From Campylobacter volucris (GTDB lineage Bacteria > Campylobacterota > Campylobacteria > Campylobacterales > Campylobacteraceae), in the NCBI RefSeq assembly GCF_008011665.1, contig NZ_VOWJ01000031.1, positions 1-64,000 on the forward strand: a stretch of DNA of 64,000 nucleotides, in the 5' to 3' direction. The notes under the pieces are model-generated. The model did no database searches, was not told where the DNA came from, and saw nothing but the letters and a program-made list of their open reading frames with translations. The position numbers were made by a program, and so were the translations under genes. The first letter of the stretch is position 1, and each line of letters starts with the position of its first letter. Positions 1-64,000 of the stretch are shown here, piece after piece.

Positions 1-46
1 TTTTTTATTAGTTGGTATTGTAATTGGAGAGCTTTCTAGGATCTAA
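1..46 (+). CDS. possible 3' end of a membrane-protein gene (partial)
   Basis: The second frame is open from the window edge to a TAA at 44-46 and encodes a short hydrophobic tail (FLLVGIVIGELSRI). A transmembrane segment at the C-terminus of a membrane protein would look like this, but only 14 codons are visible, so the product cannot be named and the stretch may be non-coding. About 60 bases separate it from the next start codon. Confidence 0.3.
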   Translation, partial: FLLVGIVIGELSRI

Positions 47-104
47 CAGCACACATTCAGCATTACCAAGCTATTGTAGTCTTATCAAAACAAAAGGATA
101 AAAA

Positions 105-389
105 ATGTCAAGAATACAAAACAATATAAAACAAGGTTATACAAGAGATTTTATAAGAGCAATTTGCAATGGTGATAATGATGCTGTATTAGAGTATCTT
201 CAAAATGGTATGAGTGCCACAAAAGAAGCTATGGGAACACTACCAATCATTTATGCAATTAATCATAATAATTTTGGAGCTATTTTGCTTTTAATTAAAT
301 ACGGAGCTATTTTAGAGAAAGATTATTTAGAGTATGAAGTAAAATCCAACAAAGAAGCTTTAGAATTTTTAACTATTTTACTTAAATAA
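105..389 (+). CDS. small ankyrin-repeat-like protein
   Basis: This 94-residue protein starts at ATG with an AAAGGAT Shine-Dalgarno just upstream. Residues about 16-80 read as two ankyrin-like units: AICNGDNDAVLEYLQNG followed by a helix pair ending in LLLIKYGA. No signal peptide or membrane segment is seen, so a cytoplasmic protein is likely. Ankyrin repeats bind other proteins, and small ankyrin proteins occur singly or as immunity or accessory proteins in Campylobacter. The partner cannot be inferred here because the flanks are gene relics. It may be complete, since its length suits a two- to three-repeat domain, or it may be a fragment of a longer repeat protein. Function unknown. Confidence 0.7.
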   Translation: MSRIQNNIKQGYTRDFIRAICNGDNDAVLEYLQNGMSATKEAMGTLPIIYAINHNNFGAILLLIKYGAILEKDYLEYEVKSNKEALEFLTILLK

Positions 390-426
390 TAAATTGTTTA
401 GAGAATATAAATATTCTCTCAAATAA

Positions 427-1135
427 TTAAAAGTTCATTATTAAAACCTCCTTGCTCTCTTTTCTTTTTAAAACATTGTTATTTAAAGAATATCTTATCT
501 TTAATTCTTTGATATGAAATCCTTTATAAAGCTCTCTTACAAGCTCACAATCATTATAAGAAAGCATAAATTTACCTTAATAACTCATTTAATAGTTTAT
601 GCTCTTTTATTCCAAAACCATTAGTGTTTTTATAATAATTTTCAGTCCCTACATAAGGTGGATCTAAATAAAACAAAGCTTCATTGTAATCATATTCTTT
701 TAAAATATATTCAAAGCTTTTATTTTCAATACTAGCATTTTTAAGCCTTTGTGTGTGTAAGCTAAAATCTCTAAGTAATCTTTTTGGCGCTCTTTGTTTG
801 CTCATAGCAAATTGCCCCATGCTTGATCCAAAAGAAGTGCTGATAAGATAAAAATAAAAAGCAGCTCTTTCTATATCATTCCTTGGCTTTAATTCTTTAT
901 TTTTTATCATTGCAAATATTTTTCTACTTACGAATAAAGAATTTAATACATTATTTAAACTTTGGGGTTTGTTTCTTATGCAAAGGTGTAAATTGATAAG
1001 CTCGTTATTTATATCATTAATAACTTCTATTTTTGATGGGCTTTTTTTGATAAAAAACGCTCAAAGCTCCGCCAAAAACTTCTATATAAGTTTTATGCTC
1101 TGGCATTAAAGCAATGATTTCTTTAGCTAAATTAT
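427..1135 (-). pseudogene. DNA adenine methylase (Dam/D12 class) relic, frameshifted
   Basis: Read on the minus strand, three pieces in different frames together resemble a D12-class N6-adenine methyltransferase. Piece one (about 1135-1045) has the motif I-like segment EVFGGALSVF. A one-base shift around the A7/C3 tract at 1036-1049 leads to piece two, which runs KIEVINDINNELINLH and then to the catalytic DPPY motif (coding bases 653-664), stopping at 572. A second shift near 572 leads to piece three (GKFMLSYND... to the stop at 427-429), the expected C-terminal part. The N-terminal 30 or so residues carrying the SAM-binding start are missing. A full-length enzyme would be about 270-280 residues. 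The gene is therefore dead unless the shifts are sequencing errors. The neighbouring TonB-receptor fragment suggests a recombination scar. Confidence 0.8.
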
Positions 1136-1345
1136 TACAAAGATATATTTTTAGCTTCTATGGGTGCGCGTTATGATATGAATAAAAAATGGAATATCAA
1201 TGCGACTGTTTATAATCTTTTTGATAAAAGTTTTACCAATGCATGGGAATCATATAAAAATAAAAACGAAAATATTTGGGTAAATACTTATAATCATATA
1301 GAAGAGGGAAGAAGGCTTTATATTTCCATCAATGGTAGTTTTTAA
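1127..1345 (+). pseudogene. C-terminal fragment of a TonB-dependent outer-membrane receptor
   Basis: The frame is open from 1127 to the stop at 1345. From 1160 it encodes 61 residues typical of the last strands of a TonB-dependent siderophore receptor: GARYDMNKKWNINATVYNLF, the DKSF turn, and a final strand GRRLYISINGSF that ends in phenylalanine, the outer-membrane beta-barrel signal. The plug domain, TonB box and at least 550 residues are absent, so this is a relic. It abuts the Dam relic on the opposite strand within about 30 bases, which marks a deletion or insertion junction. It overlaps the dnaX stop by a few bases, so dnaX itself is intact. Confidence 0.7.
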
Positions 1346-2883
1346 TTTTGAATTTGTGGATAACCAAAGAGTTTTTCAAGAGCTTCTTTGGTCTCATTTT
1401 TTGGATCATATTTTTTAGCATCTTTTTTAAAATTTTCAAAATGTTCATTTAAATTTGGCGTAACCTTGTTTTCCATTTTAGGCGGTGTTTTAAAGACATC
1501 TTGTAAATTTTGTGTTTGTAAGTTTTCTATTTTTTGAATTTTAATTTGTGTATTTTCTCCAAAAAGCTCGCTTAGTAGTAATTTAATTAATTTAAAGCCA
1601 TTGTTTAAGGTGTTTCTATCTTCATCTTTTGCATTAGAGCTTATGCTAAATACATCATCTTTAAAAGAAATAAAACTAGTGGTTTTTTTAAAAACTTCTC
1701 CAAGATCATAATCTCTTTTGTAAATAGCCTTGAGCAAAAGTTCATAAGGATTAGAATTTTCTTCTTTATGGGTAGTATTAAGGATGCTTTTTTCTTGGAT
1801 ATTTGTGTGGATAGGCAAGTTTGTTTGTTTTGTTTCTTGAGTATTAATTGCTTCATCTATACTTTTTAAATGAGTTGCTTCAATTAGCATAAAAGCCATC
1901 ACGCAAAGTACAAAACTATCATTATCACTTGAATTTAACATAGTTTTTGCACGAGAAAGTATCCTAAAAAATCTTTCATAAATTAGCATTGAAAAAAGGT
2001 TGTTTTTTGCAAAAAAAGCATTTTTCAAGAAAAATATCATTTCATCTATGACATTATTTGCTTCATAATCTTCAAATTCTTTTAAAAATTCTAAAACCTT
2101 ATTTTTATCATTGCTTAAAATTGCTTGGTAAAATTCTTCAATTTTAGCTGGATCTAAAAAACCTAGCATGGTGGTGATTTTTTCAGTTTGTATATGATTT
2201 TGACAATACACAATAGCTTGGTCTAATAAGGTTAAAGTATCTCTTAAAGAGCCATTCCCGCTTCTAGCGATCAATCTTAAAGCTTCTTCTTCATAATTTA
2301 TTTTTTCTTGATCTAAGATCCATTCTAAATGTTTTAAAATTTCATGTTGAGAAATTTGTTTAAATCTAAAATGCTGAGTTCTTGAAAGAACGGTAGCTGG
2401 AAGCTTTAAAGGATCTGTTGTTGCAAGTATAAATTTTACATAGCTTGGAGGTTCTTCTAAGGTTTTAAGTAAAGCATTAGCCGCTTGAGGTGTTAGCATA
2501 TGAACTTCATCGATAATAAAAATTTTAAATCTTGCTAAAGATGGAGCATATTTTACCTGTTCGATAAGCTCTTGTATATCTTCTAAGCTTCTATGGCTTG
2601 CTGCATCCATTTCTATAATATCTATATTGCTTCCAGTTAAAGAAGAAACGCATTGAGAACATTTCCCGCAAGGATTGGCACTTGGGCCTTTTTCGCATAC
2701 TAAAGCACGAGAAAAAATTCTAGCACTAGAAGTTTTTCCACTACCCCTAAGTCCAGAAAATAAATAAGCATGCGCTAAACGATTATTTTCAAGAGCATAT
2801 TTTAAGCTTATAGAAACTGTGTTTTGCCCTATGAGTTCATTAAAATTTTTTGGTCTATATTTTATAGCTAGTGCTTGTAGCAT
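1342..2883 (-). CDS. dnaX: DNA polymerase III subunit gamma/tau
   Basis: DnaX is the AAA+ ATPase of the clamp loader that places the beta clamp on primed DNA and ties polymerase cores to the replisome. The 513-residue protein has Walker A GLRGSGKTS at about residues 44-52, four zinc-knuckle cysteines at about 63, 72, 75 and 78, Walker B IIDEVHM at about 123-129 and sensor I LATTDP near 153. The rest is a low-complexity charged tail that resembles a short tau region. No A-rich frameshift site like the one that makes gamma in E. coli was recognised. It lies 2 bases downstream of rho on the same strand, so the two are probably cotranscribed. All key motifs are present, and I see no sign of damage. 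Confidence 0.96.
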   Translation of the reverse strand: MLQALAIKYRPKNFNELIGQNTVSISLKYALENNRLAHAYLFSGLRGSGKTSSARIFSRALVCEKGPSANPCGKCSQCVSSLTGSNIDIIEMDAASHRSLEDIQELIEQVKYAPSLARFKIFIIDEVHMLTPQAANALLKTLEEPPSYVKFILATTDPLKLPATVLSRTQHFRFKQISQHEILKHLEWILDQEKINYEEEALRLIARSGNGSLRDTLTLLDQAIVYCQNHIQTEKITTMLGFLDPAKIEEFYQAILSNDKNKVLEFLKEFEDYEANNVIDEMIFFLKNAFFAKNNLFSMLIYERFFRILSRAKTMLNSSDNDSFVLCVMAFMLIEATHLKSIDEAINTQETKQTNLPIHTNIQEKSILNTTHKEENSNPYELLLKAIYKRDYDLGEVFKKTTSFISFKDDVFSISSNAKDEDRNTLNNGFKLIKLLLSELFGENTQIKIQKIENLQTQNLQDVFKTPPKMENKVTPNLNEHFENFKKDAKKYDPKNETKEALEKLFGYPQIQN

Positions 2884-2885
2884 TT

Positions 2886-4184
2886 TTACCCATTCATTAT
2901 AGATAATAATTCTTCATTGCTTTTGGTTTTTAGCATTTTTGAGTATAAAAATTTTAATGCTTCAATATCATCCATTGAAGAAATAGCTGATCTTATAGCC
3001 CAAATTTTTTGTAATTTTTCTACTCCTTGGAGTAATTCTTCTTTTCTGGTACCTGATTTTATAACATTAATAGCTGGATAAATTCTCCTATCTGAAATGT
3101 TTCTATCTAAGACTATTTCACTATTTCCTGTGCCTTTAAATTCTTCAAAAATTACTTCATCCATTCTTGAGCCAGTTTCAATTAAGGCTGTTGCTATAAT
3201 GGTTAAAGAGCCGCCATGCTCTATATTTCTAGCAGCTCCAAAAAATCTTTTTGGTTTGTGAAGAGCATTTGCATCAACCCCACCACTTAAAACTTTTCCA
3301 CTACTTGGAGTAGCGGTGTTATAAGCTCTTGCAAGTCTTGTTATAGAATCAAGCAAAATGATAACATCTTTACCAGTTTCTACCATTCTTTTAGCTTTTT
3401 CTATTACAAGTTCAGCAACACGGACATGATTGTAAGCTGGCAGATCAAAAGTAGAACTGAAAACTTCACCTTTTACGCATCTTTGCATGTCTGTTACCTC
3501 TTCAGGTCTTTCATCCACCAATAACACTATCAAATGAGCCTCAGGGTGATTTTTTGCTATAGCATTTGCTAGTTCTTTCATAAGTTCTGTTTTGCCAGTT
3601 CTTGGAGGTGCAACGATTAAACTTCTTTGACCTTTTCCAATAGGTGCAAAAAGATCAAGCATTCTTCCTGTTAGTTTTAAAGGATCGTATTCTAATTTAA
3701 TTTTTTCAGTTGGAAAAATAGGAGTAAGATTGTCAAATAAAGGTCTTTCTCTCGCCTCTTTAAGTGGAAGATAATTAATCGCTTCAATTTTTAATAAAGC
3801 ATAATATTTTTCTTGATCTTTAGGTTCTCTTACTTGCCCAGTAACGATATCTCCAACACGAAGTGCAAATTTTCGAATTTGAGAATTAGACACATAAGCA
3901 TCATTAACACTATCGCTTAAATTAGAATCCATCCCTCTTAAAAAACCATAACCTTCTGGAGAAATTTCTAAAATTCCAGTAAAAAGGATAAAACCGCCTT
4001 TTTTAGTTTGAGCTTTTAAAATTTCAAAAATTAAATCTTGTCTTCTAAATTCTCTTGGATTTTCTATTTCAGCCTCATGAGCAATTTTGATTAAGTTTTC
4101 TAAATCAAGTAACTTTAAATCTTCAATTTTGTAACCTTCAACAGGAATATGCGTTCTTTGATGTTGTTTTTTTTCTTTTTCCAT
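2886..4184 (-). CDS. rho: transcription termination factor Rho
   Basis: Rho is the hexameric RNA-dependent ATPase that ends transcription at factor-dependent sites. The 432-residue protein shows the N-terminal helix domain, the cold-shock RNA-binding domain with the RNP1-like GYGFLR at about 78-83, the Walker A APPRTGKT at about 192-199, [10 protein letters not shown] at about 221-230 and Walker [11 protein letters not shown] at about 274-283. Length is close to the E. coli protein (419), without the long insertions found in some phyla. The ATG start follows a GGATAC-type ribosome site. It is the first gene of a rho-dnaX pair and is divergent from ccoI across a 180-base AT-rich gap that must hold both promoters. 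Confidence 0.97.
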
Positions 4185-4366
4185 GTATCCTCTAAAATGT
4201 AGAAAATGTAGTATTGATTTAATAATGAATGTAAGATTTTATTAAAAAAAATACTTTTTTGTCAAATCTTTTTTAAAATTATATTTTATCTTTGTAAATA
4301 TATTTTAAAATTTGATATTTATAAAAATGATAAAATATTTAAAATTTAAAATTTTGAAAGATAAAA

Positions 4367-6712
4367 ATGAAATGTAAGCATTGTCAATTAAGCTTTAAAC
4401 AAGAACAAATGGTTGAAAATAATGGAAATTATTTTTGTTGTAAAGGATGTCAAAGTGTTTATGAAATTCTTCATGATAGTGGTTTAGAAGAATTTTATGA
4501 TAAGCTTGGCAAACAAACATTAAATCCTGTAAATTTAGAGTATAGTTATAAAGATTACACCAAATATATCCAAAAAACAAAAGATGACTTTAGTCAAATT
4601 TTTTTACTTATAGAAGAAATTCACTGTTCAGCTTGTGTGTGGCTTAATGAAAAAATTTTAATCCAAAGCCAAGGGGTAATAGAAGTAGATATTAACCCTA
4701 TCACGCATAAAGCAAAAATAGTTTTTGATGAAAGTACTATATCTTTAGCGCAAATCATTCAAAAGATAGAGTGTATAGGTTATAAAGCTAATATTTACTC
4801 TCCTACAAAATTTGAAAAAAGAGCAACTCAAACCAAAAGAGAATTTTATGCAAAATTAATCGTTGCTATAGCTTGTGTGATGAATATCATGTGGATATCG
4901 GTTGCAAAATATGCAGGTTTTTTTAGTGGGATGGATAAAGAGGTTAAAGACATTTTGCATTTTGCAGAATTTTTACTTTGCACTCCAGTGCTTTTTTATA
5001 CAGGTTCGGTTTTTTATAAAAATGCCTATTATGCTTTGAAATTTAAAAATCTTAATATGGACACTTTAGTAATTAGTGGATCTACTTTGGCGTATATTTA
5101 TTCAGTATGGGCAATGTTTTCAAGAAGTACTCAAGTGTATTTTGATTCTGTTGCTATGATAATTTGTTTTGTGTTTGTAGGTAAATATTTAGAACTTTTA
5201 AGCAAGAAAAAAGCATTTGATACTTTAGATCATTTAAGATCTTTTTTAGCAACACAAGTTAGGGTTTTAAAAGAAGATAAATTTGAAAATTGTGATATTG
5301 AAGATGTAAAAATCGGAGATATTATAGAATTAAAAGAAGGTGATAGAGTTTTAATTGATGGAGTTTGTATAAGTGGCAATGCGAGTTTAGATATGTCTAG
5401 TTTAAGCGGAGAAAGCTTACCAAAAGATGTTGCTAAAGATGATGAAATTTACTCTGCTTCATTGGTTTTAAGCGGTAATATACTTTATCAATGTAAGGCT
5501 TTATACAAAGATTCTAAACTTGCTAGGATTATTTTTTTATTAGAAAATTCTAGCACTAAAAAAGCAAAAATAGAAAAAATGGTAGCTCAAATTAGTAGAT
5601 ATTTTTCTCCTGCTATTTTAAGCTGTGCGTTTTTGTGTTTTTTATATACTTTATTTGTGCTTAATTTGGGTTTTGAAGAAGCTATGATAAGAATGGTTTC
5701 TGTTTTAATTATAGCTTGTCCTTGTGCGTTAGCTCTTGCTACTCCAGTTAGTTCTTTAGTTGCTATTAGTGCTGCTTTAAAAGAAAAAATTTTATTTAAA
5801 GAAGTGGGAGTGGTAGAAGATCTTAGTAAATGCAATGTTGCAGTTTTTGATAAAACTGGTGTTTTAACACAGGCAAATTTAGAGGTTGTAAGATATGATT
5901 TAAATGAAAAGCTTGATAAAAATGAATTGGTTAGTTTTTTACATTTAACTAATCATCCTGTTGCAAAAAGTATTCTTAAATTTTTAAATATACAAGAATA
6001 TCAAATCAAAACATTTAGCAATATCCAAAATATCCAAGCAAAAGGTTATAGGGCTTGTTTAAAAGATGATGTTTTTATAGGTGGAAATAAAAAATTTTTA
6101 AAAGAAAATGGAGTTATAAGTAAAGAATTTTACAATACTCATTTTATATTTGCTAAAAATAATGAAATTTTAGCTGTGTTTGAGCTTGAAGATAGCATAA
6201 GGGCTGATTCTAAAGAACTTATTGATTATTTAAAACAAAAAAATATGCAAGTTATTATGTTAACAGGGGATAATGAATTTGTAGCAAAAAAAGTTGCAAA
6301 AAGCTTAAATATAGAAAAATTTAAAGCTTCTTGTATGCCAGAAGATAAACTAGATTATATTTTAAATTTAAGTCATAAAAATAAGGTGTTAATGGTGGGA
6401 GATGGTGTAAATGATGCTTTGGCTCTTTCTCATGCTGGTGTTGGAATTTCCTTAAAAGAAGGTTCAGCTTTAGCTGTTGAAAATAGTGATGTGGTTTTGT
6501 TAAAGAATGATTTAAAAAGCTTGCAAAAAAGTATAGAAATAGCTAAAAAAACTTATATGATTATTAAGCAAAATTTAGCTTTTTCTTTGTGTTATAATGC
6601 TTTTACTATACCACTAGCTTTTTTAGGTTTGATTAATCCATTATTAGCAGCTTTATCTATGTCTTTTAGTAGTATAGTGGTTATTTTAAATGCTTTAAGG
6701 ATAAAAAAATGA
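4367..6712 (+). CDS. ccoI: copper P1B-type ATPase for cbb3 oxidase assembly
   Basis: This 781-residue heavy-metal P-type ATPase is of the CcoI/FixI type, which moves copper across the inner membrane for insertion into cbb3 cytochrome oxidase. The N-terminus has a cysteine-rich metal domain (CKHC at 3-6, CCKGC at about 24-28) followed by an HMA-like site IHCSAC at about 85-90. The intramembrane CPC motif lies at about 452-454, the phosphorylation site DKTG at about 495, the TGDN motif near 633 and GDGVNDA near 678. The order is that of CcoI rather than CopA, and ccoS follows with a 4-base overlap, which fixes the assignment. C. jejuni has the same pair. Confidence 0.93.
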   Translation: MKCKHCQLSFKQEQMVENNGNYFCCKGCQSVYEILHDSGLEEFYDKLGKQTLNPVNLEYSYKDYTKYIQKTKDDFSQIFLLIEEIHCSACVWLNEKILIQSQGVIEVDINPITHKAKIVFDESTISLAQIIQKIECIGYKANIYSPTKFEKRATQTKREFYAKLIVAIACVMNIMWISVAKYAGFFSGMDKEVKDILHFAEFLLCTPVLFYTGSVFYKNAYYALKFKNLNMDTLVISGSTLAYIYSVWAMFSRSTQVYFDSVAMIICFVFVGKYLELLSKKKAFDTLDHLRSFLATQVRVLKEDKFENCDIEDVKIGDIIELKEGDRVLIDGVCISGNASLDMSSLSGESLPKDVAKDDEIYSASLVLSGNILYQCKALYKDSKLARIIFLLENSSTKKAKIEKMVAQISRYFSPAILSCAFLCFLYTLFVLNLGFEEAMIRMVSVLIIACPCALALATPVSSLVAISAALKEKILFKEVGVVEDLSKCNVAVFDKTGVLTQANLEVVRYDLNEKLDKNELVSFLHLTNHPVAKSILKFLNIQEYQIKTFSNIQNIQAKGYRACLKDDVFIGGNKKFLKENGVISKEFYNTHFIFAKNNEILAVFELEDSIRADSKELIDYLKQKNMQVIMLTGDNEFVAKKVAKSLNIEKFKASCMPEDKLDYILNLSHKNKVLMVGDGVNDALALSHAGVGISLKEGSALAVENSDVVLLKNDLKSLQKSIEIAKKTYMIIKQNLAFSLCYNAFTIPLAFLGLINPLLAALSMSFSSIVVILNALRIKK

Positions 6713-6924
6713 ATGGCGTTTTGATGATGATGATTGGAGTTTCTTTAACTGCATTGTGTCTAGCAGTTTGTGCCTTACTTTGGGGGATTAAAAATAAGCA
6801 ATTTGATGATGATTATAAATTTATTATGTTAAATGATAGTGAAGAAGCTTTAAATGACGCAATAATTTTAGAAAAAAGAAAAAAAGAAATACTTCAAAAA
6901 AAAGAGAATAATAAACAGCCATAA
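6709..6924 (+). CDS. ccoS: cbb3-type oxidase maturation protein CcoS
   Basis: CcoS is a small single-span inner-membrane protein needed for cofactor insertion into cbb3 oxidase. This 71-residue product has one membrane helix at about residues 3-26 (MMMIGVSLTALCLAVCALLW) followed by a charged stretch containing the family pattern of a short acidic QFDD segment and a lysine-rich tail. The ATG overlaps the ccoI stop, so translation is coupled. It ends 10 bases before the convergent cytochrome c gene. The base run AACAGCC-ATAAA-GGCTGTT across 6914-6932 can form a terminator hairpin for both genes. Confidence 0.88.
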   Translation: MNGVLMMMIGVSLTALCLAVCALLWGIKNKQFDDDYKFIMLNDSEEALNDAIILEKRKKEILQKKENNKQP

Positions 6925-6932
6925 AGGCTGTT
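6914..6932. terminator. bidirectional terminator between ccoS and cytochrome c
   Basis: A perfect 7-base inverted repeat (AACAGCC / GGCTGTT, loop ATAAA) includes the ccoS stop region. It is followed on the plus strand by ATTATTTTTT and faces the end of the minus-strand cytochrome gene. It is a good Rho-independent terminator for the plus strand, and an AT-rich tract on the other side suits the minus strand too. Confidence 0.65.
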
Positions 6933-6934
6933 TA

Positions 6935-7240
6935 TTATTTTTTCAAAGTTTCAATATAAGCATCGATAGCTTTAAAATCTTCTTCAGTTAAACCTTTAAG
7001 GTTGATTTTCATGATCGCACCTTGGCCATAAGCATTTCTTTTGCCTTCTGAGTATTCTTTCATATATTGAATTCTTTCTGCACTTGCTACAGAATTTAAA
7101 GCAGGAACTTTATTAAGATACACTTTATCTGCTTTAGCACCATGGCAAACTGCACATTTTTTATAAAGTGCTGCACCATCAGCTGCATAAGCAGAAACTC
7201 CAAGACATGCTAAAGCTGATAAAACAACTAGCTTTTTCAT
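6935..7240 (-). CDS. small periplasmic class I cytochrome c
   Basis: The 101-residue precursor has a Sec signal peptide (residues 1-19, ending SAYA) and one haem-binding CAVCH at 29-33. The sixth ligand is probably Met77 in GAIMKIN. The mature protein of about 80 residues suits a cytochrome c553-type electron carrier moving electrons from the bc1 complex to cbb3 oxidase. Its place next to ccoIS supports a role in the same respiratory branch, although it is transcribed convergently and so separately. The start is supported by the minus-strand GAGGAGTC ribosome site 8-9 bases upstream. Confidence 0.9.
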   Translation of the reverse strand: MKKLVVLSALACLGVSAYAADGAALYKKCAVCHGAKADKVYLNKVPALNSVASAERIQYMKEYSEGKRNAYGQGAIMKINLKGLTEEDFKAIDAYIETLKK

Positions 7241-7329
7241 TTTTGACTCCTCATAATAAAATGGATTTTAATTATAAACTTTTTTCATTTAATATTCTTT
7301 AAATTATAAAAATCTTAGTAAAAATACAT

Positions 7330-7335
7330 TATAAT
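7330..7335 (+). promoter_or_regulatory. -10 element of the heptose operon
   Basis: A perfect TATAAT ends 6 bases before the gmhB ATG (7342), so transcription would start at or within a base or two of the start codon. No Shine-Dalgarno lies between them (the gap is all T). This predicts a leaderless or near-leaderless gmhB mRNA. Campylobacter sigma70 promoters often lack a recognisable -35, and none is seen here. Confidence 0.6.
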
Positions 7336-7341
7336 TTTTTT

Positions 7342-7857
7342 ATGAAAAAAGCGTTATTTTTAGATAGAGATGGTGTTATTAATATCGATAAAAAATATGT
7401 TTATAAAATAAAAGATTTTGAATTTTGTGATGGTATTTTTGAATTTTGTAAATATTTTCAAAGTAAAAATTTTTTAATTTTTGTTATAACCAACCAATCA
7501 GGTATTGCAAGAGGGTATTATAAAGAAGAAGATTTTGCTATCTTAAGTGCTTATATGATAGATGAATTTGTAAAACACGATATAAAGATAGAAAAAATTT
7601 ATCATTGTCCTCATCTGCAAGGATGTGAGTGTAGGAAGCCAAAACCAGCTATGCTTTTAAAAGCAAAAGAAGAATTTGATATAGACATGGAAAAATCTTT
7701 TTTTATAGGAGATAATCTTACAGATATGCAAGCTGGAATTAATGCAAAAGTTAAAAATCTTTTTTTAATCAATGATGATATAAATTATCATGGAATCGAG
7801 TTTAAAATTTTTAAAAATTTAAAAGAGCTTTTAAAATGCCTAAAGGATGAAAAATGA
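7342..7857 (+). CDS. gmhB: D-glycero-D-manno-heptose 1,7-bisphosphate phosphatase
   Basis: GmhB removes the C7 phosphate in the ADP-heptose pathway for the lipooligosaccharide inner core. The 171-residue HAD-family enzyme has the nucleophile motif DRDGV (Asp8, Asp10), a structural zinc site CPHLQGCECRKP at about 93-104, and the final HAD motif GDNLTDMQAG near 122. Length matches the family. It is first of four overlapping genes, with hldD starting 4 bases before its stop. No ribosome-binding site precedes the ATG, and the -10 box sits just upstream, so it is probably translated from a leaderless message. Confidence 0.93.
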   Translation: MKKALFLDRDGVINIDKKYVYKIKDFEFCDGIFEFCKYFQSKNFLIFVITNQSGIARGYYKEEDFAILSAYMIDEFVKHDIKIEKIYHCPHLQGCECRKPKPAMLLKAKEEFDIDMEKSFFIGDNLTDMQAGINAKVKNLFLINDDINYHGIEFKIFKNLKELLKCLKDEK

Positions 7858-8810
7858 AAGTAGTAATTACTGGTGGAGCAGGTTTTATAGGATCAGCACT
7901 TGCATTAAGATTACAAGAAGAAAATCATAAAATTTTAATCATTGATAAAATGCGTTCAAGTGCTAAATTTGAAAATGGAAATTTAGAAAGTTTTGGACAT
8001 TTTAAAAATTTATTAGACTTTAAAGGCGAGCTTTACACAGGTGATATTAACGATGATAAAGCTTTTGAAATTATAAAAGATTTTAAGCCAGATGTGATCT
8101 TTCATAAAGCTGCCATATCAGATACTACAGCGTATGATCAAACTAAAGTGTTATCTATTAATCTTAACACTTTTAAGCGTTTTATTGATATGTGTTTAAA
8201 TTTGAATGCAAAATTAATTTATGCAAGTTCAGCTTCAGTTTATGGAGATGCTTTAAGCCCTCAAACGGTAGGTAAAGATGAAAAACCTAAAAATCCTTAT
8301 GCGTTTTCAAAGCTTATGATGGATAGGCTTGCTAAGCAGTATTTTGATAAAATGCATATAGTAGGGCTTAGATATTTTAATGTTTATGGTAAAGGTGAGT
8401 ATTTTAAAAATACCACTGCTTCGATGGTATTGCAATTTGGACTTCAAATTTTATCAGGTAAAAATCCTCGTTTATTTGAAGGAAGTGATAGAATTTATCG
8501 TGATTTTGTTTATATTGAAGATGTAATTAGTGCTAATTTACATGCTTTATATACAAAAAGTGGTATTTACAATGTAGCTACTTCCGTGCCAAGAACTTTT
8601 CAAGAAATAGTTGATATTTTACAAAGACTTTTAAATACAAATTTAGCTTGTGAATATATTAAAAATCCATATGAAAAAGCATATCAGTTTCATACTCAAG
8701 CTAATTTAGATGAGAATTTTTCTTATCGACCTAGATTTAGCCTTGAAAAAGGCATTAAAGATTATTTGCCAGAAATTAAAAGAATTTTTAAAGAGGAATT
8801 AAATGCTTGA
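7854..8810 (+). CDS. hldD: ADP-L-glycero-D-manno-heptose 6-epimerase
   Basis: HldD makes the final ADP-L-glycero-beta-D-manno-heptose used by the heptosyltransferases. It is a 318-residue short-chain dehydrogenase of the extended type. The NADP-binding GGAGFIG lies at 7-13, an active-site serine cluster YASSASVYG at about 123-131, and the catalytic Tyr149-x3-Lys153 in YAFSK. It overlaps gmhB by 4 bases and hldE by 8, so the operon is translationally coupled. All catalytic residues expected for the family are in place. Confidence 0.95.
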
Positions 8811-10188
8811 TTTTTTAAGCTCAAAGCAACCTAGAATTTTAGTGGTTGGTGATTTTATGGTGGATCATTATATATGGTGTGATTGTTCAAAAATTTCTCC
8901 TGAAGCACCGGTAATGGTTATGAAACATACTAAAGAAGATAAAAGACTTGGTGGGGCAGGTAATGTGTATGCAAATTTACAAAGCTTGGGAGCTTTTGTT
9001 TATGCACTTGGAGTCATAGGAGATGATGAAAGCGGTAAATTTTTACAAGAAAAACTAAATGCGAAATTTTTCATCGAACAAAATAGAAAAACTCCTCTTA
9101 AAACAAGAATTCTTTCACATTCTCAACAAGTTTTAAGACTTGATGATGAAAATAATTTTGATACAAGATTAGAGTCACAAATCATTAATGAATTTAAAAC
9201 TATCGTAGAAGATTTTGATGCAGTGATTTTAAGCGATTATGCTAAAGGAAATTTAAGCGAAAAAATTTGTAAAGAATTAATCTATCATGCCAATACTTTA
9301 AATATACCAATTTTAATTGATCCAAAAGGTGCAAATTTTAATAAATACAAAAATGCAACTTTACTTACTCCAAATAAAAAAGAAGCAATGGAAGCTTTAA
9401 AACTTGAAAAATTAGACAAGGACAATTTAAATTCTGCCATTAAAAAACTTAAAAGTGATTATAATCTTACTTATTCAATCATTACTTTATCAGAAGAGGG
9501 TATAGCTGTTTTTGATGATAAGTTGAGCGTTATTCCTGCTAAAGCTTTAGAAGTTTATGATGTAACAGGAGCTGGAGATAGTGTTATAGCTATGTTAGCA
9601 TATGCTTTGGCTTTGAAAATAGATATTATAAAAGCTTGTGAGTTAGCTAATCAAGCAGCAGCAGTGGTGGTTTCAAAGATAGGCAGTGTGAGTGTAAGTT
9701 TTGATGAAATTAAAAATTTAGAAAAAGCTTCTTTTTATGAAAAAATTAAAACTAAAGAAGAGATATTAAAATTGATTAAAAACAAAAAAATAGTTTTTAG
9801 CAATGGTTGTTTTGATGTTTTACATTTTGGACATATAAAGTATCTTGAAAAAGCAAAAAGATTAGGTGATGTGTTGATAATAGGTCTAAATTCAGATGCG
9901 AGTGTTAAAAGATTAAAAGGAAAAAATAGACCTATAAATAGTGAATTTCAAAGAGCTTGTATGCTTGCTAGTTTGTATTTTGTAGATTATGTTGTTATAT
10001 TTGATGAAGATACACCGCTTAAGCTGATTGAATTTTTAAAACCAGATGTTTTGGTAAAAGGAGCTGATTATAAAGATAAAGAAGTAGTTGGGTCTAATTT
10101 GGTTAAAAAAGTAGAATTAATAGAATTTGAAAAAGGATTTAGCACAACAAATATAATAAAAAGGATAAAAAATGATAGAAAAGATTGA
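8803..10188 (+). CDS. hldE: bifunctional heptose-7-phosphate kinase / heptose-1-phosphate adenylyltransferase
   Basis: HldE carries out two steps of ADP-heptose synthesis. Residues 1 to about 310 form the PfkB/ribokinase domain, with a GGAGN substrate loop near 50 and the anion-hole motif DVTGAGDS at about 252-259. Residues from about 325 form the nucleotidyltransferase domain, with [13 protein letters not shown] around 330-342 containing the HxGH site. The 461-residue length is that of the fused enzyme, as in E. coli. Overlaps with hldD and gmhA on both sides show a tight operon. ADP-heptose is also an intermediate recognised by host ALPK1, so this operon matters in host contact. Confidence 0.95.
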
Positions 10189-10732
10189 AAATGAATTTTA
10201 TATGCATAAAGATACTTTAGAAAAATCATTACAATTAAAAGAACAAATTTATCAATGTGCTCAAATTTTAAATCAATGCCTAGAAAATAATGGAAAAATT
10301 TTAATTTGTGGCAATGGCGGAAGTGCTGCTGATAGTCAGCATTTTGCAGCTGAGCTTAGTGGAAGATATAAAAAAGAAAGAAAGGCTTTAGCCGCTATAG
10401 CTTTAAGTACTGATACTTCTGCTTTGAGTGCGATTGGAAATGATTATGGCTTTGAATTTGTTTTTTCAAGACAAGTTGAAGCTTTAATGTGTAAAAATGA
10501 TGTTTTAGTTGGAATTTCAACTAGTGGTAAAAGTCTTAATGTTTTAAATGCTTTTAAAAAAGCAAAAGAACTTAATGCAAAATGTATAGGGCTTAGCGGA
10601 AAAGGAGGTGGTTTGATGAATGAAATGTGTGATTTCAATTTGGTTATTCCTTCTGATGATACTGCTAGAATTCAAGAAATGCATATTTTAATTATTCATT
10701 GTTTATGCGATTTAATAGAATCTAAATTTTAA
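10172..10732 (+). CDS. gmhA: sedoheptulose 7-phosphate isomerase
   Basis: GmhA converts sedoheptulose 7-phosphate to D-glycero-D-manno-heptose 7-phosphate, the first step of the heptose pathway. The 186-residue protein is a single SIS domain with [19 protein letters not shown] at about 47-65, the phosphate-binding STSGKS near 114-119, and the late HCLCDLIE segment. It overlaps hldE by 17 bases and is last in the operon. Campylobacter jejuni has two gmhA copies (for LOS and capsule); only this one is in the window, and its linkage to hldE/hldD points to the LOS copy. Confidence 0.95.
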
Positions 10733-10758
10733 GCTTGGATTATTTTACCAAGCTTAAA
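10728..10758. terminator. bidirectional terminator between gmhA and pyk
   Basis: A perfect 11-base inverted repeat (TTTAAGCTTGG / CCAAGCTTAAA) with a 9-base loop covers the end of gmhA and the end of the convergent pyk. The A/T ends of the stem give U-rich tails in both directions. The two genes end only 7 bases apart, so one hairpin serves both. Confidence 0.75.
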
Positions 10759-12191
10759 TAATACTCAATTTGTTCTTTTTGTAAAATTCTTATAAGATTT
10801 GTACTTCCTGCTACACCAACTGGAAATCCTGCGGTTAGGGTGTAAGTTCCATCTTTTTTGATCAATCCTTTTTCAACTCCAAGTTTAATAGAATTGCTTA
10901 AAAGTTCAGTTAAATTTTCGTGTTTTTCTATAAGTATGGCTGGTTGAATGCCCCATACTATGCTTAAAAAATTTAAAGCTTTTTTAGAATGTGTGATAGC
11001 AATAATATCCATTCTAGGTCTATATCTTGCAGTTTTAATTGCTGAAGAGCCACTACTTGTGAGTGTGAAAATCGCATCTGCTTTGAGATTGGTAGCAAGC
11101 TGGGTATTTGATTTGGCTATGATATCTGTCTCATTAAAGCATTTAAAATTTTCAAATTTTTCATAAGGATAATTTTTTTCTGTTTCAATAATAGTTTGAG
11201 TCATGATATCTACAGCATTAGCTGGGTCTATCCCTACAGCACTTTCTTCGCTAAGCATTACAGCATCTGTGCCGTCTAATACAGCATTTGCTACATCTGA
11301 AATTTCAGCTCTTGTGGCAGTTTTTGATTTGGCTAATGAAAATAGCATTTGAGTTGCTGTGATTACAGGTTTATTAGCTTCATTTGCTTTTTTGATAATG
11401 AGTTTTTGAATATTTGGAACTTTATAATAAGGAACCTCTATACCCAAATCACCCCTTGCAACCATAATACCATCGCTTGAATGAATAATTTCATCTATAT
11501 TTTCTACTGCATCAAATTTTTCTATTTTTGCAAAAACAGCAATTTCAGCATTATTTTCATTTAAAATTTTTCTAACTTCATCGATATCGTGTGCATTTTG
11601 AACAAAAGATATAGCAAGAAAATCTACATCATTTTGAATACCCCAGTTTAAATCTGCTTTATCTTTTTGAGTGATAATATCGATGTTTATTTTTGTGTTT
11701 GGAAAATTTATCCCTTTGTTTGAGCTAAGTATGCCATTATTTTCAACTTGAGTTTGGATGAAGTTTTCATCTATATGAATTACTTTTGTTTTAATGGAGC
11801 CATCGCACAAATAAATATATTCTCCAACTTTAAGCATAGATAAAATTTCAGGATGGTTGATGCAAACTTTATAATGATTTTGATTAATTATCTCTCCATC
11901 GAAAGTATCTTTGTAAAAGTCTAGCCTATCGTTAGTTTTAAGTTCAAATGCTTGCGGAATTTTTAAAGTCCTAATTTTTGGCCCACTAATATCTTGTAAA
12001 ATTCCAATTCTTGCATTTAATTCTGATGAGATTTTTCGAATGGTTGAGAGATTTTTGCTATGATATTCATGTGTTCCATGGGAAAAATTTAAACGAAAAA
12101 CATTAACTCCGTTTATTATCATTTGTCTTATGATTTTTTCATCTTCACTAGCAGGTCCAATTGTTGCGACTATTTTTGTTTTTTTCAACAT
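10740..12191 (-). CDS. pyk: pyruvate kinase
   Basis: Pyruvate kinase turns PEP and ADP into pyruvate and ATP. The 483-residue sequence has the N-terminal KIVATIGPAS, the substrate motif RLNFSHGTHEYH near 33-44, the metal site FAKIEKFDAVENIDEI, VARGDLG near 245, and the TATQMLFS active-site helix near 285. It has both the A/B barrel and C-terminal allosteric-type domain. Campylobacter generally lacks phosphofructokinase, so the enzyme works on the lower glycolytic pathway fed by amino acids and gluconeogenic intermediates. It is 13 bases downstream of the malate:quinone oxidoreductase gene on the same strand. Confidence 0.96.
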   Translation of the reverse strand: MLKKTKIVATIGPASEDEKIIRQMIINGVNVFRLNFSHGTHEYHSKNLSTIRKISSELNARIGILQDISGPKIRTLKIPQAFELKTNDRLDFYKDTFDGEIINQNHYKVCINHPEILSMLKVGEYIYLCDGSIKTKVIHIDENFIQTQVENNGILSSNKGINFPNTKINIDIITQKDKADLNWGIQNDVDFLAISFVQNAHDIDEVRKILNENNAEIAVFAKIEKFDAVENIDEIIHSSDGIMVARGDLGIEVPYYKVPNIQKLIIKKANEANKPVITATQMLFSLAKSKTATRAEISDVANAVLDGTDAVMLSEESAVGIDPANAVDIMTQTIIETEKNYPYEKFENFKCFNETDIIAKSNTQLATNLKADAIFTLTSSGSSAIKTARYRPRMDIIAITHSKKALNFLSIVWGIQPAILIEKHENLTELLSNSIKLGVEKGLIKKDGTYTLTAGFPVGVAGSTNLIRILQKEQIEYYLSLVK

Positions 12192-12204
12192 ACCAAATCC
12201 TTAT

Positions 12205-13551
12205 TTATAGCAATTCGTTAGCGAATAAATCTTCATTGAAATTGGCTCCAAGGTATTGACAGATTAATTTTGCATCTCTTTGAGCATTCCCAAGACAGCT
12301 TGTAGCGCCAGGACTTGGTGTCATATTGAAAATAATACCAGGAATTTCAGTGATGCTTGCTTCTCCTAGTATTAACTCACCTGCTTTTTTATCAAGCACT
12401 TGGGGTCTTACTCCTCCAAATTTTTTAGCATAATAAATATCGTCAGCTTTTAAACTAGGTACTATTTTTTTAGCATCTTTAACAAAAAGCTTTTTGTTTA
12501 TATAAGGTATTTCAAATAAATAATTATAAAGAATATAATTTCTAATCGTAGAATCTTTAAATAAATTAAGACAAATTTTAACAACATTCATATCTAAATT
12601 TAAAGTTTTGAAAAATTCAGGTAAAGATTTAAATCCATGATATCGTTCAAGCATAGGTATAACTAAGGCTGTAGGTCCAAATCGAGTATTCATATTGGCT
12701 AATAAATCAGGATCGCCATGTAAAGCAGCAAATGGTAGTTTAGGATTTTGGACCATATAAACCTTACCATTTAGAATTTTTCTTTTGGCTAGATAAAAAC
12801 TTCCAGCTACAGGAAAACATGACTTATCAAGTCCTAAACCCATCTTATGAGCTAAAAATAAAGAATGAGCTCCAGCATCTACTATAATAGATTTTGCAAT
12901 ATATTCTTTAAAATCTGCAGTTTTAACATAAAAAACATCATCTTTTTTTTCTATAAGAGTCACTTCTTGATTAAAAGCTACATGGGTATTTTTATTTTGT
13001 TTGCAAGCTTGTTCTATCAAGCTTTGACTCATTAAACCAAAATCAACCGTAGTGTAAATGGCTCCTTCTTCAACACCCATTGCGACTACTTCATCGCTTC
13101 TATCGCCACTGCTATATTCGTTTAAAACTACATTAGGTTCTATTTTTTTAATTTCATTCTTGGTATAGAATTTTATATATGGATATAATTCTTTAAATTC
13201 TTCATATCTATTTGTCATATAAGCACATTCAGCCTCTCCAACACCAAGTGCAAGTTTTTGATGTGAAAACATAAATTTATTTTGAGCGTTTTGTAAAATT
13301 CCATATTTTACAATCATATCCGCAGTTTTTTTAACTTTCTTTGCTTTTTCTAAAGTGTAATTTGTCTCAATATCGCCACAATGAATTGTTTGAGAGTTAC
13401 TAGTACCATGACTATTTAAAGTGGCAGCACCAGAATATTTTTCTAATAATGCAATATTTTTTATATCAGTATATCTAGCTAACTCATAAAATACAGCAGC
13501 TCCGGATATACCTCCTCCGATTACGATAGTATCAAAGTGTTTTTGATCCAT
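12205..13551 (-). CDS. mqo: malate:quinone oxidoreductase (FAD-dependent)
   Basis: The 448-residue flavoprotein has an N-terminal dinucleotide fold IVIGGGISGAAVFYELA at about 10-26 and the SNSQTIHCGDIE segment near 51-62 typical of the Mqo/lactate-quinone family. It ends with the FAD-proximal TPSPGATSCLGNA stretch near 412-424. Such enzymes oxidise malate at the inner membrane and feed electrons to menaquinone, replacing or supplementing NAD malate dehydrogenase. It precedes pyk on the minus strand, linking malate and pyruvate metabolism. An alternative reading is a related 2-hydroxyacid:quinone oxidoreductase. C. jejuni carries the same gene next to pyk, where it is annotated as mqo. Confidence 0.85.
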   Translation of the reverse strand: MDQKHFDTIVIGGGISGAAVFYELARYTDIKNIALLEKYSGAATLNSHGTSNSQTIHCGDIETNYTLEKAKKVKKTADMIVKYGILQNAQNKFMFSHQKLALGVGEAECAYMTNRYEEFKELYPYIKFYTKNEIKKIEPNVVLNEYSSGDRSDEVVAMGVEEGAIYTTVDFGLMSQSLIEQACKQNKNTHVAFNQEVTLIEKKDDVFYVKTADFKEYIAKSIIVDAGAHSLFLAHKMGLGLDKSCFPVAGSFYLAKRKILNGKVYMVQNPKLPFAALHGDPDLLANMNTRFGPTALVIPMLERYHGFKSLPEFFKTLNLDMNVVKICLNLFKDSTIRNYILYNYLFEIPYINKKLFVKDAKKIVPSLKADDIYYAKKFGGVRPQVLDKKAGELILGEASITEIPGIIFNMTPSPGATSCLGNAQRDAKLICQYLGANFNEDLFANELL

Positions 13552-13659
13552 TATTAAATTTTCCTTTGCTCGGTTTTAAATTTGATAATAATAGCAAAAT
13601 ATAGTTGTTTTGAGTTTAAATGAAGCTTATAAAATTATGTATAAATGAATATAATAAAA

Positions 13660-14283
13660 TTAAAGTTTAAAATTTTCACAAACAGCTTTTTTCATACCCC
13701 TGAAAATCAAAAATTTATCATAAATAGCAAAATCAAAAAAATTTGCTAAAAATTGTCCATCTCCGCCTGTAAAATATAACTTTTTATCATATGCGCAATC
13801 TTTAATAAGTAAATAAATACTTTTAAAAGTTCCATAGCTTAAAGCATCTGCCGTTTTTTGTGGGAAAGCATCAAAATTTATTTGAGTATTTAACTCACAT
13901 TTTAATTTTGATGAAATATTTGCAAAAGATTTTTTGTAGTTTTCAATACCAGGTAGTATAAATCCACCTAAATGAATATAATTAGATATTATATCCACAG
14001 TAATAGCAGATCCAGCATCTACTACTACACCATCTTCTATAGTATAGCATGCTGCGATTCTATCAATTCCTAAATTTTTATAAATAGTATCAAAATTAAA
14101 ATATGGAGCCAAATTTATAAATAAAGGTTGCTCTTTTAATTTTTCTTCTAAATTTGGATTTACATTGATATAAAATATTTTTTGTGTTGGTTGATAGCTT
14201 AAAAATTGTTCTATACTCATAGAATAAAACTTTTGATCATCTAAAAAACTAGCTGTTGTATTGCCAATATCACACAAGAGCAT
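13660..14283 (-). CDS. coaX: type III pantothenate kinase
   Basis: CoaX phosphorylates pantothenate, the first step of coenzyme A synthesis. The 207-residue protein is short for the family (about 250), as usual in epsilon-proteobacteria. The phosphate loop DIGNTTA lies at 5-11, the catalytic segment GVVVDAGSAITVD near 88-100, GGFILPG near 111, and FTGGDG near 172. No CoaA or CoaW type is in the window. Its start overlaps the end of the upstream hypothetical gene by 14 bases, so the two are coupled. Confidence 0.9.
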   Translation of the reverse strand: MLLCDIGNTTASFLDDQKFYSMSIEQFLSYQPTQKIFYINVNPNLEEKLKEQPLFINLAPYFNFDTIYKNLGIDRIAACYTIEDGVVVDAGSAITVDIISNYIHLGGFILPGIENYKKSFANISSKLKCELNTQINFDAFPQKTADALSYGTFKSIYLLIKDCAYDKKLYFTGGDGQFLANFFDFAIYDKFLIFRGMKKAVCENFKL

Positions 14284-14605
14284 AAGTAGTAATTTCCTTA
14301 GAATTTAGGTAATTTTTTGCTTTAGAGCATATCAAAGCTTGATGAAAAAATATGCTTTCATTATAAGTGGTTTTTGAGTGTTCTTTTATGTCAAAAAATA
14401 TTTTTTCTAAATTTTGAGCATTTTTTAACAAAACTTTGCTTTTAGTAAAGCTAAATACTACTAGTAATGTTTTATTTTGAGTATGTTTGCCGCTAATTGC
14501 GTAAATTTTTTTCATTTTTGTTAGCAAGCTAAGATCAATCAGTGCTATATCATCAAGGATTATTTTAAAATGAGTTAATATAGCATTAAAATTTTCTTGT
14601 TTCAT
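14270..14605 (-). CDS. conserved hypothetical protein
   Basis: A 111-residue protein with no signal peptide, membrane segment or recognised motif. It is rich in lysine and aromatic residues, with a SGKHTQNKTLLVVFSFTKSK beta-rich centre. It lies between coaX (14-base overlap) and the beta-propeller lipoprotein gene (6-base gap), so it is part of one minus-strand operon. The same neighbour order occurs in C. jejuni as I recall it. Function unknown. Confidence 0.8.
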   Translation of the reverse strand: MKQENFNAILTHFKIILDDIALIDLSLLTKMKKIYAISGKHTQNKTLLVVFSFTKSKVLLKNAQNLEKIFFDIKEHSKTTYNESIFFHQALICSKAKNYLNSKEITTYALV

Positions 14606-14610
14606 GAGAT

Positions 14611-15606
14611 TTAATTTAATTGTAAAACTTTATCACTATAAAAGAATTTATCTTGCTTCATAAAGCTTTTTTTATCAACCGCTTCGCTAAATTTATAAAC
14701 TGTATATGTTTGTAAATTAGAATCGATTTTTATCAAATATCCCGTTTTTTCAAAAACATATAAAAAGTTATCGAAAAAAGTACTTTTTGAAAAAAGTGCA
14801 AATTGGAATTTAATTTCATTGATTTTTCTTAAATTAAAATCGGTTTTAATGATTTTACCATCTTCACTAAGTATAAAAATTTCATTATCGCCAACATTAA
14901 TTTCTTTAATATCTTCGTTAAAATATAAAGTCCTATTTGGACTAACCACTATAACCTTTTTTTCGGTAGCAGCAATCATTTTATCATCTTTTATTTCAAG
15001 ATATATTACATTATTAAAAAATTCTTCACTGCTAACGATAATCTCTCTTATAATTTTTAAAGAATTTTTACTTACTATAGTAAGTTTTCCATTTAGCATA
15101 GGATAGATGATAATAGTGTTTAAAAATTGTGGATTAGCAAAACGACTATCTTGAGCATATGCACTACCCAAATTTTGAATCATTTTAATGCCTAAATTCT
15201 TATTTGCATAAACCAAGCTATTGCTAGCTAAAACTAAAGCAATATCATCTCCATCTACATTTGCAGCTACAACACTTTCATTGAATTTATAACTAAATAG
15301 TTCTTCGCCATTGATGTTAAAAATTTTAAAATTTCCATTATCATCTGCAGCTAAAATTTCATCTTGATAGGTATTGATGATGTTGTAATTTTTATCTAAT
15401 TTAAAATTGACAATATTTCCAAGATTATCAATAAAAGCATTGTTGTTTAATTGAGCTACGTTATTATTAAAATCTACAATTTTACCTTTGATGCCTTTTG
15501 GAGTAGAGGCTAATTTGTCAATTTGCGTTGGTTGATAATATTCTCTTTTTGTTTCACAAGCGCTAAGAAAAATTAAAGCAATAATGAAAAGATAAAAATG
15601 TTTCAT
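14611..15606 (-). CDS. beta-propeller lipoprotein, BamB-like
   Basis: The 331-residue precursor has a lipoprotein signal with lipobox LSAC (Cys at about 16). The mature part is a string of beta-strand repeats with the cadence of a PQQ-like propeller: NGKLTIVSKNSLKIIREI, EDGKIIKTDFNLRKINEI and TGYLIKIDSNLQTYTVYKF are three blade-like units. E. coli BamB, a lipoprotein of the beta-barrel assembly machine, has the same build. The next gene upstream (4-base overlap) encodes a single-span TPR-like protein resembling YfgM, which in E. coli also precedes bamB. I infer a BamB/YfgM-type pair. The sequence is divergent and the inference rests on architecture and neighbourhood. Confidence 0.75.
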   Translation of the reverse strand: MKHFYLFIIALIFLSACETKREYYQPTQIDKLASTPKGIKGKIVDFNNNVAQLNNNAFIDNLGNIVNFKLDKNYNIINTYQDEILAADDNGNFKIFNINGEELFSYKFNESVVAANVDGDDIALVLASNSLVYANKNLGIKMIQNLGSAYAQDSRFANPQFLNTIIIYPMLNGKLTIVSKNSLKIIREIIVSSEEFFNNVIYLEIKDDKMIAATEKKVIVVSPNRTLYFNEDIKEINVGDNEIFILSEDGKIIKTDFNLRKINEIKFQFALFSKSTFFDNFLYVFEKTGYLIKIDSNLQTYTVYKFSEAVDKKSFMKQDKFFYSDKVLQLN

Positions 15607-16145
15607 TTTATTCCTTGATAATGTTTTAAACTATTTACAAGTTGCCACAAAGGTGAATTTAAAGGTATTTTGCCAAATTCTATATCTGCATTTTTAAAAT
15701 CATTTTGTTTAAGAAAGTCATATCCTTTTAATAAAGTATTATAATCTTTTAAAAAAATTGAATTTTCATCATTTTGAGCTAGTATGATTTGTTTAAGTAA
15801 AGGATTTATATTTAATTCTATGCTTTGATTTAAATCTTTAGATTGGCTCATTAAAAAAATGACATATAAATTAGGATTTTTAATTTTTAATTCTTCTAAA
15901 GACTTTGTATTATTTGGGTTTTTTATTAAATTTGAAAAAATTAAATTACTTTCTTGCAATTTTTTTTCTTCATTATAATTAATGATAAAATTTGCAGTGA
16001 GGTATATAATCAAAATACCAAAAAAAGTTAAAAAATAATATTTGTATTTTTTAATAAAGCGTTCGCTTTTTATGAAATTTTCCATCATTTGTTCTTGAGA
16101 GCTAAGTTCGTTTCTAACAGCTTCCAAATTTTCTTTTAAGGCCAT
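15603..16145 (-). CDS. single-span membrane protein with TPR-like periplasmic domain, YfgM-like
   Basis: From the ATG at 16145 the product is 180 residues. The open frame extends to 16172, but the ATG at 16145 has an AGGAT ribosome site 6 bases upstream and gives the expected start MALKENLEAVRNEL. A short cytoplasmic helix is followed by one membrane span at about 39-57 (YYFLTFFGILIIYLTANFII) and then a helical, TPR-like periplasmic part with LKQNDFKNADIEFGKIPLNS near its end. YfgM of E. coli has this topology and acts between the SecYEG translocon and periplasmic chaperones. The 4-base overlap with the propeller lipoprotein supports a joint job in outer-membrane or periplasmic protein handling. 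Confidence 0.7.
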   Translation of the reverse strand: MALKENLEAVRNELSSQEQMMENFIKSERFIKKYKYYFLTFFGILIIYLTANFIINYNEEKKLQESNLIFSNLIKNPNNTKSLEELKIKNPNLYVIFLMSQSKDLNQSIELNINPLLKQIILAQNDENSIFLKDYNTLLKGYDFLKQNDFKNADIEFGKIPLNSPLWQLVNSLKHYQGIK

Positions 16146-16290
16146 TTTAAATCCTATATAATATATTTCCAACGCATTGTAGTATTTTGATTAAAATGTG
16201 CAATTGTAGCATATAAAAATGAAAAAATAAAATATTTATGTTATAATTTTTTCTTTAAAAAAAATAAATAAAGTTATTACCAAGGTTAAG

Positions 16291-16581
16291 ATGATGCAAA
16301 TAGATGATAAATTGTTATTAAGACTTGAAAAACTCAGTGCTTTAAAAATATCTGAAGATAAAAGAGAAAAACTCGAAGAACAGCTTAGTCAAATAGTTGA
16401 TTTTGTTCAAAAATTAGATGAACTTGATCTTAGTGGTATAGAAGCGATGACAAGTATAACTGCTGGTGGTACTCCTTTTAGAAAAGACGAAAGTGAAAAA
16501 TCTGATGTAATTGATATTATTAACCAGTATGCACCTAATTCACAAGATGGATTTTTTATAGTTCCTAAGATAATAGAATAA
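16291..16581 (+). CDS. gatC: Asp-tRNA(Asn)/Glu-tRNA(Gln) amidotransferase subunit C
   Basis: GatC is the small stabilising subunit of the GatCAB amidotransferase that makes Gln-tRNA(Gln) and Asn-tRNA(Asn) from misacylated precursors. The 96-residue protein has the family core LEKLSALKIS, LSQIVDFVQKLDELDLSGIE and the substrate-tail segment TPFRKDE. gatA and gatB are not in the window. The start is ATGATG at 16291, preceded by CCAAGG. It heads a plus-strand string running to aroE and is divergent from the YfgM-like gene, so the 145-base gap holds both promoters. Confidence 0.93.
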   Translation: MMQIDDKLLLRLEKLSALKISEDKREKLEEQLSQIVDFVQKLDELDLSGIEAMTSITAGGTPFRKDESEKSDVIDIINQYAPNSQDGFFIVPKIIE

Positions 16582-16604
16582 ATATTTTTTGGAGTAAGTA
16601 TTTG

Positions 16605-17174
16605 ATGGAAAATTTTTCATGGTTTGATATTTTTGTTGTAGGTTTGACTTTAGTATTAGGATTAAAAGGTTTGGTGAGTGGATTTTTTAAAGAAATATTT
16701 GGATTGCTTGGTATAGTTGGTGGTGTGCTTATAGCATCACGATATTCTAAAGAGGTTGCTAATATTATTGATAATAATTTCTATCATATCCAAAATGAAA
16801 ATTTAGCTGTTTTTACGGGTTTTTTGGTTTTGCTCATTATTGTGTGGGTTGCTTGTTTGGCTTTTGGTGGAATTTTATCCAAAATGTTTAGTTTGAGTGG
16901 ATTGGGATTTGTTGATAAAATAGGTGGATTTTTATTTGGTAGTGCGAAAATATTTTTAATTTTTGCTATTTTAGTTGCTTGTATTAGCAATATAGAATTT
17001 TTAAATTCTAGTTTAGAAAAATATGCGCAAAATAGTCATACTTTAGAGATTTTAAAAAAGACTGGGGAGTATATCATGAATACAGATTTTACCCAAGTTA
17101 ATTTAGAAAAAATAGAAAATCATATTAAAGATTCTAATTTAACCTTGTCACCGGAGGTTGAAAATGCAAATTGA
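16605..17174 (+). CDS. CvpA family membrane protein
   Basis: A 189-residue inner-membrane protein with four hydrophobic segments (about 8-24, 27-45, 64-86 and 102-122). It has the CvpA opening [21 protein letters not shown], which is conserved in the colicin V production/purine-linked family. Its biochemical role is not settled, although CvpA proteins are linked to cell-envelope homeostasis. ATG at 16605 is preferred over the in-frame TTG at 16602, and GGAG lies at 16591. Its end overlaps the fur start by 11 bases. Confidence 0.85.
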
Positions 17175-17619
17175 AAATATAGAATATGATGTTTTGCTTG
17201 AGTGTTTTAAAAAAACACTTAAAGATAATGGACTAAAATATACTAAACAAAGAGAAATTTTACTTAAAACTTTGTATCATAGCGATAAACACTATACTCC
17301 AGAAAGTTTGCATCTTGAAATTAAGCGAAACAATCCTGAATTAAATGTTGGAATCGCAACTGTTTACAGAACTTTAAATTTATTGGAAGAATCAGGAATG
17401 GCTACATCAATTTCTTTTGGAGCTTCGGGAAAAAAATTTGAACTCGCAAATAAGCCTCATCATGATCATTTGATTTGTAAAAGTTGTGGCATGATTGTTG
17501 AATTTGAAAATTCTGTTATAGAACAGCAACAAATGTTAATTGCAAAAGAATATAATTTCAAATTAACAGGTCATTTAATGCAACTTTATGGTCTTTGTCC
17601 AAAATGTAGCACCAAATAA
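17164..17619 (+). CDS. fur: ferric uptake regulator Fur
   Basis: Fur is the iron-responsive repressor of siderophore and iron-transport genes. From the ATG at 17164 the protein is 151 residues. A GGAGG site 6 bases upstream decides this start over the in-frame TTG at 17158. The winged-helix domain contains [14 protein letters not shown], and the metal sites are [11 protein letters not shown] and the final CPKC. Length and motifs are standard, with two CxxC pairs for structural zinc. As in C. jejuni it sits between the CvpA gene and lysS and is probably read from promoters upstream of gatC, which is unusual for Fur but known in Campylobacter. Confidence 0.95.
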
Positions 17620-17629
17620 GGATTGAAGA

Positions 17630-19138
17630 ATGTTTGATAATATTTTAGAGCAACAAAAAATTCAAAAAGCATTAGAATTAAAAAATATAGGTATCAATCC
17701 TTATCCTCATTTTTTAACAAAAGAAATGAGTATTGGCGAGTATAAAAAGAAATTTTCATACATAAAAGAACTTGAAAATCAAAGAGATGAAAAAGCTTGC
17801 GGAGTTGTAGCTGGAAGATTAAAACTATTAAGAATAGCTGGAAAATCAGTTTTTGCTAATATTGAAGATGAGCAAGATAATATTCAAATTTATTTTAATC
17901 AAAATGTATTAGGAGAGCAGTATTTTACAATTTTAAAAAAATACCTTGAAGTAGGAGATATTGTTGTAGCTCAAGGTTTTCCTTTTATGACAAAAACTGG
18001 AGAATTTAGTATCCATATAGAAAAAATTCAAATTGCCACTAAAGCCATAGTGCCACTACCTGAAAAGTATCATGGTTTAACTGATATTGAGCAAAGATAT
18101 AGAAAAAGATATGTAGATATGATTATGAATGCACAAGTAAGAAAAGATTTTATCGTGCGTTCTAAAATCATATCTTATATTAGATCTTTTTTTGAAAATA
18201 AAGGCTTTTTAGAGGTTGAAACTCCTATGATGCATCCAATAGCTGGTGGAGCCAATGCTAAGCCTTTTGTAACTTTTCATAATGCTTTAGGTATAGAAAG
18301 ATTTTTAAGAATTGCTCCTGAGTTATATTTAAAACGCTTGATTGTAGGTGGATTTGAAGCAGTTTATGAAATCAATAGATGCTTTAGAAACGAAGGGATG
18401 GATTTAACACATAACCCAGAATTTACTACGATTGAATTTTACTGGGCATATCATAATTATCATGATTTAATGGATTTAACAGAAGAACTTTTTGCTGTAC
18501 TGTTTGAAAAATTAAATTTAAGTAAAAAAATAGAATTTGATGAAAAAATAATTGATTTTTCTAAGCCTTTTGAAAGAATTACTTATAAAGATGCTTTGAA
18601 AAAATATGGTGGTTTGGATGATGAACTTATTAATAGCAAAGAAAAAATTATAGAAAAATTAAAACGCGATGGTTTTGAAGCTAATGAAAAATTAGAGCTA
18701 GGACATTTACAAGCTGAACTTTTTGATAATTATGTAGAAGATAAACTAATTAATCCAACCTTTGTTATAGATTTTCCAATATCTATTAGTCCTTTATCTA
18801 GAAGAAGCGATACTGATCAAGAAATAGCTGAAAGATTTGAATTATTTATCGCAGGTAGAGAAATTGCTAATGGTTTTAATGAGTTAAATGATCCTCTTGA
18901 TCAATATAAGAGATTTTTAAAGCAAATTGAAGCAAAAAATGCAGGTGATGAAGAAGCTTGCGAAATGGATGAAGATTTTGTTAATGCTTTAGGATACGCT
19001 ATGGCTCCAACTGCTGGTCAAGGTATAGGTATAGATAGACTTGTTATGTTACTAGCTAATAAAAAATCAATTCGTGATGTGATATTGTTTCCAGCTATGC
19101 GTCCACTTAAGTCTGATATAAAGGAGGATAAGTGTTAG
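17630..19138 (+). CDS. lysS: lysyl-tRNA synthetase, class II
   Basis: The enzyme charges tRNA-Lys, two copies of which lie later in the window. The 502-residue protein has the N-terminal OB anticodon domain ([19 protein letters not shown]), class II motif 1 around [13 protein letters not shown], motif 2 [15 protein letters not shown] near 248-262, and motif 3 GIGIDRL near 463. All are intact. It lies 10 bases after fur and overlaps glyA by 7. Confidence 0.97.
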
Positions 19139-20373
19139 AAAATTTTGATAAAGAAATTTTTGATTTAACTCAAAAAGAACTATCAAGACAAACTAATGGT
19201 CTTGAGATGATTGCAAGTGAAAATTTTACCCTTCCAGAAGTAATGCAAGTTATGGGAAGCATACTTACTAATAAATATGCAGAAGGATATCCAAATAAAA
19301 GATATTACGGTGGATGTGAATTTGTAGATGAGATAGAGCAAATTGCTATAGAAAGATGTAAAAAACTTTTTAATTGTAATTTTGCAAATGTTCAACCACA
19401 TTCTGGTTCTCAAGCTAATCAGGGTGTATATATGGCACTTTTAAACCCTAGTGATAAAATTTTAGGTATGGATTTAAGTCATGGTGGGCATTTAACTCAT
19501 GGAGCAAAGGTGAGCTCTTCGGGAAAATTTTATGAAAGCCATTTTTATGGCGTTGAATTAGATGGAAGAATTGATTATGATAAGGTAAGAGATATTGCTA
19601 AAAAAGTTAAACCAAAACTTATAGTTTGCGGCGCAAGTGCTTATCCCAGAATAATAGATTTTGCTAAATTTAGAGAAATTGCTGATGAGGTCGGTGCTTA
19701 TTTATTTGCTGATATTGCTCATATTGCAGGTTTAGTTGTAGCAGGAGAGCACCCTAGTCCATTTCCCCATGTTCATGTGGTAAGTTCTACAACTCACAAA
19801 ACCTTAAGGGGTCCAAGGGGTGGTATTATAATGTGCAATGATGAAGAAATTGCTAAAAAGATTAATTCAGCAATTTTCCCTGGAATTCAAGGTGGACCTT
19901 TAATGCATGTGATTGCTGCAAAAGCTGTAGGTTTTAAATATAATTTAAGTGATGAATGGAAAATTTATGCAAAACAAATCATAAAAAATACAGCAATGTT
20001 GGCAAAAGTATTGTTAGAAAGAAAATATGATTTAGTTAGCGGTGGAACTGATAATCATTTGGTTTTATTGAGTTTTTTAAATAAAAATTTTAGCGGTAAA
20101 GATGCTGATTTAGCTTTAGAAAGAGCAGGTATTACTGCCAATAAAAATACAGTTCCAGGAGAAACTAGAAGCCCATTCATTACAAGTGGTTTAAGATTGG
20201 GCACTGCGGCTTTAAGTGCTAGAGGTTTTAAAGAAGAACAAATTAGCATTGTGGCAAATTATATTGCAGATATTTTAGATGATATACAAAATTTAAAATT
20301 ACAAGATGAGATAAAAATAAAACTTAAAAATTTGGCAAATAATTTTATTATTTATAAAGGGGCGATGTTTTGA
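19132..20373 (+). CDS. glyA: serine hydroxymethyltransferase
   Basis: GlyA interconverts serine and glycine and supplies one-carbon units on tetrahydrofolate, using PLP. The 413-residue protein has the opening [11 protein letters not shown], the PLP lysine in [13 protein letters not shown] near 223-235, and the FPGIQGGP segment. It starts with GTG at 19132 inside the lysS end, and an AAGGAGG site 6 bases upstream decides it. It is coupled to the next gene by a 4-base overlap. Confidence 0.96.
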
Positions 20374-20915
20374 TCACTATGATGGATATGTCTTTAATCA
20401 AAATGGTTACAACGCATTATTATATTAAAAGAAATGCGATAATCAATAAATATGAACACAAAGGACGAATTTTTTTTGATAAATTTGAAAAAATTAATGC
20501 TCCATTGACAGCCAATATTATACAAGAGCATATGGAAAAGAAAATTATTGTTGCACATTCTTTAATTAATAGTTTTGACAAGGTTGAAAATATTGTATTT
20601 GACTATAATGGCTTTAATGCTGAGAGATTTTGGCATAGAGCACAGCTAATACTTAGAGAAGAAGGCTTTATAAATTTTACAGCTTATAGGACTAAAACAA
20701 ATAATCATTTGCATTTGTATATTCATAAAGGTCATACTACTTTTAGCGAAGCTTGTTCTTTGGGATCAAAGCTTTCTTTATTGTTTTCTCAAAAAATGCC
20801 AGTAGAATGGAAGGTTTTTCCTAGTTTGGATATACCTAAGGAATTTAATATTTTAACATTGCCATATGAAGTTTACCAAAAAGAGCGTGGTGCTTCTTGG
20901 TCTAAACATATGTAA
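20370..20915 (+). CDS. conserved hypothetical protein (DUF1882-like)
   Basis: A 181-residue protein conserved beside glyA in Campylobacter. Its first 60 residues ([20 protein letters not shown]) match the small DUF1882 type found in epsilon-proteobacteria. No signal or membrane span is seen. A start at TTG 20370 has an AAGGGG site at proper distance, while ATG at 20379 or 20382 is possible but has poorer spacing. The 4-base overlap with glyA and the overlap of its end with the following gene's leader put it in the same operon. Function unknown. Confidence 0.75.
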
Positions 20916-20934
20916 AATTTTGAAAGGATTAAAA

Positions 20935-21738
20935 ATGGAAGAAAATAAAAAAAATGAATTTGATGATATTATTTTGCAAAAAAGTAATAAAAATGAAAAA
21001 ATTAAAAAACTTCTTTTAAGAGCAATTATTTTAGTTATAGTATTTTTAATTGTTATGATAGTAATGAAGTTAATTAATAATCCAAGCGATGAGAATTCTC
21101 TACAAGTTCCAGTCGAACCACAAAGTCAAGCTAGTTACGGAGACAACTTTTCTTCGTTGCCAATTACAAATAGCTCTAAAGAAGAAGATGAGTTTGAAGC
21201 ATTAGCTAGAAAATTAAAAGAAGAAAGTATGATAAGTGATGCTAATATTAGTTCTAATGATACAGTAGAAGAAAATACAAGCAATGTTATTGCAAATAAT
21301 AGCGTGCTTGATCAAATCACAATTGAACCAAAAGAAGAAGTAGCTATAGAAGAAAAAAAACCAGAAGCAGTGGTTGAAAAAACTCCAGAAAAAACAATAA
21401 AAAAACCAATAGAAAAAACTAATTCCAGTGTAAAAGAAAAAACACCATCTGCTCATAATGCAAATGAACTTTTTGAAAATATTAAAACTTCAGATTCTAC
21501 GTTACAAGCAGGCGCTTATATACAAGTTTTTTCTTTAAATACTTTAGATCCAAAATCAAAAGAGTTAAAAATTTTAAAAGATAATGGATATGAGTATAAA
21601 ATTTACAAAACCAATGTAAATGGAAAAGACTTAACAAAAGTTTTAGTTGGGCCTTATAAAGAAAGTGAATTAAAGGCAGAATTAGAAAAAATTCGCTCCA
21701 AAATAGCAAAAGGTGCTTTTACTTTTAGAGTAAAATGA
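20935..21738 (+). CDS. SPOR-domain membrane protein
   Basis: From ATG 20935 the protein is 267 residues. The frame is open from 20866, but the AAAGGAT site at 20922 fixes the later start. A short charged cytoplasmic part is followed by one membrane span at about 27-45 (AIILVIVFLIVMIVMKLI), a long low-complexity acidic/lysine linker with Glu-Lys-Pro-rich repeats, and a C-terminal SPOR-like domain of about 75 residues (GAYIQVFSL ... VLVGPYKES). SPOR domains bind denuded peptidoglycan at division septa, so an envelope or division role is likely. It overlaps aroE by 4 bases. Confidence 0.85.
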   Translation: MEENKKNEFDDIILQKSNKNEKIKKLLLRAIILVIVFLIVMIVMKLINNPSDENSLQVPVEPQSQASYGDNFSSLPITNSSKEEDEFEALARKLKEESMISDANISSNDTVEENTSNVIANNSVLDQITIEPKEEVAIEEKKPEAVVEKTPEKTIKKPIEKTNSSVKEKTPSAHNANELFENIKTSDSTLQAGAYIQVFSLNTLDPKSKELKILKDNGYEYKIYKTNVNGKDLTKVLVGPYKESELKAELEKIRSKIAKGAFTFRVK

Positions 21739-22517
21739 AGATATTTTCAGTCATAGGCGATCCTATTATGCATTCAATTTCTCCTAGAATGCATAATAAT
21801 GCTATCGCTTATTTTAATGAAAATGCTATATACACAAGGTATCATTTACAAGATTGTACAAATTTGGAAAAAATTGTAAAAATTTTTGATGGGGTAAATA
21901 TAACTATTCCTTTTAAAGAACAAGCTTTTAATATTGCCAATTTTAAAGATCAAAGCGTAAATGAGATTAAATCTGCTAATACCTTGATTATGAAAAATAA
22001 TAAAATTTATGCATATAATACAGATTATTTAGGATTTTTAAAAACTATAGAAGAATTTAAAAATATAAATTCAGCATTGATACTAGGAGCAGGAGGAACT
22101 TCAAAAGCTATAGCATACGCTTTAAAAACAAAATGCATTAAAACTACAATAGCAAATCGATCTAAAGAAAGATTTTTTAATTTTGTAGATTTTCCTTGTT
22201 ATTTGTATGATCAATTACCATTAGATGAAAATTTTGATCTTATTGTAAATACTACTAGTGCTGGATTGTACGATGATAACCTTCCTTGTGAGGAAGAATT
22301 GTTAAACAAGCTTTTTGTAAATTCACGCTATGCATTTGATGTTGTATATGGAAAAACTACTCCATTTTTAAAATTTGCCAAAAAACATTCTTTAAAAACA
22401 AAAGATGGTAAAGATATGCTTTTGTGGCAAGGAGTATATGCTTTTGAGTTATTTTTTGAAAATCATGATATAAAAAATATTTGCAAAGCAATGAATGAAG
22501 CTTTGCAGCTTTGTTAA
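21735..22517 (+). CDS. aroE: shikimate dehydrogenase
   Basis: AroE reduces 3-dehydroshikimate to shikimate with NADPH in aromatic amino acid synthesis. The 260-residue protein has the substrate motif [15 protein letters not shown] near 6-20, VTIPFKEQ-like NITIPFKEQ with the catalytic lysine, the NADP loop LGAGGTSKA near 118-126, and NTTSAG near 172. The start overlaps the SPOR gene. It is the last gene of the string begun at gatC and is convergent with dnaJ, with a 4-base overlap of the two ends. Confidence 0.94.
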
Positions 22518-23638
22518 TGACTAAACCAAGATTTTATCTTATCAAATAAACTTTCTTGCTCTATGAAAGAATCTTCATGTTCTAAACCAAAGCTTTTTTC
22601 GAGTTGATTGAGTAAATTTTGTTGCTCATCATTTAAACTTTTTGGAAATTTAATATCAATTTGGACTATTTGAGAGCCTAGTTTTCCTGTATGAATATTC
22701 TTAATTCCTTCATTTGTTAGTTCAAATTTTTGTTTATCTTTTGCTCCTATAGGAAGTTTTAAATCTGCCTCACCTCTTAAGGTTGCTACTTTGATTGTTT
22801 TTCCAAGGGCTGCTTGGGTAAAAAATACCGGAACTATAGTATAAATATCATCTTCATGACGGATAAATTTATCATCTTCTTCAACGATGATTTTGATATA
22901 TAAATCTCCTCTTTGGGAACTATTTGGCAATTGATTAGCTTTGTTTTGCACCCTAAGACTCATGCCATTATCTATACCTTCAGGGATATTAAGCTCTATT
23001 TGATCTTTAATTTCTTCATATCCATGTCCATGACAAATTTTACATTTATCTTTTACAAATTTACCGCTTCCTTGACAATGAGTACAAGTTTGCACAAAAG
23101 TCATAAAACCTTGACGCACTCCGACTTGACCTTTTCCATTACAATGAGGACAAGTATCTTCTTTTTTATCTTTTGCACCGGTACCATCGCATGATTTACA
23201 AAAACTTTTATAAGTAAATTCTATATTTTTTTTGCAACCAAACACAGCTTCTTTAAAAGTAATTTTGGTTGCAATTTTTAAATCACTTGGATATTTATTT
23301 TCTTTTTTATTTTTTTGTTTTGAGCCACTAAAACCAAAGCCATCTCCAAAAAAGTTTGAAAAAATATCGCCTAGATCTATATCTTCAAAACCAAAACCAC
23401 CACCTCCGCTAGCTCCTTTTAAGCCATCTTTGCCGTATCTATCATATATATTTCTTTTTTCATCATTGCTTAAAACTTCATATGCTTCATTAACTAATTT
23501 AAATTTTTCCTCTGCTTGTTTGTCGCCTTGATTTCTGTCTGGGTGATATTTAAGCGCCATTTTTCTATAAGCTTTTTTTATAGTTTCTTTGTCTGAATTT
23601 TGAGATATTTCTAAAATTTCATAATAGCTAAGTTCCAC
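22514..23638 (-). CDS. dnaJ: chaperone DnaJ
   Basis: DnaJ is the DnaK co-chaperone. The 374-residue protein has the J domain with HPD in KYHPDRNQG near 30-38, a glycine/phenylalanine-rich linker ([11 protein letters not shown]), and a zinc domain of four CxxCxGxG-type repeats from CKSCDGTG to CKICHGHG. The two C-terminal substrate domains follow. It starts with GTG at 23638 after an AAAGG site. It is divergent from racR as in C. jejuni, where RacR was reported to affect dnaJ expression. Confidence 0.96.
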
Positions 23639-23709
23639 TTTTTAACCTTTATTTAAAATTTTTAAATTGTAATTTTAGCAAAAAAACAAAATAATACTAA
23701 ATTGTGTGT

Positions 23710-23715
23710 TATAAT
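23710..23715 (+). promoter_or_regulatory. racRS promoter -10 element
   Basis: TATAAT is preceded by the extended TGTGTGT context and lies 41 bases before the racR start, giving a leader of about 35 bases with an AAAGG ribosome site. It is a good Campylobacter-type sigma70 promoter. The 118-base gap must also hold the dnaJ promoter on the other strand. Confidence 0.6.
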
Positions 23716-23756
23716 GTTAATCTTAAGTAGATTAATGTTTAAGCGAAAGGTTTAGA

Positions 23757-24428
23757 ATGATTAATGTATTAATGATTGAAGATGATCCAGATTTTGCAGA
23801 ATTTTTAGCTGAGTATCTAGCTCAATTTAATATTAAAGTTGCAAATTATGAAGATCCGTATTTAGGTATGAGCGCTGGTATAAAAAATTATGATTGTTTA
23901 ATACTTGATTTGACATTGCCTGGACTTGATGGACTTGAAGTTTGTAGAGAAATTAGAGAAAAACATAATATTCCCATTATTATATCTTCTGCAAGAAGTG
24001 ATTTGAGTGATAAAATTGTTGGACTTCAAATTGGAGCTGATGATTATTTGCCAAAACCATATGATCCTAAAGAAATGCATGCAAGAATTATGAGTTTAAT
24101 CCGTCGCTCAAAACGCACTAATGATGCTCCGGAAAAAATTATAAATTCAGCTTTTAAAATTGATGAAAAAAGACATGAAATTAGCTACAATGATGAAGTT
24201 TTAATATTAACTCCAGCTGAGTATGAAATTTTAAGTTATATGATAAGACAGCATGGTTTTTCTGTGAGTAGAGAACAATTGGTTTATCATTGTAAAAGTT
24301 TAAAAGATAAAGATTCTAAAAGTTTAGATGTGATCATTGGTAGACTTAGAACAAAAATTGGTGATAACTCTAAAGCACCAAAACACATTTTTTCGGTTAG
24401 AGGTATAGGTTATAAACTTATAGGATGA
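23757..24428 (+). CDS. racR: response regulator RacR
   Basis: A 223-residue OmpR/PhoB-type regulator. The receiver has the acidic pair EDD at 8-10, the phospho-acceptor Asp51 in LDLTLPGLDG, and Lys in PKPYDPKE near 101. The C-terminal winged helix (LTPAEYEILSYM to [10 protein letters not shown]) binds DNA. It is cotranscribed with the kinase gene (4-base overlap). RacRS of C. jejuni is linked to temperature-dependent growth, colonisation and fumarate respiration; that role is from family knowledge. Confidence 0.92.
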   Translation: MINVLMIEDDPDFAEFLAEYLAQFNIKVANYEDPYLGMSAGIKNYDCLILDLTLPGLDGLEVCREIREKHNIPIIISSARSDLSDKIVGLQIGADDYLPKPYDPKEMHARIMSLIRRSKRTNDAPEKIINSAFKIDEKRHEISYNDEVLILTPAEYEILSYMIRQHGFSVSREQLVYHCKSLKDKDSKSLDVIIGRLRTKIGDNSKAPKHIFSVRGIGYKLIG

Positions 24429-25660
24429 AAGCAACAATCAATCTTAAAATAACCATTCTTTTTGCTGCAGCTTTTTTATTTGTTTGTGCTTTATTTATTT
24501 TATTAGGGAAAATTCAAATTGATTCTTATATTGCAAAGGAAAGAGTTAAGCAAAAAGAGATGATTGAAAAGGTTGTGTATAGTTTGGGAAAAAGCGAAGG
24601 TTTTTCTTTATATAATTATCTCACATCTAAATCTTATTCTTTGGTTGATAATGATAGAATTTTAAAACAAATTATTACCAAAGGCGAAAATGTTTTTAGA
24701 ATAAATTCTTCTTATGGTACTTTTTCCTCTATTATTTATCATAATCAAGTTTTTTTATATATAGAACAAGAGCAAAAAACATACTTGTATCAACTAGATG
24801 CTTCTGTTAAACTAGAATATCTATTTTTATTTAGCTTTGTTTTTATTTTAGTTTTAATTGTATTTTTATATTTTTCAGTGTTGAGATCTTTAAAGCCATT
24901 GAAGGTTTTGAAAAATAAAATTAAAAATATCAGCACAGGAAAAATGGAACCTTTATCAGAGTATTTTCAAGTTAATGATGAAATTTCAGAAATTTCATTT
25001 GAATTTGATCATGCTATTAATAAAATTCAAGAGCTTGTAAAATCAAGGCAGTTTTTTTTAAGAATGATTATGCACGAGTTAAAAACTCCTATTGGCAAAG
25101 GTAGGATAATTTGCGAGATGATTGATAATCAAAAGCAAAAAAATCGCTTGGTGAGTATTTTTGAAAGACTTGAGCTTTTGATTGATGAATTTGGTAAAAT
25201 AGAAAAAGTTCTGTCGAAAAATTGTCAATTGAATTTGCAAACTTATCACTTGAGTTTAATTTTGGAGCAAGCCCAAGATTATTTAATGAGAGATGATTTT
25301 TATCAAAAAGTTAAAATTACTTATAAAGAAGATGCTATGATAATAGCTGATTTGGAGTTGTTTTCTTTGTTGATTAAAAATCTTATTGATAATGCTATAA
25401 AATATTCTGATGATAAAAGTTGTGAAGTAATTTGTTCAAGTGATTATATTATGGTGCGCAATAAAGGTAGTAAATTTAGAAAAACTTTTGAATACTATTT
25501 AAAACCTTTTGCAAGAGAAGAAAATACTCAAGCAGAAGGCATGGGACTTGGACTTTATATTATTAATAATATTTGCAATCTTCATGGATTTAATCTAAGC
25601 TATTCTTATGAGGATGGATATCATTCTTTTAAAATTCTTTTTTCAAGGATTTTTAATTGA
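24425..25660 (+). CDS. racS: sensor histidine kinase RacS
   Basis: A 411-residue inner-membrane kinase with two spans (about 7-29 and 136-158) flanking a small periplasmic sensor of about 105 residues. A HAMP linker and an H-box MIMHELKTP (His near 217) follow. The ATPase part has the N-box [14 protein letters not shown] and G-box [11 protein letters not shown]. It overlaps racR by 4 bases and recR by 4. It is ArsS-like in build. The periplasmic ligand is not evident from sequence. Confidence 0.92.
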
Positions 25661-26229
25661 AAGGTGTGGAAAAATTTAATGAATTAGTAAAATCTTTTGC
25701 TTCTTTGCCAACTATAGGTAAAAAGACTGCATTACGCCTTGCCTATCATGTGTGTATAAAAGATCCTTTATTGGGTTCAAAATTAGCTTATAATATTGAA
25801 GAATCTATTAGGATGATTAGAAAATGCTCTTGTTGTGGTGCTTTGAGTGAAAATGAATTATGCGAAATTTGTCTTGATGATGGTAGAAATAAGAATATTA
25901 TTTGCATTGTGCAAAGTCCAAAAGATATCCTAACCTTAGAAGATAGTGGTAGTTTTGATGGATATTATTTTGTTTTGGAAGAAGCAAATGATGAGTATAT
26001 TGATAAATTAAAAGCAATGATTTTAAAACAAAATACTAAAGAGCTATTTTTTGCTTTCACACAAGGGATAAATTCAGATGCATTGGTGTTTTATATCGAA
26101 GAAAAATTAAAATCACTAAAATTAACTTATACACAAATTGCCCAAGGTATTCCAAGTGGGGTAAGTTTAGAAAATGTAGATTTTATTTCGCTACACAAAG
26201 CTATTAATCATAGAACTAAGCTAGATTAA
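25657..26229 (+). CDS. recR: recombination protein RecR
   Basis: RecR works with RecO (and RecF where present) to load RecA at gaps. The 190-residue protein has the helix-hairpin start [19 protein letters not shown], a zinc finger CSCCG...CEIC at about 56-71, and a Toprim domain starting [10 protein letters not shown]. It uses TTG at 25657 overlapping the racS stop. It converges on the next minus-strand gene with a 14-base overlap of the ends. Confidence 0.92.
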
Positions 26230-27217
26230 TATGCTTTTTAAGTATAGCAAGCCATTCATTTTTATTCATATCTTGCACTATATAATCAACAAATTTATAT
26301 TCTTTATTTTTATCTTTGCAAAAGATTATAACACAGGAGTTTGGATAATTCTTTTTGTAATTATTTAACATACTTTGTATTAATAATAAATCATATTTTA
26401 TCACTTCAAAATCAAGCAAAATTATTTTAAATTCTTCATCAAGCTTTTCTTTAAAATCGCTTATATACTCTACACTTTCATTATTTAGACAATATTGGTT
26501 TGCTAAATTTAAAAATAGTGAGTTTTCAAAAGAATTAGATTTAAAGATTAAAACATTTTTAGTTTCTTTATAATGATATGTGAAATGTTCTTTTGCTAGA
26601 TTGATAATGTTTTTTACATCAAAATTTTGAAAATCAACTTGTACGTAATTGTCATACTTTAAAAATTCTTTGCTTAGTATTAGCGTGTAATTTTCATCAA
26701 GATTTTCATAGGGTTTAAAAAATTTTGTTTGAATATTAAATTCTTGCAATATATTTTGGATTAAAAAATTTTCTAATTTATCATCGTTTAAAATAGCTAT
26801 CTTTGCATCATTAAAAATAATATTGATTTCTTCTTTAGGTATTTGATTTTGCAAAGTATATAAAAAATTAATATTATTATCTTTTTTTAAGTATTTAATG
26901 GCTTTTATGATTTGATTATATTTTGATTTTAAAAGATTATTTTTACTTGTGAGCATTTGCAATGAATCTTGTAATTTTTTATATTCATCGTGTTTATTTG
27001 CAAGATTATCTTTTAAATTTTTTAAGCTAAAATCATTGTTAAAATTAAATATATTATTGATTTGATCAATAAGCAAATTTTGATTTTTAAAAATTTTTCT
27101 TTTTATTAAAAAATAACAAAGCAAAATAATTAAAATACTAATGCAAATAACACTATAAAGATAAAAAAGATTTATATCTATAAAAAACAAAAAATGATAA
27201 TTTAAATACAAAAGCAC
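26216..27217 (-). CDS. membrane-anchored protein with coiled coil, unknown
   Basis: A 333-residue protein with two hydrophobic stretches near the N-terminus (about 2-14 and 18-38), a lysine/asparagine-rich coiled coil at about 60-115, and a C-terminal half of alternating beta strands. The last 70 residues ([20 protein letters not shown] to the end) look like a degenerate receiver fold without a clear phosphorylation site. GTG at 27217 is the first good start after uvrC, though the frame is open back to the uvrC stop. It lies 26 bases downstream of uvrC on the same strand. A similar membrane protein follows uvrC in C. jejuni. Function unknown. Confidence 0.75.
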
Positions 27218-27243
27218 TAAAACAAAAATGGCTATTAAAAATA

Positions 27244-29037
27244 TTATATATTTTCCTTAATTAAATTTGCTATTTTTTCATTGCATATTGTTTTGATATC
27301 ATTAAAACTAGCTTGAAAAATTTGTTCAAATGAGCCAAAATAGTCTAAAAGTTTTTTGATATTTCCTTGAGAAATTCCAAGTTGTAGTAGTTTAGAATTT
27401 TGCAAATCTTGCTTTCTTTTTGTTTTTTGATGGAAGCTTATTGCAAAACGATGAGCCTCATCTCTTAATTTTTGCAAAAATTGCAAATTTTTATCTGTAG
27501 GCAAAAGAGAAAACATTGCATTTTCTGTATAAATTTTATCTTTAGCGTTACCTTTTGCTCTATGAGCTTTAAGGTTAATTTTTTCTTTAGATATGGCTAA
27601 AATATCCACATTTGCTCCTGAACTTTTTATGATATCTTTGGCAAGCTTTAAAAGAGCATCTCCCCCATCTATAAGCCAAAGATCAGGAGGAGGGGTTTTG
27701 TCAAAAGACAAAGCTCTTTTGCTTAGCATTTGAAGCATTTGTTCATAATCATTTTTAGAGGATAAATGATAATGCCTATAGGAAGTTTTATTAAATTTTA
27801 AATCTTTAAAAACAACCATTGCCCCAACACTTGCATCACCCTGATAATGAGAAGTATCAAAAATTTCTATAGTGTTTGGATAATTTTGCAAACCAAAAGT
27901 ATCTTTTATATTTTTTAAAATAGTATAGTCCTCGTTTTTTAAATATTTTTCAATATTAATTTTTGCATTTTCTAAAGCTAAATCACAAATTTTCTTTTTT
28001 TCTCCTAGTTTTGGTACTTTAATGTGAAATTTTTTTAAAAATCTTTTAGAGAGAATATCTTCTAGTATTTGTAAATCTTCAAAATACTCGTGTATATAAA
28101 TTTTAGTAGAATTAATCGGCATATCCGGTGGAAAATTTTCTAGTATATATTGTTTATAAATTTCATTTAGATTAAAATCATCTTGGTCTTTAAGAGTGAT
28201 AATTTTATGATTGGAACTAATCATTTTTCCATTATTGATCACAAATCGCACCAAAGAAAGAATGCCATTTTTAACACAAAGAGCAAAAATGTCAAAATTT
28301 TCTAGTTTTGCCACATCAATTTGAACTTTAACACTAATATCTTTTAAAGTTTGAATTTGATCTCTTATTTTAGCTGCTTCTTCGTAGTTTTCATTTTGAG
28401 CAAAATCAAGCATTCTTTTTTCTAAATTTTTAATTAATATAGAAGAATTTAAAATAGCTCCAGTAGCTTTTTGTATGATTTTATCGTATTCTTGTTTGGA
28501 GATTTTATTTTCACATGGAGCAGTGCATCGTTTTATTTGGTAAAACAAACATGCTTGCTTGCAAGATTTTTTTTGCCTAAGTGCGAAGCTTAGATACAAA
28601 GCATCTAAAAGATCTTTAGCGCCTTTAAAAAATGGTCCAAAATATTTGATTTTATTTTTTTTAATGATTTTTCTAGTGATTTCAAATCTTGGAAAATCTT
28701 CGTTTAAGTCTATATAAATATAAGGATAGGTTTTATCATCTCGCAGTAAAATATTATATTTTGGATGGAGTTGTTTAATAAATGAATTTTCTAAAATCAA
28801 AGCATCTGCTTCACTATTTGTAGTAATAAATTCAAGATGATGGGTTTGAGAAATCATTTTTTGAATTCTTAGACTATTGTTTGGATTGGGTAAAATTTTA
28901 GGGGTAAAAATAAAATAGCTTTTTATGCGATTTTTAAGATTTTTTGCCTTTCCAATATAAAGTAGTTTTCCATTTTGATCAAAATATTGATAAATTCCAG
29001 GAAGATTGGGTAAATTTTTTAAATCATTTTCTAGCAT
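27244..29037 (-). CDS. uvrC: excinuclease ABC subunit C
   Basis: UvrC makes the two incisions in nucleotide excision repair. The 597-residue protein has the GIY-YIG nuclease at about 13-90 (GIYQYFDQNGKLLYIGKAKN), a UVR motif near 214-232 (NENYEEAAKIRDQIQTL) that contacts UvrB, the RNase H-like nuclease (EIFDTSHYQGDASVGAMVV near 391-409), and a C-terminal helix-hairpin-helix part. It overlaps the upstream hypothetical gene by 14 bases. All domains are present. Confidence 0.95.
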   Translation of the reverse strand: MLENDLKNLPNLPGIYQYFDQNGKLLYIGKAKNLKNRIKSYFIFTPKILPNPNNSLRIQKMISQTHHLEFITTNSEADALILENSFIKQLHPKYNILLRDDKTYPYIYIDLNEDFPRFEITRKIIKKNKIKYFGPFFKGAKDLLDALYLSFALRQKKSCKQACLFYQIKRCTAPCENKISKQEYDKIIQKATGAILNSSILIKNLEKRMLDFAQNENYEEAAKIRDQIQTLKDISVKVQIDVAKLENFDIFALCVKNGILSLVRFVINNGKMISSNHKIITLKDQDDFNLNEIYKQYILENFPPDMPINSTKIYIHEYFEDLQILEDILSKRFLKKFHIKVPKLGEKKKICDLALENAKINIEKYLKNEDYTILKNIKDTFGLQNYPNTIEIFDTSHYQGDASVGAMVVFKDLKFNKTSYRHYHLSSKNDYEQMLQMLSKRALSFDKTPPPDLWLIDGGDALLKLAKDIIKSSGANVDILAISKEKINLKAHRAKGNAKDKIYTENAMFSLLPTDKNLQFLQKLRDEAHRFAISFHQKTKRKQDLQNSKLLQLGISQGNIKKLLDYFGSFEQIFQASFNDIKTICNEKIANLIKENI

Positions 29038-29485
29038 TTTTAATTATTTCTCTTAATTGTTCAAATTGCTTATGCAAAATAGGATTTGTAATATTATTGG
29101 AAAATTTTGCATTAGAAAGCTCTATAAAATGTTTTTTTGAATTTATATTTGTTTGATTTTGATGGATAAAATTTCTATCACTAAGAATTTTTATATTATT
29201 GATATTAGCAAAAATACTTTGAGCTTTTGCAAAAGTATAGTGTTTTATTAAATTTTTAATAGTTTTTTTGGTATCATCGTGATTTAGTTCCATGTATGCA
29301 ACATGGTGTTTGGCTAAAATGATTAAAGTATTATTTTTCACAAAAATTTTACTTATCATTTGTCTGTGATTAGCACTTAATAAACTAAGAAATTCTTTGT
29401 ATTGAAAAAGTATATTTAAAGGTTTGTAATGTTTGGTAAGTTCATTGATAATATAACAACTTGTTTTAATTTTTCCGTTTTTCAT
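29024..29485 (-). CDS. conserved hypothetical protein upstream of uvrC
   Basis: A 153-residue basic protein with no signal or span. It opens KNGKIKTSCYIINELTKHYK and contains LANHRQMISKIFVKNNTLIILAKHH-type beta/alpha elements, typical of the small DUF721-like (DciA-type) proteins that bind DnaB or nucleic acids. That likeness is only suggestive. It is coupled to uvrC by a 14-base overlap. The same order occurs in C. jejuni. Function unknown. Confidence 0.75.
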   Translation of the reverse strand: MKNGKIKTSCYIINELTKHYKPLNILFQYKEFLSLLSANHRQMISKIFVKNNTLIILAKHHVAYMELNHDDTKKTIKNLIKHYTFAKAQSIFANINNIKILSDRNFIHQNQTNINSKKHFIELSNAKFSNNITNPILHKQFEQLREIIKNARK

Positions 29486-29623
29486 TTTTATATTTTATCG
29501 TTTTTTTTGTTAATATTTTTATGTGCATGTGGTTATAAAGATATTCCATTTTATGAAACAAAAGATGTAAATAACAGCACCATTGAGATTAAAAAATTTC
29601 AAACAATGGAAAGTGAAATATGA
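29429..29623 (+). CDS. small lipoprotein
   Basis: The open frame has a hydrophobic segment YILSFFLLIFLCACG with a lipobox LCAC followed by a 30-residue polar mature part starting CGYKDIPFY. Short lipoproteins with a CGYK/CGLK start (LptM/YifL-like) are common in proteobacteria, and LptM helps LptD mature. lptD lies 6.5 kb downstream, so the link is a guess. The start is unclear: ATG 29429 makes it overlap the divergent gene by 57 bases, and a later non-ATG start near 29495 is possible. It overlaps nhaD by 4 bases, so the two are coupled. Confidence 0.6.
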   Translation: MFGKFIDNITTCFNFSVFHFYILSFFLLIFLCACGYKDIPFYETKDVNNSTIEIKKFQTMESEI

Positions 29624-30975
29624 AAAAGATCTTGTTTTTACTTTGTTTTATATGTAGTTTTATGTTTGCAAGTGCCACTGAGTTAAATTTGGCTTTTAGT
29701 GGTTTAGGCATTGGCATATTGATTATTTTTATTTTGGGGTATTATTTTATAGCAGCTGAAGAAAAATATCATTTAAACAAAACAAAACCCGCCTTGTTTA
29801 TAGGAACACTTTCTTTTATAATCATTGGTATTTATATGGTGGCTAATGATCTTGATACGCAAATTTTAGAAGAAAGTGTCAATCATTTGATTTTAGAAAT
29901 AGCTCAAATTGTATTTTTTTTGATAGCAGCTATGACTTTTATAGAAGCTTTGATAGAAAGATCAGTTTTTGAAACTTTAAAATATAAGCTCGTAAGCAGA
30001 GGTTATACATATAGAAAATTATTTTGGCTAACAGGAATTTTAGCTTTTTTTATTTCTCCAATCGCAGATAATCTAACCACAGCTTTGATTTTATCAACCG
30101 TGCTTTTAACCATAGATAAAGACAAAAAAGAATTTTTAATACCAGGAGCTATTAATATAGTAGTCGCTGCTAATGCAGGGGGTGCTTGGTCTCCTTTTGG
30201 AGATATCACAACCTTAATGGTTTGGACGGCAAAAAAAGCTACTTTTTTTGAATTTTTTGCTTTATTTCCAGCATCTTTTATTGGTTGGTTGGTTACGGCT
30301 TGTTTGTTATCGCGTTATGTTCCAAATATTACCCCAAATTTTTCTAAAGAAAATTTACAAGAGGTTAAGATCAAAGAAGGTGGAAAAGTTTTTATAATCT
30401 TAGGTTTTATGACTATAGCTTTAGCTGTGTTCATACATAGTATTTGTGAATTACCTGCTATGTGGGGTATGATTTTTGGACTTTCTTTGTTAAGTTTGTA
30501 TATTTATTTTTTCAATAGAAAAAAGGGCAATAAAGACTTAAATGTGTTTTATTATATGACGCGTATAGAGATGGATACTTTATTGTTTTTCTTTGGTATA
30601 TTATCAGCTGTTAGTGCTTTGCATTTTGTAGGATGGCTTACATATGCTTCGCATTTATATATAAGCTTTGGAGCAACTAGTGTAAATATTGGCATTGGAA
30701 TTTTATCTGCAATTGTAGATAATGTGCCTGTTATGAGTGCTGTTTTAAAGGCAAATCCAAGCATGGATCATACTCAATGGCTTTTGGTTACGCTTACTGC
30801 TGGTATAGGTGGTTCTTTGATTAGTTTTGGATCTGCTGCCGGAGTAGGTGTGATGGGAAAAATGAAAGGAATTTATACTTTCAATGCTCATTTAAAATAC
30901 GCATGGACTATTTTGATAGGTTACGTAATTTCTATCATTGTATGGTATATACAATTTCAAATGTTAAATTTATAA
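29620..30975 (+). CDS. nhaD: NhaD-type Na+/H+ antiporter
   Basis: A 451-residue polytopic protein of the ion transporter superfamily with about 12 membrane spans. It has an N-terminal signal-like stretch (MKKILFLLCFICSFMFASA) and then the ADNLTTALILSTVLL, NAGGAWSPFGDITTLMVW and AIVDNVPVMSAVL motifs of NhaD, including the polar intramembrane residues of two inverted repeats. It would expel sodium in exchange for protons, which helps salt and alkaline tolerance. As I recall, the C. jejuni order has guaA directly after the uvrC neighbours, so this gene looks like an extra between them. Not certain without alignment. Confidence 0.88.
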   Translation: MKKILFLLCFICSFMFASATELNLAFSGLGIGILIIFILGYYFIAAEEKYHLNKTKPALFIGTLSFIIIGIYMVANDLDTQILEESVNHLILEIAQIVFFLIAAMTFIEALIERSVFETLKYKLVSRGYTYRKLFWLTGILAFFISPIADNLTTALILSTVLLTIDKDKKEFLIPGAINIVVAANAGGAWSPFGDITTLMVWTAKKATFFEFFALFPASFIGWLVTACLLSRYVPNITPNFSKENLQEVKIKEGGKVFIILGFMTIALAVFIHSICELPAMWGMIFGLSLLSLYIYFFNRKKGNKDLNVFYYMTRIEMDTLLFFFGILSAVSALHFVGWLTYASHLYISFGATSVNIGIGILSAIVDNVPVMSAVLKANPSMDHTQWLLVTLTAGIGGSLISFGSAAGVGVMGKMKGIYTFNAHLKYAWTILIGYVISIIVWYIQFQMLNL

Positions 30976-30984
30976 AGGAGAATA

Positions 30985-32520
30985 ATGAAAAAAGCAGATA
31001 TTTTAGTTTTAGATTTTGGTTCACAATATACACAATTAATAGCAAGAAGACTTAGAGAACAAGGAGTCTATGCTGAAATTTTACCTTTTAATGTTAGTTT
31101 AGAAGAAATCAAACAAAAACAACCAAAAGGATTGATACTTAGTGGCGGGCCAGCTAGTGTGTATGCAAATGATGCTTATTTTTGCGATAAAGGTATTTTT
31201 GAATTAAATTTACCAATTTTAGGAATTTGTTATGGAATGCAATTAATGGCTCATCATTTTGGTGCAAATGTAGCTCCAGCAGGTCATAAAGAATATGGAA
31301 AAGCAACCATAGATATACAAAATGATAGCGCTTTGTTTAAAAATTTACCTAAAAAACAAACAGTATGGATGAGTCATTCTGATAGGGTTGAAAATTTACC
31401 ACAAGGTTTTGAAGCTATTGCTACAAGTGAAAATAGTCCATTTTGTGTATTTGGTGATGAAAAGCGTAAATTTTATGCTTTACAATTTCATCCTGAAGTC
31501 CAGCATAGTGAATTTGGAAAAAATATATTAAAAAATTTTGCTAAATATGCTTGTAATTGTGATAGTGTATGGAATATGGGCTCATTTGCTAAAACTCAAG
31601 TGCAAAAAATTCAAGAAGAAGTTGGCAAAGACAAGGTATTGTGTGCTGTAAGTGGTGGGGTTGATAGTAGTGTTGTAGCTGCTTTATTAGCTAGTGCTAT
31701 AAAAGACCAAGTAGTGGTTGTTTTTGTAGATAATGGTCTTTTAAGAAGCGGTGAAAAAGAACAAGTTGAGTATATGTTTAAGCATACTTTGGGTATTAAT
31801 TTAATTAGTATTAATGCAAAAGAAATATTTTTGAGTCGTTTAAAAGGTATTATTGATCCTGAGCAAAAAAGAAAGATTATAGGAAATACTTTTATTGAAA
31901 TTTTTGAAGAAGAGGCAAAAAAACACCAAGATGTAAAATATCTTGCGCAAGGAACCTTATATACAGATATTATTGAAAGTTCTGTAGTGGGTGCTAGTAA
32001 GACTATAAAATCCCATCATAATGTAGGTGGTTTGCCTGAAAAAATGAATTTAAAACTTATAGAGCCATTAAAAGAAATTTTTAAAGATGAGGTAAGAGCT
32101 TTAGGAATAGAGCTTGGTTTAAATAAAGATGTGGTTTATCGCCATCCATTTCCAGGACCAGGACTTGCTATACGCATAATGGGCGAGGTAAATGAGCCTA
32201 GTTTGGAGCTTTTGAGAAAAGCTGATGTGATTTTAATAGAAGAGTTAAAAAGTAGTGGTTGGTATGATAAAACTTGGCAAGCATTTTGTGTATTGTTAAA
32301 TGTTCAAAGTGTTGGTGTAATGGGAGATAATAGAACCTATGATAATGCAGTTTGTGTGCGAGTGGTAAATGCAAGCGATGGTATGACAGCTACTTTTTCA
32401 CATTTGCCTTATGAATTACTAGAAAATATTTCTCGTCGTATTATTAATGAAGTTGATGGGATTAACCGTGTTGTTTATGATATCTCAAGTAAGCCACCAG
32501 CAACCATAGAATGGGAGTGA
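30985..32520 (+). CDS. guaA: GMP synthase (glutamine-hydrolysing)
   Basis: GuaA aminates XMP to GMP. The 511-residue protein has the class I glutaminase domain with catalytic cysteine in LGICYGMQL near 80 and the His/Glu pair in FHPEVQHSE near 168. The ATP-pyrophosphatase P-loop SGGVDSSVV is near 225, and the dimerisation domain ends with [11 protein letters not shown]. The AAAGGAG site precedes the ATG by 5 bases. It lies 9 bases after nhaD. All motifs are intact. Confidence 0.97.
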
Positions 32521-32548
32521 TTATTTAGTGCAAAAATAAACAAAAGCA

Positions 32549-32587
32549 GGTGGAAGATTTTATCAAGCAATGAGTAAATTTTCCACC
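32549..32587 (+). terminator. hairpin after guaA, possible terminator
   Basis: A 12-base stem with one G.T pair (GGTGGAAGATTT / AAATTTTCCACC) and a 15-base loop lies 29 bases after the guaA stop. It is followed by an AT-rich but not pure T tract. It could end the guaA transcript, since the next gene has its own upstream AT-rich promoter region (GATAAAAT near 32641). Confidence 0.45.
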
Positions 32588-32678
32588 AAATATTAATTTA
32601 TTGAATTTTAAAATACTATTGTAAATTTATAAAAACAAAGATAAAATAGCATTTTATTTCTAACTTAGAAGGCTTTAT

Positions 32679-34118
32679 ATGCACGGCAAGATAATGGTTT
32701 ATGTAGATGGTACTGGCAGAGGAACGGTGATTAATCTTGCAAAGACTTTTTTTGAATTTAATAAACATGCATGGCATGATAAAAGAAGTATGCCAGCTGT
32801 GGGTATGTTTGTTGAATTTAGATCCGATGGAAAGCATATTACTGATTTGCGTCCTTCAAAATTTCAAGAATTTGGCGAAAATGATTTTATAAAAGAAAGA
32901 GATTTTTGGAAAACTGATAGTGATGATGAGTTAGAAGACTTAAGACTAGCCAAGCGTGATGCTTATGTGCAAGATCTTTATAGGCAAACAGATTATGATG
33001 AGCTTGATAAAATTCCTTTGAATATAACTATTCCTCAAGCTATCCAAAGATATTTTTATAACGAAACTTTGTGTATTAATGCTGTAAAAGATATTAATAT
33101 GGATGAAGTGCCGTATGTGATTGATTTTTTTGCACTTAAAAGATTTTTATATAAGGCTTTGGATACTTTGCTTTTTTCAGATAATACAATTAACCAAGCT
33201 GATTTTTCGGTGATGAAAAATATTATTGTTCATCTTGAAATGGCATATAAAGATATGAAAGACAAGCAAAAAAATATCAATATAGAGCGTTTATATGATG
33301 AGGTTTTTTTATCTCACCAATGTCATTACCAAGCTCTTTTAGCTTCGCTTGATAATAGAAAAAATAGAAAATTAGCATTAGAAAGACAAATGAATACTTT
33401 GGCTAGTGAAATAAAATCAAAACAAGCAAGATTAGAAGCAGAAAGTGGTAAAAAATATCAAGAATTAGAAGAGTTAATACATACTAAAAAGCAAAAACTT
33501 GTTGAAATTAAAAGCGAGATGGATTATTTTAGCGTAAGTGTTGAAAAATTAGAAGCTTTAAAAAAATCATTTTATGATAAAAATTTTACTCTTTTTTCAA
33601 ATAGCTTTAATATGGCAAGAGAAAAGCTTTTTGATAAAATTAAGCAAGGATTGAATATTTGTGCTACAAAATTAGATTTAGAGATATGGGTAAAGTCTTT
33701 AAAATCAACTAGCATTAAAAATTCGTATTTTAAAAATGCAACTGAAATTTCTTTTTGCACTCTATCTTTTGCAGAGTTGTATTTAAATAGACTTAATAAA
33801 AATGCTCTAAATCCAAACGATCAATTACTTCTTTCTTATGTAAAAAAAGTCAAAAAAGAATGTGAAAAGAATTTTTTAATTGTTAGTTCTAATCCTGAAG
33901 TTTATGTTAATATGAAAATTCAAATTTTTGCGATGAATCCGTATTATGTTGTTAAACATGCACCAAAAAAAGTGAATTATCAAGGTTTGATGAAAAATAT
34001 AGAATTTGATGTTGTTTATGTAGATGAGAAGACATTGTGGGCACCCGTAGCTGATGTTATTTTAGAAGGAAAATATTTTCTAAAAAAAGATTCTAAAACC
34101 AAATTTAAAATTTTATAA
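32679..34118 (+). CDS. conserved hypothetical protein with coiled coil
   Basis: A 479-residue protein, predicted cytoplasmic. The first 65 residues (MHGKIMVYVDGTGRGTVINL, with later MPAVGMFVEFRSDGKH) resemble a cold-shock/OB strand pattern that could bind nucleic acid. Residues about 220-300 form a lysine/glutamate coiled coil, and the C-terminal part is mixed alpha/beta. It follows guaA and precedes the 6S-like RNA and purD. A similar gene is found at the same place in C. jejuni with no assigned role. Function unknown. Confidence 0.8.
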   Translation: MHGKIMVYVDGTGRGTVINLAKTFFEFNKHAWHDKRSMPAVGMFVEFRSDGKHITDLRPSKFQEFGENDFIKERDFWKTDSDDELEDLRLAKRDAYVQDLYRQTDYDELDKIPLNITIPQAIQRYFYNETLCINAVKDINMDEVPYVIDFFALKRFLYKALDTLLFSDNTINQADFSVMKNIIVHLEMAYKDMKDKQKNINIERLYDEVFLSHQCHYQALLASLDNRKNRKLALERQMNTLASEIKSKQARLEAESGKKYQELEELIHTKKQKLVEIKSEMDYFSVSVEKLEALKKSFYDKNFTLFSNSFNMAREKLFDKIKQGLNICATKLDLEIWVKSLKSTSIKNSYFKNATEISFCTLSFAELYLNRLNKNALNPNDQLLLSYVKKVKKECEKNFLIVSSNPEVYVNMKIQIFAMNPYYVVKHAPKKVNYQGLMKNIEFDVVYVDEKTLWAPVADVILEGKYFLKKDSKTKFKIL

Positions 34119-34143
34119 AATAGCTTATTTAAGATTTATTGGT

Positions 34144-34149
34144 TATAAT
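34144..34149 (+). promoter_or_regulatory. -10 element of the 6S-like RNA
   Basis: A perfect TATAAT is placed so that transcription would begin at 34156, one base before the closing helix of the predicted RNA. No protein-coding frame starts within 200 bases downstream, which points to an RNA gene. Confidence 0.6.
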
Positions 34150-34155
34150 TTTATT

Positions 34156-34341
34156 GCCTGAATGGTTCGATTGTATCAAAAGGATCCAACACATTAATCA
34201 TTAGTTGTGATGTGTGATTTACCGTGTTCTGTGACTTTGTTTGAGCTTTTAAAAAAGCAAGAAGCTGCAGCCTTTAAAAATCATCTAACGACAAAATTTG
34301 ACTTTTTAGGGTCACATATTTATACTGCGGCCATTTGGGTT
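34156..34341 (+). ncRNA. ssrS: probable 6S RNA
   Basis: The 243-base gap between two genes holds a region of about 186 bases with the traits of 6S RNA, which binds sigma70 RNA polymerase by mimicking an open promoter. A TATAAT sits just upstream. The 5' end CCTGAATGG (34157-34165) pairs with CCATTTGGG (34331-34339) to close one long hairpin (9 pairs, two of them G.U). Inside, TGTGAC (34230-34235) pairs with GTCACA (34311-34316), and ACACAT/ATGTGT (34189-34215) forms a side hairpin of the central bubble. Size and single-rod shape fit 6S. I recall 6S being placed near purD in related bacteria, but cannot confirm. A different structured RNA or a purD leader is the alternative. Confidence 0.55.
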
Positions 34342-34361
34342 TTATCATTTTAAGGAAAATA

Positions 34362-35612
34362 ATGAAAATTTTGATTTTAGGAAATGGTGCTAGAGAATAT
34401 TCTATTGCACTTGCTCTTCAAAAAACTAATAAGAATATAGAATTTTATTTTATTCCAGGAAATGGTGCTACTGCAAAAATTGGAACAAATCTTAATATGA
34501 AAGATTGCAAGGTTATTACAGCATATGCAAAAGCTTCTGAAATTGATTTGTGTATTGTTGGAAGTGAAAAATTTTTAACAGATGGAATTGTGGATTTATT
34601 TAGAGAAAATAATATGACTATTTTTGGTCCGACTAAGGCAGCAGCAATGCTTGAAGCGTCAAAATCATATATGAAAAGTTTCTTAAAAAAACATAAAATC
34701 AAAACAGCTAAATTTTTAAATACAACAGATTTTGAAAAAGCTAAAAAATTTATTTTAAATTTAACTCCTCCAATTGTGATTAAAGCTGATGGTTTGTGTG
34801 CAGGCAAAGGAGTTATAATTGCTCAAAGTTATGATGAAGCATTGGAAGTTACTCATAAAATGTTAAGTGGTGAGAGTTTTGGTGATGCTGGTAAGATTGT
34901 CGTAATAGAAGAGTATTTAAATGGTTTTGAATTAAGTATTTTCGCACTTTGCGATGGAAGTGATTTTATCTTACTTCCACCTGTGCAAGATCATAAAAAA
35001 CTTTTAGATAACGATAAAGGACCAAATACTGGAGGAATGGGTGCATATGCTCCAAGTTCTTTAGCTAGCAAATCTTTACTTGAGCAGGTGAAAAAAGATA
35101 TTATTAAACCCACTTTAGAAGGTATGAAAGCACAAGGAAATGAATTTAGTGGAGTTTTATTTATAGGTTTAATGGTAGTAAATAATAAACCTTATGTTTT
35201 AGAATATAATGTTCGTTTTGGAGATCCAGAGTGTGAAGTATTGATGCCTTTGATAGAAAATCCTTTAGAAATGTTTTTAGCATGTGCAAATAAAAATTTA
35301 TCTAGTGTTAATGTAAGAATCAAAGATGAATACGCAGTAGGTGTAGTTTGCGCTAGTAAAAATTATCCTTATAAAGATAGTCCTAAAGTTTTAATTGATA
35401 TTGGTGAAATTCCAAAAAATTCTCATTTATCTTATGCTGGAGTAAGTTTAGAAAATAATAAATTATATGCTAACGGCGGTAGAGTGTTAGTATGTGTTGG
35501 GATAGGAAAAAGTATTAAAGAAGCACAAGAAAATGCTTATAAATTATGCGATAATATAAATTTTAAAGGTAAGCAATATAGAAAAGATATTGCCTTTCAG
35601 GTCCTTCAATGA
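34362..35612 (+). CDS. purD: phosphoribosylamine-glycine ligase
   Basis: PurD catalyses the second step of purine synthesis. From ATG 34362, with an AAGGA site at 34352, the protein is 416 residues. The open frame's earlier ATG at 34335 has no ribosome site and would add nine non-homologous residues. The ATP-grasp features include [60 protein letters not shown] and the metal-binding [10 protein letters not shown]. It is followed by the RDD gene with a 4-base overlap. Confidence 0.95.
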
Positions 35613-36061
35613 CAAATCAAGAATTATTTGATAAGCTAGAAAAAGAAGAAGTTGTTTTGGCAAGTTTTAAAAAAAGAACTTTAGCCTATATTATAGATAT
35701 TTTTATTGTTTGTATTATAGTAAGCATTATTTTATTTGATAAAATATCGTTGGCACAAACTTATGAAGAAATTCACACTCTTTTGCTACGATTTACTGGT
35801 GGAATTTTACTTTTGCAATTTTGCTACCACACTCTTTTTGTTTATCTTTATGGCGCAACTTTAGGAAAAATGTTTTTAAAAATTATGGTGATAGATCAAG
35901 AACTTTTAGATAAACCTAATTTAACACAAAGTATTTTAAGATCTGGCATAAGACAAATTAGCGAAATTTATGGACTTGGTTTTGCTTGGGCTTTGAGTAA
36001 TATTGTTTTAAAAACTTGGCATGATTATGCGGCAAAAACAGTGGTAATTGATCTTGCGTAA
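35609..36061 (+). CDS. RDD family membrane protein
   Basis: A 150-residue inner-membrane protein with RDD-type features. An early Arg-x-x-Ala segment [15 protein letters not shown] places the arginine and aspartate in the first span, two further spans lie at about 57-80 and 116-131, and the end is [10 protein letters not shown], the typical RDD close. The role of RDD proteins varies and is mostly unknown, with some acting in ion balance. It is coupled by overlaps to purD before and lptD after. Confidence 0.85.
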
Positions 36062-38087
36062 AATCTTTTTATCTTTTGCTTGTATTGTAAATTTATATGC
36101 TGCAAAGGTAGATATATATGCTTTAGATGTTGCAAAAAATCGTGATATTATTGAAGCTAAAAGCAATGTAGTGGTCGTTTCAGATCTTTATTTAATCACC
36201 GCTAATGAGGCAAAATTTAATGAAAAAACAAAAGATTTGGAGCTTTTTGGCGATGTTAATATTTTAAGAGGTCAAAAAGAAAGGACTCATTCAAGCTATA
36301 CTAAAATTAATTTGCAAGATAATACAACCACTTTTAAAAATTTGTTTTTTTCTAATAATGATTTAGAAGTTTGGCTTCAATGTTATGAGGCTAAATTTGA
36401 TAAGAAATTTTTTATCACTGAAAAATCTGTTGTTTCAAGCTGTAATGTTGAAAATCCTGATTGGGAAATTCGTTTTGAAGAGGGTAAATTAAATAAAGAA
36501 AGCAATTTTTTACATCTTTACAATGCAAGATTGTATGTAAAAAATACACCCGTGGCATATTTACCTTATTTTGGTTTTAGTGTGGATACCAAAAGAAAAA
36601 GTGGTTTGCTTATTCCACAAATTGTAGCAAAGCAAAGTGAGGGACTATATTATAATCAACCTATATATTATGTAATTGACGATAATGCTGATTTGCAACT
36701 TGAGCCACAAATTAGAACAAAAAGAGGTTATGGACTATACTCAACGCTTAGATTTGTAGATTCTTTAAATTCGCAAGGTGAGATAAGTACTGGTATTTTT
36801 GTAGAAAAATCAGACTACAGGGAAAAAGAAAAGTTAAAAAATAAAGAACATTATGGCTTTGAGATAAAATATTCAAGCGATGAATTATTTAAAAGTTTAT
36901 TAAATGGTTCTTATCAGGAAGGATTATGGCTTGATGGTAAATATTTAAATGATGTTGATTATATGAATTTAAGCTCTAAAGCTAAACCGGAAGCTTCGCT
37001 TGTAACTTCAAGATTAAATTATTTTTTATCAGATGATGAAAATTATTATGGACTTTATGCAAAATACTATATAGACACTTCTAAAATTAGTAATAAAGAT
37101 ACTTTGCAAGAATATCCTTCATTGCAATATCATCGATATTTAAATGGAATTTTTGATAATTATATACAATATAGTATCGATGCTTCTTTTCATAGATATT
37201 ACCGACATACTGGAATTTATGCTAAGACTTTAAATTTTGATGTTCCGCTTGTTTATCATACGAGTTTTTTTGATGATTTTTTAAATTTTTCTTTTACTGA
37301 AAGAGTGTATGCAAATTTTGTAAATTATTCTAATACAAATGAAAAAAATCAAGAGCATTTGTTTAGAAATTCTCATAATTTTTCTTTATACACAGATCTT
37401 TCCAAGCCTTATGAAAATTTTTACCATACCGTATATCTTGGCATAAATTATTATTTATCTGGAGCAAAATCTGGAAAAATTACTGAAAATTTTATAGACA
37501 TAGAAGATGAGCCAGAGCAGATTAATTTTTCTATGTATCAGTATTTTTATAATGCTATTGGAAAGAAAAAACTTTTTCATAATTTTGCCATAAAATATAA
37601 TTTAACAGAGCAAAATTTTGGTGGTTTTGATAATATTGTGGAATATTTTTATAATGATTATATTAGTTTTAGAAATGAAACTGAATATAATGGTGTTCAA
37701 AATCGTTTTGATAAAATTTTTAGTGAAGCTTCATTAGATTATGATAAATGGAAAATAGGTTTAAGTCATGCTTATAGATTTTATGAAAATGAAAAATATA
37801 ATTTCTTAGGTACTAAAACTCAATATAACATTAACACTAATTATCAAATTTTTGGCGGTATATGGTTTGATTTGGATAAAAATCCCGATAAATGGGAAAT
37901 TGGTTATACTTATCAAAGAAAATGTTGGAATTATTCTTTAATGTATCGTCAAGATATTTCGCCCAAGCTTACTAGTGCAGGCATTAGTGCTAAAGATCAA
38001 AGTGGTGTGTATTTTATGTTTAATTTTTATCCAATTGGTGGAGTCTCTTATGATTTTGCTTTGGAAGAAAGTGAGAAAGCATTATGA
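36048..38087 (+). CDS. lptD: LPS-assembly protein LptD
   Basis: LptD is the outer-membrane barrel that inserts lipooligosaccharide into the outer leaflet. The 679-residue protein starts with TTG at 36048, has a signal peptide ending LYAAK, an OstA-type periplasmic beta-jellyroll (EAKSNVVVVSDLYLITANEA), and a long aromatic-rich barrel with regularly spaced tyrosine strands. Two cysteines near 125 and 143 could form a disulphide, while E. coli LptD has four. The last strands (GVYFMFNFYPIGG) are typical. It overlaps the RDD gene by 14 bases and the PRTase gene by 4. Confidence 0.9.
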   Translation: MILRKIFLSFACIVNLYAAKVDIYALDVAKNRDIIEAKSNVVVVSDLYLITANEAKFNEKTKDLELFGDVNILRGQKERTHSSYTKINLQDNTTTFKNLFFSNNDLEVWLQCYEAKFDKKFFITEKSVVSSCNVENPDWEIRFEEGKLNKESNFLHLYNARLYVKNTPVAYLPYFGFSVDTKRKSGLLIPQIVAKQSEGLYYNQPIYYVIDDNADLQLEPQIRTKRGYGLYSTLRFVDSLNSQGEISTGIFVEKSDYREKEKLKNKEHYGFEIKYSSDELFKSLLNGSYQEGLWLDGKYLNDVDYMNLSSKAKPEASLVTSRLNYFLSDDENYYGLYAKYYIDTSKISNKDTLQEYPSLQYHRYLNGIFDNYIQYSIDASFHRYYRHTGIYAKTLNFDVPLVYHTSFFDDFLNFSFTERVYANFVNYSNTNEKNQEHLFRNSHNFSLYTDLSKPYENFYHTVYLGINYYLSGAKSGKITENFIDIEDEPEQINFSMYQYFYNAIGKKKLFHNFAIKYNLTEQNFGGFDNIVEYFYNDYISFRNETEYNGVQNRFDKIFSEASLDYDKWKIGLSHAYRFYENEKYNFLGTKTQYNINTNYQIFGGIWFDLDKNPDKWEIGYTYQRKCWNYSLMYRQDISPKLTSAGISAKDQSGVYFMFNFYPIGGVSYDFALEESEKAL

Positions 38088-38743
38088 TAATTTTTGAAGA
38101 TTCAAAAGACGCTGCTAATAGATTATACGATCAACTGCCAATTGCTAAGTTAAAAGATTATCTTATTATCACTCCTTCGTTTAAATCCATAGAATTTGTA
38201 AATGAGTTAGCTAATAAGTTAAATTTAGCTTATGATTTTTTATTTACAGAGCAAATTAAAGCACCAAACAATGAAGAGTGTCAAATAGCTATGATTAGCG
38301 AAACCAAAGAGCTAGTTTATAATGAAGCCTTAATCAAGGCTTTTGATATAAGTTTAGATTATATATACGGGGAAGCAAATAGAACATACGAAGAGAAAAT
38401 TTTAAAAAATGTTTATCGTTATAGAAAAGGTAATCTTTTAAAAGATTTAAAAGGGAAAGATATTTTGGTTTTACATGAAGGCTGCGAGACAGGAATTACA
38501 GCTTTATCTTGTATAAAAAGTCTTTTAAAAGAAGAAGTAAATAGCATTATATATGCGAGTGCTTTGATGCCAAGTGATGTGTATGATTATATTAGTATTT
38601 TTGTTGATGAGATATTTTGTGTTCAAAAAATAGATCATTTTGTTGATATAGAGTTTTATTTTAAAAACAAAACAAGATTAGAATCCCAAGATATTTTAGA
38701 AATTTTAGAAGAAAGTGAGTATTATTTGCCATTGAAAAGATAA
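38084..38743 (+). CDS. phosphoribosyltransferase-like protein
   Basis: A 219-residue protein with the outline of the predicted phosphoribosyltransferases of the COG1926 type. An N-terminal strand-helix segment ends in LAYDFLFTEQI, then comes the PRPP-loop position DILVLHEGCETGITAL near 130-145. In active enzymes this loop reads as VDDG-ATGAT; here it is HEGCETGIT, so the acidic pair is altered and activity is doubtful. It is last in the purD-lptD string, translationally coupled to lptD. The substrate is unknown. In C. jejuni a similar gene lies between lptD and pnp. Confidence 0.7.
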   Translation: MIIFEDSKDAANRLYDQLPIAKLKDYLIITPSFKSIEFVNELANKLNLAYDFLFTEQIKAPNNEECQIAMISETKELVYNEALIKAFDISLDYIYGEANRTYEEKILKNVYRYRKGNLLKDLKGKDILVLHEGCETGITALSCIKSLLKEEVNSIIYASALMPSDVYDYISIFVDEIFCVQKIDHFVDIEFYFKNKTRLESQDILEILEESEYYLPLKR

Positions 38744-38785
38744 ATTTAAATCTAAACAAAAAGCGTTGTTTAGATTTAAATTTAT
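38740..38785 (+). terminator. perfect 20-bp hairpin at the end of the PRTase-like gene
   Basis: A perfect 20-base inverted repeat with a 6-base loop (AAAGCG) includes the stop codon of the upstream gene. Its base is AT-rich (TAAATTT...AAATTTA). It would form a very stable RNA stem. There is no clean T tract after it, so it may act as a terminator with help from Rho or as a processing/stability element at the 3' end of the purD-lptD message. Confidence 0.6.
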
Positions 38786-38786
38786 A

Positions 38787-38853
38787 AGGCAAAATAAAAA
38801 CAGGCTTTTTAAGTTTTAGCTTTAAAATTTAAAAAGCTTATTTGATTTTGCCT
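38787..38853 (+). other. large imperfect hairpin upstream of pnp
   Basis: AGGCAAAAT (38787-38795) pairs with ATTTTGCCT (38845-38853), and inside GCTTTTTAA (38804-38812) pairs with TTAAAAAGC (38829-38837). The whole folds as one 67-base stem with a bulge. In E. coli the pnp leader contains an RNase III-cut stem used for autoregulation. Here the stem ends exactly at the -10 box, so it is in the leader only if pnp is read through from upstream. Confidence 0.6.
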
Positions 38854-38858
38854 ATAAT
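38853..38858 (+). promoter_or_regulatory. pnp promoter -10 element
   Basis: TATAAT at 38853-38858, overlapping the foot of the hairpin by one base, would start transcription near 38865 and give a leader of about 12 bases containing the AAGGA ribosome site. No good -35 is visible. Confidence 0.5.
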
Positions 38859-38876
38859 AAACATCAAGGAAAAATC

Positions 38877-40985
38877 ATGGAACATATACTAAATATCAAT
38901 AATCACATAGAAATTTTTGAGACAGATAAATTTGCTAAGCAAGCAGCTGGAGCTGTTTTAATGAGAGAAAAAAATGCTGTTGTTTTGGCAACTGTTGCCA
39001 GAGAAGATAAAATGGTAGAAGAAGATTTTCTACCTCTTACTGTTCAATATATTGAAAAAGCATATGCTGCAGGTAAAATTCCAGGTGGGTATGTCAAAAG
39101 AGAAACCAAACCAAGTGATTATGAAACATTAAGCGCAAGGATAATCGATAGAAGTTTAAGACCATTGTTTCCAAAAGGATATGCTTACCCAACGCAAATT
39201 GTGGTGATGGTTCTTTCTGCTGATAGCGAAGTGGATTTGCAAGTTATGAGTTTAAATGCAGCAAGTGTTGCGTTATATTTAAGTGACATTGCAATCAAAG
39301 CTCCAGTTTGTGGGGTGAGAATAGGTAAAATTAATGATGAATTTGTTTTAAATCCAAGCAATAGTGAGTTAAAATCTAGTACTTTAGATCTTTATGTAGC
39401 AGGTGTTAAAGATGAGCTTTTAATGATAGAAATGAGAGCTTTAGCTGGTAAAAAAGATGGTGTGCATTTTATGAATGAGCTTAGCGAAGATGAGACTTTA
39501 AGAGCGCTAGATTTTGCAAGTAATGCTATATTAAGAGGATCTAATGCTTATGAAAAAGCTTTTGCTGCTTATAGAAAAAATTCAAATCTTGAGTATAAAG
39601 TTGAAAATGATAATGAAGAATTGATAAATTTTGTTAAAAATTCATATTTAACTAAGCTCAAAATAGCCATTAATCAAATGGCAAAAAGTGAAAGAGCAAG
39701 TGAAATTTTTCAAATTGCTAAAGAAATTGAAAAAGAAAACATTACTGTTGAAAAAGAATGGACTTTAGAAGATATCCAAAAAGCTTTACATGCGTGTAAA
39801 AGAGAAATTGTTAGAACACAAATTATAAATGATGGCAAAAGAGCTGATGGCAGGGGTTTAAAAGATATTAGAAAGATTGATATTGAAACTAATATCTTAC
39901 CAAGTGCGCATGGATCTTGTCTATTTACTAGAGGGCAAACTCAAGCTTTAGTTGTAGCTACTTTAGGCGGGGATAATGATGCGCAAATGTCAGATATACT
40001 TACAGAAAAAAATCCAATATGTGAAAAATTTATGGTTAATTATAATTTTCCAGGATTTTCAGTGGGCGAAGCAAGTCCTATAAAAGCCCCAGGTAGAAGA
40101 GAGCTAGGACATGGAAATTTAGCAAAAAGGGCTTTACACCCTAGTGTAGATAATGATTATGCACATACTATTCGTTTGGTTTCAGAAATTTTAGAAAGCA
40201 ATGGATCAAGCTCCATGGCCACTGTTTGTGGTGGCTCTTTGGCTTTAAAAGCTGCAGGTGTTCCTAGTGTGAAATTAGTAGCAGGTGTGGCTATGGGGCT
40301 TATTTTTGAAGAAGATAAATATGCTATATTAACTGATATTATGGGGCTTGAAGATCATGATGGAGATATGGATTTTAAAGTTGCTGGAAGTTTAGAAGGT
40401 ATCACTGCTTTGCAAATGGATATTAAGTTAGGTGGTATAGAGCAAAAAGTATTACAAGAGGCTTTATATCAAGCAAAAGAAGCAAGAGCTTATATTTTAA
40501 ATTTAATGCAAGAAGCAAATTCTAAAATAATCATAAATGAAGCTATACTTCCAAAAATAGAAATTTTCAATATAGATTTAAATAAAATTCCAGATATTAT
40601 AGGTCAAGGTGGAAAAACCATAAAAGAAATTATTGAAAAATTTGAAGTAAATATTGATTTAGATAGAGATAAAGGTGAGGTAAAAATTTCTGGATCAAAT
40701 AAAGAAATGATCGAGCAAAGCAAAGAATATATTTTAAATTTAATTCACTCAAAAAATACCAATAAAAAAAGAGATAAAAAAGAAATGCCTAAATTTGAGA
40801 TCGGCGAAGAGTTTGTAGGCGTGGTGCAAAAAGTAGTTGATTTTGGTGTTTTTGTAGGATTAAAAGATGGTATAGATGGTTTATTGCATAATTCTAAAAT
40901 CAAAGAAAAATTAGAGCTTGGTAGTGAAATACAAGTAAAAGTTCTAGAGATTAAAAATGGCAAGGTCTCTTTAGATTTAGCTTAG
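38877..40985 (+). CDS. pnp: polyribonucleotide nucleotidyltransferase (PNPase)
   Basis: PNPase degrades RNA 3' to 5' with phosphate. The 702-residue protein has two RNase PH domains (the second with [17 protein letters not shown] and the metal-binding [12 protein letters not shown]), a KH domain near 555-615 ([15 protein letters not shown]) and an S1 domain near 640-700 ([20 protein letters not shown]). All domains are present, and the length is standard. It matters in Campylobacter for cold survival. It is monocistronic by position, with tRNA genes downstream. Confidence 0.97.
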
Positions 40986-41025
40986 TAAATTTAAGCTATA
41001 AAAGCTTTGTTTTTTGTCTATTTTC

Positions 41026-41054
41026 TTGACAAAAAACTTTTCTTTTGGCATAAT
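41026..41054 (+). promoter_or_regulatory. promoter of the five-tRNA operon
   Basis: A perfect TTGACA (41026-41031), a 17-base spacer and CATAAT (41049-41054) precede the first tRNA by 14 bases. This is an unusually complete sigma70 promoter for Campylobacter, fitting a strong stable-RNA operon. Confidence 0.8.
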
Positions 41055-41068
41055 TTCATTTTTTTGCT

Positions 41069-41144
41069 GTCTCGTTAGCTCAGCCGGTAGAGCATCTCCC
41101 TTTTAAGGAGGGGGCCGTTGGTTCGAATCCAACACGGGACACCA
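41069..41144 (+). tRNA. tRNA-Lys (TTT)
   Basis: The cloverleaf is complete: acceptor GTCTCGT/ACGGGAC, D-arm GCTC/GAGC, anticodon loop CTTTTAA (anticodon TTT), T-arm around GTTCGAATC, and an encoded CCA. The 76-base sequence is repeated exactly at 41326-41401. Confidence 0.97.
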
Positions 41145-41157
41145 CTAATGTCTTTTT

Positions 41158-41233
41158 GGTCGCTTAGCTCAGTTGGTAGAGCGCCACCCTTACAAGGTGG
41201 ATGTCATAAGTTCGAGTCTTATAGTGACCACCA
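41158..41233 (+). tRNA. tRNA-Val (TAC)
   Basis: Acceptor GGTCGCT/AGTGACC (one G.U), anticodon loop CTTACAA with anticodon TAC, T-loop GTTCGAGTC, encoded CCA. 76 bases, second gene of the cluster. Confidence 0.97.
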
Positions 41234-41246
41234 TCCTTTTTTGGTT

Positions 41247-41323
41247 GCGGCGGTAGTTCAGCTGGTTAGAATATCGGCCTGTCACGCCGGAGGTCGCGGG
41301 TTCGAGCCCCGTCCGCCGCGCCA
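41247..41323 (+). tRNA. tRNA-Asp (GTC)
   Basis: Acceptor GCGGCGG/CCGCCGC, discriminator G, anticodon loop CTGTCAC with anticodon GTC, encoded CCA. 77 bases, GC-rich as expected for a stable RNA in AT-rich DNA. Confidence 0.97.
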
Positions 41324-41325
41324 TT

Positions 41326-41401
41326 GTCTCGTTAGCTCAGCCGGTAGAGCATCTCCCTTTTAAGGAGGGGGCCGTTGGTTCGAATCCAACACGGGACACC
41401 A
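41326..41401 (+). tRNA. tRNA-Lys (TTT), second identical copy
   Basis: Identical over all 76 bases to the copy at 41069-41144, and separated from tRNA-Asp by 2 bases. The identical direct copies flank tRNA-Val and tRNA-Asp, so recombination between them could delete both. Confidence 0.97.
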
Positions 41402-41410
41402 CTGCTAAAT

Positions 41411-41486
41411 GACCCTTTCGTCTAGCGGCTCAGGACATCACTCTCTCTGTGTGATAACAGAGGTTCAAATCCTCTAGGGGTCGCCA
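41411..41486 (+). tRNA. tRNA-Glu-like gene, anticodon reads CTC, aberrant anticodon loop
   Basis: Length 76 with acceptor GACCCTT/AGGGGTC-type pairing, D-arm, T-arm GAGG..CCTC and encoded CCA aligns base for base with tRNA-Glu of E. coli. The anticodon arm is odd. By that alignment the stem is TCACT/TGTGA with a T-T mismatch at the loop edge, and the loop is CTCTCTG, giving anticodon CTC and a T at position 37, where a purine is almost universal. The usual tRNA-Glu loop is CTTTCAC (anticodon TTC). It is either a changed or decaying gene or a base-calling error in a CT/GT-rich stretch. Confidence 0.75.
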
Positions 41487-42366
41487 TTTGGAAAAATATA
41501 TATTATTTACTTTATATATGTTTTGTACTATTATATAAGGCTGGTGTTTTGTGATAAAAGAAAAGTATTAATTCTTATAAAACAAAGTGCTAAAAACTAT
41601 ATCAAAATTATAAATTTTATATTAAATATGAGATATGAAGAATAATTTTTTATTAGCTATATTTATTTCTTTTGCTGTAAGCAATTACCTACTTTAATAT
41701 ATCAGAGGATTTAAATTTGTATATTCTTTCAGTTTTTGACATAAAATAAAAAAATAGTTAAAAAGAATATAGTTATAAATATGAAGCCAAATAAAAGATG
41801 GTGGATTTAGCAGGTGTGTAATTTACCAACCAAACACCTAAGCATCCATACTTTAATGAAATATTTTTTCATTTGCACATGCTTTTGTACATACTTTGTA
41901 TTTTATTGTAAAAATGTGTAAAAAAGTGATATTGTTTTACTAAATAGGTGATATATTAAAATTTTTAGAGTGTGAATTTCAAGGAAAGAATTTTGTGGAT
42001 TTAAATTCTAACAAAGAAAAATACTGCCTGACTAATGAAGAGCAAGTGTTTAATATATTCAAGAAACAATTTCAAAAATAGAATATTTGCTATTATATGA
42101 ATTGCTAAAGTAGGTTAAATCTCATTTTAAAGATTTAACTCCTGATATAATTTTAGCTATTTTTTTCAAAGCTATAAAAATTTTTTAAAATCATTACCAT
42201 TTAAATTTTTTCCAATATCTATAATTCTACATTATACTATATTAAATATTTTATTTTATATCCTGTTTATGCTGGTAAATAAAATATAAATGCTATGCTT
42301 TAGATAGTTTTAGAAGTTAGCAAAGATATTGTATGTTTAAAACAATAACTATTCTAAATGTAATAG
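41487..42366. other. gene-poor AT-rich island left part
   Basis: These 880 bases contain no convincing complete gene. They are very AT-rich with scattered stops in all frames. I see the 17-bp tRNA-end repeat at 41798-41814 and one short open stretch without a start codon (41944-42081, plus) whose translation includes FVDLNSNKEKYCLTNEEQVF. That stretch could be a relic of a mobile-element gene, but is too short to name. The rest shows nothing I can support. Confidence 0.6.
41798..41814 (+). repeat. att-like repeat: copy of the 3' end of the tRNA(CAT) gene
   Basis: ATGGTGGATTTAGCAGG is identical to 43630-43646, where it is the 3' end (CCA, acceptor strand and part of the T-stem) of the minus-strand tRNA(CAT) gene. 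The copy is in the same orientation, on the 3' side of the tRNA, 1.83 kb away. Beyond the 17 bases the similarity fades, although a CCAACC recurs nearby. This is the pattern left by tRNA-targeting integrases. Confidence 0.7.
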
Positions 42367-42975
42367 TTGTATTTTAAAAAGGTGCTATCCATATTGAAGA
42401 TGAAGATACTTAAGTTAGTATTTAATGATGAAAATAATAATGGTTGGGAAGATGATGGTTCTTGTGGAGAACAAATTTTTATCTTTAATAAAAAAGATAA
42501 TAGATGTCGCTCCAAAGACAAATTTTTTGGCTTAACTGGTGGTGGTTGTTGTGATAAAGATAAAGTATTTATAGGGCTTGTACCTTGTAAAGAAGATGAA
42601 AAAAAGCTAGCCAAACTCAATAAGCAAAATAGATGTGTAGAAGTTGGTGAATATTACTCTAAAAAAATTAAATTCATAGGTTGTATTCAGCATAAAAAAA
42701 CATATTGTTGTTTTAATTCAAAATTAGCAAGAATATTTAATGAACAAGGACGCCCACAAATTGGAAGGGGTTGGGGTTCTCCAAAGAGTCCTGATTGTAG
42801 AGGATTTGCTCCAGAAGAATTTCAAAAGTTAGATTTTAGTGAAATAAATTTAAGTGAGTTTATTGCTGATATTGTTGGAAGTATTGATGTAGATAAAATA
42901 CAAGCTGATTCTATAAAAATACAAGAAAAGATTGAAAGCAATCTTGAAAATTTAACAAGAAAACCTACTAATTAA
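42367..42975 (+). pseudogene. traN: TraN C-terminal fragment (conjugation mating-pair protein)
   Basis: The 202-residue open frame matches the cysteine-rich C-terminal part of TraN, the F-type outer-membrane protein that stabilises mating pairs. The strongest segment is KKTYCCFNSKLARIFNEQGR followed by the GRGWGSPKSPDCRGF and LDFSEINLSEF blocks, almost the F-family signature. Ten or more cysteines remain. Full TraN proteins have 600 or more residues and a signal peptide; both are absent, and the first codons (TTG 42367 or ATG 42400) have no good ribosome site. One serine-for-cysteine-type site appears changed (VGEYYSKK). It is a relic of a conjugative plasmid or integrative element. No other tra gene is in the window. 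Confidence 0.8.
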
Positions 42976-43053
42976 AAAGAAAAAATAAAACTATAGAAAG
43001 GAGATAGAGTTTAGTTAAAAATTTGTTTGGTAAGCCAAAGGGATTGTTCTAAA

Positions 43054-43069
43054 CCCTGCAAAAGCAGGG
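43054..43069 (-). terminator. terminator of the toxin mRNA
   Basis: On the minus strand CCCTGC-TTTT-GCAGGG forms a 6-pair GC-rich hairpin, followed by TTTAGAA, 6 bases after the TGA of the small peptide gene. Placement and shape suit Rho-independent termination of a transcript of about 145 bases. Confidence 0.7.
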
Positions 43070-43074
43070 GATAC

Positions 43075-43134
43075 TCAATAAGCCTTGACATAGCAAAGCG
43101 TTAAGAGTATAATTATAAGAACAATGTTGAGCAT
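43075..43134 (-). CDS. 19-residue hydrophobic peptide, candidate type I toxin (Ibs-like)
   Basis: The minus strand encodes MLNIVLIIILLTLCYVKAY and stops with TGA. The ATG is preceded by GGGAGGTGAG, which contains GGAGGTGA, eight bases complementary to the 3' end of 16S rRNA with proper spacing, the strongest such site in the window. The peptide is one hydrophobic helix with a short polar end, and equals in length (19) and in the final AY the Ibs toxins of E. coli, e.g. IbsC, with which it shares most of its aliphatic pattern. Hydrophobic peptides of this kind insert into the inner membrane and collapse its potential. A perfect antisense promoter lies inside the gene, a 5' hairpin precedes it and a terminator follows. 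Together these are the signs of a type I toxin-antitoxin locus; the toxicity is inferred. Confidence 0.7.
   Translation of the reverse strand: MLNIVLIIILLTLCYVKAY
43085..43113 (+). promoter_or_regulatory. perfect consensus promoter of the antisense RNA
   Basis: TTGACA (43085-43090), exactly 17 bases, TATAAT (43108-43113), all on the plus strand and inside the peptide gene that is coded on the minus strand. Full -35 and -10 consensus is rare in Campylobacter. Transcription would begin near 43120 and run across the peptide's start codon and Shine-Dalgarno. Confidence 0.85.
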
Positions 43135-43197
43135 TTAACTCACCTCCCTTCTGGGCGGTAAATTAACGCTAAAGGGTTGCACCCCTTTAGCGTTCAC
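43120..43197 (+). ncRNA. candidate antisense antitoxin RNA
   Basis: The RNA predicted from the consensus promoter starts near 43120. It is complementary to the first five codons of the peptide, its start codon, the whole Shine-Dalgarno (as CTCACCTCCC) and the leader, and ends in the 12-pair hairpin 43165-43194. Length is about 78 bases. The 3' end is not certain, because the tail after the hairpin (CACCCTTAAT) is only weakly U-rich. Pairing would block ribosome binding and make duplex for RNase III. This arrangement resembles IsoA over AapA in Helicobacter. Confidence 0.65.
43165..43194. other. 12-bp perfect hairpin shared by toxin leader and antisense RNA
   Basis: AACGCTAAAGGG (43165-43176) and CCCTTTAGCGTT (43183-43194) with loop TTGCAC. 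On the plus strand it is the likely 3' end of the antisense RNA. On the minus strand it would sit at the very 5' end of the toxin mRNA, where such stems protect and hold back translation in known type I systems. Confidence 0.75.
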
Positions 43198-43462
43198 CCT
43201 TAATACAATTACACCAAACAAACTCTTTAGCTTCTTTAATACAATTGATGAAAAGATTTTACATTTTTATTCCTTAAGTGCTTTAATTTTTACACCTTCT
43301 TTATTATTTGGTGTTACAAATATAGATGATAATTATATTATCTTTACTTGGGGCTATGGTGAAGTAGCAAATGATATTTTACAAGTTATAAAAGATGTCA
43401 TATCTTTGCTTCAATTAACTAATAAAAGTAGAGAATCTTTTCATATCAATGCTTTTAAGTAA
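43196..43462 (+). pseudogene. gene fragment without start codon, unknown
   Basis: This frame is open from about 43139 to a TAA at 43460-43462 but has no ATG/GTG/TTG with a ribosome site near its beginning. The part from about 43196 reads as protein (KLFSFFNTIDEKILHFYSLS, then IFTWGYGEVANDILQVIKD). It looks like the 3' part of a gene whose 5' end was lost. I do not recognise the family. The beginning of the frame lies over the toxin-antitoxin locus and is probably not coding there. Confidence 0.4.
43202..43207 (-). promoter_or_regulatory. possible toxin mRNA -10 element
   Basis: On the minus strand TGTATT (four of six consensus bases) would place the transcript start near 43195, immediately before the 5' hairpin. 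The -35 is poor. The surrounding 11-base TTAATACAATT occurs again at 43236-43246 (plus-strand reading), 36 bases away. Confidence 0.35.
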
Positions 43463-43625
43463 GATAGAGCTTATAAATATATTAGAAAGTTTAAGTTTAT
43501 ACAATCTTTCAACTTTAATGCAAACTATACAAAAAAGATATTTAAAACTAGAATATAACTTAAAAAGCTTTGATAAAGACAATATCTTTTTATCTAATAT
43601 GATTATGAATATGAGATTGAAGTAA
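43449..43625 (+). CDS. small ORF, unknown, at the island's right end
   Basis: An ATG at 43449 overlapping the end of the previous fragment in another frame opens 58 codons (MLLSKIELINILESLSLYNL and on to a TAA at 43623-43625). The product would be helical and polar, with no span or motif. No clear ribosome site precedes it, so it may be a translationally coupled small gene or the frame-shifted continuation of the upstream fragment. It ends 4 bases before the tRNA-end repeat. Confidence 0.35.
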   Translation: MLLSKIELINILESLSLYNLSTLMQTIQKRYLKLEYNLKSFDKDNIFLSNMIMNMRLK

Positions 43626-43629
43626 GTAA

Positions 43630-43646
43630 ATGGTGGATTTAGCAGG
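43630..43646 (+). repeat. att-like repeat within the 3' end of the tRNA(CAT) gene
   Basis: ATGGTGGATTTAGCAGG, identical to 41798-41814 and in the same orientation. Sixteen of its bases are the 3' end of the tRNA gene. The two copies delimit the decayed island. Confidence 0.7.
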
Positions 43647-43707
43647 ACTCGAACCTGCGACCAACCGGTTATGAGCCGGTTGCTCTAACCAACTGAGCTA
43701 TAAATCC
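43631..43707 (-). tRNA. tRNA with anticodon CAT (Met, or Ile2 with modified C)
   Basis: 77 bases on the minus strand: acceptor GGATTTA/TAAATCC, D-arm GCTC/GAGC, anticodon arm AACCGG-CTCATAA-CCGGTT with anticodon CAT, T-arm GCAGG/CCTGC, encoded CCA. The anticodon arm GGCTCATAACC and the first pairs look more like the isoleucine tRNA whose C34 is turned to lysidine by TilS than like an elongator Met tRNA, but sequence reading cannot settle this. Initiator traits are absent. Its 3' end is the likely integration site of the neighbouring island. Confidence 0.92.
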
Positions 43708-43760
43708 GCCAGAAAGTTAAAAATGAAATGATATTATATCTTTTCTTTCTTAATTTAAAT

Positions 43761-44870
43761 TTAGAATTTTATTTTTATTGCTTTTTCAATAGCTAAATAT
43801 CTAAAGGTAATTAAATTTTGTAATATTCCAAAAAATATCATAAAAGTTGTAAAAGAGCTTCCTCCATGACTAAAAAATGGCATAGGAATACCAACAACAG
43901 GTGCAAATCCAATAGTCATAGATATATTAACAGCTACATATAAAAATACAAATAATGCAATACAATTAGTAATTACTCTTGTAAAATAATCATCTTTAAG
44001 CTTGTAGTTTAAGCTAAGTAGGTGAAATATAAGCAAAATATAAAGAAGTATAATTATCACTGCACCTATAAAACCAAATCTTTCAACCGTATAAGCAAAG
44101 ATAAAATCGCTAGTTGAAATGGGTAAAAATTTAAAATGAGTTTGCGTGGCTTCATCGGCTTGTTTTCCGGTTAATCCGCCACTTCCTATGGCAATGATAG
44201 ATTGTTTGACATGATAACTTGGTTCTTCAGATAAAAAATCATGAATTCTTTGTTTTTGATAAGGTTTTAAAAAATCACTATAAATAATAGGAGAAGCCAC
44301 AGCTATAGCTATAAAAATAGTAAGCCAAATTTTATAATTTACTCCTATGATAAAAAGCATTCCATAGCCTACTATCAGTAGTATCAAAGCAGTTCCAAGA
44401 TCGGGTTCTCCTGCTATGAGTAAAAACGGAAGTAAGATGTAAAAACTCAATTTTAAAAATTGTTTTAAACCATAACCATTTTGTGGCGGTGGATTTTGAT
44501 AGATTATATAAGCTAGCATTAATATAAAAGAGGATTTAAAAATTTCAGAAGGTTGTATGGTAAAATCAGTAAAAGGCACATTAAGCCATCTTCTAGCTCC
44601 TAATTTTTCAACACCAAAAATATCAACACTTAAAAGCAAAACTATATTAATCCAATAAATAACAGGTATAAGCCATGCTAATTTTCTAAGCGGGATAAAA
44701 AAGAAAAAAGCAAACCCAGCAAATCCGACTAAAGTATATACAAGTTGCTTTTCAGCCAAACGCACATCTGCTTCGTATATCAAAATAAAAGATATAGCAA
44801 TAATAGGAAGAATAAGTATTGGTTGAACAAAATCAAAGTGAGTTAAAATTCTTCTATCAAGCTTTATCAA
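43761..44870 (-). CDS. rodA: rod-shape peptidoglycan glycosyltransferase RodA
   Basis: A 369-residue SEDS-family protein with about ten membrane spans that polymerises lipid II for cell-wall elongation. The conserved IQPSEIFKSSFILMLAYI, AGEPDLGTALILL and GIPMPFFSHGGSS motifs are present; the catalytic aspartate is the one in the GEPDLGTA segment. RodA rather than FtsW is chosen by the short length and lack of an extended N-terminus. The start TTG 44870 follows AAGGAT. It stands alone, divergent from the rluD-like gene. It keeps the spiral cell's cylindrical wall growing. Confidence 0.9.
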   Translation of the reverse strand: MIKLDRRILTHFDFVQPILILPIIAISFILIYEADVRLAEKQLVYTLVGFAGFAFFFFIPLRKLAWLIPVIYWINIVLLLSVDIFGVEKLGARRWLNVPFTDFTIQPSEIFKSSFILMLAYIIYQNPPPQNGYGLKQFLKLSFYILLPFLLIAGEPDLGTALILLIVGYGMLFIIGVNYKIWLTIFIAIAVASPIIYSDFLKPYQKQRIHDFLSEEPSYHVKQSIIAIGSGGLTGKQADEATQTHFKFLPISTSDFIFAYTVERFGFIGAVIIILLYILLIFHLLSLNYKLKDDYFTRVITNCIALFVFLYVAVNISMTIGFAPVVGIPMPFFSHGGSSFTTFMIFFGILQNLITFRYLAIEKAIKIKF

Positions 44871-44942
44871 AATAATCCTTTATGAAATATTTTGTAATTA
44901 TATGTTAAAATTGCAAATTTTATTCTGAGGAAATACTAAAAT

Positions 44943-45908
44943 ATGCTTAAATTTTCATCACTTTTTGAAGAAAGACTTGACATTTTATTATCCAAAGTGC
45001 TAAATCAAAGTCGCTCACAAATTTCAAAAATAATTAAAGATAATTTAGTAAGTATAAATAACAAAAAGATTGATAAAAACTCTTACAAAGTCAAATGTAA
45101 AGATGAAATTTACATCAATCTTCCTCAAATTAAAACAATACACCAACAATACACTCCTAAATTTGATGTAGAGATTTTATATGAAGATGATGATATCTTG
45201 GTATTAAATAAAGGACCAAATATCGTAGTTCATGGTGCTAGTAGTGTGAAAGAAGCTACTTTGGTTGATTGGCTTTTGCTAAGAGGGTATGCATTATCAA
45301 ATTTAAATGGAGAATATAGAGCAGGACTTGTACATAGATTAGATAAAGGCACAAGTGGTGCAATCGTAATAGCTAAAAATAATCAAGCTCATCAATTTTT
45401 AGCTCAGCAACTTTTAGATAAAAGTATGGGGAGAATTTATCTTGCTTTGTGTGATTTGCCATTAAAAGAAGATAAAATGTGCAATGAAAAAGCTATCATT
45501 AGATGTCCTAATAATAGATTAAAAAAAATTACAACAAAAAATATTTTAAATCCTCACGCAAAAAGCGCAAAGACTGAATTTTTAAATTTATTAAATTCTA
45601 GCAAATGCGCTTTAATTGGGGCAAAGTTATATACAGGCAGAACCCATCAAATTAGAGTGCATTTGGCTGATTTTAATCGTTATATTTTAGGAGATGATTT
45701 ATATGGATATAAAGGAAAAATAAAGTATAATAGGGTAATGCTTCATGCATATTTGATATATTTTATACATCCAAAAACAAGAGAGCTTTTATTTATAAAA
45801 GCTCCGATATTTGATGATTTTAAGCAGATATTGAAAGAAAATTTCACCCAAGGAGAGATTGATGAAAAAATTTCACTTAGCCATCTTAAGTGCAGCTTTG
45901 GTTTTTAG
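44943..45908 (+). CDS. RluA/RluD family 23S rRNA pseudouridine synthase
   Basis: A 321-residue protein with an N-terminal S4 RNA-binding domain (RLDILLSKVLNQSRSQISKI at about 10-30) and the pseudouridine synthase core with the catalytic aspartate in HRLDKGTSGAIV near 140. It is followed by YLALCD and GRTHQIRVHLA near 235. These are RluD-type features; the exact 23S target (1911/1915/1917 or others) cannot be read from sequence. Its end overlaps the FlpA start by 47 bases, so the two genes are cotranscribed. Confidence 0.88.
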   Translation: MLKFSSLFEERLDILLSKVLNQSRSQISKIIKDNLVSINNKKIDKNSYKVKCKDEIYINLPQIKTIHQQYTPKFDVEILYEDDDILVLNKGPNIVVHGASSVKEATLVDWLLLRGYALSNLNGEYRAGLVHRLDKGTSGAIVIAKNNQAHQFLAQQLLDKSMGRIYLALCDLPLKEDKMCNEKAIIRCPNNRLKKITTKNILNPHAKSAKTEFLNLLNSSKCALIGAKLYTGRTHQIRVHLADFNRYILGDDLYGYKGKIKYNRVMLHAYLIYFIHPKTRELLFIKAPIFDDFKQILKENFTQGEIDEKISLSHLKCSFGF

Positions 45909-47073
45909 CGCTTGTAGTACTATTGGTTCACCTAAAATAGCTCAAATTAACGAAGGTCTGCCAAAGATATCTAATATTAAAAGTATTTCAGATATTACTA
46001 GTATAGCGTTTGAATGGGAGCCTTTATATGATCAAAATATAGCAGGTTTTTATATCTATAGAGCAAGTTCAGTTAGTGCTCCAATGGAGCTCATAGCAAA
46101 AATAGATAATAAATTTCAAACCCATTATACTGATACTAATTTAGAGCCAAATACAAAATATTATTATTCTATGAAAACTTATAATGAACTTGGTCAAGTT
46201 TCGCCAGATGGAATGAATATAGAAGCTTATACAACTAGAGTAATTGATCCAGTTCCTTTCACTCAAGCTATAGTAGGCTTGCCAAATCGTGTAAAGATAG
46301 TATGGAGACCACATCCTGATCTTAGGGTAAATTCATATATTATTGAACGGGCTAATATGAAAGATATGAAATTTAAAGAACTTGCTAAGGTTAAAAATCG
46401 TTTAAGCGCTGAATATATCGATGATTCTTTAAAATCAGATGAGAGCTTTCAATATAGAATCATAGCTTTAACTTATGATGGTATCAAAAGTCCGCCAAGT
46501 AAAATAGTAGAATCTACCACAAAAGCTTTACCTCCTATGGTTGCAAATTTACAAGCTAGTAAAGATGCACCTAAAAAAATCATTTTAACTTGGGATAAAA
46601 TTGATTATGCAGATTTTGCTTATTATAAAATATATTCAGGTTCTAATACTTTATTGCCTTTAAGTGTTGTGGCAAAAACTGCTGAAAATACCTACGAAGA
46701 TGCAATCAATGGTGTAAGTGAAAAAAGATATTATAAGGTAAGCATGGTGGATAAAGATGGTTTAGAAAGTCCGTTGATGAGTGAGCCTGTTGAGGGTATT
46801 ACTTTAGGTGCACCTTTGGCTCCAAATATAGTTTTGTGTGCTGTTGAAGATGATGGTATTAAAGTAGAATGGATAGATAATGACGATAGAGCACGAGAAT
46901 ACATAGTAAAAAGAACAGGCGGTGGAAGTAGTGCAGTATTTAAGGAGATTAAATCTAAGCAATTAAAAGATATCACAGCTTTACCAGGAAAAGTTTATAG
47001 CTATGAGGTCATAGCAATTGATGCCAATGGTATAGAATCAAAACCATCAAATAAATTTACAGCAGCTAAATAA
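45862..47073 (+). CDS. flpA: fibronectin-binding lipoprotein FlpA
   Basis: FlpA is a surface lipoprotein of Campylobacter that binds host fibronectin and helps adherence. From ATG 45862 (AAGGAGA at 45850) the protein is 403 residues, with a lipoprotein signal and lipobox VFSAC near 15-19 and then fibronectin type III-like repeats. The repeats are seen in the recurring pattern of W/R plus PDGMNIEAYTTR, PPSKIVESTT and SKPSNKFTAA ends spaced by about 90 residues. It starts inside the end of the pseudouridine synthase gene and abuts trmB. Confidence 0.9.
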   Translation: MKKFHLAILSAALVFSACSTIGSPKIAQINEGLPKISNIKSISDITSIAFEWEPLYDQNIAGFYIYRASSVSAPMELIAKIDNKFQTHYTDTNLEPNTKYYYSMKTYNELGQVSPDGMNIEAYTTRVIDPVPFTQAIVGLPNRVKIVWRPHPDLRVNSYIIERANMKDMKFKELAKVKNRLSAEYIDDSLKSDESFQYRIIALTYDGIKSPPSKIVESTTKALPPMVANLQASKDAPKKIILTWDKIDYADFAYYKIYSGSNTLLPLSVVAKTAENTYEDAINGVSEKRYYKVSMVDKDGLESPLMSEPVEGITLGAPLAPNIVLCAVEDDGIKVEWIDNDDRAREYIVKRTGGGSSAVFKEIKSKQLKDITALPGKVYSYEVIAIDANGIESKPSNKFTAAK

Positions 47074-48263
47074 TGCCAAATTTTAAATGTCAAAGATTAA
47101 ACGATATTCAATTCCCTTTTAAAAAAGATGGAGTTGAATTTTTATGGTCTGCTTATGGTGAAAATATACAATTAATTTTTACACGCATTGAGCAAGAAAA
47201 ATTTTTTTTACAAATTAAACAAGATAAACAAAAAAAAGAATGGCTAATAAAAGGTGAAAAACATACTAAGCCTTCTCAGATTGGGTATTTACAAAAAGCT
47301 TTGATGGTATTTAAGCAAAATTTTGCCCAAGATATTTTAAATGAAGCAATTGCCTTAAAACATACAAGATTGGTGAAAAAAACTTCTTTAATTGCTAATT
47401 CTTTAAAAGAATTACTTGAACAAATTTACAATAAAGAAAAAATTTACATAGAAATAGGCTTTGGAAGTGGTAGGCATTTGCTTTATCAAGCTAAAAATAA
47501 TCCTGATATTTTGATAATTGGGGTTGAAATTTATACTCCAGCGCTTGAGCAAGTTGCAAAATTAGCTTTAAGTCAAAATATCACAAATATATTATTGATT
47601 CAAACTGATGCTAGATTATTATTAAGTGTTTTAAAGTCTAATTTGATAGATAAAATTTTTCTTCATTTTCCAGTTCCTTGGGATAAAAAGCCACACAGAA
47701 GAGTTGTAGGAGAAAATTTTGTCAATGAATGTGCTAGGGTTTTGAAAAAAGATGGAAAATTCGAGCTTAGAACAGATAGTTTTTTATATTTTGATTTTAC
47801 CTTAAATTCGTTTTTGCAATTGCCTTGCTTAAATGCTCTTGTTAAAAAGAATGAAAATTTAGAAATTTCAAGTAAATATGAAGATCGTTGGAAAAAACAA
47901 AATAAAGATATATATGATTTAATTATTAGTGGATTTGATGAAAGTAAAGAGCTAAATTCTTTTGAAAAATTTGCCATAGAGGATATGAGTTTTAATCAAG
48001 AAGAATTAATACAAATTGAGCGCAAATTTAAAAATGAAGTATTTAAGGGTAAAGATTATTTTTTGCATCTTGAAAATATTTATAAAATCAAAGATGGAAA
48101 TATCATTAAAATAGCATTTGGAGCGTTTTATAAGCCTGAGCATATTTATATAAAATTAGATTTAAATGGGGTAGAATTTATGTTTGGAAAACCATTTAAA
48201 ACAAAGGAAAATTCAAAAGCCATGGAAAAATTAAGAGAAATTTTATGTTTTTATAAAAATTAA
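47073..48263 (+). CDS. trmB: tRNA (guanine-N7-)-methyltransferase
   Basis: TrmB makes m7G46 in tRNA using SAM. The family core is in the middle: EIGFGSGRHLLYQAKNNPD near 128-146 as SAM loop, then IFLHFPVPWDKKPHRR near 193-208, which is the diagnostic motif. The protein has 396 residues, longer than the usual 230-250, with an N-terminal extension of about 115 residues and a C-terminal one of about 100. The long form is usual in Campylobacter. Its start overlaps the last base of flpA. Confidence 0.9.
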   Translation: MPNFKCQRLNDIQFPFKKDGVEFLWSAYGENIQLIFTRIEQEKFFLQIKQDKQKKEWLIKGEKHTKPSQIGYLQKALMVFKQNFAQDILNEAIALKHTRLVKKTSLIANSLKELLEQIYNKEKIYIEIGFGSGRHLLYQAKNNPDILIIGVEIYTPALEQVAKLALSQNITNILLIQTDARLLLSVLKSNLIDKIFLHFPVPWDKKPHRRVVGENFVNECARVLKKDGKFELRTDSFLYFDFTLNSFLQLPCLNALVKKNENLEISSKYEDRWKKQNKDIYDLIISGFDESKELNSFEKFAIEDMSFNQEELIQIERKFKNEVFKGKDYFLHLENIYKIKDGNIIKIAFGAFYKPEHIYIKLDLNGVEFMFGKPFKTKENSKAMEKLREILCFYKN

Positions 48264-48325
48264 ATATTTTGTTTATGAAAATTGTTTATTATTTGAAAAA
48301 TTGATTTTTTAAGGAAAATATAGTG

Positions 48326-48982
48326 ATGATAGAAGCTAAAAAGCTTTGTCTTGGTTATGATGAGCTTGTTATAGAAAATGCTAGTTTTTCGCTAAAAGAT
48401 AATGATTTTGTTTTTATTACAGGCAAAAGCGGTAGTGGAAAATCAACCTTACTCAAATCTTTTTATGGGGATTTGGAGCCAATTGGTGGAAGTTTAAAAG
48501 TATGTGGTAGTGATTTGATAGATATTTCTAATGCACAGCTTTTGCAATTTAGACAAAAAATAGGGATTATTTTTCAAGATTATCGCTTGATTCAAGAATT
48601 TAGTGTAGAAAAAAATGTAATGCTACCTTTAATGATTAAAGGTTATAGTAAAAATATATGTAAAGAACAAGCTGCTAAACTTTTAAAACATGTAAATTTA
48701 ACCTTTAAAGCCGATAAAAAACCAGCTCAACTTTCAGGAGGAGAACAACAACGAGTTGCTATGGCAAGAGCTTTAGCGCATAATCCAAAACTTCTTTTGT
48801 GTGATGAGCCAACAGGAAACTTGGATGAATACTCTTCTGATATTATATGGACTTTGTTAAAATCAGCAAGAGAATTACTTGGAACTTGTGTAGTAGTAGT
48901 TACACATAGAATTCCTACAAATTTAAGACTTGATTATCGTCGTTTTAATATAGAAAATGGGAGAATGAATGAAATCGCTTAA
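48326..48982 (+). CDS. ftsE: cell-division ABC transporter ATP-binding protein FtsE
   Basis: FtsE is the ATPase of the FtsEX complex, which controls peptidoglycan hydrolysis at the septum through an EnvC-type partner. The 218-residue protein has Walker A GKSGSGKST at about 36-44, the signature LSGGEQQRVAMARAL near 139-153 and Walker B LLLCDEPTGNLDE near 160-172. The ATG at 48326 is preferred; the GTG one codon earlier also fits the AAGGA site at 48311. It overlaps ftsX by 14 bases. Confidence 0.92.
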   Translation: MIEAKKLCLGYDELVIENASFSLKDNDFVFITGKSGSGKSTLLKSFYGDLEPIGGSLKVCGSDLIDISNAQLLQFRQKIGIIFQDYRLIQEFSVEKNVMLPLMIKGYSKNICKEQAAKLLKHVNLTFKADKKPAQLSGGEQQRVAMARALAHNPKLLLCDEPTGNLDEYSSDIIWTLLKSARELLGTCVVVVTHRIPTNLRLDYRRFNIENGRMNEIA

Positions 48983-49775
48983 AAATCATCTTTCTTTGAT
49001 TTTTGCCTTAATGGTTATGATGTTTGCTTTTGAGTTTTTAATTATTACCAATAAAACTATAGAATATTATGAGAACTTATTAAATAAAGATTACAACATC
49101 ATCTTAGTTTCTAAGACATCTTTGGATCAAAAGTCTATACAAGGACAAGTTGAATATTTTAAATCTATAGATATTTTAGATCCAAATTTAATGCTTGATA
49201 GGCTTAAAAATGATATTTCTTCAAAAAATTTAGAAGTTTTAAAATCTACTTTACCTAAATTTTATACTTTAAAACTTAGTAAATTATTATCTAATGATGA
49301 GCTTGATTCTTTAAAAAATAAACTTTTGCAAAATTCTAATATAGTCAAAGTAGAAACTTTTGCAAAAACTCATACGAAAATTTATAAGTTACTTGTTTTG
49401 GTTAAATTTTTACTTTGGTTTTTCTTGTTTATTATTATTTTATTAAGCTTTGTGTTGTTATTAAAACAAATGAAAATTTGGCTTTTTGAGCATACTCAAA
49501 GAGTGGAAATTATGTGTTTGTTTGGAGCTCCTTTTTGGTTTAGATCTTTTATGCTTTATAAGATAGTTTTGATTGATTGTTTTGTAGCATTTTTGTTTTT
49601 AGTTGTATTTTTTACTCAAGTATACGATCTTGAATCAATCAAATTAGCTTTGCAAGGAGTAGATATAAGTCTTCCTAAAATAAATATTTTTTCACATCTG
49701 GCTTTAATTTTTATAATAATGCTTGCAGTATGCTTTTTGTGTGTTAATTTTGTAATGTTTAAGGTTAGAAAATGA
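48969..49775 (+). CDS. ftsX: cell-division protein FtsX
   Basis: A 268-residue inner-membrane protein with one N-terminal span (about 8-26), a periplasmic domain of about 115 residues and three C-terminal spans (about 146-165, 192-215 and 238-262), the FtsX topology. It forms the membrane part of FtsEX; its periplasmic loop is expected to hold the coiled coil of the EnvC-like protein encoded next. Sequence is divergent, but position and topology are clear. It overlaps the next gene by 4 bases. Confidence 0.85.
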   Translation: MKSLKNHLSLIFALMVMMFAFEFLIITNKTIEYYENLLNKDYNIILVSKTSLDQKSIQGQVEYFKSIDILDPNLMLDRLKNDISSKNLEVLKSTLPKFYTLKLSKLLSNDELDSLKNKLLQNSNIVKVETFAKTHTKIYKLLVLVKFLLWFFLFIIILLSFVLLLKQMKIWLFEHTQRVEIMCLFGAPFWFRSFMLYKIVLIDCFVAFLFLVVFFTQVYDLESIKLALQGVDISLPKINIFSHLALIFIIMLAVCFLCVNFVMFKVRK

Positions 49776-50953
49776 AAAAATGCTTTTTGCTTTTTTGTGT
49801 TTTTATTTCTTTAGGATTTTCTAATGAAATTGAACAAAAACAAAAAGACATTAAAGAAAATGAAAGAATTGTTAAACAACTTTCAAAAAAACTTGAAGAT
49901 TTAGCAAGTGAAATTTTAGATAATGAAAAAAATCTAAAAAAAATTGCCTCAGAAATTAGTGTTTTAAATAATAAAACTTCAAAATTAGAAAGTTCTGTAA
50001 AAATTCAAATTAAAGCTTTAGAGCAATTAAATAATCAAAATAAAGATTTGTTAAAAAATAAAAATACTATCGAGGGTAAATTGATTGATTTAATAGCCAA
50101 AGATTTTGCCTATGATTTGGCTATTCCACAAAATTATATAGAGAGTGAAGATAGCATTATAGCTTTAGAAGTGGTAAGCAATTTAGATAAAATTTTTAAT
50201 GAAGAATTTCGTAAAATTTCAAAAGATTATGAAGATATCACTAAAAAAATAGAGGAAAAACAAAATCAAATTTCTATTATTAATGCAAATTTAAAAGAAT
50301 ATAAAATTCAGATTGATGAGCTTAAAAATTTAAGAAAAAAACAAGAAATGGAGATTGCAAAGCAAAAGACTGATAAAGAAATTTATACGCGAAAATTATC
50401 ATCTTTGCAAGAACAACAACAAGAATTAAGAAAAACTTTAAGCCAATTAAAAATCATTAAAGAAAAAGAAGATGAAAAAAAAATAGCTCAAAAACAAGAA
50501 AAAAATGAATCTAAGGATAACTCTAAACAACAAATCGGTATGAGCTTTCAAACGAGTAATGTTAAGCGTTATATTGGTGAAAAAACCATTGCTCCTTTAG
50601 ATTCTTACAGTGTTAAACAAAAATTTGGAAACTATATTGATCCTATATATAATATAAAAATTTACAATGAAAATGTGGTATTAAAAAGTACCACTCCAGA
50701 TGCAGCAGTAAAAAATGTTTTAGATGGTAAAGTGGTTTTTGCAAAAGCTACACCGACTTTAAAAAAAGTTGTGATTATAGAAAATAAAGATGGAATTCAT
50801 ACAATTTATGCACATTTGGATAAAATTGCACCAGGGGTTAAAGTAGGAAGAAATATAAAAAAAGGGTATATTATCGGAAGAGTAGAGAGTGACTTAACTT
50901 TTGAAGTAACTCAAAAAAATTATCACATAAATCCTTTAGAAATGATTAGGTAA
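49772..50953 (+). CDS. EnvC-like coiled-coil protein with degenerate LytM (M23) domain
   Basis: The 393-residue precursor has a signal peptide (ending GFSN), two long coiled-coil regions (about 20-115 and 150-250) and a C-terminal M23/LytM domain from about 290. In active M23 peptidases zinc is held by HxxxD and HxH. Here the first motif is replaced (FGNYIDPIYN, with no His), and the last is TFEVTQ instead of HLHFE; one His remains in IYAHLDKI. The domain is therefore probably not a peptidase but an amidase activator, as EnvC and NlpD are. ftsEX directly upstream and the amidase gene 5.5 kb downstream support this. Confidence 0.85.
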   Translation: MKKCFLLFCVFISLGFSNEIEQKQKDIKENERIVKQLSKKLEDLASEILDNEKNLKKIASEISVLNNKTSKLESSVKIQIKALEQLNNQNKDLLKNKNTIEGKLIDLIAKDFAYDLAIPQNYIESEDSIIALEVVSNLDKIFNEEFRKISKDYEDITKKIEEKQNQISIINANLKEYKIQIDELKNLRKKQEMEIAKQKTDKEIYTRKLSSLQEQQQELRKTLSQLKIIKEKEDEKKIAQKQEKNESKDNSKQQIGMSFQTSNVKRYIGEKTIAPLDSYSVKQKFGNYIDPIYNIKIYNENVVLKSTTPDAAVKNVLDGKVVFAKATPTLKKVVIIENKDGIHTIYAHLDKIAPGVKVGRNIKKGYIIGRVESDLTFEVTQKNYHINPLEMIR

Positions 50954-50980
50954 ATTAGCTTTTTTTAATCCGATTTTTGA

Positions 50981-51730
<750 letters not shown>

Positions 51731-51744
51731 TATAAAGGAAAAAA

Positions 51745-51963
51745 ATGAGAGTGGAACAAATAGCTGCTCAAGCACTTAAAAAAATGAAAGATGATAGATA
51801 CAAACTAGCACTAGTCGTAGCAAAAAGAGCTGAGGAATTAGCTAATGGCGCAGAAGCTTTAGTAAATTTAGATAAAAATAAATACAAATATACAGATATT
51901 GCTTTATATGAAATAGCTGAAGATAAAATTGCTTTAGAGGGTTTTATTGAAACTAGTAAATGA
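51745..51963 (+). CDS. rpoZ: RNA polymerase omega subunit
   Basis: A 72-residue omega subunit that helps assemble RNA polymerase. It has the family opening [13 protein letters not shown] and the [20 protein letters not shown] helix that wraps the beta' C-terminus. AAAGGAAA precedes the ATG. It overlaps spoT by 17 bases, a pairing (rpoZ-spoT) known from many proteobacteria and apt because ppGpp binds at omega. Confidence 0.93.
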
Positions 51964-54133
51964 TGAGTTATTACTAGATAAACTTATTGAAGATATAAAA
52001 AATTGTAAAGATTTGCAAAAAGCTAGAGATGTTTTGTTTTTGGTTTTTCCAAAAACTCGAGCTTTAGAGCAAGCTGTTGATTTTTGCATACAAAAACACG
52101 AAGGTCAATTTAGAAAAAGCGGAGAACCTTATGCGGTTCATCCTATATTAGTAGCTTCTTTGGTAGCTTTTTTAAGTCCAGTTGAATCTATGATTATTGC
52201 TGCTTTATTGCATGATGTGTTAGAAGATACTAAGTGTGATGAAAATGAATTAAGAACTTATTTTGGTGAAGAAGTTACTAAGTTAGTCCAAGGTTTAACA
52301 AAAATTGTTAGTATAAGGGAAGATCATCTTATACAATCAGGATCTAATGAAAAACTTGCAAAATCCGCTTTAACTTTTAGAAACATGCTTTTAGTTGGTG
52401 TTGAAGATGTAAGTGTTTTAGTAATTAAACTTTGTGATAGATTACATAATATGCTTACATTAAATTATTTACGAGAAGACAAGCAAAAAAGAATCAGCGA
52501 AGAAACTTTAGTGGTTTATGCACCTATTGCTCATAGGCTTGGAATTTCAAGTATAAAAAATTTACTTGAAGATTTAAGTTTTAAATTTTTATTACCAGAA
52601 GAATTTACACAAATTGACAACTATATCAACTCAAAAGATCAGCAAATTCAGTTAGGTTTCAATGAGTTTATTTCTAAAATCGAAATGTTGTTTTTAGAAA
52701 ATGGTTTTAGACAAGGTAGTTTTATAATCCATAAAAGAATTAAGCATAATTATTCTATTTATCTTAAAATGCAAAGAAAAGGTGTTAGGCTTGAAGAAGT
52801 GCTAGATCTTTTAGGGGTGAGAATTTTAGTAGAAAAGGTGTATGATTGTTATTTGGCTCTAGGAATTTTACACACTCATTTTAATCCATTGATTTCAAGA
52901 TTTAAAGATTATATTGCATTGCCAAAACAAAATGGATATCAAACTTTACACACAACACTTTTTGATGCAAAAAATATTATTGAAGCTCAAATTCGCACTT
53001 TTGATATGCATAAAACTGCTGAATTTGGTGTAGCAGCACACTGGAAATATAAAGAAGGTAATATCGCCACTCCAAATTTGGATTGGCTTGCTGATATTTC
53101 TATGCATGGTAAAGAAAATGAAGATGTTCAAAATTTTGATGCTATAGAACTTTATGAGTATGCTAAAGATAGTTTATATATAGAAGATATTGCAGTTTAT
53201 TCTCCAAAGGGTGAAATTTTTACCCTTCCAAGAGGAGCAACTGCACTTGATTTTGCTTATGAGGTTCATACAAAAGTGGGACTTCATGCTAAAAGTGCAT
53301 TTGTAAATCGCGTGAGGGTTCCACTTTTAACAGTGCTTAAAAATGGTGATATTGTTAGTATTGAAACATCTGAAGAAGAATTTTATCGATGTTCGTGGAT
53401 TGATAGCGTTAAAACAGGTAAGGCAAGAGCTAGTATTAGAGATTTTTGCAAACAAAAGAAAAAAGAACTTAATCATAAAATCGCTATCAATCTTCTTTCT
53501 ACGGTTTTTGATGAAAAAGCAAGTATTATAGAAGAGTGGCTTCAAAAGGAAAAATTTAGTAAAAAATTAAGACAAATTGCTTTAGATTTTAATTATTTTA
53601 AAGAAGTAATTGTATGTCTTAAAAAATACGCAAATCACAATCAAGCTTGTAAATTTGAGCAAAAAAAGCAAAAATTTGAAAGCATTGTGATTGGGTCAAA
53701 TTATAAAATGACGACGATTAATTTTGATTATTGTTGTAGACCAAAAAGAGGCGATGAAATCATTGCTTTTAGACAAGCTAATGGAGCTATAATCCATCAT
53801 AAATTATGCGAACAAGCTATGAAAATGATTGAAGAAAATAAAGAAATGGTGTTTGTATTTTGGAATGATAGTTTAATTAAAAGTTATAAGATTATTGTTT
53901 CTATTGAAAATAAAAAAGGTTCTTTAGCTGAATTTTTGACTACTTTGGCTAAAATGCAAGTAAATCTTTTAAATATTAATTCAGCCGATTCAGAACCTGT
54001 TTTAACTAATTATTTTGAAATTCAGGTTGAATTTTTAAGTAATATTGATGTAGAAAGTGTAAAAGAAAGATTAAAAGCTAGATATAAAATTTTAGATTTT
54101 ATATCTTTAAATGATGCATATAATAATCACTAA
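51947..54133 (+). CDS. spoT: bifunctional (p)ppGpp synthetase/hydrolase
   Basis: The only RelA/SpoT enzyme in this window, 728 residues. The HD hydrolase has HDVLEDT near 88-94, the synthetase domain includes the [16 protein letters not shown] and [11 protein letters not shown] segments, then TGS ([25 protein letters not shown]) and a C-terminal ACT domain. Both catalytic parts are intact. The start is TTG at 51947 inside rpoZ; AGAGGG just upstream supports it. Campylobacter has a single long RSH enzyme that sets the stringent response. Confidence 0.94.
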
Positions 54134-54145
54134 AAAAGGTTTTTT

Positions 54146-55348
54146 ATGAATTTTAATGAAATTTTACAAGAAGTGAAAAGAGGTGTAGCAGAAATTATTG
54201 ATGAGGAAAAACTTTCACAATTGATAAAAAAATATTACGAAAAGGGTGAAAATTTTTTCATTAAAGCAGGGTTTGATCCTACGGCTGCAGATTTGCATTT
54301 AGGTCATACTGTTGTATTAAGCAAGATGGCATTTTTACAAAAGCATGGAGCAATTGTGCAATTTTTAATAGGCGATTTTACAGCCCAAATAGGAGATCCT
54401 ACGGGTAAAAGCGTAACAAGAAAAAAGCTTAACAAAGAAGAAGTTTTAAAAAATGCAAAGACTTACGAAGAGCAAGTTTTTAAAATTTTAGATCCAAATA
54501 AAACACAAATTCATTTTAACTCTAAATGGTTAAATGAGCTTGGAGCTGCTGGCATAGTGGAACTAACTTCAGCTTTTAGTGTAGCTAGAATGCTTGAAAG
54601 AGATGATTTTACTAAGCGTTTTAAAGAACAAAGTCCGATTTCAATTTGTGAATTTTTATATCCTTTGTTGCAAGGATATGATAGTGTTGTTTTAAAAAGC
54701 GATATTGAAATGGGTGGAACGGATCAAAAATTTAATCTTTTAATGGGGAGACAGCTACAAAGAACCTATAATATTTCTAAAGAACAAGCTGTGATTATGA
54801 TGCCATTATTGGAAGGATTAGATGGTGTTAATAAAATGAGTAAAAGCTTGGGCAATTATATTGGTGTTACAGAAGAAGCTAAAGATATGTATGCTAAAAT
54901 TTTAAGCATTAGCGATGAGTTGATGTTTAGATATTATGAGCTTTTAAGTCAAAAAAGTTTAAATGAGATTGAACAAATAAAAATAGACATTAACGAAGGA
55001 AAATTACATCCTAAAAAAGCTAAAGAAAATTTAGCTTTAGAAATTACTATTCGTTTTCATAACCAAAACGATGCTTTAAATGCAAAAGAAGAATTTGATA
55101 AAATTCATAGCAACAAAGAATTACCAAGCAATATGCAAGAATTTGCTTTGCAAGGTAAAATTTGGCTAGCAAAGGCAATAGTAGAATGTCAAATGGAAAA
55201 TTCTACTTCTGCTGCTAGAAGATTGATCAATTCTAACGCAGTAAGTATTAATGGACAAAAGATACAAGATGAGCAATGTCATTTAGAACAAGGTGAGTAT
55301 ATATTACAAGTTGGAAAAAGAAAATTTGCTAAGATAAAGGTGGTATAA
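54146..55348 (+). CDS. tyrS: tyrosyl-tRNA synthetase
   Basis: A 400-residue class I synthetase (TyrRS-Z type). It has the HIGH-like [11 protein letters not shown] near 45-55, [14 protein letters not shown], the tyrosine-binding [10 protein letters not shown] near 190, KMSKS in NKMSKSLGN near 231, and a C-terminal S4 domain ([19 protein letters not shown]). It lies 12 bases after spoT and shares one base with the following gene. Complete. Confidence 0.96.
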
Positions 55349-56445
55349 TGAGTTTTAAAGCTCTAAAAATTGGAAAACATGAAATAAAATATCCTATTTT
55401 CCAAGGTGGAATGGGACTAGGAATAAGTTGGGATAGACTGGCTTCAGCAGTTTCTTTAAATGGCGGTTTAGGGATCATATCTTCAGTTGGAACTGGATAT
55501 TATGAAAATAGAACACATATTAGTAAAGAATTAAATGCAAAACCTTATGGCAGTGATAATTTTTATTCTAAAGAAGGCTTAAAAGCTTTAATTGATAATG
55601 CTAGAAAAGTATGTGCAGATGCACCTTTGGGGTGTAATATTTTATATGCGAGTAATAATTATGCTCAAATTGCTAGAAATGCTTGTGAGCTTGGTTTTAA
55701 TGTGATAGTTTCTGGAGCAGGACTTCCTACAAATTTACCTGAATTTACGCAAGATTATCCTGATGTGGCTTTAGTGCCTATAGTATCTTCAGCTAAGGCT
55801 TTAAAAATTATCTGTAAAAGATGGCAAAGTAGATATAATCGTTTGCCTGATGCTGTTGTGGTTGAGGGTCCAAAAAGTGGAGGTCATCAAGGTTTTACAT
55901 ATGAACAATGTTTAATGGAGGAATATCAATTAGAAAATGTTGTGCCTCAAGTTGCAGCTGAGATAAAAAATTGGGGTGATATTCCTTTGATTGCAGCAGG
56001 TGGAATTTGGGATAAAAAAGATATAGAAAAAATGATGTCTTTAGGAGCAAGTGGAGTTCAAATGGGAACTAGATTTTTAGGGACTTTTGAGTGCGATGCG
56101 AGTGATGAATTTAAGCAAGTTTTGCTAGATTGTAAAGAAGAAGATATAGAACTTTTAAAATCTCCTGTGGGGTATCCTGCAAGAGGTGTGAGAACTAATC
56201 TTTTAAATTTAGTAGATAAAAGAATGGGACCAAAGATTAATTGTATTAGTAATTGTGTTGCGCCTTGTGGTAGAGGAAAAGAGGCTACTAAAGTGGGTTA
56301 TTGTATAGCAGATAGATTATATGATGCTTGGAGTGGTAAAAAAGAAACTGGATTATTTTTTACTGGTGCAAATGGCTATAAATTAGATAAATTAATTAGT
56401 GTAGAAGAATTGATGAAAAAATTAGTTCATGGCGAAGATGCTTAA
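55348..56445 (+). CDS. nitronate monooxygenase family flavoprotein
   Basis: A 365-residue FMN barrel of the 2-nitropropane dioxygenase/FabK superfamily. FMN-binding features are YPIFQGGMGLG near 15-25, VVEGPKSGGHQG near 170-181, PLIAAGGIWD near 213 and GASGVQMGTRFLGT near 232. A late CISNCVAPCGRG adds cysteines not needed for catalysis. It could detoxify alkyl nitronates or act on a lipid substrate. Campylobacter has no other clear FabK, and the FabL-type gene at 62647 covers enoyl reduction, so the nitronate role is more likely. It overlaps the amidase gene by 17 bases. Confidence 0.85.
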   Translation: MSFKALKIGKHEIKYPIFQGGMGLGISWDRLASAVSLNGGLGIISSVGTGYYENRTHISKELNAKPYGSDNFYSKEGLKALIDNARKVCADAPLGCNILYASNNYAQIARNACELGFNVIVSGAGLPTNLPEFTQDYPDVALVPIVSSAKALKIICKRWQSRYNRLPDAVVVEGPKSGGHQGFTYEQCLMEEYQLENVVPQVAAEIKNWGDIPLIAAGGIWDKKDIEKMMSLGASGVQMGTRFLGTFECDASDEFKQVLLDCKEEDIELLKSPVGYPARGVRTNLLNLVDKRMGPKINCISNCVAPCGRGKEATKVGYCIADRLYDAWSGKKETGLFFTGANGYKLDKLISVEELMKKLVHGEDA

Positions 56446-58243
56446 GATATTTTTAGTTTTAATACTATTTTTTTTAAATGTATTTGCAAATACTGAAGTT
56501 AAAAAATTTGATCAAGTTTTTTTAACTTCTAATCCTGAAGAAAAACTGCAATTCCATCAGCAATTAAAATCTTTATATATACAAAGTGTTATTAATGACA
56601 ATGAAGAAGAAAAAAAAGAAATTTTAAAGCGTTTGATTATTAGTTCTAATTTTTTAGGATTTGATGATAAAGCTTATGTGCAAGAGCTAATAGATGGTGG
56701 CGTAAAAGAGGATGAAATTTTAAAATTAAAAAATGCATTAAGTGTTATTAAAGATCAAAAGGTTAAAAAACACGAAAATATCACCTCTAGACTAAACACA
56801 CAAGATAAAAAAGAAGATAAAAACTTACCTCAAGCAGAGCTTTTTATTTTAGAGATGAAAAAAATAGATAATGGAGTTTTGTTAAATTTAAATAGAAAAA
56901 TCAACCAAAAAGATATTAAAAATTTCACATTAAAAGGTGAAAATTTTCGCTATGTTGCTGATTTTGACGGTGTGCTAAAAGGACCTAAACAAAATTTTAA
57001 ATTTAAAGAATTCGATATTATAGTTTCTCAATTTAATCCTCAAACAATGCGTTTAGTTTTAACATCTAAAAAAGAATTAAAAGCAAAAATAGAACTAAAT
57101 GATAATACTCTTTTTATGGGAATTGATGAAGAAAAAAAAGAAAAAACACAAGCGTTATTACCAAAAGATACTGATGACAAAAAGGTAGTTGCAAAAGAAA
57201 AAGAAGATCCTTTATATGTTTTAAAATCAAGTAAAGATAAAAATGGTGTTAATTTAAAATTAGATAACGATATAGATTTAGATGATATTAAAATAAATTC
57301 TTTCAAAGATGGTAAAGTATATCGATCCATTGTTAGTTTTGAGGCAATTTTAGAAGGTGATAGAAAAAAATTTGATATTAATAATAACCAATCCATCACT
57401 CTTGTTCAATATGATAAAAAAACCATACGAGTAGTGCTTACTTCATCTAAAGAGTTTAAAACTAACTTAGATTTAGATGATGATGAGTTGTTTATAGGAT
57501 TTACAAAAAATACAGCTGTCAAAAAAAAATCTAATCCATCAGCAAAAAAAACTATTAAAAAATCAGGAAAAGTGATAGTTATAGATGCAGGTCATGGAGG
57601 TAAAGATCCTGGAACTTTAGGTGATAGAGGTGTTAAGGAAAAAGATGTTGTTTTAAGTGTAGCTTTAAAACTTGGCAATGAGCTTAAAAAAAGAGGGTAT
57701 AAAATTTACTATACTAGAAGCACAGATAAATTTATCAATTTAAGAGATAGAACTTCCATGGCAAATGATAAAATGGCAGATTTGTTTATCTCAATTCATG
57801 CTAATGCAGCTCCAAACAAACAAAGAGCTAAAACTTTACAAGGTATAGAAACTTTCTTTTTATCTCCCGCAAGAAGTGAGAGAAGTAAAAAAGCAGCAGA
57901 ATTAGAAAATCAATCAGATTTTGAGGAAATGAATTATTTTTCAAAACAAACTTTTTTAAATTTTTTAAATCGTGAAAAAATTGTAGCTTCAAACAAACTT
58001 GCTATTGATGTTCAAAAAAGTATTTTAAGTAATGTTAGAAAAAAATACAAAGTTGTTGATGGTGGCGTTAGAGAAGCTCCTTTTTGGGTTTTAGTTGGAG
58101 CACAAATGCCAGCAATTTTGATAGAAATAGGCTATATAAGCCATCCAAGTGAAAGAACAAGACTTGTAGATAGGAATTTTCAAGATCTTTTAGCTATTGG
58201 TATAGCCAATGGAATTGAGAGTTATTTTTATAAAAATCAATGA
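56429..58243 (+). CDS. N-acetylmuramoyl-L-alanine amidase (AmiA/AmiC type)
   Basis: The 604-residue precursor has a signal peptide (ATG 56429 or 56438; cleavage after VFANT), two AMIN-like beta domains that repeat (a [17 protein letters not shown]-type block at about 150 and [19 protein letters not shown] at about 270), and a C-terminal Amidase_3 domain. That domain has [18 protein letters not shown] near 386-403 and later zinc and catalytic residues in SIHANAAPN near 452, and ends with the glutamate segment [10 protein letters not shown]. It cleaves septal peptidoglycan so that cells separate. The EnvC-like protein in the same gene string is its likely activator. Confidence 0.92.
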
Positions 58244-60078
58244 AACAAGCTAATATCATTATAAAAGAAAATTCTCCTTTTTCTTTAGATTTCCAAGATT
58301 ATTATTTTAATTCTAATGATGGATTGAGTGAGAGTAAATTTATTTATACTCAAGCTTTTGAATTTAATACAGATCAAATTATAATCTCAGAATTAGGATT
58401 TGGCATAGGTTTAAATTTTTTTCTTACTTTGCGTCGTTTTTTAGAGCAAAAACAAATAAATCAAAAACTTTTTTATGTAAGTTTTGAAAATTTTTACATA
58501 GAAAAAGAAAAATTAAGACAAATTTATAAAATTTTAGGTTTTTATGAAGAATTTAAAATTGAACTGGAACAATTTTTAGCTTATTATCCACCTTGTAAGG
58601 ATGGAATTTATAGGTTTTATTTTGATGGATGTTTTTTAGATTTAGTTTTTGGTCAAGCTAATGAAAAATTAAAACAAATGAATTTTAAAGCAGATATTTG
58701 GTATCTAGACGGTTTTGCACCTTCTAAAAATCAAGATATGTTTGATGAAACTATTATGCAATATGTAGCAAAGAATTCTAAAATTGGAGCAAAAATTTTG
58801 ACTTTTTCAGCTGCTAGTTTGCTAAAAAAATCTTTAGAAAAATATAATTTTATTGTTACAAAAATCAAAGGATTTAAAAAAAGAGAGATGATTCAAGCTA
58901 TTTTTGATGGTTATGAATTTGATGATATACAGGCTTATTTTAACACTCCTTCTTTGGATAAAAAAGTAAAAAAAATTGCGATTATAGGTGCTGGCATAGC
59001 CGGAGCAAGTTTAGCTTATGAATTGGGCTTGAGAAACTGCGAAGTGGATGTTTTTGAAAAAGAAGATGATATAGCAAAAGGAGCCTCTGGAAATATTAAT
59101 GGTATTTTAAGCTCTTTAGTTTTAAAACCAAATGTTTTACTAGGAGATTTTTCTCAATATGCTTTTATAGAAGCTAGTAGGTTTTATCAACAAACTTTAA
59201 AATTAATACCTAATGGAGTTTATGAATTTGCTCATAATGATTTAATGCAAAAAAGATTTGATTCTCAAAAAGATAATGTTTTATTTCATATAGAAAATAA
59301 TAAAGCATTTTTAAAAGATGGTACGTGTATTGAGCCTAAAGAAGTGGTAAAGAAGCTATTTGAAAAAAGTAATGCCAGAATTTTTTTAAATTATGAATTT
59401 GTTGATTATATTTATGAAAATGATCGATTTGTCTTAAATTTTAAAAATACTCCAAGTCAAACTCAATATGATGTTTTAATTTATGCCCAAGGAGCTGATG
59501 TTAAAGATTTTATTAACTATTCTCATATTAGTTTAAGCAAGGTAAGAGGTCAATGTACCCATTTAAAACCCTTTTTTAATATACCTTATGCACTTTCATC
59601 AAAAGCTTATATTTGTCCTGTTAATACAAGGTTGGATATGCAGCTAATTGGTGCAAGTTATGATAGGTTAAATCAAAATTCACAAAGTCAAATAGAAGAT
59701 GATATGCAAAATTTAAACAATATCAAAGAATTTTTAAATTTTAAAGATGATTTAAAAATCATAGGATCTAAGGTAGGTTTTAGATCTTATTCAAGTGATA
59801 GATTTGCTATTGTGGGGCAAGCTTATGATGAACAATTTTATAAAAAACACTATCAAGCTTTATTATGGCAAAAAAATAAAAAACAAATTCAGCCTAATGC
59901 TTTTGTACCATTATTTTTTTCCATAGCTCATGGTTCAAGAGCATTTGCGAGTTCAATTATTGCTTCTAGAGTGATTTGTTCTTTAATTTTTAATGAACCT
60001 AGAATAGAAAAAGATTTTTTATATGCTTTACATCCTGCTAGATTTTTAATTAGAAAGCTAAAAAAAGGTTTAAGATAA
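58240..60078 (+). CDS. mnmC: bifunctional tRNA wobble-uridine enzyme MnmC
   Basis: MnmC finishes the mnm5s2U34 modification. The N-terminal half is the SAM methyltransferase ([16 protein letters not shown] near 50 and the [16 protein letters not shown] motif near 150), while the C-terminal half, from about 245, is the FAD oxidase ([18 protein letters not shown]). At 612 residues the fusion is complete and near the usual 660. It overlaps the amidase gene by 4 bases. Domain order is that of E. coli MnmC. Confidence 0.9.
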
Positions 60079-60134
60079 AACAATATTAATTTTAAAATAT
60101 TATATTATAAAAAATATTTTAATAATGGTGAAAA

Positions 60135-60959
60135 ATGAAGAAAATATTAGCTTGTTGTGTGATGTTTGGCATGTCTTTTGGTACAAATTTGGAAGATAGT
60201 TTAAATGTAGATGAGAATATAAGTTTAGAAAAAGAAAATAAAGAGATTTCAAAACAAGTTTTTTTTCAAAAACCTAAAGAATATAAACAAGAAACAACAG
60301 ATTTGGGCACTTTTGCTTCAAAATCTTTAGGAAATGTTTTAAATTTAAGTTCTAATGATACAACCGAGTCTAATGTGGATTATAATGCTTTGAATATAAG
60401 CATTAAAAGTATTAATACTTTGTTAGATTATGAAAATTCGACTTTATTATTGGAAAAACAAGCAAGATTTAGCCAAGATGAGCATGCTTATTCTTTAGGG
60501 CTTATTAATCGTTATGATTTTGATCAATTTAAATTAGGTTTTAATGCTTTTAATGATCAATATAGCGAAGCTAAAGCAAAAAAAAGTTTTGGAACAGAAG
60601 TGCAATTTAGTGATTTTTTTAAAGCTTATGCAAATCGTTATGATGTACAAGAAAGCAATAGTAATGATAGCACAGAACTTGGTGTTGTCATTGATGTACC
60701 TTATTTTAAAATAGTAAATATCAATACAAATATAAAAGAAACTCAAAAACAATATAATATTACTTACTCTCCTTTTTCTTTGTTAGATTTGTCTTTAAAT
60801 TATCAAGATGAGCAAATAGCAAAAGATCAAACTTCAATGTGGGTAAAGATTAAACTAAGCTATGAGCAAAATTTAATTAAACAGCTTTATCAAGGATGGT
60901 ATCAAAAAAGCAATATTGCTGATTTTAAAAGATACGGTTTTGCTACTAGAACTTATTGA
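60135..60959 (+). CDS. predicted outer-membrane beta-barrel protein, inverse-autotransporter-like
   Basis: A 274-residue precursor with a signal peptide (ACCVMFGMSFGTN). From about residue 95 the sequence alternates aromatic/polar strands (YSLGLINRYDFDQFKLGFNA, ANRYDV, VVIDVPYFKIVNINTNI) and ends with the strand FKRYGFATRTY. The part SMWVKIKLSYEQNLIKQLYQ followed by the closing RYGFATR resembles the end of intimin/invasin (inverse autotransporter) barrels, where a linker and passenger would follow. No passenger is present, so the protein is a barrel only, or truncated. Its end converges with rseP with a 7-base overlap. The family call is tentative. Confidence 0.6.
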   Translation: MKKILACCVMFGMSFGTNLEDSLNVDENISLEKENKEISKQVFFQKPKEYKQETTDLGTFASKSLGNVLNLSSNDTTESNVDYNALNISIKSINTLLDYENSTLLLEKQARFSQDEHAYSLGLINRYDFDQFKLGFNAFNDQYSEAKAKKSFGTEVQFSDFFKAYANRYDVQESNSNDSTELGVVIDVPYFKIVNINTNIKETQKQYNITYSPFSLLDLSLNYQDEQIAKDQTSMWVKIKLSYEQNLIKQLYQGWYQKSNIADFKRYGFATRTY

Positions 60960-62062
60960 TTATTCATAAAACGCATAATATCGTTATAGGTAACAAATAC
61001 CATCAATGTTAAAAGTAAAGCCATTCCAAAATAATTAAGATATTCAAAATATACTTTTGGAACTTCTTTTTTGAAAATTAACTCATAAAGATTAAAAAAT
61101 ATATGTCCACCATCTAAGGCTGGAATAGGTAATAAATTTAACACTCCAAGATTGATAGAGATTAAAGCTGTAATTAAAAATAACACAACTAACCCACTAT
61201 TAGCTGCTTTAGAAGTTACATCTACCATGGTGATAATTCCACCCATGTTTTTAGCGTCTAATTCACCACTAATAATCTTTGCTAAACCTTTAAATATAAG
61301 CAAAGATGCTTCTAAGCTTTCATTAAAAGCATATGAAATACTAGAAATTCCTTGATGGTAAATGGTTATAAATTCGTTTTTTGGTGCTATGCCTATTAGT
61401 GGCTTTTGGATTTTTTGATAAAACTCATTATATCCTTGAGCAATTTGCGGTGTTAGTTTGATATTTATAGGTTCTTTATTTCTTTCTATGACTAGTGATA
61501 TTTCTTTTGTATAAACTAATTTGGATATTTGTTCAAAATTTGTAATTTTTACACCATCAATAGAAATGATTTTATCTCCAACTTGTAAATTTGCTTTACT
61601 AGCCGCTGAATCTGGAGCAATATTTCCTATGATAGGAGCTAATTTTTGCACACCAAGAAAAGCTACAATAATGTATAAGAAAAAAGCTAAGATGAAATTA
61701 AAAAAAGGTCCTGCAAATAATATATATATTTTTTTTAAAGGACTAAGGGTTGTATAGCTGTTTTGCTCATATTTTTTTTGGCTTGGATTTAAATCATCTT
61801 GACCCTTGAGTTTTACATATCCACCAAAAGGAAGAGCTGATAAGCGATATTGCGTATTTTTATAGGTTTTGGAAAAAATAGTCTTGCCAAAACCTATGCT
61901 AAAAATTTCTACATCAACTTTCATATGTTTAGCAGCTAAAAAATGCCCTAATTCGTGAAAAAAAATCAAAAAAGATATAATAAAAAGTGTGATTAAAAAA
62001 TTAAAAGAATAAAATTTAAAACCAATTGCTAAAATAATAAATAAAAACAAATACGATTTCAA
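60953..62062 (-). CDS. rseP: site-2 membrane metalloprotease RseP
   Basis: A 369-residue intramembrane zinc protease with HELGH in FFHELGHFLAAKHM near 39, one PDZ domain (QVGDKIISIDGVKITNFEQI near 162-181) and the second zinc motif in LPIPALDGGHIFFN near 320. Four spans are evident. It cuts membrane-anchored regulators or signal peptide remnants. Campylobacter lacks an E. coli-like sigmaE, so the substrate is unknown. It overlaps pgsA by 4 bases and converges with the barrel gene. Confidence 0.92.
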   Translation of the reverse strand: MKSYLFLFIILAIGFKFYSFNFLITLFIISFLIFFHELGHFLAAKHMKVDVEIFSIGFGKTIFSKTYKNTQYRLSALPFGGYVKLKGQDDLNPSQKKYEQNSYTTLSPLKKIYILFAGPFFNFILAFFLYIIVAFLGVQKLAPIIGNIAPDSAASKANLQVGDKIISIDGVKITNFEQISKLVYTKEISLVIERNKEPINIKLTPQIAQGYNEFYQKIQKPLIGIAPKNEFITIYHQGISSISYAFNESLEASLLIFKGLAKIISGELDAKNMGGIITMVDVTSKAANSGLVVLFLITALISINLGVLNLLPIPALDGGHIFFNLYELIFKKEVPKVYFEYLNYFGMALLLTLMVFVTYNDIMRFMNNQ

Positions 62063-62598
62063 AATTTGTCCTTTTTTTGGTTATGTTTATAATAGGCTAA
62101 TATATATTCAAAACCAGAATAAAGTGTCAATAAAAGTGCTATAAAAAGTAATATATTTGCAAATTGCCATTGCATGGTTAAAAATATTATAGCTATGATT
62201 TGAAAAGCGGTTTTGACTTTACCAGCAAAAGAAGCACTTACATCAAATTGCTCGCTTATCATAATTACCCTAAATCCTGTGATAAAAAATTCTCTTACCA
62301 AAATAATATAAATCATCCAAGGATCGGCTCTTTGGGTTAATAATAATCCTAAAAAAGCAGCTAGCATTAACATTTTATCAGCAAGTGGATCTATAATAGA
62401 ACCAAATTTAGTTGTTTGATCCCACATTCTTGCTATATACCCATCAAAAAAATCAGTCAAAGCGGCAATGCTAAATAACACACAGGCAAAATAATTTATC
62501 CAAGTTTGATGGATATTTTCAAATTTTGTGATGAGTAAAAAAAATAAAAGCGGTGCAAGTAGTATTCTTACAATAGCTAGAATGTTAGGTAAATTCAT
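62059..62598 (-). CDS. pgsA: CDP-diacylglycerol-glycerol-3-phosphate phosphatidyltransferase
   Basis: PgsA makes phosphatidylglycerol phosphate. The 179-residue membrane protein has the CDP-alcohol phosphotransferase motif spread over DFFDGYIARMWDQTTKFGSIIDPLADK near 48-74 (DG-AR-G-D-D pattern) and four to five spans. It is cotranscribed with rseP. Standard length. Confidence 0.93.
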   Translation of the reverse strand: MNLPNILAIVRILLAPLLFFLLITKFENIHQTWINYFACVLFSIAALTDFFDGYIARMWDQTTKFGSIIDPLADKMLMLAAFLGLLLTQRADPWMIYIILVREFFITGFRVIMISEQFDVSASFAGKVKTAFQIIAIIFLTMQWQFANILLFIALLLTLYSGFEYILAYYKHNQKKDKF

Positions 62599-62646
62599 TA
62601 ATTTTATAACCTTTTTTAAAGTCCTTTGATAAGAAAAGGACTTAAA

Positions 62647-63426
62647 TCATTTAAAAGTGGTGCCACCATCAACTATTAAGGTGTGACCTGTGATCCAATT
62701 TGCTTTATCAGAACATAAAAATAAACATGCTCCAGCAAGATCTTGAGGCTCTCCAATACGATTTAATGGACTAAGATTGATTGTTGCATTTTTAACTTCT
62801 TCATAATTTGTAAAAGCTTTTAACGCATCTGTGTCAATAGGTCCGCCACTAACTACATTAACACGGATATTTTTAGCACCAAGTTCTGTTGCAGCATATC
62901 TTGCCATAGCTTCTACCGCTGCTTTTGCAGTTCCATGGCCTGCATAATTTTCTATATGAACTAAATTTCCAGTTGATGAGATAGAAAGAATACTTCCGCC
63001 ACCAACTTTTTCCATTCTTTTAGCTGCTTCTTGAGCCCCAACTACAAAAGCATTTACTGTAGCTGTAAAGATATTGTTGATTCCTTTAGGTTTTAATTTC
63101 ATAAATTTAGTATATCCACCAACTACTGCACGACCTGAAATGATAGCATTTGAAATGAAAAAATCAATTCTATCAAAATCAGTGTCGATTTTTTCAAATA
63201 ATTCTTTATAAGTTTCTGGTTCAAGTATATTAAATTCGTAAGCTTTTGCTTTAACTTTGTAATTGTTTTCTAAATCTTGAATTATCTCTTGAGCTAAATT
63301 AACGTTTGAGTTATAAGTAAATGCTATATTTGCTCCGACTTTGGCAAATTCATAAACTATAGCCTTACCAATACCTCTTGTTCCACCGCTAATTACTAAA
63401 GTTTTGTTTTTAAAAAAATTATCCAT
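62647..63426 (-). CDS. enoyl-ACP reductase, FabL-type short-chain dehydrogenase
   Basis: A 259-residue SDR with the cofactor motif SGGTRGIGKA at about 14-23 and the active tyrosine in NYAGHGTAK. Here Tyr and Lys are seven residues apart (Y-x6-K), the spacing of enoyl-ACP reductases FabI and FabL, and not the Y-x3-K of FabG. The string SGGPIDTDALKAF and the close VDGG match FabL of Bacillus more than FabI. It would reduce enoyl-ACP in fatty acid synthesis, as a second reductase if a FabI exists elsewhere. It lies head to tail with dapA, overlapping by one base. Confidence 0.8.
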   Translation of the reverse strand: MDNFFKNKTLVISGGTRGIGKAIVYEFAKVGANIAFTYNSNVNLAQEIIQDLENNYKVKAKAYEFNILEPETYKELFEKIDTDFDRIDFFISNAIISGRAVVGGYTKFMKLKPKGINNIFTATVNAFVVGAQEAAKRMEKVGGGSILSISSTGNLVHIENYAGHGTAKAAVEAMARYAATELGAKNIRVNVVSGGPIDTDALKAFTNYEEVKNATINLSPLNRIGEPQDLAGACLFLCSDKANWITGHTLIVDGGTTFK

Positions 63427-64000
63427 TAAAATCCTTTTATATTATAGTTTTTCATTGTTGTTTCTATTTTTGCTAAGTTGCAATCGCTAGGCTTACAAAG
63501 TGGCAAGCGATACTCTAAAGTAGGAATCAAACCTGCTATGTACATAGCTGCTTTAATAGGTATAGGATTACTCTCGCAAAATAAAATTTTATTGATATTA
63601 TACAACTCATCATTAATTTTTTTAGCTTCTGTAAATTTTTCATTTAAAGCTAAATGGGTAAGTTTTGAAATCATATCAGGAAGTAAATTTGAAGTTACTG
63701 AAATTACTCCTTTTCCGCCATTAGAAAGTATAGGATAGTTGATAGCATCTTCTCCGCTTAAAAGCATCATTTTTGGCTCATGTGCTAGCAAATCAACACA
63801 TTTATCAATACTCCCGCTAGCTTCTTTCACTCCATAAATATTTTCACAATCTCTAAATAATTTTATTATGGTTTCAGTTTGCAACTCACATCCAGTTCTA
63901 CTTGGAACATTATACAAAAGAATAGGAATATCAACTTGTTTAGCTATTTCTTTATAGTGAAGATATAAGCCTTCTTGGGTTGGTTTATTATAATAAGGAG
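63426..64000 (-). CDS. dapA: 4-hydroxy-tetrahydrodipicolinate synthase (partial, 5' end beyond the window)
   Basis: DapA condenses pyruvate and aspartate semialdehyde in lysine/diaminopimelate synthesis. The visible C-terminal two thirds (about 190 codons) is in frame to the window end and begins PYYNKPTQEGLYLHYKEIA. The tyrosine motif YNVPSRTG follows, then the Schiff-base lysine in IYGVKEASG and GGKGVISVTSNLLPD. The start codon lies outside. The family's GTTGE motif is not visible for the same reason. The gene has its stop at 63426-63428 and is followed by the FabL-type gene. Confidence 0.95.
   Translation of the reverse strand, partial: PYYNKPTQEGLYLHYKEIAKQVDIPILLYNVPSRTGCELQTETIIKLFRDCENIYGVKEASGSIDKCVDLLAHEPKMMLLSGEDAINYPILSNGGKGVISVTSNLLPDMISKLTHLALNEKFTEAKKINDELYNINKILFCESNPIPIKAAMYIAGLIPTLEYRLPLCKPSDCNLAKIETTMKNYNIKGF

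What the first reader, a model, noticed from the sequence alone, without database searches (positions are those of the whole stretch)
43047..43207. Compact type I toxin-antitoxin locus: 19-residue hydrophobic peptide with an antisense RNA promoter inside it
Seen: a minus-strand peptide gene (43134-43075) with GGAGGTGA before its ATG, a 12-pair hairpin at the predicted 5' end, and a GC hairpin plus T tract 6 bases after its stop. On the other strand a perfect TTGACA-17-TATAAT lies inside the gene and points across the start codon and Shine-Dalgarno. Known: Ibs toxins of E. coli are 18-19 residue hydrophobic peptides ending in AY and are silenced by antisense Sib RNAs; in Helicobacter AapA/IsoA the antisense promoter lies inside the toxin gene. 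Inference: this is a type I module that pairs an Ibs-like peptide with an AapA/IsoA-like layout. I do not know of a description of this pair in Campylobacter. It is the one intact unit in a decayed island, as expected of an addiction module.
Basis: partly seen in the sequence, partly recalled or inferred. Interest (0 to 1): 0.93.

Follow-up and report, generated by a model that had tools for sequence, protein, structure and literature searches.

The report
AapA-style toxin–antisense RNA module in Campylobacter
This 170-base element very probably makes a 19-residue membrane-damaging peptide that is kept silent by an antisense RNA and by folding of its own mRNA; it is one copy of a large, unannotated toxin-antitoxin family carried by hundreds of Campylobacter conjugative plasmids, here surviving in the wreck of a conjugation gene cluster.

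Summary
Window 43032-43201 (minus strand) encodes MLNIVLIIILLTLCYVKAY behind a Shine-Dalgarno; a perfect antisense TTGACA-N17-TATAAT lies inside the ORF. It is not a chance motif. I collected 54 homologous copies with 44 distinct peptides, nearly all intact, every one with an 11-12/12 antisense promoter. The mRNA has a 5'-3' long-distance helix (95.5% of cells paired; 27 compensatory cells against 7.1 shuffled) that competes with a covarying 5' hairpin, plus a covarying helix between the ORF start and the 3'UTR. This is the anatomy of Helicobacter AapA/IsoA, but the peptide is unrelated to AapA1 and merely Ibs-like. A covariance model finds it in 37 of 399 Campylobacterales genomes (8 genera). 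About 300 Campylobacter plasmids match, mostly conjugative, pTet of strain 81-176 included; copies inside transfer operons are always antisense to them. In the window it lies between TraN and TraG remnants. As a kind it is known; from memory, Arnion et al. 2017 already reported similar systems in Campylobacter. Toxicity and transcription are inferred.

The parts
43032..43201 (-). Conserved unit = predicted full-length toxin mRNA (5' end about 43200-43196, 3' end about 43032)
   Evidence: Homology in distant copies starts and stops here (query 31/33-202); model R1 matches 1-203
43075..43134 (-). Toxin ORF, 19 aa MLNIVLIIILLTLCYVKAY, stop included
   Evidence: 44 distinct peptides in 54 copies, T at codon position 2 = 62% outside the promoter boxes
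43140..43147 (-). Shine-Dalgarno GGAGGTGA
   Evidence: conserved in alignment A1
43142..43159 (-). SD-sequestering hairpin ACC-G-CCC-AGAA-GGG-A-GGT
   Evidence: 78.6% of cells paired, weak covariation; RNAfold keeps the SD mostly paired
43165..43194 (-). 5' stem-loop, 12 bp, loop GTGCAA
   Evidence: 22 compensatory cells vs 7.6 shuffled, 0/500
43183..43191 (-). 5' arm of the 5'-3' long-distance interaction (GCTAAAGGG), shared with the 5' stem-loop
   Evidence: 95.5% paired, 27 compensatory cells vs 7.1, 0/500 shuffles
43034..43042 (-). 3' arm of the long-distance interaction (CCCTTTGGC)
   Evidence: also chosen unaided by RNAalifold
43118..43125 (-). ORF-start arm (ATTGTTCT) of the helix with the 3'UTR
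   Evidence: own-copy pairing exceeds all 5000 swaps
43043..43050 (-). 3'UTR arm (AGAACAAT) pairing with the start of the ORF
43054..43069 (-). 3' hairpin CCCTGC-TTTT-GCAGGG, not followed by a T tract
43208..43213 (-). Toxin -10 box, TGTAAT here, TATAAT in 40 of 55 copies
43085..43113 (+). Antitoxin promoter TTGACA-17-TATAAT inside the ORF
   Evidence: 12/12 in 35 and 11/12 in 19 of 54 copies
43120..43200 (+). Predicted antitoxin RNA, about 80 nt, covering start codon, SD and 5' stem-loop (ends inferred)
   Evidence: inference from promoter and hairpin; fold; IsoA3 is 80 nt (PMC6733600)
42367..42975 (+). C-terminal fragment of TraN (F-type T4SS)
   Evidence: Pfam PF06986, E=2e-28, profile 130-239/240; NCBIfam TraN
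43253..43399 (+). Remnant of the first 50 codons of TraG
   Evidence: tblastn
43455..43622 (+). C-terminal fragment of the 267-aa protein encoded just upstream of the module and traG on plasmids
   Evidence: tblastn

Best explanation
A type I toxin-antitoxin module built like Helicobacter aapA/IsoA. The minus strand is transcribed from a promoter just upstream of 43200 into an mRNA of about 170 nt. Its 5' end pairs with its 3' end, and the start of the ORF pairs with the 3'UTR, so the full-length mRNA is locked. Removal of the 3' end frees the 5' arm, which then forms the local stem-loop and makes the mRNA competent for translation. An antisense RNA of about 80 nt, made constitutively from the strong promoter inside the ORF, pairs with the 5' stem-loop, SD and start codon and blocks or destroys the activated mRNA. 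If the locus or its transcription is lost, the unstable antitoxin disappears first and the stable mRNA is activated; the peptide inserts in the inner membrane and stops growth. The family's usual carriers are conjugative plasmids and elements, which fits plasmid addiction. Shown here: ORF, SD, antisense promoter, conserved and covarying mRNA helices, homologues, genomic context. Inferred: both transcripts, 3' processing, duplex decay, toxicity, addiction. In this particular copy the toxin promoter may be weakened.
For: 54 copies, 44 distinct peptides (most 19-22 aa), about 84% hydrophobic, net charge +1 to +3, nearly all ending VKAY-like, T at codon position 2 = 62% vs 26% and 40% at positions 1 and 3 outside the promoter boxes. 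Antisense promoter 11-12/12 in all 54. LDI: 95.5% paired, 27 compensatory cells vs 7.1+/-2.0, 0/500, peak at slide 0. Local hairpin sharing the 5' arm also covaries, 22 vs 7.6. ORF start/3'UTR helix 0/5000. RNAalifold picks the LDI unaided. Model R1 finds full-length relatives in 37/399 Campylobacterales genomes and 1-6 copies on each of 17 examined plasmids. 301 plasmid records match, 260 of them conjugative. AapA1 loci from the H. pylori group show the same plan, with CCCCCATAAG at the 5' end and CTTATGGGGG at the 3' end. In seven related loci the module is intact while traN/traG are fragments.
Against: No transcript, translation or toxicity data were available. RNAfold of the window mRNA alone keeps the 5' stem-loop and pairs the 3' end with the SD region instead of the 5' arm, and the SD stays mostly paired even when the 3' end is cut, so the switch is supported by covariation, not by energy. 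No clear terminator for either RNA. The window's toxin -10 is TGTAAT. R1 does not match AapA1 loci over its full length, so common descent with AapA is not shown.
Confidence: 0.86

Rival explanations
1. A cis-acting antisense or attenuator element of conjugation operons: the conserved RNA structures and the strong plus-strand promoter regulate the downstream T4SS gene, and the peptide is incidental or a leader.
For: 29 of 29 examined copies that lie in transfer operons are antisense to the operon, so the 'antitoxin' promoter points at the next T4SS gene (annotations; positions).
Against: The peptide is under coding constraint outside the promoter boxes; copies exist away from T4SS genes (L137, L139); the ORF is conserved in chromosomal copies whose tra genes are wrecked.
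Confidence: 0.07
2. A small mobile element of the MITE kind with terminal inverted repeats, whose promoter-like and peptide-like features are hitchhikers.
For: Own-copy inverted repeats flank the unit (mean score 9.7 vs 8.0 shuffled, 0/2000); tandem and dispersed multiple copies.
Against: Repeats are weak or absent in several copies and differ between groups; a passenger would not keep the ORF, SD, antisense promoter and three covarying helices. No empty-site comparison was made.
Confidence: 0.04
3. The window copy (as opposed to the family) is a decayed, non-functional module: it has lost toxin expression and persists only because its antisense RNA or nothing at all is selected. This is compatible with the best explanation for the family.
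For: Toxin -10 TGTAAT instead of TATAAT; lies among pseudogenes; the only copy found in this genome apart from a self-match of its own palindrome.
Against: ORF, SD, antisense promoter and both arms of every helix are intact; an alternative TATTAA lies a few bases nearer the start site.
Confidence: 0.25

Closest known systems
aapA/IsoA (Helicobacter pylori; Arnion 2017, Masachis 2019)
   Same: About 80-nt antisense RNA with its -10 box inside the toxin ORF; 5' stem-loop; SD between stem-loop and ORF; 5'-3' long-distance lock; multicopy; same bacterial order
   Different: Toxin peptide unrelated: AapA1 is 30 aa, ends in KR and has a charged N-terminus; no AapA1 match in the Campylobacter genomes searched, and the new family's model gives no hit in the AapA1-bearing genus; mostly carried by conjugative plasmids
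ibs/Sib (Escherichia coli)
   Same: 18-19 residue hydrophobic peptide, C-terminal AY, antisense RNA
   Different: No Rfam Sib match; antisense promoter inside the ORF; 5'-3' lock; conserved VK before AY
hok/sok (plasmid R1)
   Same: Fold-back of the mRNA 3' end on its 5' end, activation by 3' processing, plasmid addiction (own knowledge)
   Different: Hok is about 50 aa; Sok does not start inside the hok ORF (own knowledge)
cjpT/CjrA (pVir, Campylobacter jejuni; Shen 2016)
   Same: Reported type I TA on a Campylobacter plasmid
   Different: Sequence not compared here; whether it belongs to this family is open

Membership tests
Type I toxin-antitoxin system | Small hydrophobic peptide with its own SD | tested here: met
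Type I toxin-antitoxin system | Antisense RNA transcribed over the translation start | tested here: inconclusive
   Promoter conserved in all 54 copies; no RNA data
Type I toxin-antitoxin system | Peptide toxic, antisense RNA neutralises it | not testable with these tools
   needs an experiment
aapA/IsoA | Antisense promoter within the toxin ORF | tested here: met
   IsoA3 precedent in PMC6733600
aapA/IsoA | 5'-3' long-distance interaction in the toxin mRNA | tested here: met
   covariation
aapA/IsoA | Peptide homologous to AapA1/AapA3 | tested here: not met
   AapA1 search hits only one genus, not the Campylobacter genomes
aapA/IsoA | Activation by 3' trimming and RNase III decay of the duplex | not testable with these tools
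   needs an experiment
ibs/Sib | Sib (QUAD) RNA family | tested here: not met
   no match with Rfam gathering cut-off or at E<=5
ibs/Sib | About 19-aa hydrophobic peptide | tested here: met
   resemblance only, no homology test is meaningful at this length

The most novel reading that the evidence does not exclude
The family is tied to conjugation: up to six modules are threaded through single T4SS operons, always antisense, so that transcription of the transfer operon itself makes extra antitoxin and silencing or loss of the operon arms the toxins. Transfer-gene activity and cell survival would be coupled through RNA alone.
Probability: 0.25. Interest if true: 0.78.

Novelty: new member of a known kind. 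Interest (0 to 1): 0.55.

Why it matters
About 300 sequenced Campylobacter plasmids, resistance plasmids such as pTet among them, match an element that is missing from, or overwritten in, their annotation; the 17 examined carry one to six full copies each. If it is an addiction module it would help explain why these plasmids persist without drug selection, and it gives a second toxin class to study the AapA-type mRNA lock. pTet of strain 81-176 has a copy and published dRNA-seq exists for that plasmid (PMC3656092), so the transcript prediction can be checked now.

Tried and rejected
3' hairpin as terminator: no terminator found, and conserved sequence continues past it. LDI between the outer repeats TTTGTTTGGT/ACCAAACAAA: these lie upstream of the conserved start site, so they cannot both be in the mRNA; kept as an unexplained inverted repeat (the first run used a wrong window). 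Rfam ctRNA_pGA1 hit at E=0.075: far below gathering, taken as chance. First motif pattern was miscounted and is ignored. The pattern ATTATA-N17-TGTCAAG finds generic strong promoters in all 49 genomes and cannot be used alone to count modules. SD pattern in viral contigs: 76 hits, too unspecific, not followed. No match in phages. Paper searches found no description of this peptide; Arnion 2017, Shen 2016 and the T1TAdb paper are not held.

Full report
What is there. The minus strand at 43134-43075 encodes MLNIVLIIILLTLCYVKAY behind GGAGGTGA, with a 12-bp hairpin at 43194-43165 and a perfect plus-strand TTGACA-17-TATAAT at 43085-43113 inside the ORF. The hairpin after the stop has only TTTAG behind it and is not a terminator.

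Is it real. A 231-bp query finds matches in 27 of 49 genomes of the genus, often several per genome and in tandem; a few of these are only the hairpin piece. The homology in distant copies starts and stops at about 43201 and 43032. Of the pieces gathered, 54 could be read: 44 distinct peptides, mostly 19-22 aa, starts ATG 34, TTG 16, GTG 4; two copies appear to have lost their start. Outside the promoter boxes, codon position 2 is T in 62% of cases against 26% and 40% at positions 1 and 3. The antisense promoter scores 12/12 in 35 and 11/12 in 19; copies were collected partly by that motif, so this count leans towards it. So both the peptide and the promoter appear to be under selection, although they overlap and the VK residues coincide with the -35 box.

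How the mRNA folds. On a 46-sequence alignment RNAalifold unaided chose pairing of the 5' GCCAAAGG with the 3' CCTTTGGC. For the nine-pair helix, 95.5% of cells pair and 27 cells are compensatory against 7.1 in shuffles (0/500), with a sharp peak at slide 0. The 5' arm also forms the local hairpin, which covaries as well (22 vs 7.6). Two mutually exclusive partners of one arm, both coevolving, is the signature of a switch. The start of the ORF pairs with the 3'UTR, again with own-copy specificity (0 of 5000 swaps). The SD hairpin is present but covaries weakly. The sequences are related, so shuffles that ignore the tree overstate significance; the slide control does not have that fault. Single-sequence folding of the window copy does not by itself prefer the 5'-3' helix and leaves the SD mostly paired in all forms, so the switch rests on comparative evidence.

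Relation to known systems. AapA/IsoA of H. pylori has a 30-aa toxin, an 80-nt antisense RNA whose -10 box lies in the toxin ORF, and a 5'-3' lock removed by 3' trimming (PMC6733600). AapA1 loci recovered here show the same order of parts and a 5'-3' complement. But the AapA1 peptide matches only one genus of 87, none of the Campylobacter genomes, the new family's model found nothing in that genus, and it does not fit AapA1 loci over its length. It therefore works like AapA/IsoA, and is not a member by peptide sequence. Ibs resemblance is in size and the AY end only; no Sib RNA match. From memory, the abstract of Arnion et al. 2017 says a search for homologous mRNA structures found similar TA systems in many Helicobacter and Campylobacter genomes; I could not read it, but it makes priority unlikely. 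CjrA/CjpT of pVir is a reported type I TA whose sequence I did not compare.

Distribution and context. Model R1 finds 37 of 399 Campylobacterales genomes in 8 genera; named carriers include C. jejuni, C. coli, C. gastrosuis, Helicobacter rodentium and H. mesocricetorum. A divergent query matches 301 plasmids, 297 of Campylobacter and 260 conjugative; 17 of 17 plasmids examined (chosen because they had a hit) contain 1-6 full-length copies, including pTet of 81-176 at 26402-26605. In the annotated transfer operons 29 of 29 copies run antisense to the operon (my count); the exceptions (L137, L139) lie elsewhere. The copies are related, so 29 is not a count of independent events. A simple reason is that sense insertions would express the toxin from operon promoters.

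The window copy. It sits between a TraN C-terminal fragment (PF06986) and the first 50 codons of TraG, where plasmids keep it directly upstream of traG. Seven related loci share these flanks with broken tra genes and an intact module. The toxin -10, TATAAT in 40 of 55 copies, is TGTAAT here, so the toxin may be poorly expressed in this strain while the antitoxin promoter is perfect.

Verdict. A real type I TA module of AapA-like design, one of a large unannotated family; ordinary as a kind, useful for its spread on conjugative plasmids. Transcription, toxicity and addiction remain inferred.

Noticed in passing
L054:249-297, L053:239-287, L057:271-300, L027/L028:1501-1543, L033, L034: In at least seven genomes of the genus a truncated end of this module (the 5' hairpin, in some with the CACCC and toxin promoter region) sits just after the stop codon of a gene whose end reads ...GQMAVFYDKDLVLASGFIK (MnmA-like, not tested), where it may have been taken over as a terminator.
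   Followed up: partly
L234:2445-3416 (pTet 81-176), L238:1945-2934, L233:1979-2920, L232:2934-4094: Annotated N-termini of T4SS proteins (VirB5-like, TrbJ, TrbG) run through the antisense strand of the module; in pTet the signal-peptide-like stretch starts only after about 73 residues, so the starts look over-extended.
   Followed up: partly
window 43225-43206 and 43033-43012, and other copies: Inverted repeats flank the unit outside the predicted mRNA and differ between groups yet match within a copy (0/2000 swaps). Unexplained: terminal repeats of a mobile unit, or conversion between the ends.
   Followed up: partly
L010, L038, L045 (G008:C1:977434-978360): Three tandem copies, period about 349 bp; each duplication carries the first 27 codons of traG.
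   Followed up: no
L237, L140: Five or six copies within a few kilobases of one transfer operon on C. lari and C. armoricus plasmids.
   Followed up: no
window 34212-34340: purD RNA motif (RF01069), E=1.5e-18.
   Followed up: no
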